A stretch of DNA of 64,000 bases, from NCBI GenBank assembly GCA_028702695.1, contig JAQVOH010000005.1:1-64000 (forward strand). The letters are read 5' to 3'. Position numbers and translations under genes: made by a program. This DNA is from Desulfotomaculaceae bacterium. GTDB lineage: Bacteria > Bacillota > Desulfotomaculia > Desulfotomaculales > Pelotomaculaceae. Below the pieces are notes generated by a model. The model was not told the origin of the DNA. It saw nothing but the letters and a program-made list of their open reading frames with translations, and ran no database searches. Positions 1 to 64,000 of this stretch are shown piece after piece (position 1 is the first letter of the stretch; the number at the start of each line of letters is the position of its first letter).

Positions 1-107
1 ATATCAATATCTTCCCAGAATTTCAAGATTTCCGGTTCTCTTTCGGGCAGGTTGGCCCGCATCGGAAAATCTGTTTTAGGCAGGTTTAAAGTCTTACTGT
101 AGTCCAT
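1..107 (-). CDS. ileS: isoleucyl-tRNA synthetase, N-terminal fragment (runs off window start)
   Basis: Reverse complement from the ATG at 105-107 reads [36 protein letters not shown], a typical IleRS N-terminus; an upstream T-box supports it. Confidence 0.9.
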
Positions 108-194
108 CTTTCATAACCCTCCAAATTTAAACATAATCTGGACTTGCCTATTATAAATGAAATAGATTTGCTCTGGTAACCTATGGGAATGGCT

Positions 195-570
195 TTACAA
201 GTAAAAACCCGCCCCCAAAGGGACGGGATCATAACCCGCGGTACCACCCTAAATGCCGGCCAGCCAGTTATTAGCTGTTCAGGCCTGCCACTCCAGTCGC
301 CCGGTAACGGTGGCGAACCGGCCTGGCTTAATCCCCACAGGTTTCAGCCGGCGCCTCCCGGGTGATTTTTAACGTTTATCCGTACCCGGTTCCCACCACA
401 CCCGGATTCTCTGATCGGAATTACACGTCTACTCTTCCCGGTCATAGGCCGATATAATGCTCTTATAGACACTATGCTATAGCTAATTTTTTTAGTGTGT
501 AGACGACTGCTTTACGCATGTCTCTCAGCAATGTCGACGAGGCTGATAAAACAATGTATAATTCGGAAGA
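195..570 (-). promoter_or_regulatory. T-box leader upstream of ileS
   Basis: Minus strand contains the canonical T-box AGGGTGGTACCGCGGG (about 236-251) followed by a GC-rich terminator CCCGTCCCTTTGGGGGCGGGTTTTT; upstream stem III-like segment AGAGAATCCGGGTGTGGTGGGAACCGG. Outer limits approximate. Confidence 0.88.
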
Positions 571-688
571 CTTAACAAACAATATTATATAGAAAAGGCC
601 TTCTTGCGTCAACTTACCTACTATATTTACCCAACTGGCGGAAAATTAGTTACTCAACCTTATAAGTCTTAAGTCTTTACATTTGTTA

Positions 689-1009
689 TCAAGGAAGGCG
701 CTTCTGGACTTGTGACGCACTGACCCCTTTTATCTTGACAACTTTATTGCGTCCGGTATGGCCGGACAAGATCTCTACCTGACCCCGGCCGACCGACAAG
801 AGTTCGGCCAGGAAGGCACGGCACGCCTCGTTGGCTTCCCCATCAACTGGCGGCGCCGTCAGGCGTACCCGCAGGGCGTCCTCAAAAAGTCCCGCCACTT
901 GATTTTTTGAAGCTCGTGGCTGAACCCTAACCTTGAAGGAGACGCCGTCTTTTTCTTCTCTTAGCGGCAGCACATTAGAACCTCTCCTCCCTGATATTTG
1001 CCAGCACAT
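689..1009 (-). CDS. DUF167 / YggU family protein
   Basis: VRVQPRASKNQVAG...LRVRLTAPPVDGEANEACRAFLAELL...VEILSGHTGRNKVVKI matches the YggU family; true start probably internal. Confidence 0.85.
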   Translation of the reverse strand: MCWQISGRRGSNVLPLREEKDGVSFKVRVQPRASKNQVAGLFEDALRVRLTAPPVDGEANEACRAFLAELLSVGRGQVEILSGHTGRNKVVKIKGVSASQVQKRLP

Positions 1010-1814
1010 AGGTGATTATTCTACGCAGTTCCTCAATCAAGTCCACCAGGTGTTCACAGCCCTGAGGTCCGCCGACAATTTCAGCCAACTGTTTCTTAGT
1101 GCATGCAGTGAGCGCCAGACCTTTCAGGCTATTGGGGAGCAGCGCGCACTCAAAACAAACCTGGTCCGGCGCCCTGAGAAATTTGCCCGAGCATTCTTTA
1201 ACCCTGCCGGCAAGGTCCAGGTTGCACAACAAACCCAACTCATGGTAGGAGTCGCTAAAGCCACCATGAACGATCAGTCCGTTCGCCAAACGGTAAACAG
1301 AAAAGTTCTTCGAGCGGTTGAAAAGGTTTAACACGTGTTTCAACCCATCCACATACTCGTCCCACCGGCGTGTAACGCGATGGAGGTTACTTTGGTAACG
1401 GCAGGTGTCAACTTGAGACTTCTGCCAGTGATCACAATAGTCTTTTAGGGTAGCAAAGCCTCTCTCCTGGAAGAGAAAAGTTTCTGACTGGATAATGCCC
1501 CTGACGCATTCGGCTAGCAAATCCCGGGCCAGACCACCGGCATCATCACCAACCTCCCTCCGGAGCTCACGGCCTATATTAAAATAAGCGGTTGCTCCTT
1601 GCAGGCCAGGCGCCTCATGGCTGCCGTTACACCCCCCACCCGGCGAGCGGAATACTTCCCAGCGGGCATCTTTGATTTCAAAAGAAGTCTGGTCTGCCTT
1701 AAGCCTACCGGTTGCTTCTATATCTGTTCCCAGGATGGATGCCTCCGCCAGCAGTTCACCGGAATGGATGCCTTTCACTGAACAAAACCAGCTTTTCTGG
1801 TAGATTAACTCCAT
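975..1814 (-). CDS. DUF2889-like protein
   Basis: 279-aa ORF; C-terminal LAEIVGGPQGCEHLVDLIEE resembles the DUF2889 signature. Confidence 0.6.
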   Translation of the reverse strand: MELIYQKSWFCSVKGIHSGELLAEASILGTDIEATGRLKADQTSFEIKDARWEVFRSPGGGCNGSHEAPGLQGATAYFNIGRELRREVGDDAGGLARDLLAECVRGIIQSETFLFQERGFATLKDYCDHWQKSQVDTCRYQSNLHRVTRRWDEYVDGLKHVLNLFNRSKNFSVYRLANGLIVHGGFSDSYHELGLLCNLDLAGRVKECSGKFLRAPDQVCFECALLPNSLKGLALTACTKKQLAEIVGGPQGCEHLVDLIEELRRIITYVLANIREERF

Positions 1815-1837
1815 AAAATAAAAGCTCCTTGTTAGTT

Positions 1838-2476
1838 TTATTTTTTAGAAGCCAACAGCTCCGGGTGGCATAGGGTAATAAAATTATTCAGGATCCGGGC
1901 CGTCACGCCCCAGATAAAATGTTCACCGTACTCGTAAAAGTAAACGGGAAAAGACCACTGTTTCGACCAATCCCCTCTCTCTTTATAGCTCAGGGGCACC
2001 CTGTGGAATGGAAAATCAGCGGGATAGCGAGTCGCTACTTCCACCGTGCTTGCCCTGGGAGGAGAGGTAAAGTGCCCCAGCGGAGCCAGAAAAGTACTTG
2101 CAACTTCGCAGGGGTTGGGATTGATGTTTCCCCAGTCCTCAATGATCCCCAAATAAGGATATATCAGCGTGCCAGGCGGGGTAATCTGGTAGTCCAGGGG
2201 ACCGACCAATACCACCTTGTCTGCGCGGATGCCCAGTTCTTCAACTGCTTCGCGGATGGCCGTCGTCTGCGGTCGTGCCATTTCACCCGGTTCGACTTTA
2301 CCACCCGGAAAACAAACCTCGCCCGGTTGCCTGTTGAGACTTTCAGACCGCACTTCAAAAAGGACGTGAGGTATCCCCTCTTTTTTCACTATGGGCACAA
2401 GAACAGCCGATACTAGGCACTCACTTTCATTTTGAATTCTCGGCTGCCTACCGGCTATCCTCCTTATAAAATCCAA
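1838..2476 (-). CDS. NUDIX hydrolase (CoA pyrophosphatase-like)
   Basis: Nudix box GGKVEPGEMARPQTTAIREAVEELGI. Confidence 0.9.
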   Translation of the reverse strand: MDFIRRIAGRQPRIQNESECLVSAVLVPIVKKEGIPHVLFEVRSESLNRQPGEVCFPGGKVEPGEMARPQTTAIREAVEELGIRADKVVLVGPLDYQITPPGTLIYPYLGIIEDWGNINPNPCEVASTFLAPLGHFTSPPRASTVEVATRYPADFPFHRVPLSYKERGDWSKQWSFPVYFYEYGEHFIWGVTARILNNFITLCHPELLASKK

Positions 2477-2582
2477 TTTAACCCTCCTTAAAATGAGTGT
2501 TCAAAAAGCCTCCATGCTGGGAGGCTTGGGAAACTTTAAAATTAATTACTAAGAAAGGGAATATGCGGTTTATCCAGACAAC

Positions 2583-3131
2583 TCACGCAGTTTCTTCCAT
2601 GCATTCGTCCCCGGCAGAAAAGCTTTCTTCCTCGCCATCCAACAGTTTCATCTGCGTCTCCAAAAAAGCACGGAATTTCATTTTGAATACCCTGGATTCC
2701 CGTTCCACCTGGTGGTACTCTTCATAGATTCGCTGTACTTTTTCTTCAGCGCCCTTGATCATGACAGAGGCTTTCAGGTCTGCTTCCTGGATCAACGCCG
2801 TCGCTTCTTGTTCTGCCTCACGGGTTATCTGCTCAGCCTCAAGCCTAGCCTGGTCCAGGCGCAACGAGGTTTCCTTCTCAGCATTCTGTCTTAGTTCATC
2901 AACGCTCTTCTGGCCCATGATCATGGTGTTTTTAAGCACCTCTTCGATTTCACGGTAGCGAGCCATGCTCTGCTCCGAGAGGATCAGCTTTTCTTTCAGT
3001 GTATGGTTCTCCTGGAACAGTTCTTCATAGTCCTGGATAACCTGATCCAGAAAGGTGTCGACCTCTTCTTCGCGGTACCCGCGCATGGCCTTACGAAACT
3101 CTTTTTTTTGAATATCCAGCGGTGTAATCAC
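2583..3131 (-). CDS. divIVA: DivIVA domain-containing protein
   Basis: N-terminus MITPLDIQKKEFRKAMRGYREEEVDTFLDQVIQDYEEL followed by coiled coil. Confidence 0.93.
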   Translation of the reverse strand: MITPLDIQKKEFRKAMRGYREEEVDTFLDQVIQDYEELFQENHTLKEKLILSEQSMARYREIEEVLKNTMIMGQKSVDELRQNAEKETSLRLDQARLEAEQITREAEQEATALIQEADLKASVMIKGAEEKVQRIYEEYHQVERESRVFKMKFRAFLETQMKLLDGEEESFSAGDECMEETA

Positions 3132-3160
3132 AGTTTCTTCACCTCAGGTTGGCTTAACTT

Positions 3161-3275
3161 TTTTATCCAATTTCAATATTCCCACTTCTATAATTGGGAG
3201 TTCCACTTTTCTGCTTCGGTGGGGGTAGAGTCCCCCACCGAAGTCTCGATGTCCAGCTTTAGCTGACGAGTTCAC
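3161..3275 (-). repeat. three-hairpin dispersed repeat, copy A
   Basis: Minus strand GTGAACTCGTCAGCTAAAGCTGGACATCGAGACTTCGGTGGGGGACTCTACCCCCACCGAAGCAG...ending near AAATTGGATAAAAAA; same element at about 6467, 12370, 18986 and 21101. Confidence 0.85.
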
Positions 3276-3313
3276 CAAGGGTAGATGTGGTCAAAGTTCT
3301 TAGACTGGTGTGC

Positions 3314-4102
3314 TCAAACTAGCCTGTGCAGAAGGACCCCTGTCCTGCCGCTTTTGAGTGGCCCTTTAACAGCCGCAACAATTACCCGGCCTTTACCACG
3401 AGCGGAAAGCACGTCACCCTCTCCTATAAGTGCGGCAGGCTCCGGGCATACGCGCCAGTTAATACTTAGCCGCTCTGCTGCAATTTCCCTCACAACCTTG
3501 GATCGGGATATTCCAAACCCAGCTGCTGCCACTGCATCCAGGCGTAACGAGGAAACAGTAGCTTTGATTTCCCGGTATTGGGCTGACGGCAGCTGAAAAT
3601 CACTCTGTCCAAGCTCGGACACCAGCACTCCGGCCTGACCCACTTTGTGCAGGTTGGCCAGGATATAAGGGACCACCTCCCCGGCAACCACCACGTTGGC
3701 GCTATCCCCGGTCACTATGATGTCCCCAAACTTTTCCCGCTTCAGGCCTAGCCCCAAGAGTGCTCCCTGAAAGTCCCGGTGTTTGGCCCTGGAATGTTTA
3801 AAATTGCCCTTTATTAAAAGAAAACCTAAATTATAATCTTCTGGCAGTGGCTCAACACCAGTGGGGTGCATGGCCACCCTCTTCCGTTCTGCAACCGGGG
3901 AACCACCATCAGCCGTAGCCACTAGATCTAAACCCTGTACTACAGAAATGATAAGATCCGTCCGGTACGGATCCCAAAAATCAGTAACCTGGGTGCGGCC
4001 GCAATATAGCACTGTTTCGGCTTGGTCTAGAGACCTGGCCAGGATAGCCCGTTCCTCCCCGTCTGAAGCGCGGGATAAGAGTTTTTCCCGGTCCGTTTTC
4101 AT
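3314..4102 (-). CDS. ylmH: YlmH-like S4-domain RNA-binding protein
   Basis: S4-like C-terminus RSKVVREIAAERLSINWR...IGEGDVLSARGKGRVIV; sits in the divIVA-ylmH-yggT-sepF neighbourhood. Confidence 0.9.
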   Translation of the reverse strand: MKTDREKLLSRASDGEERAILARSLDQAETVLYCGRTQVTDFWDPYRTDLIISVVQGLDLVATADGGSPVAERKRVAMHPTGVEPLPEDYNLGFLLIKGNFKHSRAKHRDFQGALLGLGLKREKFGDIIVTGDSANVVVAGEVVPYILANLHKVGQAGVLVSELGQSDFQLPSAQYREIKATVSSLRLDAVAAAGFGISRSKVVREIAAERLSINWRVCPEPAALIGEGDVLSARGKGRVIVAAVKGPLKSGRTGVLLHRLV

Positions 4103-4368
4103 AATAAGAACAATAAAAACTTGATCACAATATTTCTCAATAGCTGTAACACAAAAAAGGCCACGATCGGGGAGAAATCCATCGCCCCAAAGGGCGGGAT
4201 AAAACGCTTAAAAACATTCAGGTAGGGGTCGGTAATCTCGTAAATAAACCGGATTAGAGGCTGATACGGGTTATGACGAACCCAGGAAAGCAGAATGCGT
4301 ATAATAATCAGGTAAGTATATACCTCAAAGGCCACGTTAACCGCCGTAATAATAATCCCCATGTTCAC
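4099..4368 (-). CDS. YggT family membrane protein
   Basis: IIRILLSWVRHNPYQPLIRFIYEITDPYLNVFKRFIPPFG. Confidence 0.93.
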   Translation of the reverse strand: MNMGIIITAVNVAFEVYTYLIIIRILLSWVRHNPYQPLIRFIYEITDPYLNVFKRFIPPFGAMDFSPIVAFFVLQLLRNIVIKFLLFLL

Positions 4369-4385
4369 CCCACAATAAACTTTCG

Positions 4386-5207
4386 CTATTTTTGCCCGGC
4401 GGACAATTTGCTGGAGCGATCGGCCGCTTCAGCCACCGCCTTCATTAAGAGGGAACGCAACGCCCCCTCCTCGAGAGCATATAAACCGGCGATGGTCGTG
4501 CCACCCGGTGTTGTAACCATGTCTTTCAGCTTGGACGGATGCTCGCCAGTTTCCAAAACCATTTTGGCCGACCCAAGCATGGTCTGGACAGTTAAAACTC
4601 TGGCCACATCCCTGGACAATCCCAGCCGTACCGCCCCGTCAATAAATCCTTCCATAATCATAAACATATAAGCTGGCCCACTGCCGCTTAAGCCCGTTAC
4701 ACAGTCCATCATCGACTCAGCTACCACCACCGCTTGACCGGTAGCTTTAAAAATAGCCAAAGCCTTCTCCATATTTGACTTGGAACTGAACTGGCCTGAG
4801 CATACTGCGCTGGCCCCTTGACCCACCAGGCAGGGGGTATTCGGCATCACCCGCACCACCGGAACGGGACCTTCGAAAAAGGATTCAATAAAACCGGTAG
4901 ATATACCTGCCACGATAGAAATAACGGTCAGTTCTGGGCGACCATGGGGAGCTATTTCTGTCAATAAACCCGATATTACCTGAGGCTTGACAGCCAGGAT
5001 CACAATATCGGCCGTGCCGGCAACAGTACAGTTATCCGCTGTTTGAATGCCAAACTTTTGCTTCAGGTATTCCTGCCTGGCGTCATTTATGTCGCTTACA
5101 TAGACTGAGGGGGGCTCCACCAAACCCGCACCCAAAAGGCCGGTGATCAAAGCCTCCGCCATAGCTCCCCCGCCTAAAAAGCCAATTTTCTTTTCTCGCA
5201 AAGGCAC
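4386..5207 (-). CDS. proC: pyrroline-5-carboxylate reductase
   Basis: N-terminal Rossmann GFLGGGAMAEALI and VTGLSGSGPAYMFMIMEGFIDGAV...TTPGGTTIAGL. Confidence 0.95.
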   Translation of the reverse strand: MPLREKKIGFLGGGAMAEALITGLLGAGLVEPPSVYVSDINDARQEYLKQKFGIQTADNCTVAGTADIVILAVKPQVISGLLTEIAPHGRPELTVISIVAGISTGFIESFFEGPVPVVRVMPNTPCLVGQGASAVCSGQFSSKSNMEKALAIFKATGQAVVVAESMMDCVTGLSGSGPAYMFMIMEGFIDGAVRLGLSRDVARVLTVQTMLGSAKMVLETGEHPSKLKDMVTTPGGTTIAGLYALEEGALRSLLMKAVAEAADRSSKLSAGQK

Positions 5208-5228
5208 GATACTACCTCCTTACGCAGT

Positions 5229-5687
5229 TTATGAACGTCCCCACGAAAAAATTCCATTTTCGCGGTTGTTCTCTTTTAACTCACTAGTAATATCCATATT
5301 GGCGGGCACAAAGAGGAAAACACCGTTGCCCACTTTTTGCTGGCTGCCGTTTAAAGCATAAGTTGCCCCCAAAACAAAGTCTACCACCCGCCGTGCCAGT
5401 TCGGCATCGGCTTGCTCCAGGTTTAATATGATCGGACGCCTGTTCTTCAGGTTGTCCGTTATTTCTTTGACCTCTTCAAAAGAACGGGGCTCCACCACAA
5501 CTACCCTTACCTGACGCTGAGCGTGCTGCAGGCTGACTACAGTACCCTTTTCTTTATCTCTCTCCCTTTTTCTCTGCCAACCCTGTTCCTCCTGGACTTC
5601 CTCATGGTTCTGTTTTACATCCTGGTCGCTGTCTTCATCCTCAAAGCCCATAAAGCCAAGTACTTTATCTACAAGTTTGACGGCCAT
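5229..5687 (-). CDS. sepF: cell division protein SepF
   Basis: MAVKLVDKVLGFMGFEDED...VVVVEPRSFEEVKEITDNLKNRRPIILNLEQAD; the ORF track extends the start to 5762 but the ATG at 5687 is the likely start. Confidence 0.92.
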   Translation of the reverse strand: MAVKLVDKVLGFMGFEDEDSDQDVKQNHEEVQEEQGWQRKRERDKEKGTVVSLQHAQRQVRVVVVEPRSFEEVKEITDNLKNRRPIILNLEQADAELARRVVDFVLGATYALNGSQQKVGNGVFLFVPANMDITSELKENNRENGIFSWGRS

Positions 5688-5727
5688 GTGTCTTCCCTCC
5701 CATAAATAATTTATGTTGTTGTATAGC

Positions 5728-6414
5728 TTACCTATCCCGCTCTCCAAAGATGGCCGTTCCAATGCGCAGGATATTGGCTCCTTCCTCTACTGCTACCTCC
5801 CAGTCTCCAGACATGCCCATGGAGAGGTAGTCCATCCTTGAGCCTGTCACCTTGTCTTCAACCTTTCGTGCAATTTCCTTCAACTGCCTGAACACCGGCC
5901 GCACCTCTTCCGGGTTTGCCGACCAGGGCGCGATTGTCATCAAGCCCTCCACGGAAAGTCCCGCCAGATCTGCGGTAGAAGTAATGAAATCAACAGTTTC
6001 CGATGGCGCGAGGCCGTATTTGGATTTTTCTCCTGCCACGTTTACCTGCACCAGCACTTTTACTACTTTACCCACCTCAGTAGCCGCCTGGTGGAGTTCC
6101 TCGGCCAGCGCCCAACGATCCAGGGAATGGATTAGATTTACTTTGCCGATTATTTTATTAACTTTATTGGTCTGCAGGTGACCGATCATATGCCATTCAA
6201 CACTAGGAGGCAATTTTTGGTACTTGCTTAGGAACTCCTGTACTCTGTTTTCTCCCAGCCGGTTAGCCCCACAGGCCAGTGCCTCCCTAATTATTTCAAC
6301 CGGAACAGTCTTAGTAACAGCTACCAGCTTAATCTCGCCGGGGTTGCGCCCGGCTCGCCTCGCTGCCACAGCAATATGCTCCTCCAGCCGGTTTAGATTC
6401 CCTATAACATCCAA
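5728..6414 (-). CDS. YggS family PLP homeostasis protein
   Basis: VAVTKTVPVEIIREALACGANRLGENRVQEFLSKY...WHMIGHLQTNKV...LSMGMSGDWEVAVEEGANILRIGTAIFG. Confidence 0.95.
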   Translation of the reverse strand: MDVIGNLNRLEEHIAVAARRAGRNPGEIKLVAVTKTVPVEIIREALACGANRLGENRVQEFLSKYQKLPPSVEWHMIGHLQTNKVNKIIGKVNLIHSLDRWALAEELHQAATEVGKVVKVLVQVNVAGEKSKYGLAPSETVDFITSTADLAGLSVEGLMTIAPWSANPEEVRPVFRQLKEIARKVEDKVTGSRMDYLSMGMSGDWEVAVEEGANILRIGTAIFGERDR

Positions 6415-6466
6415 AATAACAGCTCCTTGGTTTTTAGATAAGCCCCTTACAGATCCGGCTGTTGAA

Positions 6467-6568
6467 AGACTCTCACTTCTATATGTGGGAGTTCCACTTT
6501 TCTGCTTCGGTGGGGGTAGAGTCCCCCACCGAAGTCTCGATGTCCAGCTTTAGCTGGACGAGTTCACT
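6467..6568 (-). repeat. three-hairpin dispersed repeat, copy B
   Basis: Minus strand GTGAACTCGTCCAGCTAAAGCTGGACATCGAGACTTCGGTGGGGGACTCTACCCCCACCGAAGCAGAAAAGTGGAACTCCCACATATAGAAGTGAGAGTC; overlaps the stop codon of the HlyD-like gene. Confidence 0.88.
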
Positions 6569-7544
6569 CGACCCGTTGTTCTTCCCTGGCCAGCAAGGGG
6601 TTAGTCACATAACGACAATCCTCGTTAAGCTCTGGCCCGGATACAGCCAGCATACCTTCCAGTTCACCTTCAATGCTGACAGGTATCCAGTAAGCCCTTT
6701 TTTTGATGGAGAGAAAAATACCGGGCTGCCCTTCCCTGTCCACGATAGACCTGTGTGGTACAAGAAAACCCTCCAGAGTACGGGTAGTGATATTTAATTT
6801 TATTTTACGTTGATGCAACAACTGGTCCGGGTAAGCCGACAAAATGAAATATCCCTCCCACATGTCTCCCTTGTCTGACACTTTGAGTGGTTTGACCGAG
6901 AGGGCTAGCTCTTCCCAGGTAGCCTTCCACCAGGTGGGCTTGTCTGTAGTAAAGTCCGGAAAATTCGATTTGGTTATTTCTGCATAGATGTACACCGGGC
7001 TCAGATTATCGATAATCTTTAAGACCGGCTGTCCCTTTTCCACGCGGACTCCTTCAGAAGTGGCATTATTAGCTATTTTTTCTATTTCCGGAACAACTAA
7101 TACATCTATACTATTAGGAGAGAGCACCTGCTCCAACCCATCCAGATGAGTACAGTAGATACCCGCAACAGGCGTTGCAATATCATAGGTCACCCCACCA
7201 GCATCCGTCTGCACCGCTAAGACCTGGGCAGCTTTGGCGCCGGCTTCCAGCCGGTCTCCGTCGGCAGCGGCAAGGTGCAACTTCCCGCCAACCTGGGCAC
7301 GGAGCACATTTTCGTTTTTAAGCAATAGCCCTTCCAGTGGAACAACCCGGGCTACTTCCTTCCTGGTCATAAACTGAACATTTGAAACCTCGGCGACAAA
7401 TCGTCCCCAGAAGACAAAAGCCAACACCAGCAACAAAAATAGTATGCCCACGCTCCTGCGAAATGCGGTTGTCCGCCTCTTCTGCCTCGCAAACTTCGGG
7501 TCAGCCATATCTCTTATCATTGACATGCGATATTTTACCTTCAA
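6564..7544 (-). CDS. HlyD-like periplasmic adaptor / membrane protein
   Basis: N-terminal TM segment, LVVPEIEKIANNATSEGVRVEKGQPVLKIIDNLSPVYIYAEI barrel-sandwich-like segments; part of the sepF/yggS neighbourhood. Confidence 0.65.
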   Translation of the reverse strand: MKVKYRMSMIRDMADPKFARQKRRTTAFRRSVGILFLLLVLAFVFWGRFVAEVSNVQFMTRKEVARVVPLEGLLLKNENVLRAQVGGKLHLAAADGDRLEAGAKAAQVLAVQTDAGGVTYDIATPVAGIYCTHLDGLEQVLSPNSIDVLVVPEIEKIANNATSEGVRVEKGQPVLKIIDNLSPVYIYAEITKSNFPDFTTDKPTWWKATWEELALSVKPLKVSDKGDMWEGYFILSAYPDQLLHQRKIKLNITTRTLEGFLVPHRSIVDREGQPGIFLSIKKRAYWIPVSIEGELEGMLAVSGPELNEDCRYVTNPLLAREEQRVE

Positions 7545-7689
7545 ATGGAAAGTTTATTCGACGGCAGGAAGCCAAATCCTGCGTAAGAAAGCCTGATTAG
7601 CGCTTTTTTAAAAAATTAACGGTAATAATTACTGCGGCTGACCAATCATCCATGAAATTTTATCCAGGAAACAAGCCAATATTTTAAGG

Positions 7690-9084
7690 CTATTTACTAT
7701 GGTTGGGTACGATTAAAGGCAGCACAAACGAAAAAGTGCTGCCCAAGCCCACATTACTCTCGACCTGTACACTTCCATGGTGGACGTCAACAATGTGTTT
7801 CACGATGGAAAGGCCGAGACCGGTGCCTCCCTGCTCACGAGACCTGGCCTTGTCGACCCGGTAAAAACGCTCAAAGACCCGGTGTAAACTTTCCTGTGGA
7901 ATCCCGATACCGTTGTCCTGCACATCCACTTTTAATTCATTTGGACCGGCAGAAGCCTTGATATAGATTTCACCACCCTGCAGGGTATAGCTGATCGAGT
8001 TATCGATAAGGTTAATCAAGACCTGACACAACATATCAGCATCACCTTCAAAAATCGGAAGGGTTTCAGGAGCGTCAACACCAATTGTTATTTCTTTTTC
8101 TAAGGCCTTGGGTTTCAAAATGGTCACGGCACTGTTAATCAAGTTACTGATGTTTAAAGGCTGCCAACTTGGAATGGTTTTGCGATCCTCTATTTTAGAA
8201 AGGTTTAAAAGTTCATCAATCAGCCTTGACAGCCGCTCCGTCTCAGTATTGATAATTTCTAGAAATGGCCTGGCAACTTTGGAGTCTACCACAGCTCCAT
8301 CCAACAGAGTCTCAGCAAATCCCCTGATCGATGTGAGGGGGGTCCTGAGCTCATGAGAGACGTTAGCGACAAAATCGCTGCGCATCTCCTCAACCCTTTT
8401 ACGCTCCGTGACATCTTTTAAAACGGCCACCAACCCTCCCTGGTCGGACCCACCGTTTTCAAGGGGGGTTACATTAACATAAAATATGAAAGGATCCGTG
8501 GTCTGAATTTCTACCAGTTTATTTATCGGCTGACCGGTTTCAAGAGCATGGTTGATCATTTTTTCCAATTCGTTGTTGCGTATAATACGGAATATATTTT
8601 TGCCCCTGCTAGCCTCCAGGGTTATTCCAAAAAGTTTTTCCACCACCGGGTTAATCAGGATTACGCGTCCCCAAGGGTCCATCGCTATTACCCCATCGGC
8701 CATACTGGTAAGGATCGCCTGGATTCTGTTTTTCTCTGCAATTATATCGTCAATGTTTGTTTTTAACTGCCTGGCCATATAATTGATGGAACGGGCCAGG
8801 TCGCCAATTTCATCCTGGGCAAAGATTCTTATTTCCTGCTCCAGGTTACCTCTGGCCATATCCTGGGCAATACTGGCCATTTCCTCCAAGGGGCTAATGA
8901 ACCTTGCATACATGATCAGGGCCAAAACGGTAGCAAAGAAAAAGGCCACCAGACCCGCATGCCAAAGGTTGAGCCGGTTAACTGAAGTAAGCAGGGACAG
9001 GGCAAAAAAAACCAGCAGCAAAAGAAAATAGCTGGCTATCGGACTCCAGCCAAGACGCCAGAGGGTGCCCAACCTATTTAACAT
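7690..9084 (-). CDS. sensor histidine kinase (HAMP-PAS-HisKA-HATPase), PhoR/WalK-like
   Basis: H-box DFVANVSHELRTPLTSIRGFAETLLDGA, N-box INLIDNSISYT, G-boxes DNGIGIPQESLHRVFERFYRVDKARSREQGGTGLGLSIVKHIVDVHHG. Confidence 0.95.
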   Translation of the reverse strand: MLNRLGTLWRLGWSPIASYFLLLLVFFALSLLTSVNRLNLWHAGLVAFFFATVLALIMYARFISPLEEMASIAQDMARGNLEQEIRIFAQDEIGDLARSINYMARQLKTNIDDIIAEKNRIQAILTSMADGVIAMDPWGRVILINPVVEKLFGITLEASRGKNIFRIIRNNELEKMINHALETGQPINKLVEIQTTDPFIFYVNVTPLENGGSDQGGLVAVLKDVTERKRVEEMRSDFVANVSHELRTPLTSIRGFAETLLDGAVVDSKVARPFLEIINTETERLSRLIDELLNLSKIEDRKTIPSWQPLNISNLINSAVTILKPKALEKEITIGVDAPETLPIFEGDADMLCQVLINLIDNSISYTLQGGEIYIKASAGPNELKVDVQDNGIGIPQESLHRVFERFYRVDKARSREQGGTGLGLSIVKHIVDVHHGSVQVESNVGLGSTFSFVLPLIVPNHSK

Positions 9085-9794
9085 ATGGTGCCCTCCTTAA
9101 GCCGGTAACCAACACCGCGTACTGTCTCAATAATCTGGGCCCCCTGCTGGTGTTGCTCGAGTTTTTGCCTGATATGACGGATATGGACGTCAACAGTACG
9201 TGAGTCACCCGCGTAATCGTACCCCCAGACCTGCTCTAAAAGCTGGTCCCTGGAAAAAACTTTGCCCGGGTAGCGGGCCAGAAAACGGATTATTTCGAAT
9301 TCCTTCAGGGTAAATTCCTGTTTTACACCGTCAATGTAAACGGCAAAACGCTCCTCATCAATGAGCATTCTCCCGTAATCCAACCGTCCCTTTGCCTGAA
9401 CCTCACCGGTTTTGCCTTCTTCCCGGGCGCTCCGGCGCAACCGGGCCTTCACCCGCGCTACTAGTTCCCTTGGACTGAAAGGTTTGGTAACGTAGTCATC
9501 AGCACCCATCTCCAAACCTAACACCCGGTCTAATTCGTCAGCCTTGGCGCTTAGCATAAGTATGGGGATATCCCTGGTGACAGGCTCGCGGCGCAGTTCC
9601 CGGCAGACTTCGATTCCGTCCATTTCCGGCAACATGATATCTAGGATGATTAAAGCTGGGATTTCGCTGCGGGCTAGTTCCAGGGCACTCGCGCCGTCGA
9701 GAGAAACGAAAACCTGATAGCCTTCCCTTTCCAGGTTAAAGCGGACCAGTTCCAATATATTTTTCTCGTCATCCACAACCAGTATCTTGGACAT
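9078..9794 (-). CDS. response regulator, OmpR/PhoB family
   Basis: MSKILVVDDEKNILELVRFNLEREGYQV...LDIMLPEMDG...MGADDYVTKPFSPRELVARVKARLRR...VWGYDYAGDSRTVDVHIRHIRQKLE; ATG at 9794 preferred over the track start at 9815. Confidence 0.95.
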   Translation of the reverse strand: MSKILVVDDEKNILELVRFNLEREGYQVFVSLDGASALELARSEIPALIILDIMLPEMDGIEVCRELRREPVTRDIPILMLSAKADELDRVLGLEMGADDYVTKPFSPRELVARVKARLRRSAREEGKTGEVQAKGRLDYGRMLIDEERFAVYIDGVKQEFTLKEFEIIRFLARYPGKVFSRDQLLEQVWGYDYAGDSRTVDVHIRHIRQKLEQHQQGAQIIETVRGVGYRLKEGTIC

Positions 9795-9811
9795 ACCCCA
9801 TCTTCTTTCGG

Positions 9812-10633
9812 TCAATAGTTTGGTTGTTTAAGCATAAGCAAGGCCGCCATCCGGCCGGTAGTCCCTTGTTGCGCACGGTAGGAGAAGAAAGCCTCGGGGT
9901 GGCAGCAGGTACAAATGGAAGCTGTTTCGATATTTGCAGGCAATAGCCCAGCCTCCAAAAGTGTCTTACGGTTGGCCTCCCACAGATCCAGGCGCCACCT
10001 GCCTGGTATGAAATCCTCAATAAAATCCGAATAACCGGGGAACCCCTGCCGCAAAGGGCTGATCACCCTATCGTCCACCTCATAACAACAGGGACCAATG
10101 GAAGGACCGATCCCAGCCAGGCACTTCGCGGGGTCTGTTCCGAAATTCTGCATCATCCTGTTTACTGTTTTTTTGCCGATTTTTAAAACTGTTCCCTTCC
10201 ATCCCGCATGGGCCAGAGCCACAACCTTGTGGACTGGGTCAAGCAGAAAAATGGGCACACAGTCAGCATAGTAGCTTGACAGTGGGACCGCCCGGGTAGC
10301 TGTTACCAAGGCATCCGTGTCCGGCAGGGCATCAGCATAGGAAAGAGCTCCTTTTCCCATATCCAACTCATCAACAATTGCAACGTTGTCTCCGTGCACC
10401 TGCTTCCCAGCTACTAGATCACCTGCGTTAATATCCAGAGCCTTACAGGCTTTTAAACGATTGGCTCTAACATTTTCCAGGTCATCGCTGACATGAAAAG
10501 CTGTGTTTAGTGAATTGTATGGTTTACTGCTGACACCGCCGTTTCGAGTGGTAAACCCGTGTATGACCAGCCCGGTCGCTTCAAAATGACGAAAGACATA
10601 AAAGTGCATCTTATTCTGCAAGGTGAACGGCAA
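9812..10633 (-). CDS. polyphenol oxidase/laccase-domain YfiH family (purine nucleoside phosphorylase-type)
   Basis: HGFTTRNGGVSSKPYNSLN...VHGDNV...SYYADCVPIFLLDP...AHAGWKGTV...GIGPSIGPCCYEV...CTCCHPEAFFSYRA. Confidence 0.93.
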   Translation of the reverse strand: MPFTLQNKMHFYVFRHFEATGLVIHGFTTRNGGVSSKPYNSLNTAFHVSDDLENVRANRLKACKALDINAGDLVAGKQVHGDNVAIVDELDMGKGALSYADALPDTDALVTATRAVPLSSYYADCVPIFLLDPVHKVVALAHAGWKGTVLKIGKKTVNRMMQNFGTDPAKCLAGIGPSIGPCCYEVDDRVISPLRQGFPGYSDFIEDFIPGRWRLDLWEANRKTLLEAGLLPANIETASICTCCHPEAFFSYRAQQGTTGRMAALLMLKQPNY

Positions 10634-10655
10634 TACTGAACCCCTTTCCCTACGG

Positions 10656-12212
10656 CTATTTTTTTGAATTTTCTTCTACAAATTGCTGAAGTTCCGCAAG
10701 CCGGCGCAATAGTTCACCTTTTTGCGAGCTTTCAAGGCCGGTCATGAGAGCTGTTTTAATTTTTTCGTCAAGGGTGGAGAAAGCCATTTTAACCGGGTCA
10801 ACAACTGCCTCCGCATAGCCACCTGGAAGCAGTTCCAATATTTGCTGCCATTCCGGTACGGTTACCTTTAACCCTTCCGCCCGCAACAGACCGGCCAGGG
10901 TGTTGGTAGACTCCTGCTCACCATGCACCAATATAACTTCCCCGGGTGGCACGCTAAATTTCTTGACCCAGGTGATCAGTCCGGCCTGATCGGCATGAGC
11001 CGAATAACTGTCTATAAATCTGATATCAGCTTTTACAGCTATATCATCTCCGAAAATGCGCACCTTTTTCTCTCCGTCCAGAATTAGACGCCCCATGGTG
11101 CCCTCTGCCTGGTAGCCCACAAAAAGCACCGTGCTTTCCGGGCGCCAAAGATTGTACTTGAGATGGTGTCTGATCCGGCCGGCATCACACATGCCGCTAG
11201 CCGAGATGATTATAGACCTTTGCACATTATTCAGGGATTTGGACTCCTCTGCGGTCTGGGTAAATCTGATGCCGGGAAACTGGAACGGGTTGCCGCCTCT
11301 ATTGATCATATCGGAGGTCTCCTGGTCATAGTATTCCCGGTGATTTCGAAATATCTCGGTGGCCGCTGTAGCCAGCGGGCTGTCAATATATACAGGCATA
11401 GTTGGAATCTTTTTTTGTTCAATCAACAAGCTTAAATGATACAGCAGGTCCTGGGTACGCGCTACCGCAAAGGCAGGTATAATCAAGTTGCCGCCTTTTT
11501 CGTAAGTATCTTGTACAGCACTAAGCAGTAATTCGATTTCGTCCTGCGCCTCATGATGCAGGCGGTTTCCATAAGTGGATTCCATAATCAGGTAGTCTGC
11601 AGTGTCAAGAATGGAAGGGTCATTGATAATGGGCTGGTCATTGTTACCAAGATCCCCTGAGAAAACAAGCTTGACTTCCTTGCCATCCTCCTGGACCAAA
11701 AGTTCGATCATGGCAGAACCCAGAATGTGACCGGCATCCACAAAGCGTGCTCGGATATCCGGCGTAACCTGGATAATCTCGTTATAACCGATACTCTGCA
11801 GGTTTAAAAGGCTTTTGTAGGCCTCGTTAACCGTGTAAATTGGCTCCAGCAAAGGACGGCCAGCCCGGCGGTTTTTACGGTTTTTTCGCTCAACCTCCAT
11901 CTCCTGGATATGGCCTGAGTCAGGCAGCATCACCTTCATGAGCTCAATAGTTGGGGAAGTGGCATAGACCCTGCCCTTAAAGCCATGTTTCACTAGTTTG
12001 GGAAGCAGGCCACTGTGATCGATGTGGGCATGGGTAATCAGCACAGCGTTTATATTACGGGGTAGCACCAGGAAGCTACCGTAGTTGCGCTCCCTGATTT
12101 TTTTAGCACCCTGGAACATGCCGCAATCAACCAGCACCCTTGACTGTGCGGTTTCCAGGTAAAAACATGAGCCAGTTACCGTACCTGCCGCCCCAAGAAA
12201 TTGCAGTTTCAT
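10656..12212 (-). CDS. MBL-fold beta-CASP ribonuclease
   Basis: MKLQFLGAAGTVTGSCFYLET...VLITHAHIDHSGLLPKL...YLIMESTYGNRLH...ASGMCDAGRIRHHLK...SAHADQAGLITW; likely start 12212. Confidence 0.92.
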   Translation of the reverse strand: MKLQFLGAAGTVTGSCFYLETAQSRVLVDCGMFQGAKKIRERNYGSFLVLPRNINAVLITHAHIDHSGLLPKLVKHGFKGRVYATSPTIELMKVMLPDSGHIQEMEVERKNRKNRRAGRPLLEPIYTVNEAYKSLLNLQSIGYNEIIQVTPDIRARFVDAGHILGSAMIELLVQEDGKEVKLVFSGDLGNNDQPIINDPSILDTADYLIMESTYGNRLHHEAQDEIELLLSAVQDTYEKGGNLIIPAFAVARTQDLLYHLSLLIEQKKIPTMPVYIDSPLATAATEIFRNHREYYDQETSDMINRGGNPFQFPGIRFTQTAEESKSLNNVQRSIIISASGMCDAGRIRHHLKYNLWRPESTVLFVGYQAEGTMGRLILDGEKKVRIFGDDIAVKADIRFIDSYSAHADQAGLITWVKKFSVPPGEVILVHGEQESTNTLAGLLRAEGLKVTVPEWQQILELLPGGYAEAVVDPVKMAFSTLDEKIKTALMTGLESSQKGELLRRLAELQQFVEENSKK

Positions 12213-12369
12213 AAGGTTCTCCTTCCGGGCATTTAGATTAATTTCGTTTAACCAGAAAATATTCCCCCACTGCATGCAAAAACCCTCTTTTAATCAACAA
12301 AAAGATTAAAGCGCACTTGACACAGGCATTGGCCAGGATTAATCTAAAAGAGTCGTTTCACGATAAACA

Positions 12370-12480
12370 GTGAACTCGTCCAGCTAAAGCTGGCCATCGA
12401 GACTTCGGTGGGGAATCTACCCCCACCGAAGCGGAAAAGGGACTCCTACTTATAGAAGTGGGAGTCTTAGAATTGAATAT
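12370..12480 (+). repeat. three-hairpin dispersed repeat, copy C
   Basis: gtgaactcgtccagctaaagctggccatcgagacttcggtggggaatctacccccaccgaagcggaaaagggactcctacttatagaagtgggagtcttagaattgaat. Confidence 0.88.
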
Positions 12481-12505
12481 AATTACCATCTGGAGGATGT
12501 CTTTC

Positions 12506-12727
12506 ATGCCCATCTATGAGTTCAGGTGCAGCAATTGCGGCAGCCGCATAGAAAAACTGTGCCCGATTGGGGAGAACGGGGAAAACTTGAAGTGCCCTCA
12601 ATGCGGTAAACAGAGTCCCACCCGCGTCATGTCTTCCTTTAGTGCTGCTGGAGCAGGTGGTGGAAGGAGCTCAAGCTCAAACTGTGGCTCTTGCAGCTCG
12701 GGCAACTGTAGCTCTTGCGGTCATTAG
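12506..12727 (+). CDS. FmdB-family zinc ribbon protein
   Basis: MPIYEFRCSNCGSRIEKLCPIGENGENLKCPQCGKQSPTRVMSSFSA with Ser/Cys/Gly tail; RBS ctggagg upstream. The track's 12458 start lies inside the repeat. Confidence 0.92.
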   Translation: MPIYEFRCSNCGSRIEKLCPIGENGENLKCPQCGKQSPTRVMSSFSAAGAGGGRSSSSNCGSCSSGNCSSCGH

Positions 12728-12737
12728 TAGTAACAGT

Positions 12738-12768
12738 AAAGGAGGCAGAATAGCTCTGTCTCCTTTAA
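12738..12768 (+). terminator. Rho-independent-type hairpin after fmdB-like gene
   Basis: aaaggaggcagaatagctctgtctccttt inverted repeat. Confidence 0.6.
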
Positions 12769-12802
12769 GCCAATGTAACATCATTAGCTTTCCTATATGT
12801 CG

Positions 12803-13978
12803 CTAAAAACGGCAGCGGAGTTCCACATTATCAATTAGTACCGTGTTTGTGTTATTACCTGACGGCTCAAAAGTAAACCTGACCTCGGCAACCCTGGCTC
12901 CCGCCGGGACACGCCCGGTGGAGATGCTGTAGCGCTGGTATCGATCGTTTGGGATATTCTCCTGCGAGAACCTGGGTTCAGTCCTGCCTACAAAAGTTCC
13001 GGCCCGGTCGTAATAAAAAATTTCCACCAGAAGGACAAACCTGCCAGAGCCAATACCCCTGACATGTTCTGCAGCCCGCCAAATAAAGTCGTATAGCCTG
13101 CCCGCCTCTATATCCACCCTCTGGGCCAGGACCGCCCTCTCGCCGCTGGACTCACCCATCTCCACAGCATAGTTGCCAGCGACGGAGCGGGTGCTGCGGG
13201 CAAGGTTACGGCCGGTCCAACTTGTAGGTGGTGCTTGTGGATTCGGCCATCTTTCAAAACTGGGGTTTGCCAGAATATTAACGTCAGGGCAAGGCGTCGC
13301 CGTGGGAGTTGGTGTTGGTCTTGGTGTTGGTCTTGGTGTTGGTCTTGGTGTTGGTCTTGGTGTTGGTCTTGGTGTTGGTATCGGAGCTACTCTCCGAATG
13401 CTAATATTGGTAGATACCACCTGGCCTGCGTAACCAGTTGCTAAATTTGAACCATCAATAGTGAAGTTCCCGGGAACAACCTGCTGCCCTCGAGTGTTCC
13501 GCTGGTCCCATGTAGCACGAAACACCTGGCTTTCACCCGGGGCAAGTCTAACCGTGGCCGTTGCCTGTGCAAAACTCCGGCCGTCAGACCATCTCCAGAC
13601 CCGTACTGTCCCTCGTCTGACTATAAAGTCAAACCGTTGCGTGGTCCTGTAGCGTAGCACGATGGCCCTATTTGTCACATTTCTCTTGGTAAGGGTGATT
13701 CTTACCGGGTTCCCTCGCCCATAGGTTCTCCTGTCAGTAGATAGGGTATAAAGAAGCCCTCCTATACGCCTGGATTCGTTTACACTATTTTCATCCTGGT
13801 TGTCACCTGTATCATCTTCGTCATTCCCTACATCGGGTATAGTAAGAACCTGGCCAACATAAATAACATCCACGTCAGTAATATTATTTGCCTGTGCTAT
13901 TCTTTCTACGGTGGTACCATAACGCTGAGCAATCAGGAACAATGTGTCGCCTGTCTGCACCGTGTAGCTTATAGCCAT
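12803..13978 (-). CDS. LysM-domain secreted/spore-associated protein with BsuPI-like domain, PRPTP linker and C-terminal beta-sandwich domain
   Basis: N-terminal LysM SYTVQTGDTLFLIAQRYGTTVERIAQANNITDVDVIYVGQVLTIP; YRTTQRFDFIVRRGTVRVWRWSDGRSFAQATATVRLAPGESQVF is BsuPI-like; (PRPT)n linker. Confidence 0.8.
   Translation of the reverse strand: MAISYTVQTGDTLFLIAQRYGTTVERIAQANNITDVDVIYVGQVLTIPDVGNDEDDTGDNQDENSVNESRRIGGLLYTLSTDRRTYGRGNPVRITLTKRNVTNRAIVLRYRTTQRFDFIVRRGTVRVWRWSDGRSFAQATATVRLAPGESQVFRATWDQRNTRGQQVVPGNFTIDGSNLATGYAGQVVSTNISIRRVAPIPTPRPTPRPTPRPTPRPTPRPTPTPTATPCPDVNILANPSFERWPNPQAPPTSWTGRNLARSTRSVAGNYAVEMGESSGERAVLAQRVDIEAGRLYDFIWRAAEHVRGIGSGRFVLLVEIFYYDRAGTFVGRTEPRFSQENIPNDRYQRYSISTGRVPAGARVAEVRFTFEPSGNNTNTVLIDNVELRCRF
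13309..13380. repeat. 12-bp coding tandem repeat (ggtcttggtgtt)n
   Basis: About five perfect 12-nt units encoding PTPRPTPRPTP. Confidence 0.92.
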
Positions 13979-14160
13979 TCACCTCACTCCTTTCCAGTAC
14001 GATATAGAAACATTTTTTTTATTCTATTAACGTAGAAAGTAAATGGTTACTTTATTAATTAAGTCGAGTGAGTATAAATCATGCTGCTATAAGCAATGCC
14101 GGGTACAGTTTAAAGACAACCAGTGAACTTACAGTAATTAGCAACAGAAAAACAAACAGC

Positions 14161-14187
14161 GGGTACAGTTTTTAGCAGTACCCACTG
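14161..14187 (-). terminator. probable terminator hairpin downstream of nrdG
   Basis: Minus strand GGGTAC TGCTAAAAACT GTACCC followed by GCTGTTTGTTTTT. Confidence 0.45.
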
Positions 14188-14222
14188 GAAATAGCTTGTA
14201 AATTTTAAAGTTAAAAATTTCT

Positions 14223-14729
14223 CTAAGAAAAATAAGCTTCTACTGGCCCGCCCGCCTGGAGAGATTGGGACACGTCGAGTATCCTCTGGTTACTTGAGCC
14301 ACGGAAGGGAAGTTCCAGTTCTCTTTCCGCCAGGATAAAAAGACCGTCCACCAGGTAGTCCGAGACAAGGAGGAGTTCTTTAATATCCTTCTTATTCAGT
14401 GATATTAACATAAGCTCTTCCCAGGTGTACCCGGTATAAGTAATGACATCCAGCCCCAGCTTTTTTACCTCCCGTCCGAGCCAGGCCAGCGGCGTTGCCT
14501 GGAGAAAAGGTTCCCCGCCAGTAAGGGTAATTCCTTTGAGCAATTTGGCAGTTTTGATTCTCTCCAGCAGGTCCACCACCCTTACGGCGGTACCCCCTGC
14601 CGGATCCCAGGTGTGTTGATTGTGGCAACCGGGGCAACAGTGACGGCAGCCCTGAGTAAAAACTACAAAACGGTAGCCCGGCCCATCCACCACACTTTCG
14701 CTGATTGTCCCCGCGATTCTTAATTCCAA
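14223..14729 (-). CDS. nrdG: anaerobic ribonucleoside-triphosphate reductase activating protein
   Basis: Radical SAM CRHCCPGCHNQHTWD motif; adjacent to nrdD. Confidence 0.93.
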   Translation of the reverse strand: MELRIAGTISESVVDGPGYRFVVFTQGCRHCCPGCHNQHTWDPAGGTAVRVVDLLERIKTAKLLKGITLTGGEPFLQATPLAWLGREVKKLGLDVITYTGYTWEELMLISLNKKDIKELLLVSDYLVDGLFILAERELELPFRGSSNQRILDVSQSLQAGGPVEAYFS

Positions 14730-14788
14730 TATTCATCACATCTCTTTTAAAACTAATCCTTATCTTTGACCCAACCTACAACCATTTC

Positions 14789-16801
14789 CTATTTATGCGT
14801 TATGCGATCCTGAAGCTCGGCCAACTTGCTGTCGTTGAACCGCTCGGTGGTGCTGAGATAACCTGTGATACGGCGCACCCGCCGAATGTTGGCCGAACCG
14901 CAGCGCGGACAGTTGTCCTCATTAAATACACCGGTAAGGTTGCAGCCGACGCAGAAATCCACCGGATAGTTGATACCTCCGTAACCCATGTCGTGATCGT
15001 GCATATGCCTGATGATGGTCTCAACCGCCTCCAGGTTGTGCATAGGGGGCGAAGGCATCTCCACGTAGCTGATATGGCCGGCATTGCAGTATTTGTGGTA
15101 CGGCGCCTCCAGGAGGATCTTATCAAAACTTGACACCGGAAAGTTCACCGGTATGTGGAAAGCATTGGTGTAGTATTCCTTATTGGTGACACCAGGAATC
15201 AGCCCAAATTCCTTACGGTCCAAATTCACAAAGCGTCCGGACAACCCCTCAGCCGGAGTGGCCAGCAGGGTATAGTTGAGGTCGTACTCTGCTGAGGCCT
15301 CGTCTAGTTGTTGACGCATGAAAGCTACTATTTCCAAACCCAGGGACTGCGACTCCTCGCTCTGCCCGTGGTGATGCCCGGTAAGAGCGGTAAGTGCTTC
15401 TGCCAGGCCGATGAAACCTACGGACAGGGTCCCATGTTTAATTGCTTCTTCAATGGGATCACGCGGCCTAAGTTCTTCCGAGCCCAGGTATAGTTTCTGA
15501 CCCATGATAAAGGGCATATCCTTGACTTTCAGCTTGCACTGCACACCGTAACGGTGGTGTAGCTGGCGGATGGCCAGACGCAGTATGACTGCTAGCCTGC
15601 GGTAAAAATCAGCAAAGTCCCGCTCAGACATAATCGCCACCCGCGGCAGATTAATCGTGGTGAAGGACAGGTTGCCCCTGCCGTCGGTTACCTCAGGACC
15701 CCGTCGGTTAGCCATCACCCTAGTGCGGCAACCCATATAGCTGACCTGGTCACCGTACTCCTTGTTAAAAGAGGAGTCCATAAAACTGAAGGTGGGGTTT
15801 AAGCGCCGGCCAGCCACCTTGAGGGCCAACTTGAACAGGTCATAGTTGGGCTCGCCGGGATTATAATTGATTCCATCTTTGACCCTGAAAATGATATTAG
15901 GGAAGATCGGGTTCTCACCATGCCCGAGGCCGGCCTCGTAGGCCAGCAGAAGGTTTTTCACCACCCGCCGGGCAGGTTCGGAAGTCTCGGTACCGACGTT
16001 CAGGCTGGAAAAGGGCACCTGCGCGCCGGCCCTGCTATGCATACTATTCAAGTTATATATAAGCGCTTCCATAGCCTGGTAAGTCTCAAAATCGGAGGCA
16101 TCCTCCACGAAATGGGCAATATCACGGTCAAAAAAGGCGAACGATTGACCGCCGTGCATATCGTTCTGGGAGCTCTGCAGGATGATGGCCGCAAGCGCTG
16201 TAGCCGATGTCGGGCGTTTGGGCGGACGGAGATAGCCATGCCCAGTATTAAACCCTTCCGACAGCAGCTTGAAGAGAGGAATCTGGAGGCAAGTCAAAGT
16301 TTTTCCGTAGAAGTCGAGGTCATGGATGTGTAGATCACCGCGTTGGTGGGCTAGAGACATCTCCTCCGGAATAAGCCTGGTCAGGTAGTATTTCTTGCTG
16401 GCCGCGCTGGCAATCTGAAGCATTTTGGCAGAGGGAGAATTGCTGATATTAGCGTTTTCCCGGTTGGTTTCCTCGAGGATCTCCTCCACCGCGTCCATCA
16501 ACTCGCCCTTGGCGTCCCGCATACGCGTCCGCCTGTCGCGGTGAAGTATGTAGGCCTTTGCGGTACGGGCATGTCCCGCTTCAATAAGTACCTTTTCTAC
16601 GAGGTCCTGAACATCCTCTACCCCGAATAGATTGCCGTTATATTGTTTCTTTAAAAGCTTCAGTACCTCTATGGTAAGCTCCATGGCGGTCTGGCGATCC
16701 TCTCCACCCACGGCCATGGCAGCCTTAAAAATTGCGTCGGTAATTTTAGATTCGGCAAATGGCACTTCACGCCCGTCCCTCTTCTGGATCATTTTAAACA
16801 T
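14789..16801 (-). CDS. nrdD: anaerobic ribonucleoside-triphosphate reductase
   Basis: N-terminal ATP cone, C-terminal zinc motif CVGCNLTGVFNEDNCPRCGS and glycyl-radical RRITGYLS. Confidence 0.97.
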   Translation of the reverse strand: MFKMIQKRDGREVPFAESKITDAIFKAAMAVGGEDRQTAMELTIEVLKLLKKQYNGNLFGVEDVQDLVEKVLIEAGHARTAKAYILHRDRRTRMRDAKGELMDAVEEILEETNRENANISNSPSAKMLQIASAASKKYYLTRLIPEEMSLAHQRGDLHIHDLDFYGKTLTCLQIPLFKLLSEGFNTGHGYLRPPKRPTSATALAAIILQSSQNDMHGGQSFAFFDRDIAHFVEDASDFETYQAMEALIYNLNSMHSRAGAQVPFSSLNVGTETSEPARRVVKNLLLAYEAGLGHGENPIFPNIIFRVKDGINYNPGEPNYDLFKLALKVAGRRLNPTFSFMDSSFNKEYGDQVSYMGCRTRVMANRRGPEVTDGRGNLSFTTINLPRVAIMSERDFADFYRRLAVILRLAIRQLHHRYGVQCKLKVKDMPFIMGQKLYLGSEELRPRDPIEEAIKHGTLSVGFIGLAEALTALTGHHHGQSEESQSLGLEIVAFMRQQLDEASAEYDLNYTLLATPAEGLSGRFVNLDRKEFGLIPGVTNKEYYTNAFHIPVNFPVSSFDKILLEAPYHKYCNAGHISYVEMPSPPMHNLEAVETIIRHMHDHDMGYGGINYPVDFCVGCNLTGVFNEDNCPRCGSANIRRVRRITGYLSTTERFNDSKLAELQDRITHK

Positions 16802-16820
16802 GAACCTGTTCCTCCTTCAA

Positions 16821-17279
16821 CTACCCATTCTTCTTGAGAAGATTTTTCAACTCCTCCATAAAACTTTCAGCATCCCGGAATTCCCGGTAGACAGAGGCAA
16901 AACGGACATAAGCAACCTCATCAAGCCCACGCAGGTGGTTCATCACCAGCTCTCCGATATACTGGCTTCTTACTTCCATTTCAACGGTGTTGCGCAGCTC
17001 CCTTTCAATCAACCCTGCCACAGCCTCAAGTTGCACAGTAGAAACTGGACGTTTTTGACAGGCCTTGACCAGACCAGAGAGCAGTTTCTGGCGGTAGAAA
17101 GCTTCCCTGCGTCCATCTTTTTTGACCACTACGAGCGGCAGCTCGTCCACCTTTTCATAGGTGGTAAACCGTTTGCCGCAACCGCTACACTCCCTTCGGC
17201 GGCGGATCGAGTTGCCTTCCAGAGTAGGACGGGAGTCCAACACCCTGCTGTCGGCATAAGCGCAATACGGGCACATCAT
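16821..17279 (-). CDS. nrdR: transcriptional repressor NrdR
   Basis: [43 protein letters not shown]. Confidence 0.98.
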
Positions 17280-17329
17280 AGGAATCTCACCCTCCGGAAC
17301 TGTATTTCAACAATCTCCACCCGAAAAAC

Positions 17330-17375
17330 ACATAATATAGTAGATGAGTATTTTTAGATTATACTATATGTTGAT
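17330..17375. promoter_or_regulatory. paired NrdR-box-like sites upstream of nrdR-nrdD-nrdG
   Basis: acataatatagtaga (17330-17344) and atactatatgttgat (17361-17375), about 31 bp apart, immediately upstream of nrdR. Confidence 0.65.
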
Positions 17376-17481
17376 AGCAGGCACACAACGGTAAAAAATT
17401 CCAAAAAAACAAGTTAGGGAGCGTATGCTCCCCTGTCCAGCGTCACATTAATTTTTTCACTCTTTTTATAATTTATTGATC

Positions 17482-17775
17482 TTAATACTTGATCTTAAAC
17501 TCATGCCTCGGATCAGAGAAGTTGTTTACCTCAACCAAAATTACATCCATACCTATCTTTTTGATTTTATCCCACGGAACAACAAGCTCCTCTTCCCTAC
17601 CGAGAAACCCCAGGAACTTGCCGCTGCCGCCACCATCGCCAGGCAGGATGAAGGCGGTAACCCGTCCCTCCTCCATGTCAATCTCGATGTCCTTAATTAG
17701 CCCAAGACGCCGCCCATCAACTATGTTAACTATCTCCCGCGCCCGCAGGTCAGATATCTTTACCATCCATGACAC
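17482..17775 (-). CDS. YlmC/YmxH family PRC-barrel sporulation protein
   Basis: ISDLRAREIVNIVDGRRLGLIKDIEIDMEEGRVTAFILPG; next to sigG. Confidence 0.9.
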   Translation of the reverse strand: MSWMVKISDLRAREIVNIVDGRRLGLIKDIEIDMEEGRVTAFILPGDGGGSGKFLGFLGREEELVVPWDKIKKIGMDVILVEVNNFSDPRHEFKIKY

Positions 17776-17969
17776 CCCCTATCATATTTATATGTTCAAG
17801 TAACCAGCGTCTGAACAAAAATAATTAAGCGGCTAAAAAATAGCCGCCCGATATTAAATCCAAAACGTCTTTTTATAGTGTTTTTACTTGCCTGTGATAA
17901 GGCACCAGCAGAATGCACACTTGGAATGACAATTAATCACTGTTAACTGGTTCTCGAAAAGCCCTTGGG

Positions 17970-18001
17970 GTAGTGGGGTATCACTTTAGTATACCCCACT
18001 A
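17970..18001 (-). terminator. sigG terminator-like hairpin
   Basis: Perfect inverted repeat tagtggggtat cactttagt ataccccacta just downstream of the sigG stop. Confidence 0.6.
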
Positions 18002-18004
18002 ATG

Positions 18005-18778
18005 TTATATATGCTTACGCATGTGGCTGAGTGCCGCTTTTTCCAAGCGTGACACCTGTGCCTGGGAAATACCGATTTCCTCGGCTACCTCCATCTGGGT
18101 TTTACCCTCGTAAAAACGCAAGCTTAGGATTAACTTTTCACGGTCACTGAGCTTCCTCAGGGCATCCCTGATAGCTATGCCCTCCAACCAGTTCAGGTCC
18201 TGATTTTTGTCATCGCTGATTTGGTCCATGACAAAAATCGGGTCGCCACCGTCATGATAAATAGGCTCGAACAGAGAAATTGGCTCCTGGATGGCATCCA
18301 GGGCAAAAACAACTTCTTCCCTGGGCATTTTTAATTCCACGGCAATTTCGTTGATAGACGGTTCCCGTGAGTGCTTGTTAACGAGTGTGTCTCTTACCTG
18401 GAGCGCTTTATAAGCGACATCACGTAGGGAACGGCTTACCCGGATGGGGTTATTGTCTCTAAGGTAACGGCGGATTTCTCCAATAATCATCGGGACTGCA
18501 TAGGTGGAGAACTTGACATTCTGACTAAGGTCAAAATTGTCAATAGCCTTCATCAAGCCGATACAACCAACCTGGAAGAGGTCATCCACGTATTCTCCCC
18601 TGTTGGTAAAGCGCTGGATAACGCTAAGTACAAGTCTAAGGTTACCGTTGATCAACTGGGATCTGGCGGAGGTGTCTCCCTTGTGCATAGATTTAAAGAG
18701 AACTTTCATCTGGCTGCCTGTCAGTACCGGGAGTTTTGATGTATTAACACCACAGATCTCCACCTTGTTCACCAGCAT
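18005..18778 (-). CDS. sigG: RNA polymerase sporulation sigma factor SigG
   Basis: MLVNKVEICGVNTSKLPVLTGSQMKVLF...YVDDLFQVGCIGLMKAIDNFDLSQNVKFSTYAVPMIIGEIRRYLRDNNPIRVSRSLRD; downstream of sigE. Confidence 0.96.
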   Translation of the reverse strand: MLVNKVEICGVNTSKLPVLTGSQMKVLFKSMHKGDTSARSQLINGNLRLVLSVIQRFTNRGEYVDDLFQVGCIGLMKAIDNFDLSQNVKFSTYAVPMIIGEIRRYLRDNNPIRVSRSLRDVAYKALQVRDTLVNKHSREPSINEIAVELKMPREEVVFALDAIQEPISLFEPIYHDGGDPIFVMDQISDDKNQDLNWLEGIAIRDALRKLSDREKLILSLRFYEGKTQMEVAEEIGISQAQVSRLEKAALSHMRKHI

Positions 18779-18985
18779 AAAAGGCTGACCACCTCTTTCC
18801 GGGCTGTATGCATTTCACTTCCAGTCACATTATTTCCATGGAAAAATTGAAATATACATTTGCTCCGGTCAAACAATAACGCCCCGGTTATTATCACCAT
18901 AAACCGTTAGGCGTTACACGCATTAGATTCCAGGTAATATCCTGGAAGATCGCGCTTTGCCAAGCTCTTTTAGCATTTCGCGACC

Positions 18986-19071
18986 TTTATCCAATTTCAA
19001 AATTTCTATTTCTGTGGTGGTAGAGTCCCCCACCGAAGCCTCGATGTCCAGCTTTAGCTGGACGAGTTCAC
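18986..19071 (-). repeat. three-hairpin dispersed repeat, copy D (partly degraded)
   Basis: Minus strand GTGAACTCGTCCAGCTAAAGCTGGACATCGAGGCTTCGGTGGGGGACTCTACCACCACAGAAATAGAAATTTTGAAATTGGATAAA; hairpin 3 lost. Confidence 0.82.
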
Positions 19072-19799
19072 TCCATACGGTGGATTTCCTTTTTAAGTCT
19101 ATTGATGATCCTTTTCTCCAATCTTGAAATATATGACTGGGAGATACCCAGCATATCGGCTACCTCTTTTTGCGTTTTTTCCATCCCGTTGTTCAATCCA
19201 AACCTCAGTTCCATAATTTTACGTTCACGGGCGTTTAGCTTTTGGAGTGCAAGGTGCAAAAGCTTTTTGTCGACCTCGTCCTCAATGTATTTATATATAA
19301 CATCATTTTCAGTACCCAAAACATCTGACAGGAGGAGTTCATTACCGTCCCAGTCTATGTTCAGTGGCTCATCAAAGGACACCTCGGCACGGGTCTTGTT
19401 GTTCCTTCTCAAGTACATCAAGATCTCATTTTCTATGCAGCGGGAAGCATAGGTTGCCAGTTTGATCTTTTTGGCCGGGTCAAAGGTATTTACTGCTTTA
19501 ATCAAACCGATGGTTCCGATAGAGACCAGGTCTTCGATGCCTACACCGGTGTTTTCAAATTTGCGGGCTATATAAACCACCAGACGCAGGTTCCTTTCTA
19601 TTAGTATGCTCCTGACAGCCCCGTCGCCTGACTCCAGCCGGTTGATCAAGAAGGATTCCTCGTCGGTGGTTAAAGGCGGAGGCAGTGCTTCACTGCTCCC
19701 GACATAAAAAACCCTGGGGTGGTAGCCGAGCCTGACTAACAGTCGGAGCACAGCCAGGTAAGCAAGCCACCTCATGCGGCCAAAGTACCCTAAAGACAA
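19068..19799 (-). CDS. sigE: RNA polymerase sporulation sigma factor SigE
   Basis: [18 protein letters not shown]-type N-terminus, [65 protein letters not shown]; next to spoIIGA. Confidence 0.97.
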
Positions 19800-19818
19800 A
19801 CCTATCCCTCCCTAACAA

Positions 19819-20739
19819 TTAACCGGTTAGTTCCAGTACATTTGGTCCTAGCAAAGCGTGATAAGCTCCTTCCGGATCGAGCCTTTTACGGTAAATGCCC
19901 ACCACTACACGGACTGGTCTGGTCAACTTCCCTTGCCTCTCAATTAATACCTCGTCCGGTCGAAAACCCAGCATCATGCCGTTGGCACGCCCCAGGGATT
20001 GAAAGGGCACTGCACTGAAGCGCGAGACGAGGCCGCTTTCGCTCAAAGAACCTAAAATACCCCAGATATCAACCTCCCCATCCCGCTCAAGGCCAGCCTG
20101 GACCTCTTCAGGCAGAAGAGACTTCAGGCTATTGTATTCCACTACTACCACCGGGTTCTGAGTCATGGGGTCCTTTAACTGGTTTCCGGTATCCAGGAGG
20201 GCTTCTACCCTAACCTGCCTGCCTCCAGAATTTATTAGAATAGGAATCCGGAACAGGTTTTCAAATTTGCCTTTCTTGAGGAGTGCCGTGAAGCCCCTAC
20301 CCGCTCCCCAAAGGGCCATTAAACCCAATATTATGCCTGGCCAAAAATTATCAGCAATTACTTTGCTAACGCCGTCCCAACTTGACATACTACCGGAGTG
20401 AAGGTAAAAAATGATTCCTATGGCCAGCCCCCCCAGGGTAAAGGAGGCCAGGAAAAAGCACCCCAGGCAGATAAGAAACATCCTAACGGTTAGTGGGCAA
20501 AAAGCAACCGCTACAATACCGGCAGAGGCCACGGTCTTAAACCATACCGACTGTAGAAAGCCTGCACCGGGAATAAAGATGGCCAGAGCGTATGCAGCCC
20601 CCAAAGCAGCCCCGGCAACCAGGCGTCCTCTGTGAACAGGAGCCCGGCTGAGTTTGGCGGCAGCCCACAGTATGACATAATTCATTACCAAGTTGCCGAG
20701 GAAAACCTGGTCGAGGTAGACCTTATAAACCGGCATCAA
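19819..20739 (-). CDS. spoIIGA: sigma-E processing peptidase SpoIIGA
   Basis: VYLDQVFLGNLVMNYVILWAAAKL, aspartic-protease-like VEALLDTGNQLKDPMT; adjacent to sigE. Confidence 0.95.
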   Translation of the reverse strand: MMPVYKVYLDQVFLGNLVMNYVILWAAAKLSRAPVHRGRLVAGAALGAAYALAIFIPGAGFLQSVWFKTVASAGIVAVAFCPLTVRMFLICLGCFFLASFTLGGLAIGIIFYLHSGSMSSWDGVSKVIADNFWPGIILGLMALWGAGRGFTALLKKGKFENLFRIPILINSGGRQVRVEALLDTGNQLKDPMTQNPVVVVEYNSLKSLLPEEVQAGLERDGEVDIWGILGSLSESGLVSRFSAVPFQSLGRANGMMLGFRPDEVLIERQGKLTRPVRVVVGIYRKRLDPEGAYHALLGPNVLELTG

Positions 20740-20975
20740 CTAAGACCCCCGACCCAAAACTGAAAATATAAATCTTCCTATGCTACCATTATAATTCTCT
20801 GTTTATAACTTTATGACAATATGGTTATTGTTAGGGTCATATCTATTATAGCACCTTGGGTACCTGGGAATTTGTCGTCCCTTGGTTGATGTCAGTAAAT
20901 AATTAACATATTAATAGAACACCAACAACCGCCAGGGTTAATATAAATATATAAAATAGTAAAGGTTGTGTTACC

Positions 20976-21101
20976 TTGCCAAATACAGAAGAGGTCAGCC
21001 ATGACCTCCTGCTGACAATTGTTATAGCCATATTCATCCTCTATTCCACCGGTCTGGGTGGACCGCCGGTAGTACCATCATCGCCAATTGTCATTCCCTA
21101 G
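20976..21101 (+). CDS. small hydrophobic peptide, 41 aa (not in ORF track)
   Basis: TTG-initiated MPNTEEVSHDLLLTIVIAIFILYSTGLGGPPVVPSSPIVIP*; one TM segment; AAAGG upstream; terminates directly against repeat copy E. Confidence 0.5.
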   Translation: MPNTEEVSHDLLLTIVIAIFILYSTGLGGPPVVPSSPIVIP

Positions 21102-21216
21102 TGAACTCGTCCAGCTAAAGCTGGACATCGAGACTTCGGTGGGGGAATCTACCCCCACCGAAGCAGAAAAGGGAACTCCCACTTATAGAAGTGGGAGTCT
21201 TAGAATTGGATAAAAA
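21101..21216 (+). repeat. three-hairpin dispersed repeat, copy E (best preserved)
   Basis: gtgaactcgtccagctaaagctggacatcgagacttcggtgggggaatctacccccaccgaagcagaaaagggaactcccacttatagaagtgggagtcttagaattggataaaa. Confidence 0.9.
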
Positions 21217-21248
21217 AAATCCTGTCTGCCTTCATTAGGGGGACTCTT

Positions 21249-21632
21249 ATGTTTACACCCGGTGCTATGGACACCTTGCTCAAACAAGTCATAAGCCAGC
21301 TTGATCGGGGAGAAGGCCTGGCTAGCCAGGCTTCCCCCCGTACAGAGCAAACTAACGGCGGATGCGCCGGTGCGACCCAAGACGGCGGGACCGGAAGTGG
21401 GACGGGCGGAACCAAAGGGCTCCAGTTGTCGCCCCAAAAGATACTGGTGGTCCTCGGCCTCCTGGGCGGCGTGCTTGAGGTCACTTCGGTACTGGTGGAC
21501 AAGGACCAGACCGTTCAGTTTGTTTTATCCGGAACTTTAAAGCGACCAACCAGGTTGGATAAAATGATGAATGAAATAGGCAAGATGCCTTTTGATGATG
21601 TATTGAAGACTGTATTGGACAGGTTAAGCTAA
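21249..21632 (+). CDS. hypothetical protein with Gly/Thr-rich linker
   Basis: 127-aa ORF on the strand opposite to ftsZ and spoIIGA, with the bidirectional terminator downstream; no recognised family. Confidence 0.65.
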   Translation: MFTPGAMDTLLKQVISQLDRGEGLASQASPRTEQTNGGCAGATQDGGTGSGTGGTKGLQLSPQKILVVLGLLGGVLEVTSVLVDKDQTVQFVLSGTLKRPTRLDKMMNEIGKMPFDDVLKTVLDRLS

Positions 21633-21684
21633 AAAAAGCCTTCCCAAAGCCAGGGCATATACCGGCTTTTAGAAGGCTTTTTTC
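21632..21684. terminator. bidirectional terminator between the 127-aa ORF and ftsZ
   Basis: aaaaaagccttc...gaaggcttttttc with T-tracts in both directions. Confidence 0.75.
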
Positions 21685-21722
21685 ATTATAACTACTATAA
21701 ATATGGATGGTATGTATTTCCT

Positions 21723-22772
21723 TTAGCGACGCCGCAGAAAGGCAGGTATATCGAGGTCATCATGACTGGAAAACGGCTTAATGTCCAGTTCGACCTTGGG
21801 GCGGTCCTTTTTGGGAACCCGCTGGTCGAAGCCAGTAGCAATCACGGTCACTCTTACTTCCTCTTCCATGCGTTCATCAATTACCGCACCAAAAATAATG
21901 TTAGCTTCGGGGTCTGCTGCCTGTGCGATGATCTCGGCCGCTTCATTGACTTCAAACAACCCCAGCGAGGAGCCTCCGGTAATATTAAGCAATACACCCC
22001 TGGCTCCTTCAATGGAGGTTTCCAGCAGTGGGCTGGAAATGGAAGCCCTGGCCGCTTCGGTAGCCCTGTTTTCACCACTGGCTGTGCCGATGCCCATCAA
22101 AGCTGAACCGGTTTCCCTCATAATAGTCTTAACATCCGCGAAATCCAAATTTATCAGGCCGGGGACAGCAATAAGGTCGGAAATTCCCTGAACCCCCTGG
22201 CGCAGGACATCATCAGCGATGCGAAAAGCCTCGACGATGGATGTGTGTTTTTCAACTACCTGTAAGAGCCGGTCGTTGGGAATGGTAATCAGGGTATCCA
22301 CCTTTGCTTTTAAGGTCTCGATGCCTTCTTCGGCCTGCTTAGCTCTCTTGCGACCCTCGAATGTAAACGGTTTTGTTACCACACCTACTGTCAGAGCGCC
22401 TAGCTCTTTGGCAATCTCCGAAACAACGGGCGCGGCCCCTGTCCCCGTTCCGCCGCCCATACCTGCAGTAACAAATACCATATCAGCACCTTTGAGTGCC
22501 TGCAGGATTTCATCGCGGCTTTCCTCGGCTGCCTTCTGGCCAATTTCGGGATTGCCTCCAGATCCAAGCCCCTTAGTCAGTTTGGAGCCGATTTGAATCT
22601 TGTGGTTGGATTGGGCCAGGAAAAGCGCCTGGGCATCGGTGTTAACGGCGATAAATTCCACGCCTTTGAGCCCAGCGCTAATCATCCGGTTTACCGCGTT
22701 GTTACCCCCACCCCCGACTCCTATTACCTTTATGTTGGCAAACTGGTCAAGATCGAGCTCGAAATCAAGCAT
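21723..22772 (-). CDS. ftsZ: cell division protein FtsZ
   Basis: [18 protein letters not shown]...[32 protein letters not shown]-terminal [12 protein letters not shown]; likely start [11 protein letters not shown] at 22772. Confidence 0.98.
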
Positions 22773-22827
22773 ACTTTTGTCCTCCTCTGTTATCACTCAC
22801 CAGAATCCATATAACTAACGAGCAGGC

Positions 22828-24024
22828 TTACAACCTGCTCCCATTTTTCATTCTACCCTGCAACCATTTGATCAACTTGCTCATCAATGCTTCTGGTTCA
22901 CAGTTTGCTGTCAGTCTCAACCCAGGGCCGGTCAAACGCTGCGTGCCGTACTTAACCAAACCTAAAGCATTGGCCAAGGTCAGACTCAGTGGATGTCCGT
23001 TCACCTGGATGTTCCCTATCCTTACCGGTAACTTAAGAATATTTTCAGCAAACGGGGCAAAACCTCCTAACAGGGTCACCCCTCCGCTAAAAACGGCGCC
23101 ACCCGGCAGAAGACCGGGGTATTGAAAGTTTTTAATTATACTGCCGGTTAAATATAGGATCTCTGAGAGACGGGCTTCGATAATCGACTTTGCCAAATCC
23201 AACTTATTATCATCCCCGGTCCCGGACAGCTCATAACCACAAAGTGTTTCAACCGCCTGGTTCAGGGAAATATGCAGGCCAATAGCCAAATCACTTACCA
23301 GGTGTTCGCCTCCCACTGGGAAAACCACAGTTTCCCTTAGCTCGCCCAGGTTAAAAATGCTCACAGAAGTGGTACCGGCGCCTATATCGATGAGGATAGT
23401 ACCAAATTCCTTCTCTGCCTGTGTTAACAGGACTTCCGCAGCCGCCACCGGCCCAAATACCACATCATCAACCTTTAAACCGGCCAGGTGGACGGCTCTA
23501 GATATATCTTTGATATTGTAGGTTGGCGCTGTAACTACCCTGGCCCCCGCTTCCACCTCAAATACAGACCGGCCTGGGAGCTCTCTGGGGGGGATTAGTT
23601 GGAGGGCACTGTCTCCTTCCGCCAAACCAACTGGTACAGCCGGTAAGCCGATGTGATTGCTGCGGCTGGCAGAGTATCTCCCTGGTTTAAGATTTAACAG
23701 GCAGTTCTTTACAGTTGTCGTGCCCCCGTTAAAGCTCACATATACCGTTGATGGTTTACTGGCTCCGGCACCCCTTTGCGCTTGCTCCAACGCCTGCAAG
23801 ATTGCTTTAGAGGCTGCTTCGGGGCTAGTTATACATCCTTTGGTCACACCTATACTCGGAGTTTCTGCTAACCCCATTATTTGGGGGGAGCCACTGCTTG
23901 CTTGCGCGATAATCACAGCCGTCTTAGAAGTGCCTATGTCGAGGCCGGCCAGTGTAACAGGACGCCTTTTGGCCAACCTAACGCCTCCCGCCCAATCATT
24001 ATATGTACTGTTAACATTCCACAT
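22828..24024 (-). CDS. ftsA: cell division protein FtsA
   Basis: VTLAGLDIGTSKTAVIIAQ, ILIDIGAGTTSVSIFNLGEL, FSGGVTLLGG; immediately upstream of ftsZ. Confidence 0.92.
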   Translation of the reverse strand: MWNVNSTYNDWAGGVRLAKRRPVTLAGLDIGTSKTAVIIAQASSGSPQIMGLAETPSIGVTKGCITSPEAASKAILQALEQAQRGAGASKPSTVYVSFNGGTTTVKNCLLNLKPGRYSASRSNHIGLPAVPVGLAEGDSALQLIPPRELPGRSVFEVEAGARVVTAPTYNIKDISRAVHLAGLKVDDVVFGPVAAAEVLLTQAEKEFGTILIDIGAGTTSVSIFNLGELRETVVFPVGGEHLVSDLAIGLHISLNQAVETLCGYELSGTGDDNKLDLAKSIIEARLSEILYLTGSIIKNFQYPGLLPGGAVFSGGVTLLGGFAPFAENILKLPVRIGNIQVNGHPLSLTLANALGLVKYGTQRLTGPGLRLTANCEPEALMSKLIKWLQGRMKNGSRL

Positions 24025-24051
24025 GGAAAAAAATTTCCCTTTTAATTAATG

Positions 24052-24399
24052 TTATTTTTTTAGGAGATGGCGGCGAATTATCGCTAAGTTCTGGAATAAC
24101 CTTACACCAAATGCCACAACAGCAGCCAGGTATAGGTCCATTCCCAACCTTTCCCCAAAAAAGGCTAAACCTGCCGCCAGAAGCGTATTGCTGAAGAAGC
24201 CGGTAATAAAAATGGTATTGTCAAAATTATCTTCCATAGCCGCGCGGATACCCCCGAACACCGAGTCCAGGGCAGCCAGGGCAGCTACCGACATATACTT
24301 GGCATAGGCTTGGGGAAGTACCAGGGGCAGGTTGAGACCCATGACAACACCAACTGCCAGGCTGATTACCGCCAGCCAGAGACCTAACCACATCAACAA
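24052..24399 (-). CDS. sbp: small basic protein (DUF1290)
   Basis: LPLVLPQAYAKYMSVAALAALDSVFGGIRAAMEDNFDNTIFITGFFSNTLLAAGLAFFGERLGMDLYLAAVVAFGVRLFQNLAIIRR. Confidence 0.93.
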   Translation of the reverse strand: MLMWLGLWLAVISLAVGVVMGLNLPLVLPQAYAKYMSVAALAALDSVFGGIRAAMEDNFDNTIFITGFFSNTLLAAGLAFFGERLGMDLYLAAVVAFGVRLFQNLAIIRRHLLKK

Positions 24400-24413
24400 T
24401 CACCCTCTCTTTC

Positions 24414-25109
24414 TTATCTTTGGGTGGGTTTGGCGTAATCAAAACGCAAAGGACCGGTATAGGCCGGCACCAGCACCCTGTCTTCAGACTGTACTGTAAC
24501 TGAAACGCCGAGGTCATTCAGGTATTCTTTCAGTCCTCCTCTTAACTCCAGACTGCTCTTGAGCGTAGCTGAGGGGCCGATGGCAACCACCTTGTAGGGG
24601 GATGAAAGCCTGGTAAGGTTTACATTGATATGACTGCCGGCCAGGCGCACCTCACTGGTGGAAAGGATACGCTGGCCGTTAATGGCAATGGCCTCCGCCC
24701 CGGCCCCGCGCAGATCATTCAATACCTTTAATAGGTCGTCGTCTTTAATATTGTAAAAGCTGCTGTCTGGACGGTTGTCGAGCAAGACCTCAACGCCCTG
24801 TCCCTCAACCGGAACCAAGCCGCCATAAAGCTTATTCTTAAGAAGTTCGCTCTCCAGCGCGTCTGTGGCTGCCGTATGGCTCTTCCCTGCTTCCTCCAGT
24901 TTAAACTTCAGGTCAACGGACTCTTCCTTTAACTGGTTGAGGTCTCTTTCTACCTGTTTTTTTTCAATTGTTAGCTCCTGTACCCGGTCGAGAGGGACGG
25001 CCTGGTCAATGTTGCTGGTGGTACGGAATTGCAAGGCCATCATTAGTCCCACCACAACAGCAACCATGCTGATTGATAAATATGTTGTTTTCTTCAGAGC
25101 GTTTTTCAA
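24414..25109 (-). CDS. DUF881 family protein
   Basis: LRGAGAEAIAINGQRILSTSEVRLAGSHINVN...KVVAIGPSATLKSSLELRGGLKEYL. Confidence 0.92.
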   Translation of the reverse strand: MKNALKKTTYLSISMVAVVVGLMMALQFRTTSNIDQAVPLDRVQELTIEKKQVERDLNQLKEESVDLKFKLEEAGKSHTAATDALESELLKNKLYGGLVPVEGQGVEVLLDNRPDSSFYNIKDDDLLKVLNDLRGAGAEAIAINGQRILSTSEVRLAGSHINVNLTRLSSPYKVVAIGPSATLKSSLELRGGLKEYLNDLGVSVTVQSEDRVLVPAYTGPLRFDYAKPTQR

Positions 25110-25121
25110 AGTTTCTATCTC

Positions 25122-25844
25122 CTAGGCTGCAGCTTTGGCAAATTCAAACTTTGTCCCACCGCTGTATGGCGGGACTATGACCTGTGGCACTTTTTTAACC
25201 GTAACCTGAATCCCCCAAAATTGGAGCGTTTCAGCAACCCCGCCCTTCATCTTCAAGGAACTCTCCAGGGTATCGGGATTACCAATGGCTGTAATCACGT
25301 AAGGGGGCGCCAGACGCTTGTTTTTATTGAGCAGGACGGTAGGACCCGTACAGCGGACCTCAGTTGTGGCCAAAAGCCTCTGGCCGTTCATGGAAATAGC
25401 CTCCGCTCCGGCTGCACGGAGTTCGTTGAGTACCCGTAAAACATCTTCATCATGGAGTACATACAGGTTGGGGTCCTGTCCTGGTTTTAAACTGACAATA
25501 CTGTCGTTTAAGGTAACCTCCACCCCTGGGCCGGTTAATTCAGTAACCCCGGCCTCAATCCTGGCCCGGTCCAGTTCTTCCATGATCTCAGCGGTCTGCG
25601 GCAGGGACATGGCTTTATCCAGCTCGGCGCGCAGGCTCCCAACCTGTCCCTGAAGAGCCTCCCTCTCAGACTTAACCTGATTTACCTGGGCAGCAAGAGT
25701 TTTTGCTCTTTGAACAGGCTCGGTGCTTTGTATTTCCAGAGTCACCCGAAACTGTACAGCTAACAATATCCCCAGGACAAGCCCAACCGCCACAAGAGCC
25801 AAATGGAAGGTCTTCAGACTAAATCGCCCCCTTATGTATATCAT
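25122..25844 (-). CDS. DUF881 family protein (second paralogue)
   Basis: LRAAGAEAISMNGQRLLATTEVRCTGPTVLLN...YVITAIGNPDTLESSLKMKGG; likely start MIYIRGRF. Confidence 0.9.
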   Translation of the reverse strand: MIYIRGRFSLKTFHLALVAVGLVLGILLAVQFRVTLEIQSTEPVQRAKTLAAQVNQVKSEREALQGQVGSLRAELDKAMSLPQTAEIMEELDRARIEAGVTELTGPGVEVTLNDSIVSLKPGQDPNLYVLHDEDVLRVLNELRAAGAEAISMNGQRLLATTEVRCTGPTVLLNKNKRLAPPYVITAIGNPDTLESSLKMKGGVAETLQFWGIQVTVKKVPQVIVPPYSGGTKFEFAKAAA

Positions 25845-26583
25845 AAAAGACCACTGGGTTATCGGCACATGACAGGTCAATATAGTAAATTTTATCCTTC
25901 TGAGCGCTCAGTTCCTTTAATAGCTGGCTGAAGATGTCCCCCTTTTTCTGGATATCTTCGGCCAGGCCAAACCGGCACTGAATACCTTCAATTGTATAGA
26001 GTCTTATTTGTCCGTCATTGTCAACATGGACCTCGGAGAGATCCGCCACGGTCTCACTGGATAGATTGCTGATTACAGTCAGGGCATCTCCTAACCTCAC
26101 GTCCTTGACCACCTCTCCCGGGCTGGGGAGGTTAAGATTAATGCCAGTCACGACCGGCAGTCCCGGTGCTCCGGCGTTGGCCTTCTGCAGATAGACACCC
26201 TCACCGTCCACCTCAATAAAACCTTCCCCGGTAGGCAGTAGGCCTACTGGTTTGCGCTCTGTTACCCCTATCACCACCGTCGACGGTAGTGACCTGGTCA
26301 CCTGTACATCCTTGACCATGGGAATAAGTTTAAGCCTGGTGGCCGCCGCCGCAAGGTCAACTTTAAATATATTGGCACCGGGGGCAATATCGCTGACATA
26401 CTTTATTTTACCCTGGTCAAGAAGCTGGTTTCCTTGCACCAAGATACTGCGCACCTCAAAAAAAGGAGAACGCATCAAAATAAAACCCGTAATTAATACC
26501 AGAAAAATAAAAAAAACACTTTCAAAAATGTTCCAACTACGCTGCCGCCTGGGTCCTATTGCACTTCCTGACACAACTTTCAC
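25819..26583 (-). CDS. ftsQ: cell division protein FtsQ/DivIB (POTRA)
   Basis: FILMRSPFFEVRSILVQGNQLLDQGKIKYVSDIAPGANIFKVDLAAAATRLKLIPMVKDVQVTRSLPSTVVIGVTERKPVGLL. Confidence 0.93.
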   Translation of the reverse strand: MKVVSGSAIGPRRQRSWNIFESVFFIFLVLITGFILMRSPFFEVRSILVQGNQLLDQGKIKYVSDIAPGANIFKVDLAAAATRLKLIPMVKDVQVTRSLPSTVVIGVTERKPVGLLPTGEGFIEVDGEGVYLQKANAGAPGLPVVTGINLNLPSPGEVVKDVRLGDALTVISNLSSETVADLSEVHVDNDGQIRLYTIEGIQCRFGLAEDIQKKGDIFSQLLKELSAQKDKIYYIDLSCADNPVVFYDIHKGAI

Positions 26584-26758
26584 ACTTTCACACTTGTAGG
26601 ATAAGTCTACTTATATGTAATTATACCAATCGAATTAAACTTGTCCAGAAAGATTCTAAGAAAAGAAATATCCTGAAAATAATGAATTCAAAATGCAGTA
26701 ACCTTTTACTGGGTTTCTTCATAGCATATGGTAGCACTTGTGGAAGGGAGGCTTTGAA

Positions 26759-26860
26759 ATGGCAGACGGGGCGGGCTTCGGCAACTGGGGGTTTATTATC
26801 TTCCTGATTTTCATACTATTAATTTTTGGCGTCGGCTTCTGTGGAGGAGGCTGTATCTAG
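26759..26860 (+). CDS. YjcZ-like small hydrophobic peptide, 33 aa (not in ORF track)
   Basis: MADGAGFGNWGFIIFLIFILLIFGVGFCGGGCI*; RBS gggagg; near-duplicate of the next ORF. Confidence 0.75.
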   Translation: MADGAGFGNWGFIIFLIFILLIFGVGFCGGGCI

Positions 26861-26936
26861 GTACTGTTACCAGGATAAGCTTAGCGATAAGCTGCGATTA
26901 TGTTAATCTACCGGATATTGAATGGAGGTAACTAAT

Positions 26937-27074
26937 ATGGCGTTTGGAGCTGCTAGCGGCGGCTGTGGTACCGGTACTGGTACTACTGGTTTTGGCAACT
27001 GGGGTTTTATTATCTTCCTGATTTTCATCCTGTTAATTTTTGGGGTGGGCTTCTTCGGAGGAGGATGTATCTAA
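26937..27074 (+). CDS. YjcZ-like small hydrophobic peptide, 45 aa (not in ORF track)
   Basis: MAFGAASGGCGTGTGTTGFGNWGFIIFLIFILLIFGVGFFGGGCI*; RBS ggaggt; shares FGNWGFIIFLIFILLIFGVGF with the preceding ORF. Confidence 0.78.
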   Translation: MAFGAASGGCGTGTGTTGFGNWGFIIFLIFILLIFGVGFFGGGCI

Positions 27075-27119
27075 ATACTCTTGATATTCGGAGTAGGGTT
27101 CTTGGGTGGTTTTATTTAG
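27075..27119 (+). pseudogene. in-frame third tail ILLIFGVGFLGGFI* directly after the second peptide's stop
   Basis: Codons after TAA 27072-27074 read ata ctc ttg ata ttc gga gta ggg ttc ttg ggt ggt ttt att tag. Confidence 0.7.
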
Positions 27120-27138
27120 AATTCTAAATTATTTTCCG

Positions 27139-27170
27139 AGGAAGGCCGCCCCAGGCGGCTTTCTGTTTTT
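27139..27170 (+). terminator. terminator after YjcZ-like peptides
   Basis: gaaggccgccccaggcggctttctgttttt hairpin plus T-rich tract. Confidence 0.7.
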
Positions 27171-27225
27171 CATGGGTGAATTTCCAGATCAGCCCTTGTC
27201 CCCAAACCAACTAAAAAAAGAGTCA

Positions 27226-28485
27226 CTAGTTGTGAACTCTAATAATTCTGGCCCCGATAGCGTTGTATTTTACCTCTAGCCGCTCGTAACCCCGGTCAAT
27301 ATGCGCCACGTTTTCGATGACGGTACCGTCCTCGGCTGCCAGGGCTGCCAGGACCAACGCTGCTCCGGCTCTCAGGTCACTCGCTTCAATGTAGGCGCCG
27401 CTTAGCCTTTCTACACCCTTGACAATAGCCGATTGTCCTTCGACTTTGACGTCGGCTCCCATGCGCCTCATCTCGCCGACATGTTTGAAGCGGTTTTCAA
27501 AAATGGTTTCGGTGATGATGCTGGTACCTTCCGCCAGGCTGAGCAAGGCCATCATCTGGGGCTGCATGTCGGTCGGGAAACCAGGGTAGTGCATGGTTTT
27601 GATATCGACTGCCTTAATCTTTCCGTTTCCCTGCACCTTGATCTGGTCATTACCCACGGTAAAACTGACATTTGCCTCTTTAAGCTTTGCCAGCAATGGT
27701 TCCAGGTGTTCCGGAATGACATTCGTGACCGTAACGTCACCTTCCGTTATGGCTGCGGCTACCAGATGGGTCCCGGCCTCAATCCGGTCGGGTATGACCG
27801 TATGCTCCACCGGTTTCAAATCACATTGTGATACTCCCTCTATTTTTATGGTATCGGTGCCGGCTCCAATGACCCTGGCCCCCATCTTGTTTAAAAAATT
27901 TTGCAGGTCCACTATTTCCGGTTCTTTGGCCGCGTTCCTGATCATGGTCACCCCCTCTGCCAGAACTGCCGCCATCAATATATTCTCCGTTGCGCCAACA
28001 CTGGGAAGGTCAAGATGAATGTCGGCGCCCCTCAGCCGCTCTGCCTCTGCCGTGATATAACCGGACCTTTCTTGAATTTTGGCCCCTAGCTCCTTTAAAC
28101 CCTTAAGGTGCAGGTTCATCGGGCGGCTACCGATCTGGCAACCCCCAGGGTAGGATGTCCTGACCCGGCCGAATCTTCCCAAAAGCGCCCCTATCACCAA
28201 GTTGGAAGCCCGCATCCGCCGCATTAAGTCTTCAGATATTTCAACTGATTGGATACCAAAGGTGTCTACTTCGATCGTATTGCGGTCATTGTCTACTTTT
28301 GCCCCAAGGTAAGTAAGCAAGTTCTGCATCACTGCCACGTCCCTGAGCCTGGGGGCCTCATGGATAATACTTTTCCCGGCATTAAGGATACATGCTGCCA
28401 GCAACGGCAACGTTGCGTTCTTGGAACCACTGGTGCGGATAGTACCCTTCAGGCGGTTGCCACCAACAATCATAAATTTCTGCAC
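27226..28485 (-). CDS. murA: UDP-N-acetylglucosamine 1-carboxyvinyltransferase
   Basis: [34 protein letters not shown]...[24 protein letters not shown]...[16 protein letters not shown]. Confidence 0.97.
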
Positions 28486-28499
28486 ATTTTCACCTCCGC

Positions 28500-29411
28500 C
28501 TAAGCGTCACCTACAATTTGCACTTCCAGCAGCAACTCCACACCATAGCGGGCCAGTACGGTTTCCCTGGTCTTATCAATAAGCGCCAGAACGTCCGAAG
28601 CTGTTGCTGTACCCAGGTTGATGATAAAATTCGCGTGTAGGGTAGATATCTGAGCACCCCCTACCCTCAAGCCCTTCAAGCCAGCAGACTCAATCAACCG
28701 CCCCGCCGAATCAGCAGGCGGGTTTTTGAAAACGCTACCGGCATTGGGCATTCTTAGCGGCTGGGTCGACTGGCGCCTGGCTATAAACTTCTCCATTTCC
28801 TCCTGGATTAGTTGTTTTTCTCGTGGATAACAGGTAAATCTGGCTTCCACCACAATAGCGGGTTCCCGCTGCAAGTCACATGAACGGTAACTAAAATTTA
28901 ATGCTTCCCCATCTCTGCGGTACAGTCGTCCTTCTAAGTCTAACAGCAGCACCTCCCTGACCAGGGCGCCGACCGAAGAGCCGTTGGCTCCGGCATTCAT
29001 AATCACCGCACCGCCAACAGTTCCTGGTATTCCAGCTGAAAACTCCAACCCCCCCAGACTATTGTCCCTGGCTGCAGCAGCAAGTGCTGAAAGCTTAGCT
29101 CCCGCTTCAGCAACAACATCTTTTTCCAGGGTGGCAACCCTGGCCAAGCCGGAGCCAATCTTTAGCACAATGCCCCTGATCCCTTTTTCGCTAACCAACA
29201 GGTTGGAACCGTTTCCGACTACAGTCAGTGGAATCTTCCGCTGGTTGGCAAAAGAAACCACATACTGCAGTTCCTCACGACCTACCGGCTCAATATAATA
29301 ATCTGCAGGTCCCCCTATGCGCCAACTAGTATGCTTTTTCATAGGCTCCCCGGTTCTTAACCGGCCGGCTAAAAGATCCTGCAGTTCTCGATATACTGCG
29401 GTATCAAACAA
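28500..29411 (-). CDS. murB: UDP-N-acetylmuramate dehydrogenase
   Basis: [18 protein letters not shown]...[22 protein letters not shown]...[19 protein letters not shown]...NAGSVFKNP. Confidence 0.97.
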
Positions 29412-30789
29412 TTTTTTGACTCTCCTTTAACCTGTTGACCAGTTCAACACCTGCATTCCATATATCTCCGGCACCCATGGTCAGGATCATATCCCCAGGC
29501 TGGGCTGTCCGTGCCAGATAGTCTACTATCTCCTGCCTGGTGGGCAGATAAATGACTTTACGGCCTTCATATTTTTCGATCGCGGAAATGATTGTATCTG
29601 CCGACACCCCTTCAATGGGTTGCTCACCGGCGCTGTAAATATCGCTCACTATAATCACATCGGCCTCTGAAAAGACCTCGCCGAAGCGTTCACCAAGAAT
29701 TGCCGTTCTAGTGTAGCGGTGAGGCTGAAAGACACCTATAAGGCGCCCGGCTTTAAGCTGCCCTGCTGCCTTGAGGGTGGCTTTTATTTCAGAGGGGTGG
29801 TGGGCATAGTCATCAATTACCTTGACGCCGCTGACCTCACCCGTAAGTTGAAATCTGCGCCCGGCTCCCCGGAAGTTACTGAGGGCTGCAGCAATACCCT
29901 CAAAGGGAAGACCGACAAACCTTCCCAATGCCACTACAGCCAGTGCGTTCAAAAAGTTATGATGTCCGGGCACACGCAGTTCCAGGTCGCCTAAGTAGCT
30001 GTTGCGAAAATACACTTTCCCTATTGTTAGCTCTCCCACCATACGCAGGCTTTGCCCGATATAGTCTGCATCCGGGTGGTCCAGAGCGTAGGTCTGGCAA
30101 GGACCATTGTAGCTTGCCAGCATTTCTCTTATTCTGGGATCATCGAGGCAGACCACCGCCAGCCCCTCTGCAGGAACCTTGGCGATAAATTCACAAAAAG
30201 CGGCTTCAATATTCTCGACGCTTTTATAATGGTCCAGATGGTCATCCTCAATATTGGTAATGATTTCAATGAAGGGATCCAGCTTTAAAAAAGATCCGTC
30301 GCTTTCATCCGCTTCAGCAACCAGGTATTCTCCCCCACCCAGTTTGGCGTTGCCGCCTATCTCTTTCAATTCACCTCCAATGATAATGGTGGGATCCAGA
30401 TTGTTTTTTTCCAGAACCAGTGCGGCCATGGACGTTGTGGTGGTCTTTCCGTGGGCGCCGGCTACGGCAATACCCTTTTGACGCTGCATCAACCATGCGA
30501 GCATTTCACTGCGGTGTAGAATGCGGAGCTGTCTTTTCCTGGCCTCCAATAATTCCGGGTTGCTGAAAGGAATGGCAGTGGATGCTACAACCAGGTCGGC
30601 ATCACCAAGATATTCACCAGCATGCCCTCTAAAGCAGGTCGCCCCAAGGGCTTCCAAACTCTCGGTGGCGGATGAACCTTTCAGGTCCGAGCCGGTTACC
30701 CGGTAGCCCAGGCCAAGCATGATCCTGGCTATGCCACACATACCGGAGCCGCCGATCCCGATAAAATGAACATGCTGCGTTTGTTGCAC
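29404..30789 (-). CDS. murC: UDP-N-acetylmuramate--L-alanine ligase
   Basis: [30 protein letters not shown]...[11 protein letters not shown]...[12 protein letters not shown]...[16 protein letters not shown]. Confidence 0.97.
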
Positions 30790-31032
30790 TGATTACATCT
30801 CCTCCCTCGTGGTGCAAATCGCTTGTCGCCACCAGCCATCATTATATCTTGTTGCGCGGAAAAAATGGCTGTTAGCGCTGTATTTCATAAAATATAGTAT
30901 GCATAGCTCCAAAAAGGTGTTACAGACGTTAATTTGAAGCTTGTCCCCAGAAATAAACTCGTCACTGCGCGACATGTGGGCTTACAACGCACCCATGTTC
31001 GGGTACTAAAATTATATGACAGCCTGGTGCAG

Positions 31033-32166
31033 TTACCTGACAAGTTCCTCAACGCAGTCGATGATATCCTCCAGAGCGTGGGTTTTGCCCATCGTCCTGC
31101 TGGCTTCAGCCATGACTGCCAGCTTGCCCCTGTCCTTTAGAAGCCCGTCTAACCTACTGCAAAGCAAGGCCCCGTTAAATTTGCTGTCCATAAACATAAG
31201 CGCAGCCCCCTCTTTTTCAAGGGCCCGAGCGTTATGCTCCTGGTGATTTTCAGCCGCAAAAGGGTAAGGCACCAGGATCGAGGGAATACCCAGGGCAGTG
31301 ATTTCCGCACAAGTGGCAGCGCCTGCCCTGCTAATTACCAGACCTGCAGCTGCCAGAGCATCCTGCATACTATAGAGGTAAGATACAATGGTAACATTCC
31401 CAGTTTTAGCCAGGTCTATACCTGCAGCGGCGCAGTCCTCCAGAAACTCCTCGTGTCCCACGCTCCCGGTTACGTGAAAGATGTTTAGCCGGGGATCTCC
31501 ACCAAACTGTTTGATTACATCTACCATGGCTTTGTTAATAGTGCGGGCGCCGCGGCTGCCGCCAAAGGAGAGCAGTAGAAAACGATCGGCGCCGATACCC
31601 AACTTCTTTAGGCCTTCTAGCCTGGTTGCGCGCAATATTTCGGGTCGAACAGGCAGGCCGGTAAGAATCACCTTATGAGGCCGGGGAAAATACCTAACGG
31701 ATTCTTTAAAGGTTACTGCAATCCTGTCCACAAACCTGGCCAGGATGCGGTTGGTTACCCCAGGCAACGCGTTTTGCTCGTGAATTAAAGTCGGTATTCT
31801 ACTTAAAGCAGCTGCCAACACCACCGGACCGCAGACATAGCCGCCGGTACCGATTACCACATCCGGCTTCCAGTTGAGCAAGGTCCTGGACGCCTGCCAG
31901 AAACCGAGCCCGGTCTGCCACAACACCACTATATTTCGCATAGAGAGTTTTCGTTCCAGCCCGGCCCCTGCCAAACCTTTAAAAGGAAGCCCCTCCTTGG
32001 GAACTATATCCGCCTCCATGCCCTGGCTATTACCAACATAGAGGATTTCTGCCTCCGGGTGTCTTTCTTTAAGCCCCTGGACAATAGCCAGGGCGGGGTA
32101 GATATGCCCGCCGGTTCCCCCGCCCGCAACAACAATTCGCAACGTTTTCACCACCCGCGCCGTCAT
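31033..32166 (-). CDS. murG: undecaprenyldiphospho-muramoylpentapeptide beta-N-acetylglucosaminyltransferase
   Basis: [34 protein letters not shown]...[17 protein letters not shown]...[14 protein letters not shown]...[35 protein letters not shown]. Confidence 0.97.
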
Positions 32167-33266
32167 CGTGCCCTGCTGAATTTCGAAATATTAAGAAGTA
32201 TACCTACCCCTGCCATGGTGAATAGCAGGGATGTACCACCAAAGCTGATAAAAGGCAGGGGGATACCAGTAACAGGCAGTGAACCGGTTACAACCCCCAT
32301 ATTAATTACTGCCTGCACCCCCACCCAGGCAGTAATCCCGGTCGCCAGCAAACTGGCAAAAGGGTCTTGTGAAGTCACTGCAATTTTCAAGCCTCTCCAT
32401 ACAAACAAAGTAAAAAGTATGATTACCAGGGTACCCCCGATAAAGCCAAGCTCTTCAGCCGTAATGGCAAAGATAAAGTCGGTGTGGTTCTCGGGCAGAT
32501 AGAGAAATTTCTGTTTGCTCTGGCCCAGGCCCAGGCCGAACAGGCCACCGGAGCCAATGGCATAGAGTCCCTGAATAATATGGAAGCCGCTGCCCTGGGG
32601 GTCCGCCCATGGGTCCAAAAAGGCCAGGAAGCGCTTCATCCGGTATGGCTCCAGCATAATTGCTAATACTACAGCCCCCACACCTCCGAACGCCAGGCCA
32701 CCCAGGTGAGAAATCCTAGCGCCTGCGGCAAATATCATAACAAACACAATACCGCCAAGTGACAGGGCGGTTCCCAGATCAGGCTGCAACATGATCAGGC
32801 CGGCTGCTATCACAAATACAGCCATGTAGGGCAGGACCCCTTTGCTGAACTGTTTGACCCGTTCATTTTGCCGTGACAGGCCGTAGGCCGTGAAGATAAT
32901 GACGCTGAGCTTAACCAGTTCAGCCGGGGCAAAAGGAAGCGGTCCTATTCCAATCCAGCGGCGGGAGCCGTTAACCTCGCGTCCTATACCAGGGATCAGG
33001 ACCAGAGCCAGCATGATAAAGGAAACGACCATGAAAGGGATAACATACTGTTTAAGCCGCCGGTAGTCATAATTTGACATGATATACATGGCGGTCAGGC
33101 CCAGCAACGCCCACAACAATTGCCGCTTAAAATAGTAAAAGCTGTCCTTATAATCAATCATGGTACTGTACTCACTGGCGCTAAAAACCATAATAACACC
33201 CAGGCTCACCAAGCTCAATACCGTTAGAAAAAGGACAAAATCCGCCGAACTCTTTTTAGGCTGCAT
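32163..33266 (-). CDS. spoVE: SEDS glycosyltransferase (FtsW/SpoVE)
   Basis: [13 protein letters not shown]...[22 protein letters not shown]...[12 protein letters not shown]...[20 protein letters not shown]...[12 protein letters not shown]. Confidence 0.93.
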
Positions 33267-33382
33267 ATTCCCTTAGCCCCCTCTCTCATCTGGTCCTGAT
33301 TTGGCCCCATAATTTTATGTACTCATTTGCCCTCAGGCGAGTGACTTACTCGGCGCTTCGCACCTGGAAACAGTTTCCTCGT

Positions 33383-34756
33383 TTAACTTGGCTCTCCTAT
33401 TTTTTCAAAACTCAACACTACTTTCTTGAACAGGTCGCCCCGCTCTTCATAGCTTTTAAACATATCCCAACTGGCACAGGCCGGAGATAATAGGACGATC
33501 TCGCCGGGTCTGGCCGCCTGGTGAGCCAGGGTCACAGCCTCCTTAAAATTTTTTGCATTGAGAATGTTCTCAAAGCCCCTGGCTCTTGCAGCTTCAGCAA
33601 TAGCCCCGGCACTCTGACCTATAACCACCAGCACTCTGGCCCGTTCTTGTACTTTTTCCACGAAGCAGCCAAAATCGCTGCCCTTGTTTTTCCCCCCTGC
33701 AATAAGCACGATTTTTTCCGGGTAGGCTTCCAGTGCTTTGATTGAAGCATCTGGATTGGTACCCTTGGAGTCATTGATGTAACGCACACCATTGATTTCA
33801 GCAACAAATTCCAGGCGGTGGGCAACTCCCTTAAACGTCTTCAGGGTATTTACCAGAGAAGTGGTCGCCACCCCCAGAATCTTGGCCGCAGCAACCGACG
33901 CCAGGGCGTTTTCAAGGTTATGAGCGCCAGGGATGCCAATCTCATCCTGCCCGCAGATAAACTCCTCATCTCCGCCCAGCCTGGCTATGATTTTCCCTTC
34001 TTTTACGAAAACACCCTCCGGAACTATCGCACGCCGGCTGAAAAAGATTACCCGGGCACGTGATCTTCCGGCCAGGGCAGCGGTAAGTGGATCGTCGTAA
34101 TTTAACACCGTAAAGTCGCCCTGTGTCTGGTTTGTAAATATTTTGGCTTTGGCGTCTATGTACTCTTCCATAGTTCCGTGGCGGTCAAGGTGGTCGGGGG
34201 TAATATTTAAAATAAGGGTCACCTTTGGCTTAAAAGTATTTGTAGTTTCCAACTGGAAGCTTGATACTTCAGCCATGATCATATCCCCTGGACCGTAACG
34301 CTCCACTTCCGTAACCAGGGGTGTACCGATATTACCCCCGACCAGTGTATTTTTGCCTGCATTTTTAAAGATTTCACCGAGCAAGGTCGTGGTGGTCGTT
34401 TTACCGTTTGTGCCTGTAATTGCCACCAGCGGCGCATTGCTGAAACGGTAGGCCAGTTCCAGTTCACCGGTCAACTCAATGCCATACTTTAGCGCCAACC
34501 GGACAGGCTCTATCGTCAGTGGTATGCCGGGACTCATCACCACCAGGTCGAAGCTGCCTCGTTTAACTTCAGGATATCCTCCCAGAGATAGCTTTACCCC
34601 AGCTGAAACCAACCGGTCAAGTTCCCCCCCGGGGTAAGTTGGGGTAGAGGCATCGGCTAACACCACTGCAGCGCCTTTACCTGTAAGGAACCGGGCCACG
34701 GCCAGGCCGCTCTTTCCGGCGCCAACCACCAAAACCCGTTTATCCTTAAGTTCCAT
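33383..34756 (-). CDS. murD: UDP-N-acetylmuramoyl-L-alanine--D-glutamate ligase
   Basis: VLVVGAGKSGLAVARFLTGKGAAVVLAD...ITGTNGKTTTTTLLGEIF...INDSKGTNPDASIKALEAYP...LLSPACASWDMFKSYEERGDLFKKVV. Confidence 0.97.
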   Translation of the reverse strand: MELKDKRVLVVGAGKSGLAVARFLTGKGAAVVLADASTPTYPGGELDRLVSAGVKLSLGGYPEVKRGSFDLVVMSPGIPLTIEPVRLALKYGIELTGELELAYRFSNAPLVAITGTNGKTTTTTLLGEIFKNAGKNTLVGGNIGTPLVTEVERYGPGDMIMAEVSSFQLETTNTFKPKVTLILNITPDHLDRHGTMEEYIDAKAKIFTNQTQGDFTVLNYDDPLTAALAGRSRARVIFFSRRAIVPEGVFVKEGKIIARLGGDEEFICGQDEIGIPGAHNLENALASVAAAKILGVATTSLVNTLKTFKGVAHRLEFVAEINGVRYINDSKGTNPDASIKALEAYPEKIVLIAGGKNKGSDFGCFVEKVQERARVLVVIGQSAGAIAEAARARGFENILNAKNFKEAVTLAHQAARPGEIVLLSPACASWDMFKSYEERGDLFKKVVLSFEKIGEPS

Positions 34757-34846
34757 TTGACTTCCGCCTTTCAGATTATATGATACATACTGAATTTATT
34801 GCTGCCTTATAAAGCATTTGAATGAAACCTACATCGTTATGAGCTA

Positions 34847-35854
34847 TTAGGGCGAGCCCAGCCTGTAGAAACCAGCTAATCCGATTACACACAGAAGCAG
34901 TGTTATAACCCAGAAAGTCAGCACCACCCTGTTTTCCCCCCAGCCACCGAGTTCAAAATGGTGGTGCAGCGGGCTCATTCGGAAAACCCTGTGCCCCGTG
35001 GTCTGGAAGGAAATAACCTGGATTATCACTGAAAGTACTTCTACCACAAAAATCCCGCCTATAATCATAAAGAAAAGCTCGCTCCTGGTTATTACCGCTG
35101 CAGCGCCCAGCCCGCCACCTATAGCGAGGGAACCGGTGTCACCCATGAATACCCTGGCTGGGTGCCGGTTATAGAATAAAAAGCCCAGGCAGCCGCCGGA
35201 CATCGATGCCATAACTGCCGCCACCCCGTATTGCTCAACCTTAAGGGCAATCAACATCATAGCAATAGCGACTATTAGGCTTACACCTGCCGCCAGCCCG
35301 TCCAGCCCGTCAGTGAAGTTGACGGCATTAGCCGTTCCGACCACAACCAGCAGGGTGAAGGCCAGAAAGAGCCACCAGCCCAATTCCCAATGGATACCTC
35401 CGGCCGTGAAATAACCTGAAAACGGCAATACCAGGGAGGTACCTCGGCCTGCCCAGAAGACAACCCCGTAAGCCAGAAGCCCTGCCAGAATTATTTGTCC
35501 TAAAAGCTTTTCCCTTGCTCTTAATCCCAGTGATCTCTTCAGTACGATCTTAATATAATCATCAAGAAAACCGATTAGACCATAGCCTAAGGTTATAGCC
35601 AACACAACCAGAGCATTGACTTGCTCCGGCGCCACGATAAGGACCGCGACAAATATTCCTACCAGAAAGATAATCCCGCCCATGGTCGGCGTACCTGCTT
35701 TTTGCAAGTGCCTGGAAGGACCGTCCGAGCGGATGTTCTGGCCAAACTTCAGCCTTTTGAGCCAGGGGATCAATGCTAAGCCCATTGCCAGTGTAACAAC
35801 CAGGGCGATGGTGAATGCCTTCCCTAAAAGTTCCATTGATGCCTCCATACTCAA
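34847..35854 (-). CDS. mraY: phospho-N-acetylmuramoyl-pentapeptide-transferase
   Basis: DGPSRHLQKAGTPTMGGIIFL...LIGFLDDYIKIVLKRSLGLRAREKLLGQ...NAVNFTDGLDGLAAG...RVFMGDTGSLAIGG...SPLHHHFELGGWGENRVVL. Confidence 0.97.
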   Translation of the reverse strand: MSMEASMELLGKAFTIALVVTLAMGLALIPWLKRLKFGQNIRSDGPSRHLQKAGTPTMGGIIFLVGIFVAVLIVAPEQVNALVVLAITLGYGLIGFLDDYIKIVLKRSLGLRAREKLLGQIILAGLLAYGVVFWAGRGTSLVLPFSGYFTAGGIHWELGWWLFLAFTLLVVVGTANAVNFTDGLDGLAAGVSLIVAIAMMLIALKVEQYGVAAVMASMSGGCLGFLFYNRHPARVFMGDTGSLAIGGGLGAAAVITRSELFFMIIGGIFVVEVLSVIIQVISFQTTGHRVFRMSPLHHHFELGGWGENRVVLTFWVITLLLCVIGLAGFYRLGSP

Positions 35855-37269
35855 TTGTCAGTTATAGTTGGATCTCCTGTTCTGGACAGAAGCTGGGAGC
35901 GCTTCAAAAGGTACTGGATAAACCTTTCCATTTTCATGCTCCTGGAGCCCTTGACCAGAACCACATCCCCTTCCTGCAACAGCCCTTCCAGTATTTTCAC
36001 CGCGCTATCGTGTTCCGCGCACCGGAAAACCTTTTCTGGCGAGAAACCAGCGTCGACCGCACCCTCTACAATATGGCCGGCAAGCTCTCCAACTGTTATA
36101 AGATAGTCCAGACCCAGCGTGGCGGCAGTTTTTCCCACCTCACGATGACCTCCCTGGGCCCTTGCGCCAAGTTCCAGCATGGTTCCCAGCACGGCTATCG
36201 AGCGGCGTCCGCCAGCCAAATCCTTTAAAACACCCAGGGCCGCCCTGGTCGAAGCCGGACTGGCATTGTAGGCGTCATTGATTATCTTGAGGCTGCCGCC
36301 TTCAATGACCTCCAGCCGCATCCCGGTGAGGGCTACCGTAGCCAAACCACTGGTAATCTCCTCCACGGTAAGACCCATTTCCAGCCCTACACCAATAGCC
36401 GCCAATGCGTTCATCACGTTATGCCGGCCAGGAACCGGCAGGTAAAATGCATGGGTCTGTCCGTCTATATCAACGTTAAACCGGCTGCCCATGCCTTCGG
36501 CCAGGATATTTTCGCCTCTGATCTCAGCAGGTTGCTCAATCCCGTAATAAATCACCTTGCCCCGGCACCGCCTCGCTTCCCTTCGGATAAACGGACTTTC
36601 GGCGTTCAGGATGGCAAACCCGCCTGAGGGGATATGTTCAAGGATTTCACCTTTAGCCTCAGCTATATTGCTCACCGTCCCCAACAGTTCCAGGTGGGTT
36701 TCATTGATGTTGGTGATTACCGCTCCCTTTGGCCTCGCGATTTCACAGAGGGATTGGATTTCTCCTGGTCCACGCATGCCCATCTCCACCGCCGCCGCCT
36801 CATGGCTTTCGTCAAGTTCCAGCAGTGTCAGCGGAAGCCCGATTTCATTATTGAAGTTACCCTCGCTTTTGAGCGTGTGCAGGTGAACCCGCAGAACCGA
36901 GGCAATCATGTCCTTGGTGGTAGTCTTGCCGGTACTCCCGGTAACCCCCACGAGCACTGCCCCGGACCGCTGCCTGTTATAAGCGGCCAGGGACTGCAGA
37001 GCAGCCAGGGTATTTTCCACCATAATCACTGGCACGCCGGTGGGCAGATTTTCCAGGCGACTTACTACCAACCCTCCGGCTCCGGCCGCAACGGCCTGGG
37101 GCAGGAAGCTATGAGCATCATACTGCTCCCCAACCAGAGCAAAAAACAGGGCGTTTACCTTCATCTTACGGGTATCAGTAGCTATCGAACTAAAAACAGC
37201 TGCGGGGTCTCCCTGCAACACCCTGCCCCGTACAACTGACGCTATTTCTCTAGTGGAAATTGAGATCAA
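35851..37269 (-). CDS. murF: UDP-N-acetylmuramoyl-tripeptide--D-alanyl-D-alanine ligase
   Basis: GVTGSTGKTTTKDMIASVL...SEGNFNNEIGLPLTLLELDESHEAAAVEMGMRGPGEI...INDAYNASPASTRAAL...VLVKGSRSMKMERFI. Confidence 0.97.
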   Translation of the reverse strand: MISISTREIASVVRGRVLQGDPAAVFSSIATDTRKMKVNALFFALVGEQYDAHSFLPQAVAAGAGGLVVSRLENLPTGVPVIMVENTLAALQSLAAYNRQRSGAVLVGVTGSTGKTTTKDMIASVLRVHLHTLKSEGNFNNEIGLPLTLLELDESHEAAAVEMGMRGPGEIQSLCEIARPKGAVITNINETHLELLGTVSNIAEAKGEILEHIPSGGFAILNAESPFIRREARRCRGKVIYYGIEQPAEIRGENILAEGMGSRFNVDIDGQTHAFYLPVPGRHNVMNALAAIGVGLEMGLTVEEITSGLATVALTGMRLEVIEGGSLKIINDAYNASPASTRAALGVLKDLAGGRRSIAVLGTMLELGARAQGGHREVGKTAATLGLDYLITVGELAGHIVEGAVDAGFSPEKVFRCAEHDSAVKILEGLLQEGDVVLVKGSRSMKMERFIQYLLKRSQLLSRTGDPTITDN

Positions 37270-37286
37270 ACAGGTTACCTCCCGGT

Positions 37287-38771
37287 TTAAGCTTGCAGCT
37301 CTTTCAGAGCAACTAATGCCTCACTACGGTCATCAAAAGGGTACTTTTGCGTCCCTATGATCTGGTAGTTCTCGTGGCCTTTACCGGCTATGACTACCAC
37401 GTCACCCTTTCGCGCCATTGCGACCGCCAGACGGATGGCACGGCGCCTGTCCGGCTCGACGGTATAGCTGCCTTTCTGTGCCACGGGCTCCAGTCCTTTT
37501 TCGATATCTCTAATAATGTCCAGCGGCGCTTCCGTACGCGGGTTGTCTGAAGTAACCAGTATGTAATCACTATAACCGGCCGCTATCCCACTCATGAGGG
37601 GGCGCTTGGTCCGGTCACGGTCACCGCCGCAGCCAAAGACCGTAATCAGCTTGCCTTCCGTGATTTCGCGCGCGGTCTTTAAGACATTATCCAAACCATC
37701 CGGCGTGTGGGCATAGTCTACAATAACTGCAAAATCCTGACCCGCATCAACTAGTTCAAAACGGCCGGGGACACCCTGCATACCTTCCAGTGCCTTCTTG
37801 ATGACCTCCACAGGTATACCCATTGCCGCACAGGCGGTAAATGCCGCCAGGGTGTTGTACACGTTAAAAAGCCCTGTTATTCTTAAATCTAGTGGCCAGC
37901 GGCCCCATTTTCCAATGACGGTAAAGCTGACCCCCCTGGCGCCCACACTTACATCCTCCGCCCGCACATCTGCGAAATTTTTAATCCCGTAAGTATGAAC
38001 CTCCACACCCGATGCTGCCTCTATGATGGACCCGGCGTAAGCGTCGTCGGTATTAACCACCGCACATTTACCTCTTTTGGCTCCGGGCTCAGCCAGTTTG
38101 CGAAACAGGACCTGTTTTGCTTCCAGGTAACTTTGCATATCATGATGAAAGTCAAGGTGATCCTGGGTCAGGTTGGTAAAGACGGCCATATCAAATTCAC
38201 AACCATCCACACGGTGCAGGGCGAGAGCATGGGAGGATACTTCCATCACACAGTCACTAACCCTTTCCGTCACCATCTCGTGCAAGAGCTCCTGGAGGTC
38301 CGCAGACTCTGGAGTTGTATGACTTACCAACAGTTTTCTTGCGCCAATGCGATTGTGAATTGTACCGATCAGACCGGTTTTATGACCTGCTTCGTCAAGC
38401 ACGGCGGCAATCAGATTGGTCGTAGTGGTTTTGCCATTTGTCCCAGTTACACCAAGCATTCTCATATTAGTGGTGGGGTTGCCGTAAAAGCTAGCTGACA
38501 TTAACGCCAGCGCCTGCCTGCTGTCTGCAACAAGCGCCCAAGCTACAGTTGATGGGATGGAAGCCACTTTCTCTGCCACCACCGCAACCGCACCCTTTTC
38601 CACTGCCTGGTGAATATATTCGTTGCCATCGTGCTTAAAGCCCTGGACCGCGATAAACAAAAAACCCGGCCTGACCTTACGGGAATCATGGGTTATTCCA
38701 GTAAGCACAGTACCCTGCGGACCGTCTTTGGCATGCACCTCGACCGATTTAAGCAATTCCTGAAAAAGCAC
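37287..38771 (-). CDS. murE: UDP-N-acetylmuramoyl-L-alanyl-D-glutamate--2,6-diaminopimelate ligase
   Basis: GVTGTNGKTTTTNLIAAVLDEAGHKTGLIGTI...TTPESADLQELLHEM...DNPRTEAPLDIIRDI (DNPR meso-DAP motif). Confidence 0.97.
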   Translation of the reverse strand: MLFQELLKSVEVHAKDGPQGTVLTGITHDSRKVRPGFLFIAVQGFKHDGNEYIHQAVEKGAVAVVAEKVASIPSTVAWALVADSRQALALMSASFYGNPTTNMRMLGVTGTNGKTTTTNLIAAVLDEAGHKTGLIGTIHNRIGARKLLVSHTTPESADLQELLHEMVTERVSDCVMEVSSHALALHRVDGCEFDMAVFTNLTQDHLDFHHDMQSYLEAKQVLFRKLAEPGAKRGKCAVVNTDDAYAGSIIEAASGVEVHTYGIKNFADVRAEDVSVGARGVSFTVIGKWGRWPLDLRITGLFNVYNTLAAFTACAAMGIPVEVIKKALEGMQGVPGRFELVDAGQDFAVIVDYAHTPDGLDNVLKTAREITEGKLITVFGCGGDRDRTKRPLMSGIAAGYSDYILVTSDNPRTEAPLDIIRDIEKGLEPVAQKGSYTVEPDRRRAIRLAVAMARKGDVVVIAGKGHENYQIIGTQKYPFDDRSEALVALKELQA

Positions 38772-38953
38772 GTTGGCGCCTCCTAACGCTTATGTATATA
38801 GCCATTAGCATCATACTATATACTATTATTTCCATCTAAAGTTAAAATATTCCAATAGAAACATCTCACTGTTTATAGTTGAAGAGGATGGCCTGTTTCT
38901 TGATCGAAACCAGGCCAACCTCTTGGTGCCATAAAACCGCCTATTAGATTCTG

Positions 38954-41077
38954 TTAATCGTATAATTTCCGGGGTTGAAAATCCACTGTAATAGTTGTCC
39001 CTTTGGGCACCCTGACGCCAGGTACCTCCTTTTGCCCTACAGCAATACCACTGCCGGTCGGATTCAGGTGCAGGCCGAGTTTTTCCAGGATGCCGCCGGT
39101 CTCTTTGATGGTCAATCCTTTCAGATCCGGTACGGTTACCTGGTCTGCCGGAACAGCTTCAGGTGGGTTCAGGTTGAGAATTACTGTGGTTCCGCTGAGC
39201 ACCTCGGCGCCCCCGTTTGGCACCTGTTTGTAAACAATATTCCCCTCACCCTGCACCTGTACGGTCAACCCGCTGTTAGTCAGCACCTTTTTGGCATCTT
39301 CCACCGGGTAATTAACCACGCTGGGCACAGTAGTATTAAGTGTAGGCGTTTCAAAAATAAAGGGAGATTTCGGCTTCTCCAGGGCCGGCCTCTCAGGTAC
39401 CTTCATATACCGCAAGGTGTCTGAAGCAATGGCTTTGAAAACAGGAGCAGCAACCTGACTTCCGAAATACATTGCTCCTTTGGGCTCGGCAACCATCACT
39501 AGACAGGCCAGTTGAGGATCGTCGGCGGGAGCAAAACCCATAAAGGAAGCCACGTATTTGCCATCAGCGTAGCCACCCGCCTCAACCACCTGAGCCGTAC
39601 CGGTTTTCCCCGCAGCCCCGTACCCGTCTACAAAGGCGCTACGGCCGGAACCCTTAACAACCACATTGGTCAGAAGGCCCATCAGGGTCTGGGCAGTATT
39701 CTTGGAGATCACTTGTCGCACCGGTTCAGGGTTATATTCCTTGATAGTTTTTCCTGCCGAATCGGTGATTGCTTTTACCAGGGACGGTTTCAACAACTGA
39801 CCTCCGTTGGCAACGGCCGACGCGGCGGTGATCAATTGTATAGGCGTCACGGCAATGGACTGGCCAATGGACATGGTGGCTATGTTCAGATCGGTGGCTT
39901 CCTTCTCCGGAATCTGAATGCCAAGTTCCTCGCCAGGCAGGCTGATCGAGGTTTTATCGCCGAGCCCAAAGGCGTTAATATACTTATAAAATTTTTCCTT
40001 GCCCAGGTTTAAGCCTACTGTTATAAAACCCGGGTTACATGAGTTTTGAACGACTTCTTCAAAGGTCTGGGAACCATGCCCCCCATCATACCAGCAATGG
40101 ATCGTGCGGTCAGCCACCTTGATATAGCCGGGATCATAGAAGGTGTCGGAAGGCCTCACTGCCCCCTCTTCCAGTGCTGCTGCAGCTGTTATAATTTTGA
40201 AAGTGGAGCCTGGTTCATAATTATACCAGATGCTGGGGTTGTGATCCCAAACATTCTGGGGATATTCCCGCCAGTCTCCGGGAGTAAAAGTCGGCCGGTT
40301 GCCCATAGCCATTATTTCGCCTGTTTTCGGGTTCATCACGATGATGACCGCCAGCTTCGGATTATACGCTTCAACGATCTTGTCCAGTTCTCTTTCTACA
40401 AAAAACTGGACAGTTTGGTCGATGGTAAGTACCAGGTTATGGCCAGGTACAGGTGGTATGAACTGGTGGAGAGCTTGGGGAATGTTATTTCCCACGGCAT
40501 CTTTTTCAATTACAATGCGTCCCGGGGTCCCCTTTAGCTCATTGTCGTAGACGCTTTCCAGCCCGGTCAGGCCCTGGTTGTCGTCACCCGCAAAACCCAG
40601 AATATGGGCAGCCAGGTTCTCCTGGCGGTAAAAGCGCTGGTTTTCTTCCACCAGTTCAACCCCGCTAATGTTTAAGGACTTTAAGTTTTGGGACGACTGG
40701 TAGTCAATTCGCCTTTTGAGCCAGACAAAGCCCACGTTTTGAGTGAGCTTTTTGTAAACATCCTCCTTATCCATACCAAGAGCCAAGGCAATCTTGTCCG
40801 CCGTACCCCGTTTGTCCTCAATCTGGGGAGGAAAGGCATACGCAGAATCAACGCTGACACTGGTTACCAGTTCCTGCCCGTTGCGATCAAATATGGTCCC
40901 CCGCTTGGCTTCCACAGGAACATCCCGCATACGAACCTCGAGCGCTTCCTGCCTGAGCTGGTCTCCTTCAACAAGCTGCAGCCAACCCAGTCGTACTATT
41001 AAAATTAGAAAGATTCCTCCTGCAATCAGAAAGAGTCCAGTTATTCTTTTTCGGATTAACAGATTCGTTGTCTGCAT
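38954..41077 (-). CDS. spoVD: penicillin-binding protein, SpoVD-like, with two PASTA domains
   Basis: PVEAKRGTIFDRNGQELVTSV; catalytic YEPGSTFKIITAAAALEEG; AAGKTGTAQV; C-terminal PASTA repeats TTVPSVVNYPVEDAKKVLTNSGL and TVPDLKGLTIKETGGILEKLGL. Confidence 0.95.
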   Translation of the reverse strand: MQTTNLLIRKRITGLFLIAGGIFLILIVRLGWLQLVEGDQLRQEALEVRMRDVPVEAKRGTIFDRNGQELVTSVSVDSAYAFPPQIEDKRGTADKIALALGMDKEDVYKKLTQNVGFVWLKRRIDYQSSQNLKSLNISGVELVEENQRFYRQENLAAHILGFAGDDNQGLTGLESVYDNELKGTPGRIVIEKDAVGNNIPQALHQFIPPVPGHNLVLTIDQTVQFFVERELDKIVEAYNPKLAVIIVMNPKTGEIMAMGNRPTFTPGDWREYPQNVWDHNPSIWYNYEPGSTFKIITAAAALEEGAVRPSDTFYDPGYIKVADRTIHCWYDGGHGSQTFEEVVQNSCNPGFITVGLNLGKEKFYKYINAFGLGDKTSISLPGEELGIQIPEKEATDLNIATMSIGQSIAVTPIQLITAASAVANGGQLLKPSLVKAITDSAGKTIKEYNPEPVRQVISKNTAQTLMGLLTNVVVKGSGRSAFVDGYGAAGKTGTAQVVEAGGYADGKYVASFMGFAPADDPQLACLVMVAEPKGAMYFGSQVAAPVFKAIASDTLRYMKVPERPALEKPKSPFIFETPTLNTTVPSVVNYPVEDAKKVLTNSGLTVQVQGEGNIVYKQVPNGGAEVLSGTTVILNLNPPEAVPADQVTVPDLKGLTIKETGGILEKLGLHLNPTGSGIAVGQKEVPGVRVPKGTTITVDFQPRKLYD

Positions 41078-41606
41078 ATGTTACCCCCTTGGAGCCTGCC
41101 CCGATGTTACGACCTGGCCAGGTCTTGTTTTCCAATCGGTTAACAAGCTCGTTGAATGCTCTGACCAGAAGGCTCCCGCTATCACCGGTAAGGGGGCTGA
41201 CGGCAGTTCCATCTTTCAAACCGGCATCGGGCAGCGGCTGCGTCTTGTTGTCAACAGCCAGCATAAGGACATTGCTGCTGTCCGGCTTGACCATTCCCAG
41301 TTTATTGACTGCCAGCGTCTCAACCCGATCGAGCGAAGCTAGTTGTTGGACTCTATCATCCAGATCATGGTTTTCCACCCTTAAGACGGCCAGCTCTTGT
41401 TGCAAACCACTGATCTGGTACCCCAGCTTGAATACTCTGGCTTGAAAATATATGATCATTATACCAAGGGCAAAACCCAATAAGACCATTCCAATCAGCA
41501 CAATTTTGGGTCCCCTTGACGAGTGCTTGAGCCTGAGATTTTTCTTCTGTCTGGGCCGGTCCGCTGACAACCCGTAGAAGCCTGTCTTTTCCTGAGCTAC
41601 GATCAA
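40968..41606 (-). CDS. ftsL: FtsL-like septum formation protein
   Basis: Single TM (IVLIGMVLLGFALGIMIIYFQARVFKLGYQISGLQQELAVLRVENHDLDDRVQQLASLDRVETLAVNKLGMVKPD), positioned between rsmH and spoVD; C-terminus overlaps spoVD by 110 nt. Confidence 0.85.
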   Translation of the reverse strand: MIVAQEKTGFYGLSADRPRQKKNLRLKHSSRGPKIVLIGMVLLGFALGIMIIYFQARVFKLGYQISGLQQELAVLRVENHDLDDRVQQLASLDRVETLAVNKLGMVKPDSSNVLMLAVDNKTQPLPDAGLKDGTAVSPLTGDSGSLLVRAFNELVNRLENKTWPGRNIGAGSKGVTYADNESVNPKKNNWTLSDCRRNLSNFNSTTGLAAAC

Positions 41607-41683
41607 TATTATTCAACCTCCGGAGTAAATAGAACTTCAGCCAAGGCAGATTATCCCATGATCGTCCAATAATGATTCATCTC

Positions 41684-42649
41684 TTAAACTTTTTCACCTA
41701 TTCTAAGTTTAGCGCTTCTAGCCCTCGGGTTTACCGCCAATTCCTCTTCAGATGGGGGCACCGGCCTGGCTGTAACAATCTGCAGTACCTTTTTACCCCC
41801 ACAAACACACACCGGAAAATCCCTCGGACAGGTGCAGGGCGAGGCCAGTTCTCGAAACAGGTCCTTGATAATCCGGTCCTCCAAAGAGTGGAAGGTAATT
41901 ACACAGACCCGGCCACCGGGTTTCAACGCCAGCACAGCTGATTTGACGGAGGCCTTTAAAATCTCCAGCTCACCATTTACGGCAATGCGCAAGGCCTGAA
42001 AAGTACGTTTAGCCGGGTGCGGGCCTTCCCGCCTGGCCCCGGCGGGTATCGCTTTTTTAATGACTTCAACCAGCGCTCCGGTTGTTTCGATGGGGCGATG
42101 CTTTCTCTCCTCACAGATAAATTCCGCAATCCTGGAGGCCCAGCGTTCTTCCCCGTATTTTCTGATAACTTCAGTCAATTCCGCCACTGTCATATGGTTA
42201 ACCAGCATCCTGGCCGTGATTTCACGCTGAGGATCCATTCTCATATCCAGCGGGGCATCATGCTGGTAACTGAATCCCCTGGCCGGATTGTCGAGCTGGT
42301 AAGAGGATGTTCCAAGATCAAATAAAACTCCGTCAAGGGCAGAGATGCCCAGGTCGTCCAACACTTCAGCCAACCGGCTGAAGTTGGATCTGACAAAAAT
42401 CACCCTTGGCTTATAGGGAGTCAGCCTTTTCTCCGCAGCGACAAGCGCCTCCGGGTCCTGATCTAAAGCCACCAGGCAGCCGTCCGGTCCGGTCCCTTTA
42501 AGAATCAGTTCACTGTGTCCGCCCCCACCCAGGGTGCAATCCACATAAACACCACCGGATTTTAGTTTAAGCCCCTGGACAACTTCAGCGGCCAAAACTG
42601 GCAGGTGACAGAAATTCATAAATTCTCCTTTTAGGCACTTACCTACCAA
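41684..42649 (-). CDS. rsmH: 16S rRNA (cytosine(1402)-N(4))-methyltransferase
   Basis: [36 protein letters not shown]...[33 protein letters not shown]...[17 protein letters not shown]. Confidence 0.97.
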
Positions 42650-42682
42650 TATTTCACCTAGTTTAAATATAAACTAAACTGG

Positions 42683-43120
42683 TCAAATATCAAGGTTTAA
42701 ATCCACAATATTTTCGGCAATCTCCTCGTAGGAAGAGGCAGCCTGGCGACTGTAACTATCCCATTGGTCCCTAGCCCAGATTTCCACCCGCGAGGAAACG
42801 CCGATTACCACCACGTCCTTTTCCAGGTGAGCGTAATCACGTAAGTTACCCGGGATTAATATTCTTCCCTGTTTATCAACTTCACATTCCGCGGCTCCTG
42901 AGAAAAAAAACCGAACAAAGGCCCGGGCATCACCCTTTGTAAAGGGCAAGCACTTCAGTTTTTGCTCAACCGCATCCCATTCAGTCTGTGGGTAAGCAAA
43001 AAGACATCCATCGAGACCTTTTGTCAACACAAAATGGTCTCCCAGGCCTTGCCGGAAGCGGGCTGGGATAAAGAGTCTTCCCTTGCTATCTATAGCATGC
43101 TGGTATTCACCCATGAACAT
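42683..43120 (-). CDS. mraZ: division/cell wall cluster regulator MraZ
   Basis: [44 protein letters not shown]...[41 protein letters not shown]. Confidence 0.97.
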
Positions 43121-43150
43121 GGCAGGCCACTCCAGTAGGCTTCAATTTAC

Positions 43151-43177
43151 ACCACTTGTCACCACTTTAACCCACTT
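43151..43177 (-). promoter_or_regulatory. MraZ-box array (operator upstream of mraZ)
   Basis: Minus strand AAGTGGGTTA AAGTGGTGAC AAGTGGTGTA, three direct repeats at exact 10-bp period just upstream of mraZ. Confidence 0.75.
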
Positions 43178-43247
43178 ATTCTATATATAAACATGATATC
43201 CTTCTTGTTTATATATCTTTTATAAAATTTTCATAACCCCGGACAAC

Positions 43248-43276
43248 AGAAAAGGCCGCACCTGGGCGGCCCTGCT
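43248..43276 (-). terminator. terminator downstream of the PHP gene
   Basis: Minus strand GGGCCGCCCAGGTGCGGCCTTTTCTG hairpin. Confidence 0.6.
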
Positions 43277-43290
43277 CTTTGTAAAGCTAG

Positions 43291-44133
43291 TTATATTCTG
43301 ACAAAACTCCTATTCCTGCGGTTAAACAAGGTAATTTCCTTGTACCCGGCTGACCTTACCAACCGCAGCGCTTCATCCAGACCCGCGCCGACCTGTTCAG
43401 GATTATGGGCGTCCGATCCCAGCGTTATGGGTATAGCGTGTTGGTAAAATATTGCAAGCAGAGTAGGAGCCGGGTATATTTCCCTAGCCGGGTACCTGAG
43501 TCCAGCCGAATTTACCTCCAAGCAGACCCCAGCCTTCTTAAAAACCCGCGCCGTTTCTTCATATAGAGGGGTCAGGTCACACTCCGGGCGAAAACCAAAT
43601 TTTTTGACCAGGTCAGGGTGGGCCATGACGTCAAAAAGACCGGTCATGGCTGCCTGCTGAACAAGTTTAAAATACTGCTCGTAGACCAGTCTCAGCTCCC
43701 TTTTGCTGTACTCCCCTATTTCAGCAGGGTTGTCAAACCCCCACCCGTCAATAAAGTGCACCGAGCCGGTAACATAATCAAAAGGGTAGGCGGCAAGTTC
43801 GAAAGCCAGTTTTTTCTCAAACCCAGGGACATAATCCACCTCAATTCCCAGTTTCACCCTAAGAGGGGACACCCTGGCACTCTGCTGCACCAGCTCCACA
43901 TATAGCGGGAGCTGGTTTTCGGCCATAGCATAATCAGGGATAGTTTCCCCTGGCGCCAGGAAATAAAGTGGGAAATGGTCAGAAAATCCTACTTCCCTTA
44001 TACCTTTACTAACAGCCTGGTTCAGGTAATCTTCAATCCCACCGGAGGCGTGACCGCACAGGCTGGTGTGCAGGTGGTAATCAACAGGTATCACTTTTAC
44101 CGAAGTCCTTTCCTGGAGCGTATTGGGTCTCAA
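43291..44133 (-). CDS. PHP-domain phosphatase, histidinol-phosphatase (HisJ)-like
   Basis: VDYHLHTSLCGHASGGIEDYLNQAVSKGIREVGFSDHFPLYF...GIEVDYVPG...SVHFIDGWGFDNP...TLGSDAHNPEQVG. Confidence 0.9.
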   Translation of the reverse strand: MRPNTLQERTSVKVIPVDYHLHTSLCGHASGGIEDYLNQAVSKGIREVGFSDHFPLYFLAPGETIPDYAMAENQLPLYVELVQQSARVSPLRVKLGIEVDYVPGFEKKLAFELAAYPFDYVTGSVHFIDGWGFDNPAEIGEYSKRELRLVYEQYFKLVQQAAMTGLFDVMAHPDLVKKFGFRPECDLTPLYEETARVFKKAGVCLEVNSAGLRYPAREIYPAPTLLAIFYQHAIPITLGSDAHNPEQVGAGLDEALRLVRSAGYKEITLFNRRNRSFVRI

Positions 44134-44382
44134 AGATAAAGGTCATTGTTAACGGTTCTCGAAAAGCCTCTGGGGTAGAGTGCTTCGGTTATCCTCCGCT
44201 CTCTTTGCAATTCTCCATTTGTGCAACAAGCACATCATACCAACCGCATCTGCAGACAGCCACCCGTCATGTGAAACAAGGACGCATAGGGGACGGTGCT
44301 TAATGCCTTAGTAATTGCCTATAATTTTTAAATCCATCTTAAACACTGACCCCAAAGGAATTCAGGTTAATCACGTCCCAAA

Positions 44383-45282
44383 TCAGTTTAGTCTCTCCAA
44401 GCGTGGCCCCCAGCCTATCTCTCTTAGGAGGCCGGGGTACAACGAGGGATTTGGCGGGGCACCCCCGCCAAGAAGAGTGACACAGATGGCTTCAAGTACG
44501 TTTGAACCATAAGAACGGCCTGCAAAAGAAGGTGCAGGTGTAACCAGCCACTCAGCACCCCTTCTTTTCAGTTCAATAACATCCTCCTCTGTCACGGTAC
44601 TGGTAATAATGCTCTTCCCACAGAGGTCGTCAGGCAAGTGGTAGCGTAGAAAATGGAAGTCACCTGCAATAATGTCGGCCTTTTGGTAGAACCGTTCAAA
44701 TCGGGGCCTCGAGGTCTCCTGCCTTTTACCCAGAGGATAAAGGAAACCTATGGGAAGTTGGCACAGCAGGGGCAAGAGCGCCTGTGCGGCTGCACTGAAT
44801 GTTTTTAAGGAGTGAAAGGGTACAGGCAGCCCCAAGGCAAACAGCGCGTCCCCGATCACCAGTCGACAGCCGGCCTCCTGCAGGGATTCCGCCAGAGCCC
44901 AGCGGTCAAGCGCAGAAACTATTAAAACAACCTGCCCCTGACGCGGCCAGCCGGCCTGTTTCTTGATAAACCGAACCAGTTCCTTTTCCACAGTATCCTT
45001 TATACCGCTGCCGTCCACGAGCGGAGTACGGCGGACCTGGGCAGCCAGGCGCGCCCCATCCCTGAGTTGGTAGCGCCTGGCTCCCGCCCGCAGGTAGAGG
45101 TTTACCCCCCCCAGACCAAGCGCGTCAACCTTGCCGTCCAGGTTCCTGAGGAGCTCCGCCGCCCTGGCCAGGTTCCCACCTGTACCGAAACGCTGAATTA
45201 GCAGCCTGCAACCAGAAACTTCATTTTCAACCTCATGGTCACGCCCGGCTGAGCCCAGGCTGACACTCACCACACGTTTCAA
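44383..45282 (-). CDS. uncharacterised conserved protein (quinate 5-dehydrogenase-type annotation possible, not certain)
   Basis: From a TTG at 45282: MKRVVSVSLGSAGRDHEVENEVSGCRLLIQRFGTGGNLARAAELLRNLDGKVDALGLGGVNLYL...; ORF-track start at 45378 has an implausible N-terminus. Confidence 0.55.
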   Translation of the reverse strand: MKRVVSVSLGSAGRDHEVENEVSGCRLLIQRFGTGGNLARAAELLRNLDGKVDALGLGGVNLYLRAGARRYQLRDGARLAAQVRRTPLVDGSGIKDTVEKELVRFIKKQAGWPRQGQVVLIVSALDRWALAESLQEAGCRLVIGDALFALGLPVPFHSLKTFSAAAQALLPLLCQLPIGFLYPLGKRQETSRPRFERFYQKADIIAGDFHFLRYHLPDDLCGKSIITSTVTEEDVIELKRRGAEWLVTPAPSFAGRSYGSNVLEAICVTLLGGGAPPNPSLYPGLLREIGWGPRLERLN

Positions 45283-45514
45283 TTTAACAGCTCCTGCCTG
45301 AAATAACAACTTTTCCCCGCAAATATGATTAGACAAGTGTAGAGACCAATACCGCCATGCGAACAATTCACAGATCACAACAACTTAACGCTTCTCCGGA
45401 TAACCCCAAGCCCGCAAGTCAAGCCTTTTCGAACTCGCCCTAAAAATAAAAATCCATACTATGATTATAGCATGGTTGAAATTCCCGGTAATGAACTATA
45501 AAAAAGCTCAAGAC

Positions 45515-45961
45515 TTATTTTAGGCCTGAACAATTCTTGCAGATACCAAAGATTTTAAGCTGGTGGTTCGTAATCTTAAATTCATGCTGCTGGCTGACGC
45601 GACTCTCCAGTTCATCCAATAGGTCTTCATTAACCTCGATGATACTGCCGCACTTGGTACAGATGAGATGATGGTGCTGGTGGCTTTGCCCCAAACCTAC
45701 TCCCAACTCGTAGCGCTTGCGCCCGTCGCCGAAATCAATGGCGTGGATAATGTCCAATTCATGAAACAACTCCAGGGTCCGGTAAACCGTGGCCAAGCCC
45801 GTATCAGGAGCCTTTGACTTGACCAGGTTGTAGACTTCCTCGGCGCTTAAATGCTTGTCCTCGTTTTCCAGAAGTACCCTCAAAACCAACTCCCGCCGGG
45901 ATGTAAGTTTGTAGTCCTTTTGTCTCAGCTTATCACCAACATCGGATATTAAGTTTTTCAT
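45515..45961 (-). CDS. Fur family transcriptional regulator
   Basis: KLTSRRELVLRVLLENEDKHLSAEEVYNLVKSKAPDTGLATVYRTLELFHELDIIHAIDFGDGRKRYE...HHHLICTKCGSIIEV...ICKNCSG. Confidence 0.94.
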   Translation of the reverse strand: MKNLISDVGDKLRQKDYKLTSRRELVLRVLLENEDKHLSAEEVYNLVKSKAPDTGLATVYRTLELFHELDIIHAIDFGDGRKRYELGVGLGQSHQHHHLICTKCGSIIEVNEDLLDELESRVSQQHEFKITNHQLKIFGICKNCSGLK

Positions 45962-46121
45962 GACTACACCACCAGAACTGCCCTTTTTGTTAGTATAATG
46001 AAAGTTGGAGAAAGTGTCAATTATAGGATCTTACGACTCACATAAAGCAATGTAATAAAGCCCGCAATAAACCTTATAGGCTTGGAGAATAATTATATTA
46101 TAAGGTTGTACAATAGAAAGG

Positions 46122-47351
46122 CTACTGGTCGTTTTGCGGCAGGTAATACTTCTGCCTGTATTTCTTCCAGCGCCTGCGACGAGCAATGTTATGCAGTCTA
46201 ACTAGCACCAGCAAAATAATCAGGGCTGGGACCGCTATAAGCCAAGGCCAAACCTGGGCAAGTGTTTTTCGCTCAACCTGTTTTTGGGCGATCAGGTCGA
46301 CCCGGCCCAACTCTAGGTCACCTGCAAAGAATACCAACTCGCCCAACTTTGTCCCAGCTTTTACCGGCGCATTGATATTGGCTGCCAGCTTGACCTCCGG
46401 TCTGAAATCGTCCGTTTTATCCTTCGTAAAGTTGTAATTCAGAGAGGAGCCTGTTTGGACAGGTACAGCCTCGTCCACACCGTAGCGGACGGAAACTTCC
46501 CCAACAAACTTGCTAGCTTCAGTCAGGCAAACGTTGTTAAAATCGTTAAAACCATAATCAAGGAGAGCTTTGGAATCGGTCCAGATGTTGTCGCCTTCGG
46601 TCTTCAGAACCACCGCCATCAATTCCCTGCCGCTGCGGTTCGCAGCTGAAATCAGGCATTGCCTGGCTGCTTCCGTATATCCGTTTTTAACCCCGATAGC
46701 CCCTTCGTAATTCCACAGGAGCCTGTTATGGTTTTCGAGATAGGTTTGGGCCATGGGGTCATCCCGGTCGATAGTCGTAATTTTCGTGGCCACTATTTTC
46801 CTGAATTCAGGGTTCTGCATGGCGTAGTAGGAAATCAAAGCCATATCGTGGGCAGTGCTGTAGTGATTTGAGTCCGGCAGTCCGTTGGGGTTATTAAAGT
46901 GAGAATTTACCGCCCCCAACTCGGCAGCTTTTTCATTCATGAGCTCAGTAAACCCCTCCACCGAACCTGCTACATGAACGGCAATGGCAACAGCCGTATC
47001 ATTGCCGGAATTCAGCATCATGGCGTAGAGCAGGTCTTCCAGTGACAGCTTCTCCCCTTCCAGGAGGCCAACGGCTGACCCCTCAACGTTGCAGGCTCCG
47101 GCCGTTATCGTTACCCTGTCATCAAGCTTGCTGTTTTCAAGAGCAATAACAGCAGTGAGGATCTTAGTGGTGCTGGCCGGGTACAACCGCAGGGACTGGT
47201 TTTTCTCATATAGAAATTGCCCATTTCTGCTGTCAATAAGCGCTGCCGCTTCACCGGTAACCTCCGGAACGGCAGTAGCAGGCTGGGGACTCTGGAATAA
47301 TAGCATAATAATAACGGCCAGTATGGTGCATAGGCCTGTCTTAGTCTGCAT
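46122..47351 (-). CDS. D-alanyl-D-alanine carboxypeptidase (DacF-like)
   Basis: LYPASTTKILTAVIALENSKLDDRVTI, MMLNSGNDTAVAIAVHVAGSVEGFTELMNEKAAELGAVNSHFNNPNGLPD, GVKNGYTEAARQCLISAANR. Confidence 0.95.
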   Translation of the reverse strand: MQTKTGLCTILAVIIMLLFQSPQPATAVPEVTGEAAALIDSRNGQFLYEKNQSLRLYPASTTKILTAVIALENSKLDDRVTITAGACNVEGSAVGLLEGEKLSLEDLLYAMMLNSGNDTAVAIAVHVAGSVEGFTELMNEKAAELGAVNSHFNNPNGLPDSNHYSTAHDMALISYYAMQNPEFRKIVATKITTIDRDDPMAQTYLENHNRLLWNYEGAIGVKNGYTEAARQCLISAANRSGRELMAVVLKTEGDNIWTDSKALLDYGFNDFNNVCLTEASKFVGEVSVRYGVDEAVPVQTGSSLNYNFTKDKTDDFRPEVKLAANINAPVKAGTKLGELVFFAGDLELGRVDLIAQKQVERKTLAQVWPWLIAVPALIILLVLVRLHNIARRRRWKKYRQKYYLPQNDQ

Positions 47352-47463
47352 TGCATCACCTGGAGTAAAATATTGCCAAATAAAACAAAATCAGTGGCAT
47401 AGAAAACCAAGATCTATTATATCATAATGGTTATTATGTTCACAATGTATAAGTAAAAGAAGT

Positions 47464-49401
47464 TCACTCTTCCTTGCGCGGCCGGAACCTGGCCAGACCC
47501 AGTACAGCACCCATCGCGCAAATTATAAAAATGAACAACCAGGGGGCGTTCAGAGCTCCAGATTTACTGAAGGCCTCCAGCAAGCGGACCGTCACTCCCC
47601 CGATAAAAAAAGCCAGGGCATAAATGACACACCACATAAGGAGCCCCTCGCGCCAACCCCGCTCTTTTAATATGACTATAGTTGAGGCAATGCAGGGTAC
47701 GGTCAGGGTCAGGGTGAGCATAACCACGAAATCCTGGATGGGGAGCATGTGCAGATTCATAATGGTGGCTGCGCCAAATTCCTTACGGATAGCGCCCATG
47801 ATGAAAACGTCGGCGATTTCCGGAGGCAGGTGCAGCCAGTTTACGGTAAGCGGCGCCAGCAGCGTGCGCAAACCCTGCAAAAGCCCCGCAACCTCCAGGA
47901 TACTTAAGAATAGTGCGCCTCCCGCAAAAAGCGGTAAGGCCTCTTTAATAAAATTATATGTTCTAGTCCAGGCCTTCTTGATAAAATACTTTGGCTGAGG
48001 CAAACGCAGCGGTGGCAATTCAATCAGGAGTGGGTAGGTTGCGCCCGGCAGATAGCGCCCCAGCAGCGTTCCGGTGGTAGTCAGGATGCTGAATAAAATC
48101 AGGATATAAAGCAGCAGGTAAATTGGACCTAGCCCGGCAAACACAGCCATAATAATGGCCATCTGGGCGGAGCAGGGAACACCAAAGGCCAGTAAAAAGA
48201 TAGCAATACGTCGCTCCCTGTCCGAGGGCAACAGCCTGGTGCTGATGCAGGCCATCGTAACGCAGCCGAAGCCCAGGATCAGGGGAATGACAGCCTGTCC
48301 ATTCAAACCCAGAGCACCCAGTGCCCGATCAACCAGGGTGGCGATCCTAGGGAGGTAGCCTGAGTCCTCGAGAATGGCCATGACCAGGAAAATACCCAGC
48401 ACCAGCGGCAAAAGGAGACCGATCAGGTAAGTTACCGTCAGGGTAAGTACACCGTACTGGCCTGCCAAAATAGTTGTCAGCACCGACTCGGGCCCCAGCA
48501 GGCTGCCCACTAACGATTGAATAACGGGTTCATAGTATACCATCATGATTTGTTCAGTAAAATCAACTATAGTCTGGGCAAAAAAAACACCGACCAGTTC
48601 GTATACACCCCAGAGGGTCAGCATCAAAAGCGGAAAGCCTGTAACGGGAAGCAACATCCAGCGCCCCAGCTTGTCGGCAAGTCCTTGATTTTTACCGGTT
48701 TCCTGAACTATCATGGAAGCAACCTGATTTGCCCTTTCCCTGCGGGCCCGGTAAATCGACTCCAACTCAGTACCTGGAGTAGCCCCGCAGCGCTCGCTGA
48801 CCGCGGGATCCCCTTCCAAAATTAGCAGAGCCTCGCCCCTGTTGCAAGTGGTACTAACCCGGCTTATTTTTTCCAATAGGGAACTGTCCACCAGCCCTGG
48901 CCTGGCCTGGTAGATTTTTTCCTTAAGTTCGTCAATACCTGTATGGTGGACAGCCACTGTGCGAACAACGGGGATACCCAAGAGTTCTTCCAGGAGAATA
49001 TGGTTAATCCTCATACCCTCACGCTCTGCCTCATCGGCCATATTAAGGGCTACTATGATCGGTACGCCCATATCAATTATCTGCATTGTAAGGAACAAAT
49101 CCCGCTCCAGGTGGACCGTATCGACTATATTTACCACTATATCCGCCGCAAGTATAATGTCACGGGTGATTTCTTCTTCTTTACTGTAGCTAGAAACACC
49201 ATAAACCCCGGGCGTATCAATCACGACATCACCGTTATAACGGCCACAGGCTATGTCGAGAGTGGTCCCGGGGTAATTTGCAACATCCGTATATAATCCA
49301 GTGAGGGCATTGAAGAAAGCAGATTTACCGACGTTAGGATTTCCGGCCAGAACTATTTTCCGCCCACCTGACGGAATCCTGGACTCTATTGCATCGTTCA
49401 C
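47464..49401 (-). CDS. feoB: ferrous iron transport protein B
   Basis: IVLAGNPNVGKSAFFNALTGLYTDVANYPGTTLDIACGRY...VIDTPGVYGVSSYSKEEEITRDII; GATE segments GFGCVTMACISTRLLPSDRERRIAIFLLAFGVPCSAQMAIIM. Confidence 0.97.
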   Translation of the reverse strand: MNDAIESRIPSGGRKIVLAGNPNVGKSAFFNALTGLYTDVANYPGTTLDIACGRYNGDVVIDTPGVYGVSSYSKEEEITRDIILAADIVVNIVDTVHLERDLFLTMQIIDMGVPIIVALNMADEAEREGMRINHILLEELLGIPVVRTVAVHHTGIDELKEKIYQARPGLVDSSLLEKISRVSTTCNRGEALLILEGDPAVSERCGATPGTELESIYRARRERANQVASMIVQETGKNQGLADKLGRWMLLPVTGFPLLMLTLWGVYELVGVFFAQTIVDFTEQIMMVYYEPVIQSLVGSLLGPESVLTTILAGQYGVLTLTVTYLIGLLLPLVLGIFLVMAILEDSGYLPRIATLVDRALGALGLNGQAVIPLILGFGCVTMACISTRLLPSDRERRIAIFLLAFGVPCSAQMAIIMAVFAGLGPIYLLLYILILFSILTTTGTLLGRYLPGATYPLLIELPPLRLPQPKYFIKKAWTRTYNFIKEALPLFAGGALFLSILEVAGLLQGLRTLLAPLTVNWLHLPPEIADVFIMGAIRKEFGAATIMNLHMLPIQDFVVMLTLTLTVPCIASTIVILKERGWREGLLMWCVIYALAFFIGGVTVRLLEAFSKSGALNAPWLFIFIICAMGAVLGLARFRPRKEE

Positions 49402-49538
49402 CGGGTCACACCCTTTATAAAAATTTTGTCACAAGCTACAAGTTCAAGGCTTAGGTATGAACAAATGAACTAACTCAAATTCAAGCGTCATAAGGCGCAG
49501 GGCGTAACCCATGCTCGGCCAAGTAACGCATATATTAT

Positions 49539-49757
49539 TCAGCAAGGCTCAACCGAGATGGTCTTGGCCAGATTGCGGCCGATGGCTATCTCCTGCTTGT
49601 TGCGGATTACCACTACAGGCCCAGCGGGAACAACCTCCCGGCAGGTTACAACAGCCCCTTCCGACAAACCGAAACGTATTGCCTGAACCCGGACTCGGTC
49701 GTTGGGAATTCCAGTGATTTTAATAACCTGTCCTCTACTGGCCTTGTCTAGTTGCAC
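49539..49757 (-). CDS. feoA: FeoA family protein
   Basis: GQVIKITGIPNDRVRVQAIRFGLSEGAVVTCREVVPAGPVVVIRNKQEIAIGRNLAKTISV; upstream of feoB. Confidence 0.93.
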   Translation of the reverse strand: MQLDKASRGQVIKITGIPNDRVRVQAIRFGLSEGAVVTCREVVPAGPVVVIRNKQEIAIGRNLAKTISVEPC

Positions 49758-49773
49758 GTTTTGTACCTCCCTA

Positions 49774-49792
49774 GATAATGATAATCATTATC
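49774..49792. promoter_or_regulatory. Fur box upstream of feoAB
   Basis: gataatgataatcattatc, the classical 19-bp Fur consensus. Confidence 0.9.
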
Positions 49793-49948
49793 ATTAAACG
49801 ATGATAAAGAGAACCATTCTCATTTAATTATAAGGGAGCTACTAAGGATTAGCAATAATTATTTTTTGACGCAAATGGACAAAATATACGAAGTCCCTTT
49901 TCTAACAGTGAGGCCACGATTGCAATATAAAGAGGAGGAGGCGGTTAC

Positions 49949-50122
49949 ATGTCCAACATCTATGCCAAAGGTATGCACGTGGCGAATTGACGGACGAACA
50001 ATTTGGCTAAATGCACAAAGCTGGAACAGGATGTGAATAACGTGAGCAGCAAACAACAGGAGATTTACTTGCTGGCTGTAACCAGACCCCAACAAAGGAT
50101 CTGTTTAGCAAATTACGGATGA
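49949..50122 (+). pseudogene. possible decayed small gene with two apparent frameshifts
   Basis: After RBS agaggaggagg: MSNIYAKGMHVAN | LTDEQ | LAKCTKLEQDVNNVSSKQQEIYLLAVTRPQQRICLANYG* if two small indels are bridged. Confidence 0.35.
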
Positions 50123-50191
50123 TGCGCTGGTTCACTCCCGGGCTCTGTCGCTCTTACACCTCAGGCACCCCGGCTAATAATATAATTTTCT

Positions 50192-51286
50192 TTAAGATAG
50201 TTTTGCAGTTAGAGTACGCCAAAAGCCGGCATCCTCAAAGCCCAGTCTCCAGATTGCAACCCCGGCGACACCACTGCTGTTGGCCAGGTCCAGCTTAAGT
50301 TCCAGGCTGGATTCATTTTCAAACCAGGTCTCATGCTTGTCCCCCGATTTATCATAGTAAGTAATATATGGTGTAGAAGATTCGTCATGCCAGTTTGCCC
50401 CCCCGTTCTCAGACGCCAACTCACCTGCTTTATTCCAGGACACACTCCGGCACTCACCATCGCTCGACCAGTCATATCCGTAGGCCGGAATGCCAAGTAG
50501 AATTTTCTCCCTAGGGATTTGGCTTACACTGTAGTTTAGAACCCTTTCGACCCATGGCAGTGAGGCAATTGGACCGGGAGCACCACCAAACCAGTGCTCA
50601 TCATAAGTCATCACCGCTACCAGATCAGCAATCTCTCCAATCCTGACATAATCATAAGCGCCGCTCCAGTTGTTTGGTATATCTTCAGCGGTCCTGGCCG
50701 GAATAGACACAGATAATAGAAACCCATAAGGGCTGAACTTCTCTTTTAATTCCTGCAGGAAAATACTGTAGTACTCCCGGTCCTGGATCGGGATACCTTC
50801 CAAATCAATATTCACTCCGTCCAATCCATGCTCCTCAATCAGCGAGAGAATGTTGTTCTCCAGATTGCTCCGGTTCTCTTCAACTGAGAGAACTTGGTGG
50901 GCAAGTCCGGAGCTAAACCCCTCCACGTAGTTATGTACCAGCATCAGGGATTTAATGTCCCTGCTCTTAGCGAGACCAACAGCCTGACTGTATGGTTGAC
51001 CAATTAGGTTGCCTCTTCCGTCAATTAAGTAGTTGAATATTGCAATGCTATCGATCCAGGTATAGTTACTGTTCAGAGAATCATACGAAAGCATATCCCC
51101 GGTATAGTCTACCGCGTAATAAGCCAAAACGAATTTATTGAGCTTGGAGGGAGAACTGTGGGAGTGGCCGGTCTCAGGTTGATTCAGGTGAGACTCTGCG
51201 GGCGTGCTATTCCCGTGATTATAAGAGCATAGGGGCAGGAAAACAAATACTAGGGCAGCCAATATAAAAGTAAACCATTTTTTCAT
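50192..51286 (-). CDS. glycoside hydrolase family 18 protein (YaaH/spore-type)
   Basis: LDGVNIDLEGIPIQDREYYSIFLQELKEKF...VAVMTYDEHWFGGAPGPIASLPWVERVLNYSVSQIPREKILLGIPAYGYDW...GVAGVAIWRLGFED. Confidence 0.92.
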   Translation of the reverse strand: MKKWFTFILAALVFVFLPLCSYNHGNSTPAESHLNQPETGHSHSSPSKLNKFVLAYYAVDYTGDMLSYDSLNSNYTWIDSIAIFNYLIDGRGNLIGQPYSQAVGLAKSRDIKSLMLVHNYVEGFSSGLAHQVLSVEENRSNLENNILSLIEEHGLDGVNIDLEGIPIQDREYYSIFLQELKEKFSPYGFLLSVSIPARTAEDIPNNWSGAYDYVRIGEIADLVAVMTYDEHWFGGAPGPIASLPWVERVLNYSVSQIPREKILLGIPAYGYDWSSDGECRSVSWNKAGELASENGGANWHDESSTPYITYYDKSGDKHETWFENESSLELKLDLANSSGVAGVAIWRLGFEDAGFWRTLTAKLS

Positions 51287-51555
51287 ATAATCTCCCGGTT
51301 TATATCATGTTTTGTCTCATCTCGCTTTCATAATATCAGTTATTTTTACATGATACCATAACTTCTTTATCTTAGGAGGATTATAACTTAATTGGTATAA
51401 AAGGGTATGTGCAGGAAATCTTCTATCTATGCCTAATTTTTATAATATTTTAATCCATTTTGGTTCTAATTGTTACCACACCTTCCATGGTGTATAATGA
51501 CTTTAAATAACTGGCACAAATAGACCTCCGGTCTTACGAGGAGTGGCTCAATCCT

Positions 51556-52746
51556 TTGCATGAACTAAAAATAATCTTTTCATCTAAAAGAGATCTTGGC
51601 CTGCTAATGGTCCTTTTTTTAATGGAATTTACCAGGGGCGCCTTCTTCCTCACTTTTCTCCCCCTCTATGCGGTGAATTACCTGAGCATATCAGTGGCGA
51701 CAGCCGGGCTGGCCGTATCAGCCCACTACCTGTTTGAAACGCTGTTTAAAAGTACTGCCGGCTGGGAGTTAGACCGGCGTGGCCTGTGGATCATCCACCT
51801 GGGACTCCTGCTGGGCTTGCTCGCCCTGCTGATCATAAAAATGCACCCAACGACTTATCTCCTTATAGCAGGCTCGGCGCTTTTCGGGCTAGCCGTATCA
51901 CCGGTCTGGTTGGCTGTAGTCAGCAGTGTGGCCCCAGTTCAGTCAAATGACCGGTCCGCTCGCATGGGGGTGGTCTTTGCAGTGTGGCTGGCCGGTTGCG
52001 GCGGCGGTCCGGTGGTGATAAACTTTTTCATGGCGAACGACTATGGGCTGGCTTTTTGGCTGCTGATCGGCCTTTGGATTTTAGCCATCTTGGTTGCCGC
52101 AGTCACACTCAGAACCGGAGGGAGAACGGTTAGCGGCGCCGGGTTTTCCTTTAACAAAGAAGTTGTGAAATTGGCGCAGAACCAGGCCGTCAAAAAAATA
52201 CTTTTGCCCGGTATGTTCCTGCAGACCTTGTCCGGAGGGCTGTTGTTGCCACTATTGCCCGTCTACGCTCAGACTGAAATTGGGCTAACCCCTAACCAGT
52301 ACGCCTTTCTTCTCCTGTCCGCCGGGGCGGCGGCTGCTATCTCCTTACTGCCGATGGGCCGCCTGGCCGACCGGATTAAGCTCAAAACTTTGTTGGGTAC
52401 AGGCTTCGCTATGACAGCTTTGTCACTGGCCCTGTTTTTGCTGGCCAGAGGGATCGCCAACGTCTACCTTCTTGCTGCCCTGCTGGGGTTTTCATACGCT
52501 ATCGTCCTGCCCGCCTGGAACAACCTGCTGGCCAAGGTTATCTCACCTGACCGGCAAGCTACCGGTTGGGGCGTGTTTGCAACCATTGAGGGCGCGGGCA
52601 TTGCCATCGGTCCGGCCCTGGGCGGCTTTGTAGCTAGGTCCTTCGGAATTTCGGCTGTCATAGCGCTCACCATAGTGCTCCTGGCGTCAATGTCTTTTTT
52701 CTATTTTATCTACCCTGTAGATAAGCTGTTTGCCAGGGCGAGCTAA
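51556..52746 (+). CDS. MFS transporter
   Basis: 12-TM-like hydrophobic ORF with SVAPVQSNDRSARMGVVFAVWLAGCGGGP and GRLADRIKLKTLLGTGFAMTALSLALF; TTG start. Confidence 0.88.
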   Translation: MHELKIIFSSKRDLGLLMVLFLMEFTRGAFFLTFLPLYAVNYLSISVATAGLAVSAHYLFETLFKSTAGWELDRRGLWIIHLGLLLGLLALLIIKMHPTTYLLIAGSALFGLAVSPVWLAVVSSVAPVQSNDRSARMGVVFAVWLAGCGGGPVVINFFMANDYGLAFWLLIGLWILAILVAAVTLRTGGRTVSGAGFSFNKEVVKLAQNQAVKKILLPGMFLQTLSGGLLLPLLPVYAQTEIGLTPNQYAFLLLSAGAAAAISLLPMGRLADRIKLKTLLGTGFAMTALSLALFLLARGIANVYLLAALLGFSYAIVLPAWNNLLAKVISPDRQATGWGVFATIEGAGIAIGPALGGFVARSFGISAVIALTIVLLASMSFFYFIYPVDKLFARAS

Positions 52747-52760
52747 AAGGAGTTTGAACC

Positions 52761-54074
52761 TTGGAAATGTCTTTCGTGCAAATTTTATTTCTGCTGTTTC
52801 TTGCTTACGCTGTTGCGCCAACTGCTCTAATCCGCTTCGGTAGGGTCGGCGCCATTTCCCGCGCTCCCAAAGGGGACGGCAGGGTTGTCCTCACCTTCGA
52901 TGACGGCCCGGATCCTTTCTACACACCACAGATACTGGAAATTCTCAGTGACCACCAGGTAAAAGCCTGTTTCTTTGTGGTCGGTACAAAAGCCAGGGCC
53001 AACCCGGAACTGTTAAGGCAGATCATAAAAGCCGGTCATGAGATTGGCAATCATGGTTTTTGGCATAAGCCGGTCTGGTTCTTTGGGCCAGTCTCGACGG
53101 CCAGAGATATTAATGAGACTAACCGTACGATAGAGGAGTTCACCGGGCAAAAGGTACGGTATTGCCGCCCGGCCTGGGGGCTCTTCAACCTTTTTTCCAT
53201 AGTCTATTACCAGCTCAAAGGATTAAAAGTGGTGCTCTGGACTTTTATGAGCTGGGACTGGACCAAAGGGGCCACGCCGGAAAGCATCACCCATAAAGTA
53301 TTAAAGCGGGCTCGTGACGGATCCATCCTGCTCTTGCACGACTGCGATAAGACCACCGGTGCAGCCAAAGGCGGTCCGGCACAGGTTATAGCGGCGCTTC
53401 CCAAGATCCTGGCGGGACTTCAGCAGCGGGGCTTGCGTATTGTCCCACTGGAGGAAACTATCAAGGGGAATAGCGGTCTGACTTTTAAAAAATGCTTCCG
53501 GCGGGTGTGGGGCATATACGACTGGGCTATCCGGAAGTTAAGCGGTATCCGGGACCTGACCGAAGGTAAAAGTTCTTTTTACAGGTTCGCCCTCAGGCGC
53601 TACAGAGGTAAGGACTGGCTCATGCCGGACGGCAGCGTGTTGAAAGCTGGAGAAACCTACCTGGAACTACATATCAACAATGATCACCTGCTTACAACCA
53701 TCGGGGAAAATGTCAAAGTCGAGCGGGCGGCCCTGATCACGCTGCGGGAAGTTCGCAGCGAACTCCCTGTCGTAGCCCAACTGCTGAACAAAGACAACCG
53801 TTACAGCCAGATAAAGGTACTCTTGGCCATCACCCTGCTCCACCGCGGTACCGAACGCCTCGGGTTCACCGCCTATGACATGCCACAGGGACCTTTACGT
53901 ACTCTGATCAGCTGGTATGAACGCTGGCTGCTCGGACTATACCACCCGGGCGGTTTTAAAAAGCTGGGAGCTTACCGGGATAAACTTGTACCCAAATATA
54001 TTGTTATGACCAGACAGGATTTGATGCAACGCTACCTGCCTGCCGATTCCCCCGCCTCTAACGGGGCCGGATAG
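52761..54074 (+). CDS. polysaccharide deacetylase family protein with YkoP-like C-terminal domain
   Basis: VVLTFDDGPDPFYTPQILEILSDHQVKACFFVVGTKARANPELLRQIIKAGHEIGNHGFWH; C-terminal ~200 aa outside the NodB domain. Confidence 0.9.
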   Translation: MEMSFVQILFLLFLAYAVAPTALIRFGRVGAISRAPKGDGRVVLTFDDGPDPFYTPQILEILSDHQVKACFFVVGTKARANPELLRQIIKAGHEIGNHGFWHKPVWFFGPVSTARDINETNRTIEEFTGQKVRYCRPAWGLFNLFSIVYYQLKGLKVVLWTFMSWDWTKGATPESITHKVLKRARDGSILLLHDCDKTTGAAKGGPAQVIAALPKILAGLQQRGLRIVPLEETIKGNSGLTFKKCFRRVWGIYDWAIRKLSGIRDLTEGKSSFYRFALRRYRGKDWLMPDGSVLKAGETYLELHINNDHLLTTIGENVKVERAALITLREVRSELPVVAQLLNKDNRYSQIKVLLAITLLHRGTERLGFTAYDMPQGPLRTLISWYERWLLGLYHPGGFKKLGAYRDKLVPKYIVMTRQDLMQRYLPADSPASNGAG

Positions 54075-54225
54075 TCACAGTCTGTTACAAGTAACCAGAG
54101 CTACTCACAATAAGGTTTGTCGCAAGGCACAGGTGTATTGTTAGTCGTAAGACGTGGGATGCAGTTATATCCGGAGTGAGTGTTATTGTTATTAACTCTT
54201 TATTTAACGAACGAGGTGGAGAGTT

Positions 54226-55656
54226 TTGAACCATAAGGCCCTTGGCGCAGAACTTAAGAGGATTTTCCCCCCGGAACGGGTTCTCATCTCTGAACTTGAG
54301 CGCAAGATGTACAGCTACGACAGCTCGTTCCTGGCTAGGTTCCACAGTTTCGTGCCGGATGCGGTGGTACTGCCCCAATCCACTAAAGAAGTATCCGCCT
54401 TAATGAAAATGGTCTCAGACCGGGGCATACCGGTAATTCCACGTGGCGCCGGCAGCGGTGAGACCTGCGGCTGCCTGGCTGTGCGTGGTGGAATTGTTGT
54501 CGATCTCTCCGCCTGGGATACCATCGAGGAGGTTGACGTAGCCAACATGCAGGTTTTTGCCAGGCCAGGGGTAGTCCACTATAAGCTTAACGAACACCTG
54601 GCAGGCTTCGGCCTGTTCTTCCCACCCGACCCCGGCAGCACCCGCATGTGCACCATCGGCGGGATGGTCGCCAATAATTCCAGCGGCCTGCGGGCGGTTA
54701 AATATGGAACCACGGAACAGTACGTACTCGGCCTGGAGGTGATCCTGCCGGACGGTCAGGTCATCCAGACCGGCGGCGCCAACAACTGCCGGGCTTTGAA
54801 AAACGTCTCGGGACTCAACCTGACTAAACTGTTCGTGGGGTCGGAAGGCATCCTGGGTATTATCACCAGGCTCCGCCTGCGGGTATGGCCGCGCCCCAAG
54901 GCGCGCGGCATAGCCATGGCAGTATTCAACGAACTGGACCAAGCCCCGGCAGCCGTCCTTGACGTGTACCAGTCCGGCATACTCCCCTCCGGCATCGAAA
55001 TCCTTGACACCTCGGCCATACAAGCCATCAACATGTATAAACCCGAAATTAACCTCCCCACTGCCGAGGCTATCCTCATTTTTGAAGTTGACGGCAACCC
55101 GGCGGGGGTTGCCTGGGAAGGGCAGCAGATTGTTGAAATCGTTGGCCGGCGTGCTGTTTCCGTGGAATGGGCCACCGACCCGGCCAGAATGGCCGACCTC
55201 TGGCGAGGCCGCAGTGTTGTGGCCGTCGCCGCAGCCAGACTACGTCAGGACGGCAGCAGGATTTTCGCGGGGGAGGACATCAGCGTCCCCTTAAGCCGGG
55301 TAACCGAGACCCTTCTAAGTATTAAGGAGTTGAGCCGGAAATACGATGTGGCTGTGGTAAACTACGGCCACATCGGCGATGGCAATATCCATACCGCCCC
55401 CGTAATTAACCTGGACAGCAGCACTGAGATACAACGGGCCAATGCCCTGGTTGACGATATCCACCGTTTGGCCATTGAAATGGGCGGCTCTACTACCGGT
55501 GAGCATGGGGTGGGCGCCGTAAGAAACCAGTACGCTCTGGACGAACATGGTGAAGCGGTACACGTCATGAAACGCCTGAAGAAAGTGTTGGACCCACAAA
55601 ACATCATGAACCCCGGCAAACTTTTACCCCCGGAAGGGGGCCAGGACCTTGTCTGA
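54226..55656 (+). CDS. FAD-linked oxidase, GlcD-like (glycolate/D-lactate dehydrogenase)
   Basis: PRGAGSGETCGCLAVRGGIVVDLSAWDTI...DPGSTRMCTIGGMVANNSSGLRAVKYGTTEQYVLGLEVILPDGQVIQTGG...YGHIGDGNIHTAPVI...GEHGVG. Confidence 0.95.
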   Translation: MNHKALGAELKRIFPPERVLISELERKMYSYDSSFLARFHSFVPDAVVLPQSTKEVSALMKMVSDRGIPVIPRGAGSGETCGCLAVRGGIVVDLSAWDTIEEVDVANMQVFARPGVVHYKLNEHLAGFGLFFPPDPGSTRMCTIGGMVANNSSGLRAVKYGTTEQYVLGLEVILPDGQVIQTGGANNCRALKNVSGLNLTKLFVGSEGILGIITRLRLRVWPRPKARGIAMAVFNELDQAPAAVLDVYQSGILPSGIEILDTSAIQAINMYKPEINLPTAEAILIFEVDGNPAGVAWEGQQIVEIVGRRAVSVEWATDPARMADLWRGRSVVAVAAARLRQDGSRIFAGEDISVPLSRVTETLLSIKELSRKYDVAVVNYGHIGDGNIHTAPVINLDSSTEIQRANALVDDIHRLAIEMGGSTTGEHGVGAVRNQYALDEHGEAVHVMKRLKKVLDPQNIMNPGKLLPPEGGQDLV

Positions 55657-56866
55657 GGCTCTGAAAGGGCTAAAAGAACAGTACCTGCGCTGCGTGCGCT
55701 GCGGTCAGTGCCGCTCGGTCTGCCCAGTTTTTGAGGTCGTCCGTAACGAGACGGCCACACCGCGCGGCAAGGTTTTCCTGGCCCACCTGCTGGCAACCGG
55801 TGAATTAGAGGCGACCTCCCAGGTTCAGGCCCAACTCTCCAGGTGTCTCCTCTGCCGCTCCTGTTCAAAAGAATGTCCTTCCGCCATTCCCGTCCACCAA
55901 ATCGTGACCGCTGCCCGTGCCGAGCTCGCTGAGAAAACACCTTCCCCGACGAAAAGGCTGGTATTCAAGAAAATTTGGGCCAGGCCACGCCGCCTGGCCC
56001 TGGCAGCAAGGCTAACCCGAACTATCCAGGCGCTAGGCCTGGACAGGCTGGGGCTCTCTCTTCGTATGCTCCCCCCTGGTTTTGCGCTGCCCGGGCGCCT
56101 GCCCCGCCGCCCAGCGCATACGACCATCCCAGCCATAAACCCGGCCATTGGAGAAACCAGGCTGCGGGTGGGCTATTTCCTGGGCTGCTCCACCAATTTC
56201 ATGTTTCCCGGTGTAGCAGCAAGTACAGTAGCAGTCCTCTCCCGCCTCGGCTGTGAAGTGGTTATCCCACCGGAATTAAAATGCTGCGGCCTGCCTCAAC
56301 TGGCAAGCGGCGAAGCAGCTGCCGCCTCCGCCCTGGCCTCAGCCAACAGCGAAGTCTTTCGGCTTCTGAAAGTGCAGACCGTGGTTAGTGACTGCGCTTC
56401 CTGCACCGTAGCCTTGAAGGAGACTCCGGAATTTGCCGGGATTAAGGTAACCGAACTATCGGAACTGCTGCTTGAATTGGTTACAAAGTACAGCCCGGGG
56501 TTTAGACAAATTCAAAAACCGGTAACCTATCACTATCCCTGCCACCTTTCTAAAGCACAGGGGATTACAGAGGCACCACGAGACCTGCTGCTTCTTACCT
56601 GCAGGGACTTCAGGGAAATGGACAGCGCTACGGACTGCTGCGGCAGTGGGGGCACCTTTGCCCTGTACCACTACCAGACCAGCATGGCCATCCTGGACAA
56701 GAAAATTGCCGCCATTAAAAAAAGCGGGGCGGAGATCGTCGCGACCTCCTGCCCCACCTGCATCATGCAACTGCGACATGGCTTGGCCAGGCACGGCTAT
56801 AAAATCGATGTGGTCCATTCGGTCGAGTTGCTGGAAAAGTCCTTTGAACATGAGACTTTATTGTAA
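55649..56866 (+). CDS. Fe-S cluster oxidoreductase, GlcF-like
   Basis: CVRCGQCRSVCPVFEV and CLLCRSCSKECPSAIPV ferredoxin motifs; CCG-type CCGLPQLASG and CCGSGGTFALYH. Confidence 0.95.
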   Translation: MSEALKGLKEQYLRCVRCGQCRSVCPVFEVVRNETATPRGKVFLAHLLATGELEATSQVQAQLSRCLLCRSCSKECPSAIPVHQIVTAARAELAEKTPSPTKRLVFKKIWARPRRLALAARLTRTIQALGLDRLGLSLRMLPPGFALPGRLPRRPAHTTIPAINPAIGETRLRVGYFLGCSTNFMFPGVAASTVAVLSRLGCEVVIPPELKCCGLPQLASGEAAAASALASANSEVFRLLKVQTVVSDCASCTVALKETPEFAGIKVTELSELLLELVTKYSPGFRQIQKPVTYHYPCHLSKAQGITEAPRDLLLLTCRDFREMDSATDCCGSGGTFALYHYQTSMAILDKKIAAIKKSGAEIVATSCPTCIMQLRHGLARHGYKIDVVHSVELLEKSFEHETLL

Positions 56867-56956
56867 CTGAACTATACACAGTAACATATTATAGCAAATA
56901 TAGGAACGGAGCACATTTACATAATATAATCATTTTTAACAAGGAGGTCTTTATGA

Positions 56957-57079
56957 ATGGCCGACTCATTAGCTGCTCAGCGCAGGCAATCCTTTTTTGC
57001 CAACTTCTTGGCTTTTTTTTCATTCATAATATCAGCCGTTAAGTTTTTCTTCCGTTTGCTTAACCGATTGGTTGGCTAA
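56957..57079 (+). CDS. small hydrophobic/basic peptide, 40 aa (not in ORF track)
   Basis: MADSLAAQRRQSFFANFLAFFSFIISAVKFFFRLLNRLVG*; strong RBS aaggaggt about 10 nt upstream; terminator immediately downstream. Confidence 0.65.
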   Translation: MADSLAAQRRQSFFANFLAFFSFIISAVKFFFRLLNRLVG

Positions 57080-57084
57080 AATTC

Positions 57085-57110
57085 AAGCCGGAGCTACCCG
57101 GCTTTTTTGT
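57085..57110 (+). terminator. terminator after 40-aa ORF
   Basis: aagccggagctacccggcttttttg hairpin plus T-tract. Confidence 0.75.
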
Positions 57111-57125
57111 TGCAAATCATGTTTT

Positions 57126-57656
57126 TTAGAACAATTTTTTCCACGGTTCACCTTGCTCCCGGTCAAGGCGCCGTGACTCCCACTCCACATCATCCCTAAT
57201 TAACGGCTCCTGCAAAAGCTCCTCCCAGGCCAACCGGGTCCGGGCCAGGAAGCGGCGCTCAAGAAGCCCCAGGTCGCCCGCCTTAACCAGCGGGCAAAGC
57301 AGGGAGGCCGCCTGGTCAAGCCTCATCTCAAGCTTTCCGTCAGGAGTTAGGTAAGGCACGACGGGAAAAGTCCGGCAGGCGAAAGGTCTTTTGTCTCTCG
57401 GACAAGCGCCGTTACAACTGACAAAGCTAACGCTGCCGGTCCAACTCGGGCAAAACTCGTATTCCTCCGTAGAGTGCTCCTGCCAGCACAACCATTCCTC
57501 GTTTTTGCTGAACATTATCTCCTCACCCGGCAGCAGGTACATACCCACCCCCTGCTCCCATTCAGAACAGCAGGCTGAGCCGCAGATTTTGCCGCAATCC
57601 GCCGCCAGGGGCGTTACATCCTCTAAAAGCCTGTAAATTCTTTTCCAGTTAATCAT
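57126..57656 (-). CDS. YkgJ-type cysteine-cluster protein
   Basis: AADCGKICGSACCSE...CNGACPRDKRPFACRTFPVVPYL. Confidence 0.7.
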   Translation of the reverse strand: MINWKRIYRLLEDVTPLAADCGKICGSACCSEWEQGVGMYLLPGEEIMFSKNEEWLCWQEHSTEEYEFCPSWTGSVSFVSCNGACPRDKRPFACRTFPVVPYLTPDGKLEMRLDQAASLLCPLVKAGDLGLLERRFLARTRLAWEELLQEPLIRDDVEWESRRLDREQGEPWKKLF

Positions 57657-57686
57657 CCACGCGCTCCTGAAGCTATTACAAATATT

Positions 57687-58838
57687 TTAATTGATATTCC
57701 TGGGCTTATCTGTGACGGTTATGTTAACAGTGCGAAGCTGCCTGTTGCGAATCACGAGGGCATTAACCCCGGCGTTGACCTGACAGGCTTTAATAACAGC
57801 AACCAGGTCATCTGCGTTGCCGATCTTGTTCCCGTTGAATTCCATAATCACGTCACCCTGCCGCAAACCTGCTTTTTCCGCCGGGCTGCCACTGATAACG
57901 CCTACTACCAGCGCTCCTTCAGTCTTATCAAGCCCCAGGGAACGAATGGTATCTTCGTCCAGGGAACGAACCTGCACACCTATCCAAGGCCGTACAGCAA
58001 TGACGTTATTTTTGAGGTCCTCCAGCACTCTTGCTACGGTACTGGTAGGGATGGCAAAACCGATCCCCTGGGCCTCGGCGTTGATGGCAGTATTAATCCC
58101 CACCACTTCACCCCGCAGGTTCAGGAGAGGCCCTCCGCTGTTGCCGGGGTTGATGGAGGCGTCGGTCTGGAGCAGGTTTTCGTACTGGCGGTCATTCACC
58201 GCAATAGGTCGTCCCTTGGCGCTGATCACACCGGTCGTGACTGTGTGATCCAGGCCGTAAGGATTACCAATAGCAATGACCCAGTTGCCGACCCTGATCT
58301 GGTCTGAGTTGCCCATGGGCAGGAAAGGTAAGTCCTTACCTGCATCCAGTTTTAGCAGGGCAAGGTCCAAATCGTAGTCAGCGCCGACAACCCTGGCCGG
58401 CAGCTCCTGGTCAAAACCGGTTACGGTGACGGTAATCTCATCGGCCCCGTCAACAACATGCTCATTGGTTAAAACATAGCCGTCCGCTGACATAATAAAC
58501 CCTGAGCCCAGACCCTCTTGCTCCTGTTGCCTTTGGGGAAGCTCGAAAAACTGGCGGAAAAACGGGTCATCCATTAAGGGATTGCCGGAACCTTCGGTAT
58601 TTACCCGAGTCGCTATCTTCACCACAGCAGGGCTGGTTTGAGACACTACATCGGCGATGGCATCAGGCCCCACCCCCGGCAGCTGTTCGGCAGTAGCAAG
58701 ACCGCCTCCCCTATCTCCCTGCTTTGTGGGATATAAATCCCTGACAAGCTGGCAACCTCCGGTGAACATCACTCCAGCAATTAAAGCTGCCAGCGCAACA
58801 ATAACAAGAGTACGTCTCCAGTTTGTATACAAACCCAT
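57687..58838 (-). CDS. HtrA/DegP-like trypsin-PDZ serine protease
   Basis: GLGSGFIMSADGYVLTNEHVVDGADEITVT...LALLKLD...TDASINPGNSGGPLLNLRGEVVGINTAI...PDZ GSPAEKAGLRQGDVIMEFNG. Confidence 0.96.
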   Translation of the reverse strand: MGLYTNWRRTLVIVALAALIAGVMFTGGCQLVRDLYPTKQGDRGGGLATAEQLPGVGPDAIADVVSQTSPAVVKIATRVNTEGSGNPLMDDPFFRQFFELPQRQQEQEGLGSGFIMSADGYVLTNEHVVDGADEITVTVTGFDQELPARVVGADYDLDLALLKLDAGKDLPFLPMGNSDQIRVGNWVIAIGNPYGLDHTVTTGVISAKGRPIAVNDRQYENLLQTDASINPGNSGGPLLNLRGEVVGINTAINAEAQGIGFAIPTSTVARVLEDLKNNVIAVRPWIGVQVRSLDEDTIRSLGLDKTEGALVVGVISGSPAEKAGLRQGDVIMEFNGNKIGNADDLVAVIKACQVNAGVNALVIRNRQLRTVNITVTDKPRNIN

Positions 58839-58999
58839 TACCTCCTGCCCAGTATTCCATAATTATCATAGCACAAGTTTTTTTCTAAACAATGAAGAAA
58901 TTTCAAATAATGCCATCAGGCAATATGTTTTGTCGCGATGTCACAATAAAGCGCTTAGCCGGGTTATATAGTACAGGTACAAAAAGGTGGGTTTATTTT

Positions 59000-59668
59000 A
59001 TGACTTTTAGACACCAAAAGGTTGCCCCGTGGCTGCTTATCGCTGCAGGATTAACTGTCGGACTGTTTGCTGTCGACTGCTTTGTCCAGAAAAAGGGAAC
59101 GGCATATATCGTCGCTCAGAGCAGTTGCCCCAACCTTCAGGCGGCTGTCGTTTTGGGCGCTTATGCTTCGCCAGACGGCTGGCTCTGTCCTATGCTCGCG
59201 GACAGGGTAACAACTGCAGTGGAGCTCTATAAGGACCAGCGTGTGCAAAAAATTATCATGTCGGGTGACCACGGCCAAACAGACTACGACGAGGTTAACC
59301 AGATGCGCAGGTTCGCGGAAAAATTAGGAGTACCACCTGAGGATATTTTCATGGACCACGCCGGCTTCTCCACTTTTGACAGCATGTACCGGGCTAAGCA
59401 GGTTTTTTTGGTGGATTCCGCAGTGGTGGTCACCCAGTCCTACCACCTGCCGAGGGCAGTTTACTCCGCCAGGGCTCTAGGCATTGAGGCTATCGGAGTG
59501 TCCGCCGACAGGCAATTGTACGCTGGCTCCGGATTTTACAACCTGCGGGAAATCCCGGCCCGGCTTAAAATCTTCGCCCAAATCCACCTACTCCATGCCA
59601 AACCACGCTTTCTGGGTGAAGCAATACCCGTCAGTGGCGACGGACGGCAAACCCGGGACGGACTCTAA
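59000..59668 (+). CDS. YdcF/SanA-like DUF218 protein
   Basis: AAVVLGAYASPDGWLCPMLADRVTTAVELYKDQRVQKIIMSGDHGQTDYDEVNQMRRFAEKLGVPPEDIFMDHAGFSTFDSMYRAKQVF; start MTFRHQKV at 59000 preferred over the track start. Confidence 0.9.
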   Translation: MTFRHQKVAPWLLIAAGLTVGLFAVDCFVQKKGTAYIVAQSSCPNLQAAVVLGAYASPDGWLCPMLADRVTTAVELYKDQRVQKIIMSGDHGQTDYDEVNQMRRFAEKLGVPPEDIFMDHAGFSTFDSMYRAKQVFLVDSAVVVTQSYHLPRAVYSARALGIEAIGVSADRQLYAGSGFYNLREIPARLKIFAQIHLLHAKPRFLGEAIPVSGDGRQTRDGL

Positions 59669-59906
59669 GCCAGCTGAGTCGATGATAATCTCCCCCCTCT
59701 CATTGAGTTTCAGAAAAACCCTCACAAACACCCTTAAGCCTACCGTAGGATTTCTTATGTAGTCTTCTGTTTAAAAAGGGAAATAATACGCAATAACGGC
59801 TTCACACAGTAATTGACCATGTTTTTGAATCCAGCCAAGTCACAACTTGCAGGATTTTAAAAATGTATAAGGAAGTAGTATCTAATCAAGGAAAGGGGTG
59901 TTGGGT

Positions 59907-60317
59907 ATGTATAAGAAGATACTTATCCCCATCGACGGTTCTGAGAAAGCGTCTTTGGCTGCCCGCCAGGCAGCGGAACTAGCTTTTATACTTGGCTCAG
60001 AGGTTACGCTTTTTCACGTGGTGCCGGTCCTGCCGGTGGATCGTGTTCGCAGCATAGTGCATGAGGAGTCAAGGAGCCAGGGAAAAGAACTGCTGGAACA
60101 GTCAAGAAAGGAATTAGCCGAATTCAATATCTCGATTGACACCGACATGGTTCCCGGCCACCCGGCAGATGCTATTTGTCTAAAGGCAAGGGTTGACAAA
60201 TACGACCTGATAATAATGGGCAGCAGAGGTCTCAGCGGCGTTAAAGGCTACCTGATGGGAAGCGTCAGTAGTGCCGTCACCCGCTATGCTCCTTGCCCGG
60301 TTCTGGTCGTGCGTTGA
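59907..60317 (+). CDS. universal stress protein (UspA family)
   Basis: MYKKILIPIDGSEKASLAARQAAELA...DLIIMGSRGLSGVKGYLMGSVSSAVTRYAPCPVLVVR. Confidence 0.96.
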   Translation: MYKKILIPIDGSEKASLAARQAAELAFILGSEVTLFHVVPVLPVDRVRSIVHEESRSQGKELLEQSRKELAEFNISIDTDMVPGHPADAICLKARVDKYDLIIMGSRGLSGVKGYLMGSVSSAVTRYAPCPVLVVR

Positions 60318-60444
60318 TTAAACCGCAGCCGCCGGCAAAAATGTCTGCTGGGTGCTCCGTTTAAGCAAACCTTTCATATTATGATATATATAGTCTCCCC
60401 TTATAACCAACCAATCAGTTCATCTGGAAAAGGAGGCCTAAACG

Positions 60445-60888
60445 GTGATCAGTGTTGCACTGGCTAAAGAATTAGCGAAGTATTTACCCTGGGAGCCAAA
60501 GGTGGGCGACCTTACCATTGTTTACGGTGATGCCGGAGATGAAATCATTGAACCGATTATGCCCAAGCACGAAAAGGAGAAAAAAATCGTCCTCTCCCTG
60601 CACAACGTCGGTCACCTGGTCTGGCTTCCCAGGCTAACCATGCTGCTTTATGAGTTAAAAAAACGCTCCAACAAGGGTTTTTCACTGACTTACGATAAGG
60701 AAACCGACAAGTGGTACTATAAAGATGAGCGCTTCGAAAGCTGTAACGACAACCCGGAAGATGCGGCAGCCACAGCCTTGCTCAAACTGCTGCATAAAGA
60801 AGGGGTTAACAAAGCTACCCATGAGACCGCGACTTCAACAGGCAGCATACATGCCGCTGACGCAGCACCAGCGAAGGATGAAAAATAA
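60445..60888 (+). CDS. hypothetical protein, 147 aa
   Basis: RBS aaaaggagg upstream of GTG; clean ORF MISVALAKELAKYLPWEPKVGDLTIVYGDAGDEIIEPIMPKHEKEKKIVLSLHNVGHLVWLPRLTMLLYELKKRS...; no family recognised. Confidence 0.75.
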   Translation: MISVALAKELAKYLPWEPKVGDLTIVYGDAGDEIIEPIMPKHEKEKKIVLSLHNVGHLVWLPRLTMLLYELKKRSNKGFSLTYDKETDKWYYKDERFESCNDNPEDAAATALLKLLHKEGVNKATHETATSTGSIHAADAAPAKDEK

Positions 60889-61026
60889 AGCGATATGAGT
60901 GCGATTTCAATTGCACTCATATTTTCATAGCCAGCCTGCAAGGTCGTTTACGGGATAGTCACTTGAAAACACATCCCGATAAGCACTTAGACAGTCCCCA
61001 TTCGATCCATTTAAGGTTTTTTTTAT

Positions 61027-63459
61027 TCACTTGACTTGCTGTTTTTTGCGCCGTGTATTGCCCCCCACCTTGCGCAGCCCTTCGTTGTATGAGTGGATTT
61101 TCTGGTCGACAAGGTTGAACACGGTACCTGCCGCCGGATAGCTGCCATCCTCCCCCGGTTGGCCCGCCGGCAGGCCGCTTAAAAGCTCAATACCTTCTTC
61201 GATATTTCTGACAGCGTAGATATGGAATAGCTTATTTTTGACAGCCTCCACCACATCTTCCTTGAGCATCAGGTTATCCAGGTTTTGCACCGGGATAACC
61301 ACTCCCTGGTCGCCGGACAGCCCCTTGGCCCGGCACAGGTCATAAAAGCCTTCAATTTTTTCAGTAGCTCCGCCTATCGGTTGGATTTCGCCAAATTGGT
61401 TGACCGAACCGGTTACGGCCAGACCCTGCTTCAAGGGAAGGTCCGCCAGGCTGGATAAAATAGCGTAGAGTTCCGCACTGGAAGCACTATCCCCCTCCAC
61501 CCCATCGTATAGCTGCTCAAAGGTAATCTGGGCAGTAACCCCTAGCGGCTTGCCCTGGGCAAACTTGCCGCCCAGGTAACCTCCCAGGATTAGCACGCCC
61601 TTGTTGTGAATATTCCCGCTCATGTTCGTTTCCCGCTCAATATTAATCACACCACCGCGCCCCATGTAGGTCCTGGCAGTAATCCGCATGGGACGTCCAA
61701 AAGTGTAATCACCCGAGTCGATTACGGAAAGGCCGTTTATCTGACCTATTACAGCGCCACCCGTGTCAATCATTATCGTTTCCTGCAACACCATCTCCTG
61801 CAGCTTTTCCTCAATCCTGTTGGAGCGGTAAATCTTTTCCTTGATAGCCTCGTTGACATGGAAACCTTCCACCCACCCGGAATTTTCCACCTTGGCCCAG
61901 GCCGCGGCCTCGCTGACTATTTCAACCACCTCATTGAAACGGGTGGAGAGTTTGTTCTGGTCTCCGGCCAGGCGCGAGCAGTATTCGATCAGTCTGGCCA
62001 GCCCGCTCCGGCTGAAGTGTTTAAGGTTTTCCCGCCGGCAGACCGAACTTACAAAAGAAGCATAATGGCGGAGATTTTCCGGAGTACGCGGCATTTCCGT
62101 ATCGAAATCAACCTTGACCTTGAACAGCTTTTGAAAATCTTCGTCCACGCTGTACAGAAGGTGGTATAGCATTGGATTACCGATCAGGATGACCTTAACG
62201 TTCAGAGCAATAGGCTCAGGCCTGAGGGTAGCAGTAGGCACCAGACGGTACTGTTCTCCAATGTTTTCAACCTTTGCCTGGCGGTACTTCAGTGCTTTCT
62301 TTAACGTATCCCAAATGAAGGGGTCACTCAGCACGTCCTTGGCCTGCAGGATCAGGTAACCACCGTTGGCGCGGTGGATAGCGCCCGGCTTGACCATCGT
62401 AAAGTCCGTGCTCATGGCCAGTACCTGGCTCCGGTATTCAATTTTGCCGAAAAGATTGTAATAGCTTGAACTGGGCTCAATAACGACCGGGGCGCCCCTG
62501 TTTTGTTCGTTGTTCACAAACAGGTTCACTTTGTAACGGTTAAAAGGATCGGCTTCCTCCTGAGAGACCTGTGAAAGCTCCTGGGCGGGATGTGGTTCGG
62601 TGCCTTTGAACGGTTCCAGGTTGCCGGTTACATCCTTCAGGACTATTTCGAGGTGATTGAGGATAGCAGGAAAGTCCTTGTACTTTTCCTGTAGTTTGCC
62701 AAGCAGTGGTTCTGCGGCAAAGAGAGCGATCTGCTTCTCCAGTTCGTCAATTTTTTCCTTGGCCTGTTTCTCCAGCATCCGCCCGGTATGAAAGGTTCCT
62801 TCCAGCCTTTTCTTGAGTTTACGGCCCTCTTCTTCCATATCCCGCCTCTCCTGGGCAGGTAGTTTCTCATATTCATCCTGGGACAGCGGCTCTCCGTCCT
62901 TGAGAGGTATAAACACAACCCCCTTAGTCGTCTGCTTAAGGTTAAAGCCCGCTTCTCCGGCCTCCTTTTCAAGCTGTTGAAAATAATCAGCCATTTCCTG
63001 GTTCACCAACTGTACTATGGCATCCTTCTGCTGTTCATAGTCGCCACCTTCAAAGGCCTTTGGTAAGGCTATCCGCAGGTCGGAAACAAACTCTTCCATG
63101 CCTTTTTGTAAGCCACGGCCGTCCCCTGCCGGCAGAGAAACTGCCAGGGGACGGTCAGGTTCGGTGAAGTTGTAAATATAACACCAGTCACTAGGCTGGG
63201 AGCGTTTTAACGCCGCCTGAGCGACAACCGCTTGAACGTAAGTACTCTTGCCCGTACCGGGCTGCCCCACCACAAAGATATTGTAACAGGGGGCATCCAT
63301 AGCCAGGCCGAACTGCATCGCGCGCACGGCCCGCTCCTGACCAATAAAGCCGTCAAGAGGCGGCACATCTTCGGTAGTCGTGCAAAAATCAAGTTCCTCC
63401 GGCTTACAAGTCCTTCTCAGCCTTTCAACCGGGACCCTGTGTAATTCCAAGTTTTTCAT
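61027..63459 (-). CDS. Lon-like ATP-dependent protease (AAA plus S16 peptidase domain)
   Basis: Walker A VVGQPGTGKSTYVQAV; GDSASSAELYAILSSLADLPLKQGLAVTGSVNQFGEIQPIGGATEKIEGFYDLCRAKGLSGDQGVVIPVQN. Confidence 0.93.
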   Translation of the reverse strand: MKNLELHRVPVERLRRTCKPEELDFCTTTEDVPPLDGFIGQERAVRAMQFGLAMDAPCYNIFVVGQPGTGKSTYVQAVVAQAALKRSQPSDWCYIYNFTEPDRPLAVSLPAGDGRGLQKGMEEFVSDLRIALPKAFEGGDYEQQKDAIVQLVNQEMADYFQQLEKEAGEAGFNLKQTTKGVVFIPLKDGEPLSQDEYEKLPAQERRDMEEEGRKLKKRLEGTFHTGRMLEKQAKEKIDELEKQIALFAAEPLLGKLQEKYKDFPAILNHLEIVLKDVTGNLEPFKGTEPHPAQELSQVSQEEADPFNRYKVNLFVNNEQNRGAPVVIEPSSSYYNLFGKIEYRSQVLAMSTDFTMVKPGAIHRANGGYLILQAKDVLSDPFIWDTLKKALKYRQAKVENIGEQYRLVPTATLRPEPIALNVKVILIGNPMLYHLLYSVDEDFQKLFKVKVDFDTEMPRTPENLRHYASFVSSVCRRENLKHFSRSGLARLIEYCSRLAGDQNKLSTRFNEVVEIVSEAAAWAKVENSGWVEGFHVNEAIKEKIYRSNRIEEKLQEMVLQETIMIDTGGAVIGQINGLSVIDSGDYTFGRPMRITARTYMGRGGVINIERETNMSGNIHNKGVLILGGYLGGKFAQGKPLGVTAQITFEQLYDGVEGDSASSAELYAILSSLADLPLKQGLAVTGSVNQFGEIQPIGGATEKIEGFYDLCRAKGLSGDQGVVIPVQNLDNLMLKEDVVEAVKNKLFHIYAVRNIEEGIELLSGLPAGQPGEDGSYPAAGTVFNLVDQKIHSYNEGLRKVGGNTRRKKQQVK

Positions 63460-63725
63460 AACGAACCCCCTCAACTCCAGACCTTACTTCTATCACGTTA
63501 ATGATATATAAATACTACGTTATTTGGATACCCCCTTCTTTACCACCTTTTCTACATATTTTTTTAGCTTAGATAACCCGGTTCTTTGAAATATCAAGCA
63601 CACCATGAGGCGGACCCAGTTAATAAGGATGACCATACCACGAAACAGTGACAAAGGCGATTTGCTGTCATTGACATAGGCAGCGGCAAATGCTAAAATA
63701 CTTATGCGCTATGTAAAAGTCACAT

Positions 63726-63812
63726 GCCCGAGTGGCGGAACTGGCAGACGCACAGGACTTAAAATCCTGCGATGGCAACATCGTACCGGTTCGATTCCGG
63801 TCTCGGGCACCA
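63726..63812 (+). tRNA. tRNA-Leu(UAA)
   Basis: gcccgag...ctcgggc acceptor stem with encoded acca; anticodon stem-loop cagga cttaaaa tcctg (UAA); long variable arm; TpsiC ggttcgattcc. Confidence 0.96.
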
Positions 63813-63897
63813 TTCAAACCTCTAATAACTGAGTCCATAAAAATAGAGAAAAAGAAAAAAAGAGCGTGCAAGAAAAAGGGGGCATTTTGGAATGGTC

Positions 63898-63924
63898 CTG
63901 CCCGGCAATAGCCGGGTTTTTTGC
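63898..63924 (+). terminator. terminator downstream of tRNA-Leu
   Basis: tgcccggcaatagccgggttttttg. Confidence 0.7.
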
Positions 63925-64000
63925 TTTTTCTCTATTCCTGGGGTCTATGTAGGCAGTATCAACTCGAATAAATATCATTACCCCAGCTGCCGTTATGCCC

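Follow-up and report, generated by a model that had tools for sequence, protein, structure and literature searches.

A probable recombination scar in a conserved two-gene array of small hydrophobic peptides between ftsQ and murA

Sporulation proteins of the YjcZ family (PF09680, TIGR01732), such as YjcZ of Bacillus subtilis, are tiny, with a Gly-rich N-terminus and a single hydrophobic C-terminal stretch that contains FILLI, and occur in several copies per genome; B. subtilis yjcZ belongs to the sigma-K regulon (PMC517825). Sigma-K promoters of C. difficile carry AC at −35 and a −10 element close to that of sigma-E, as in CATATAAT (PMC3789822). Where tandem paralogues exchange sequence, by gene conversion or unequal recombination, the outcome is a mosaic gene with a core of the paralogue's type and a tail duplicated at homologous positions. 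The locus described here shares features with both systems. It lies in a 64,000-nt stretch of DNA (the window) on contig C170 of a Desulfotomaculaceae assembly of 3.0 Mb in 186 contigs, which groups with Pelotomaculum by its MurA relatives.

Layout and conservation of the ftsQ–murA array

The first-pass annotation reported two open reading frames of 33 and 45 aa, each preceded by a ribosome-binding site (RBS) and sharing a peptide, in an array on the plus strand between ftsQ and murA, and a third copy of the C-terminal motif in frame after the second TAA. All of these features were recovered as described, with coordinates that agree. The locus is made up as follows, in coordinates of the window:

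25819–26583, − strand: ftsQ
26620–26647, − strand: sigma-A-type ftsQ promoter, TGGACA-16-TATAAT with an extended −10 and 11/12 consensus matches, divergent from the array
26701–26728, + strand: candidate sigma-K-type promoter, ACC...CATAGCATA, with AC, a 17-nt spacer and CATAnnnTA, beginning 58 nt 5′ of gene 1
26759–26860, + strand: gene 1, encoding the 33-aa hydrophobic peptide MADGAGFGNWGFIIFLIFILLIFGVGFCGGGCI; RBS GGGAGG at 26746
26937–27074, + strand: gene 2, encoding the 45-aa peptide MAFGAASGGCGTGTGTTGFGNWGFIIFLIFILLIFGVGFFGGGCI; RBS GGAGGT at 26924
27033–27080, + strand: net insertion of 48 nt, of gene-1 type, which spans the present C-terminus of gene 2, the TAA and a further 6 nt resembling the 3′ flank of gene 1
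27075–27119, + strand: post-stop tail ILLIFGVGFLGGFI-TAG, in frame and 3′ of the TAA, very probably the displaced ancestral C-terminus of gene 2
27140–27164, + strand: predicted intrinsic terminator of the array, an 11-pair stem followed by a T run, facing the convergent murA
27226–28485, − strand: murA

The peptides encoded by the two genes are hydrophobic and near-identical, and the genes form a direct repeat of 95 nt with 86% identity that extends 8 nt beyond the stop codons. To compare the locus with its relatives, the ftsQ–murA intergenic region of the window was aligned with those of two genomes of the same genus, G001 and G002. The locus has the same layout in both, with ftsQ and murA flanking gene 1 and gene 2, which follow ftsQ in that order and lie on the other strand. 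The terminator is conserved in the two genomes, and the sequence around the ftsQ promoter is nearly identical in the relatives. Gene 1 differs from its orthologues in G001 and G002 by 9 and 6 synonymous codons, respectively, versus 2 and 2 amino acids. In G002 (locus L037, contig G002:C2), gene 1 has ATA at its start position and no in-frame ATG, GTG or TTG upstream; this is either an unusual start or a sign that the gene has been silenced.

The location had been regarded as unusual, a view that a wider survey did not support: arrays of this kind are found in this intergenic region throughout the Pelotomaculum group. Among 80 MurA loci collected by name, 10 loci of the Pelotomaculum group have one to three family members adjoining murA on its ftsQ side, and every family gene at these loci is antisense to murA, as to ftsQ. 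In one of the 10 the contig ends before ftsQ, and another (L100) is the same contig as that of G001. Family members occupy the ftsQ–murA gap in G012 (L071) as well as in the same-genus G002 (L037), and more distant relatives among the MurA loci have none there. The location is a conserved feature of the group and therefore no accident of this genome. Lateral acquisition of the array was also considered, but is not supported in view of this conservation within the group.

The peptide family and its likeness to YjcZ

A search with gene 2 of 60 related genomes found similar peptides in 46 at a loose cut-off (E ≤ 1), often in many copies per genome. The family is a dispersed, multi-copy set of hydrophobic peptides of about 33–50 residues in Pelotomaculum and related bacteria of the Desulfotomaculum group. 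No Pfam or NCBIfam model captured it. One family member, L048 (G013:C15:59269-59397), carries TAG where the GNW motif has its Trp codon, and a Pro in the core, and is probably a decayed copy.

The earlier description of the peptides as YjcZ-like held in part. Size and composition are shared with YjcZ, as are the Gly-rich N-terminus, the single C-terminal hydrophobic stretch with FILLI and the multiple copies per genome, and regulation by sigma-K probably is too; the cores differ, being FALxVVLFILLIIVGAAx in YjcZ and FGNWGFIIFLIFILLIFGVGF in the present family. Neither of the two peptides nor any of 20 family members gave an hmmscan match to the YjcZ models PF09680 and TIGR01732, and whole-genome searches with the two models gave no match at the locus and none over the cut-off in the genome. 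Membership of the YjcZ family as defined by these curated models was accordingly rejected, the cut-off not being reached. Profile comparison by hhalign with six true YjcZ proteins (genome G196) yielded a score of 20.3, which lies within the composition-preserving null (15.1 ± 3.7 for 60 column-shuffled controls, maximum 23.1). An AC-CATA-like arrangement is present upstream of four of the six true YjcZ genes. A further set, the TSTGAILVLFILLVIIT peptides of G081 and G124, resembles the family in size and layout and produces sub-threshold PF09680 hits, but has another core and scores weakly against the family profile. The present family, with the sigma-K-type promoter of its genes, suggests that the distribution of YjcZ-like peptides may reach far outside Bacilli.

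Origin of the tail behind the gene 2 stop codon

Against G001 and G002, gene 2 of the window has one 48-nt insertion (27033–27080), the sole insertion in the gene that is shared against both relatives, and the sequence is collinear on either side of it. When 13 loci from three same-genus genomes were scanned, the insert with its flank was closest to gene 1, at 40/48 positions for the copy in the window, 39/48 for that of G002 and 38/48 for that of G001, and none of the 13 offered a closer match. The resemblance to gene 1 includes the GGGCI ending, the stop and the 3′ flank. Codon comparison and diagnostic sites together show that gene 2 is chimeric: its N-terminus is its own, and its core, its C-terminus and its TAA (27072–27074) are of gene-1 type. 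At nine diagnostic sites in the core, six have the gene-1 state, one (the 5′-most) has the gene-2 state and two have neither; in the post-stop tail, four of five have the gene-2 state. The paralogue-specific sites change state at switch points that lie in shared sequence. The core differs from that of gene 1 by seven synonymous and no amino-acid codon changes, so that the chimeric gene seems to have been maintained in a coding state.

The tail behind the stop matches the orthologous gene 2 ends at 39/45 nt in G001 and 39/45 nt in G002, stop included, and is therefore not a chance motif. The AA.TCTAAA of the 3′ UTR that follows it is the same as that after gene 2 of the relatives. Over ILLIFGVGF, it agrees with the orthologous gene 2 codons at 24/27 nt, as opposed to 19–20/27 nt with the window's own two tails. 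Except for its first 6 nt, which fall in the junction and whose source could be either gene, the tail lies outside the extra DNA. The idea that a post-stop tail might be conserved in homologous loci did not survive the comparison, as it is absent from both same-genus orthologues and, among 113 distinct family members, a motif copy directly after the stop occurs in gene 2 of the window only; the single other post-stop match proved to be a normal following gene that has a start of its own.

We conclude, with considerable confidence, that the third tail is the old C-terminus of gene 2 itself, displaced behind an imported stop as the scar of an ectopic recombination. In an ancestor of this genome, gene 2 would have recombined with a gene-1-type copy, the donor being its own gene 1 long ago or else a lost or foreign gene-1 copy. 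The exchange would have replaced the core and the C-terminus together with the stop codon and a few bases beyond it, returning to gene 2 where the gene 1 3′ flank TACTGTT resembles Ile-Leu-Leu codons. The net outcome would be a gain of 48 nt, with the old ending left behind the new stop, and in frame because the 3′ junction lies at this resemblance. Set beside ordinary recombination between paralogues, the in-frame remnant after an imported stop is the sole oddity. The divergence of the insert from its donor and that of the tail imply different ages for the event. Among the gene-2-type copies at G001:C72, G001:C171 and G002:C2, the core DNA (ATCTTCATCCTGCTGATATTCGGAGTAGGGTTC) is almost identical, silent sites included, and this suggests that gene conversion is still going on between copies at scattered loci.

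The first-pass annotation offered two explanations, a scar of tandem duplication or a stop-codon read-through extension. The scar stands, on the evidence of the 48-nt insertion, but not as the product of tandem duplication in its simple form. If gene 2 had duplicated its own C-terminal end, two consecutive copies of the motif in one frame would result; this is nevertheless very unlikely, given that codons, GGGCI ending and 3′ flank all mark the first copy as gene-1 type and that the two tails match at only 19/27 nt. What very probably took place was the replacement of the core, tail, stop and a few 3′ bases of gene 2 by a gene-1-type segment.

Leaky or programmed read-through of the TAA at 27072 would yield a 60-residue, double-tailed peptide, and the frame and peptide motif are indeed intact. 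In addition, the tail carries 2 window-specific changes in 39 nt, below the neutral expectation of about 7 since the split (P = 0.018), which is based on a four-fold-site divergence of 18% in ftsQ, murA and the DUF881-like gene. Because this divergence is unusually low, read-through retains a small chance. However, the arrangement is found in no relative, which leaves the tail unconserved, the stop is a TAA inside the gene-1-type segment, the frame follows from the junction homology, no Rfam element lies at the junction, and a tail that remained coding up to the insertion would be conserved in any case. Its low divergence is thus no proof of present use by itself, and coding for most of the time since the split is the most likely cause. 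We therefore regard it as highly improbable that the double-tailed product is made, and equally so that selection keeps the displaced tail open through occasional read-through; the tail is most likely untranslated. A regulatory RNA at the junction was a further candidate and was dropped for want of any Rfam match. Misjoining of reads from two similar genes or strains in this metagenome-assembled genome is scarcely credible, for all that the assembly consists of 186 contigs and that the two genes share a 95-nt repeat of 86% identity, because the insert copies neither gene (it differs from gene 1 of the window at 8/48 nt, with nothing closer in the 13 loci) and the flanks are collinear with those of the relatives.

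The array promoter and sigK

Upstream regions were searched for the motif AC, 14–18 nt, CATAnnnT[A/G]. It precedes 49 of 75 first array genes versus 1 of 32 downstream genes (Fisher P = 4e-10), against a background of 4.6% upstream of long open reading frames and 2.0% in random windows (further Fisher P = 7e-39), both tests being made on related genes that are not independent. The spacer is 17 nt in 43 of the 49 cases, and the motif is mostly positioned 50–70 nt before the start. The window's copy of the motif, ACCTTTTACTGGGTTTCTTCATAGCATA at 26701–26728, has an aligned counterpart in each of the two same-genus relatives.

On the basis of this motif, the array is probably a late mother-cell spore-peptide operon. 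Its two genes encode small hydrophobic peptides that are rich in Gly, contain Cys and belong to a family that is multi-copy in Pelotomaculum and its relatives. The sigma-K-type promoter would drive their transcription in the mother cell at a late stage of sporulation, and the array's own terminator would end it before murA. The peptides would most likely act in the late mother cell, either at the outer forespore membrane or in the coat. There is nothing out of the ordinary in the scar; of more use is the uncatalogued family with its sharp sigma-K-type promoter, as family and promoter together name peptides that are likely to belong to the spore envelope of syntrophic anaerobes and can be tested as such. 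A search for literature on Pelotomaculum spore peptides or sigK returned nothing usable.

One finding speaks against the sigma-K reading: the assembly (G000), which is 94.6% complete, yielded neither a whole sigK nor half of one. The only strong match in the search was SigE at 19068–19799 of the window, adjoining SpoIIGA and SigG. Either sigK is missing from the assembly or it has been lost; it is whole in both same-genus relatives.

In B. subtilis, the two halves of sigK are separated by the skin element. The split sigK seen in several relatives of the present genome is a recurrent skin-like interruption: the halves lie several kb or more apart in G012 (C1:1160156-1165067) and G003 (C43:11559-16282), and sigK is likewise split in G025 (C12) and G029 (C11), and also in G033 and G034. 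In other members of the same family, sigK is whole.
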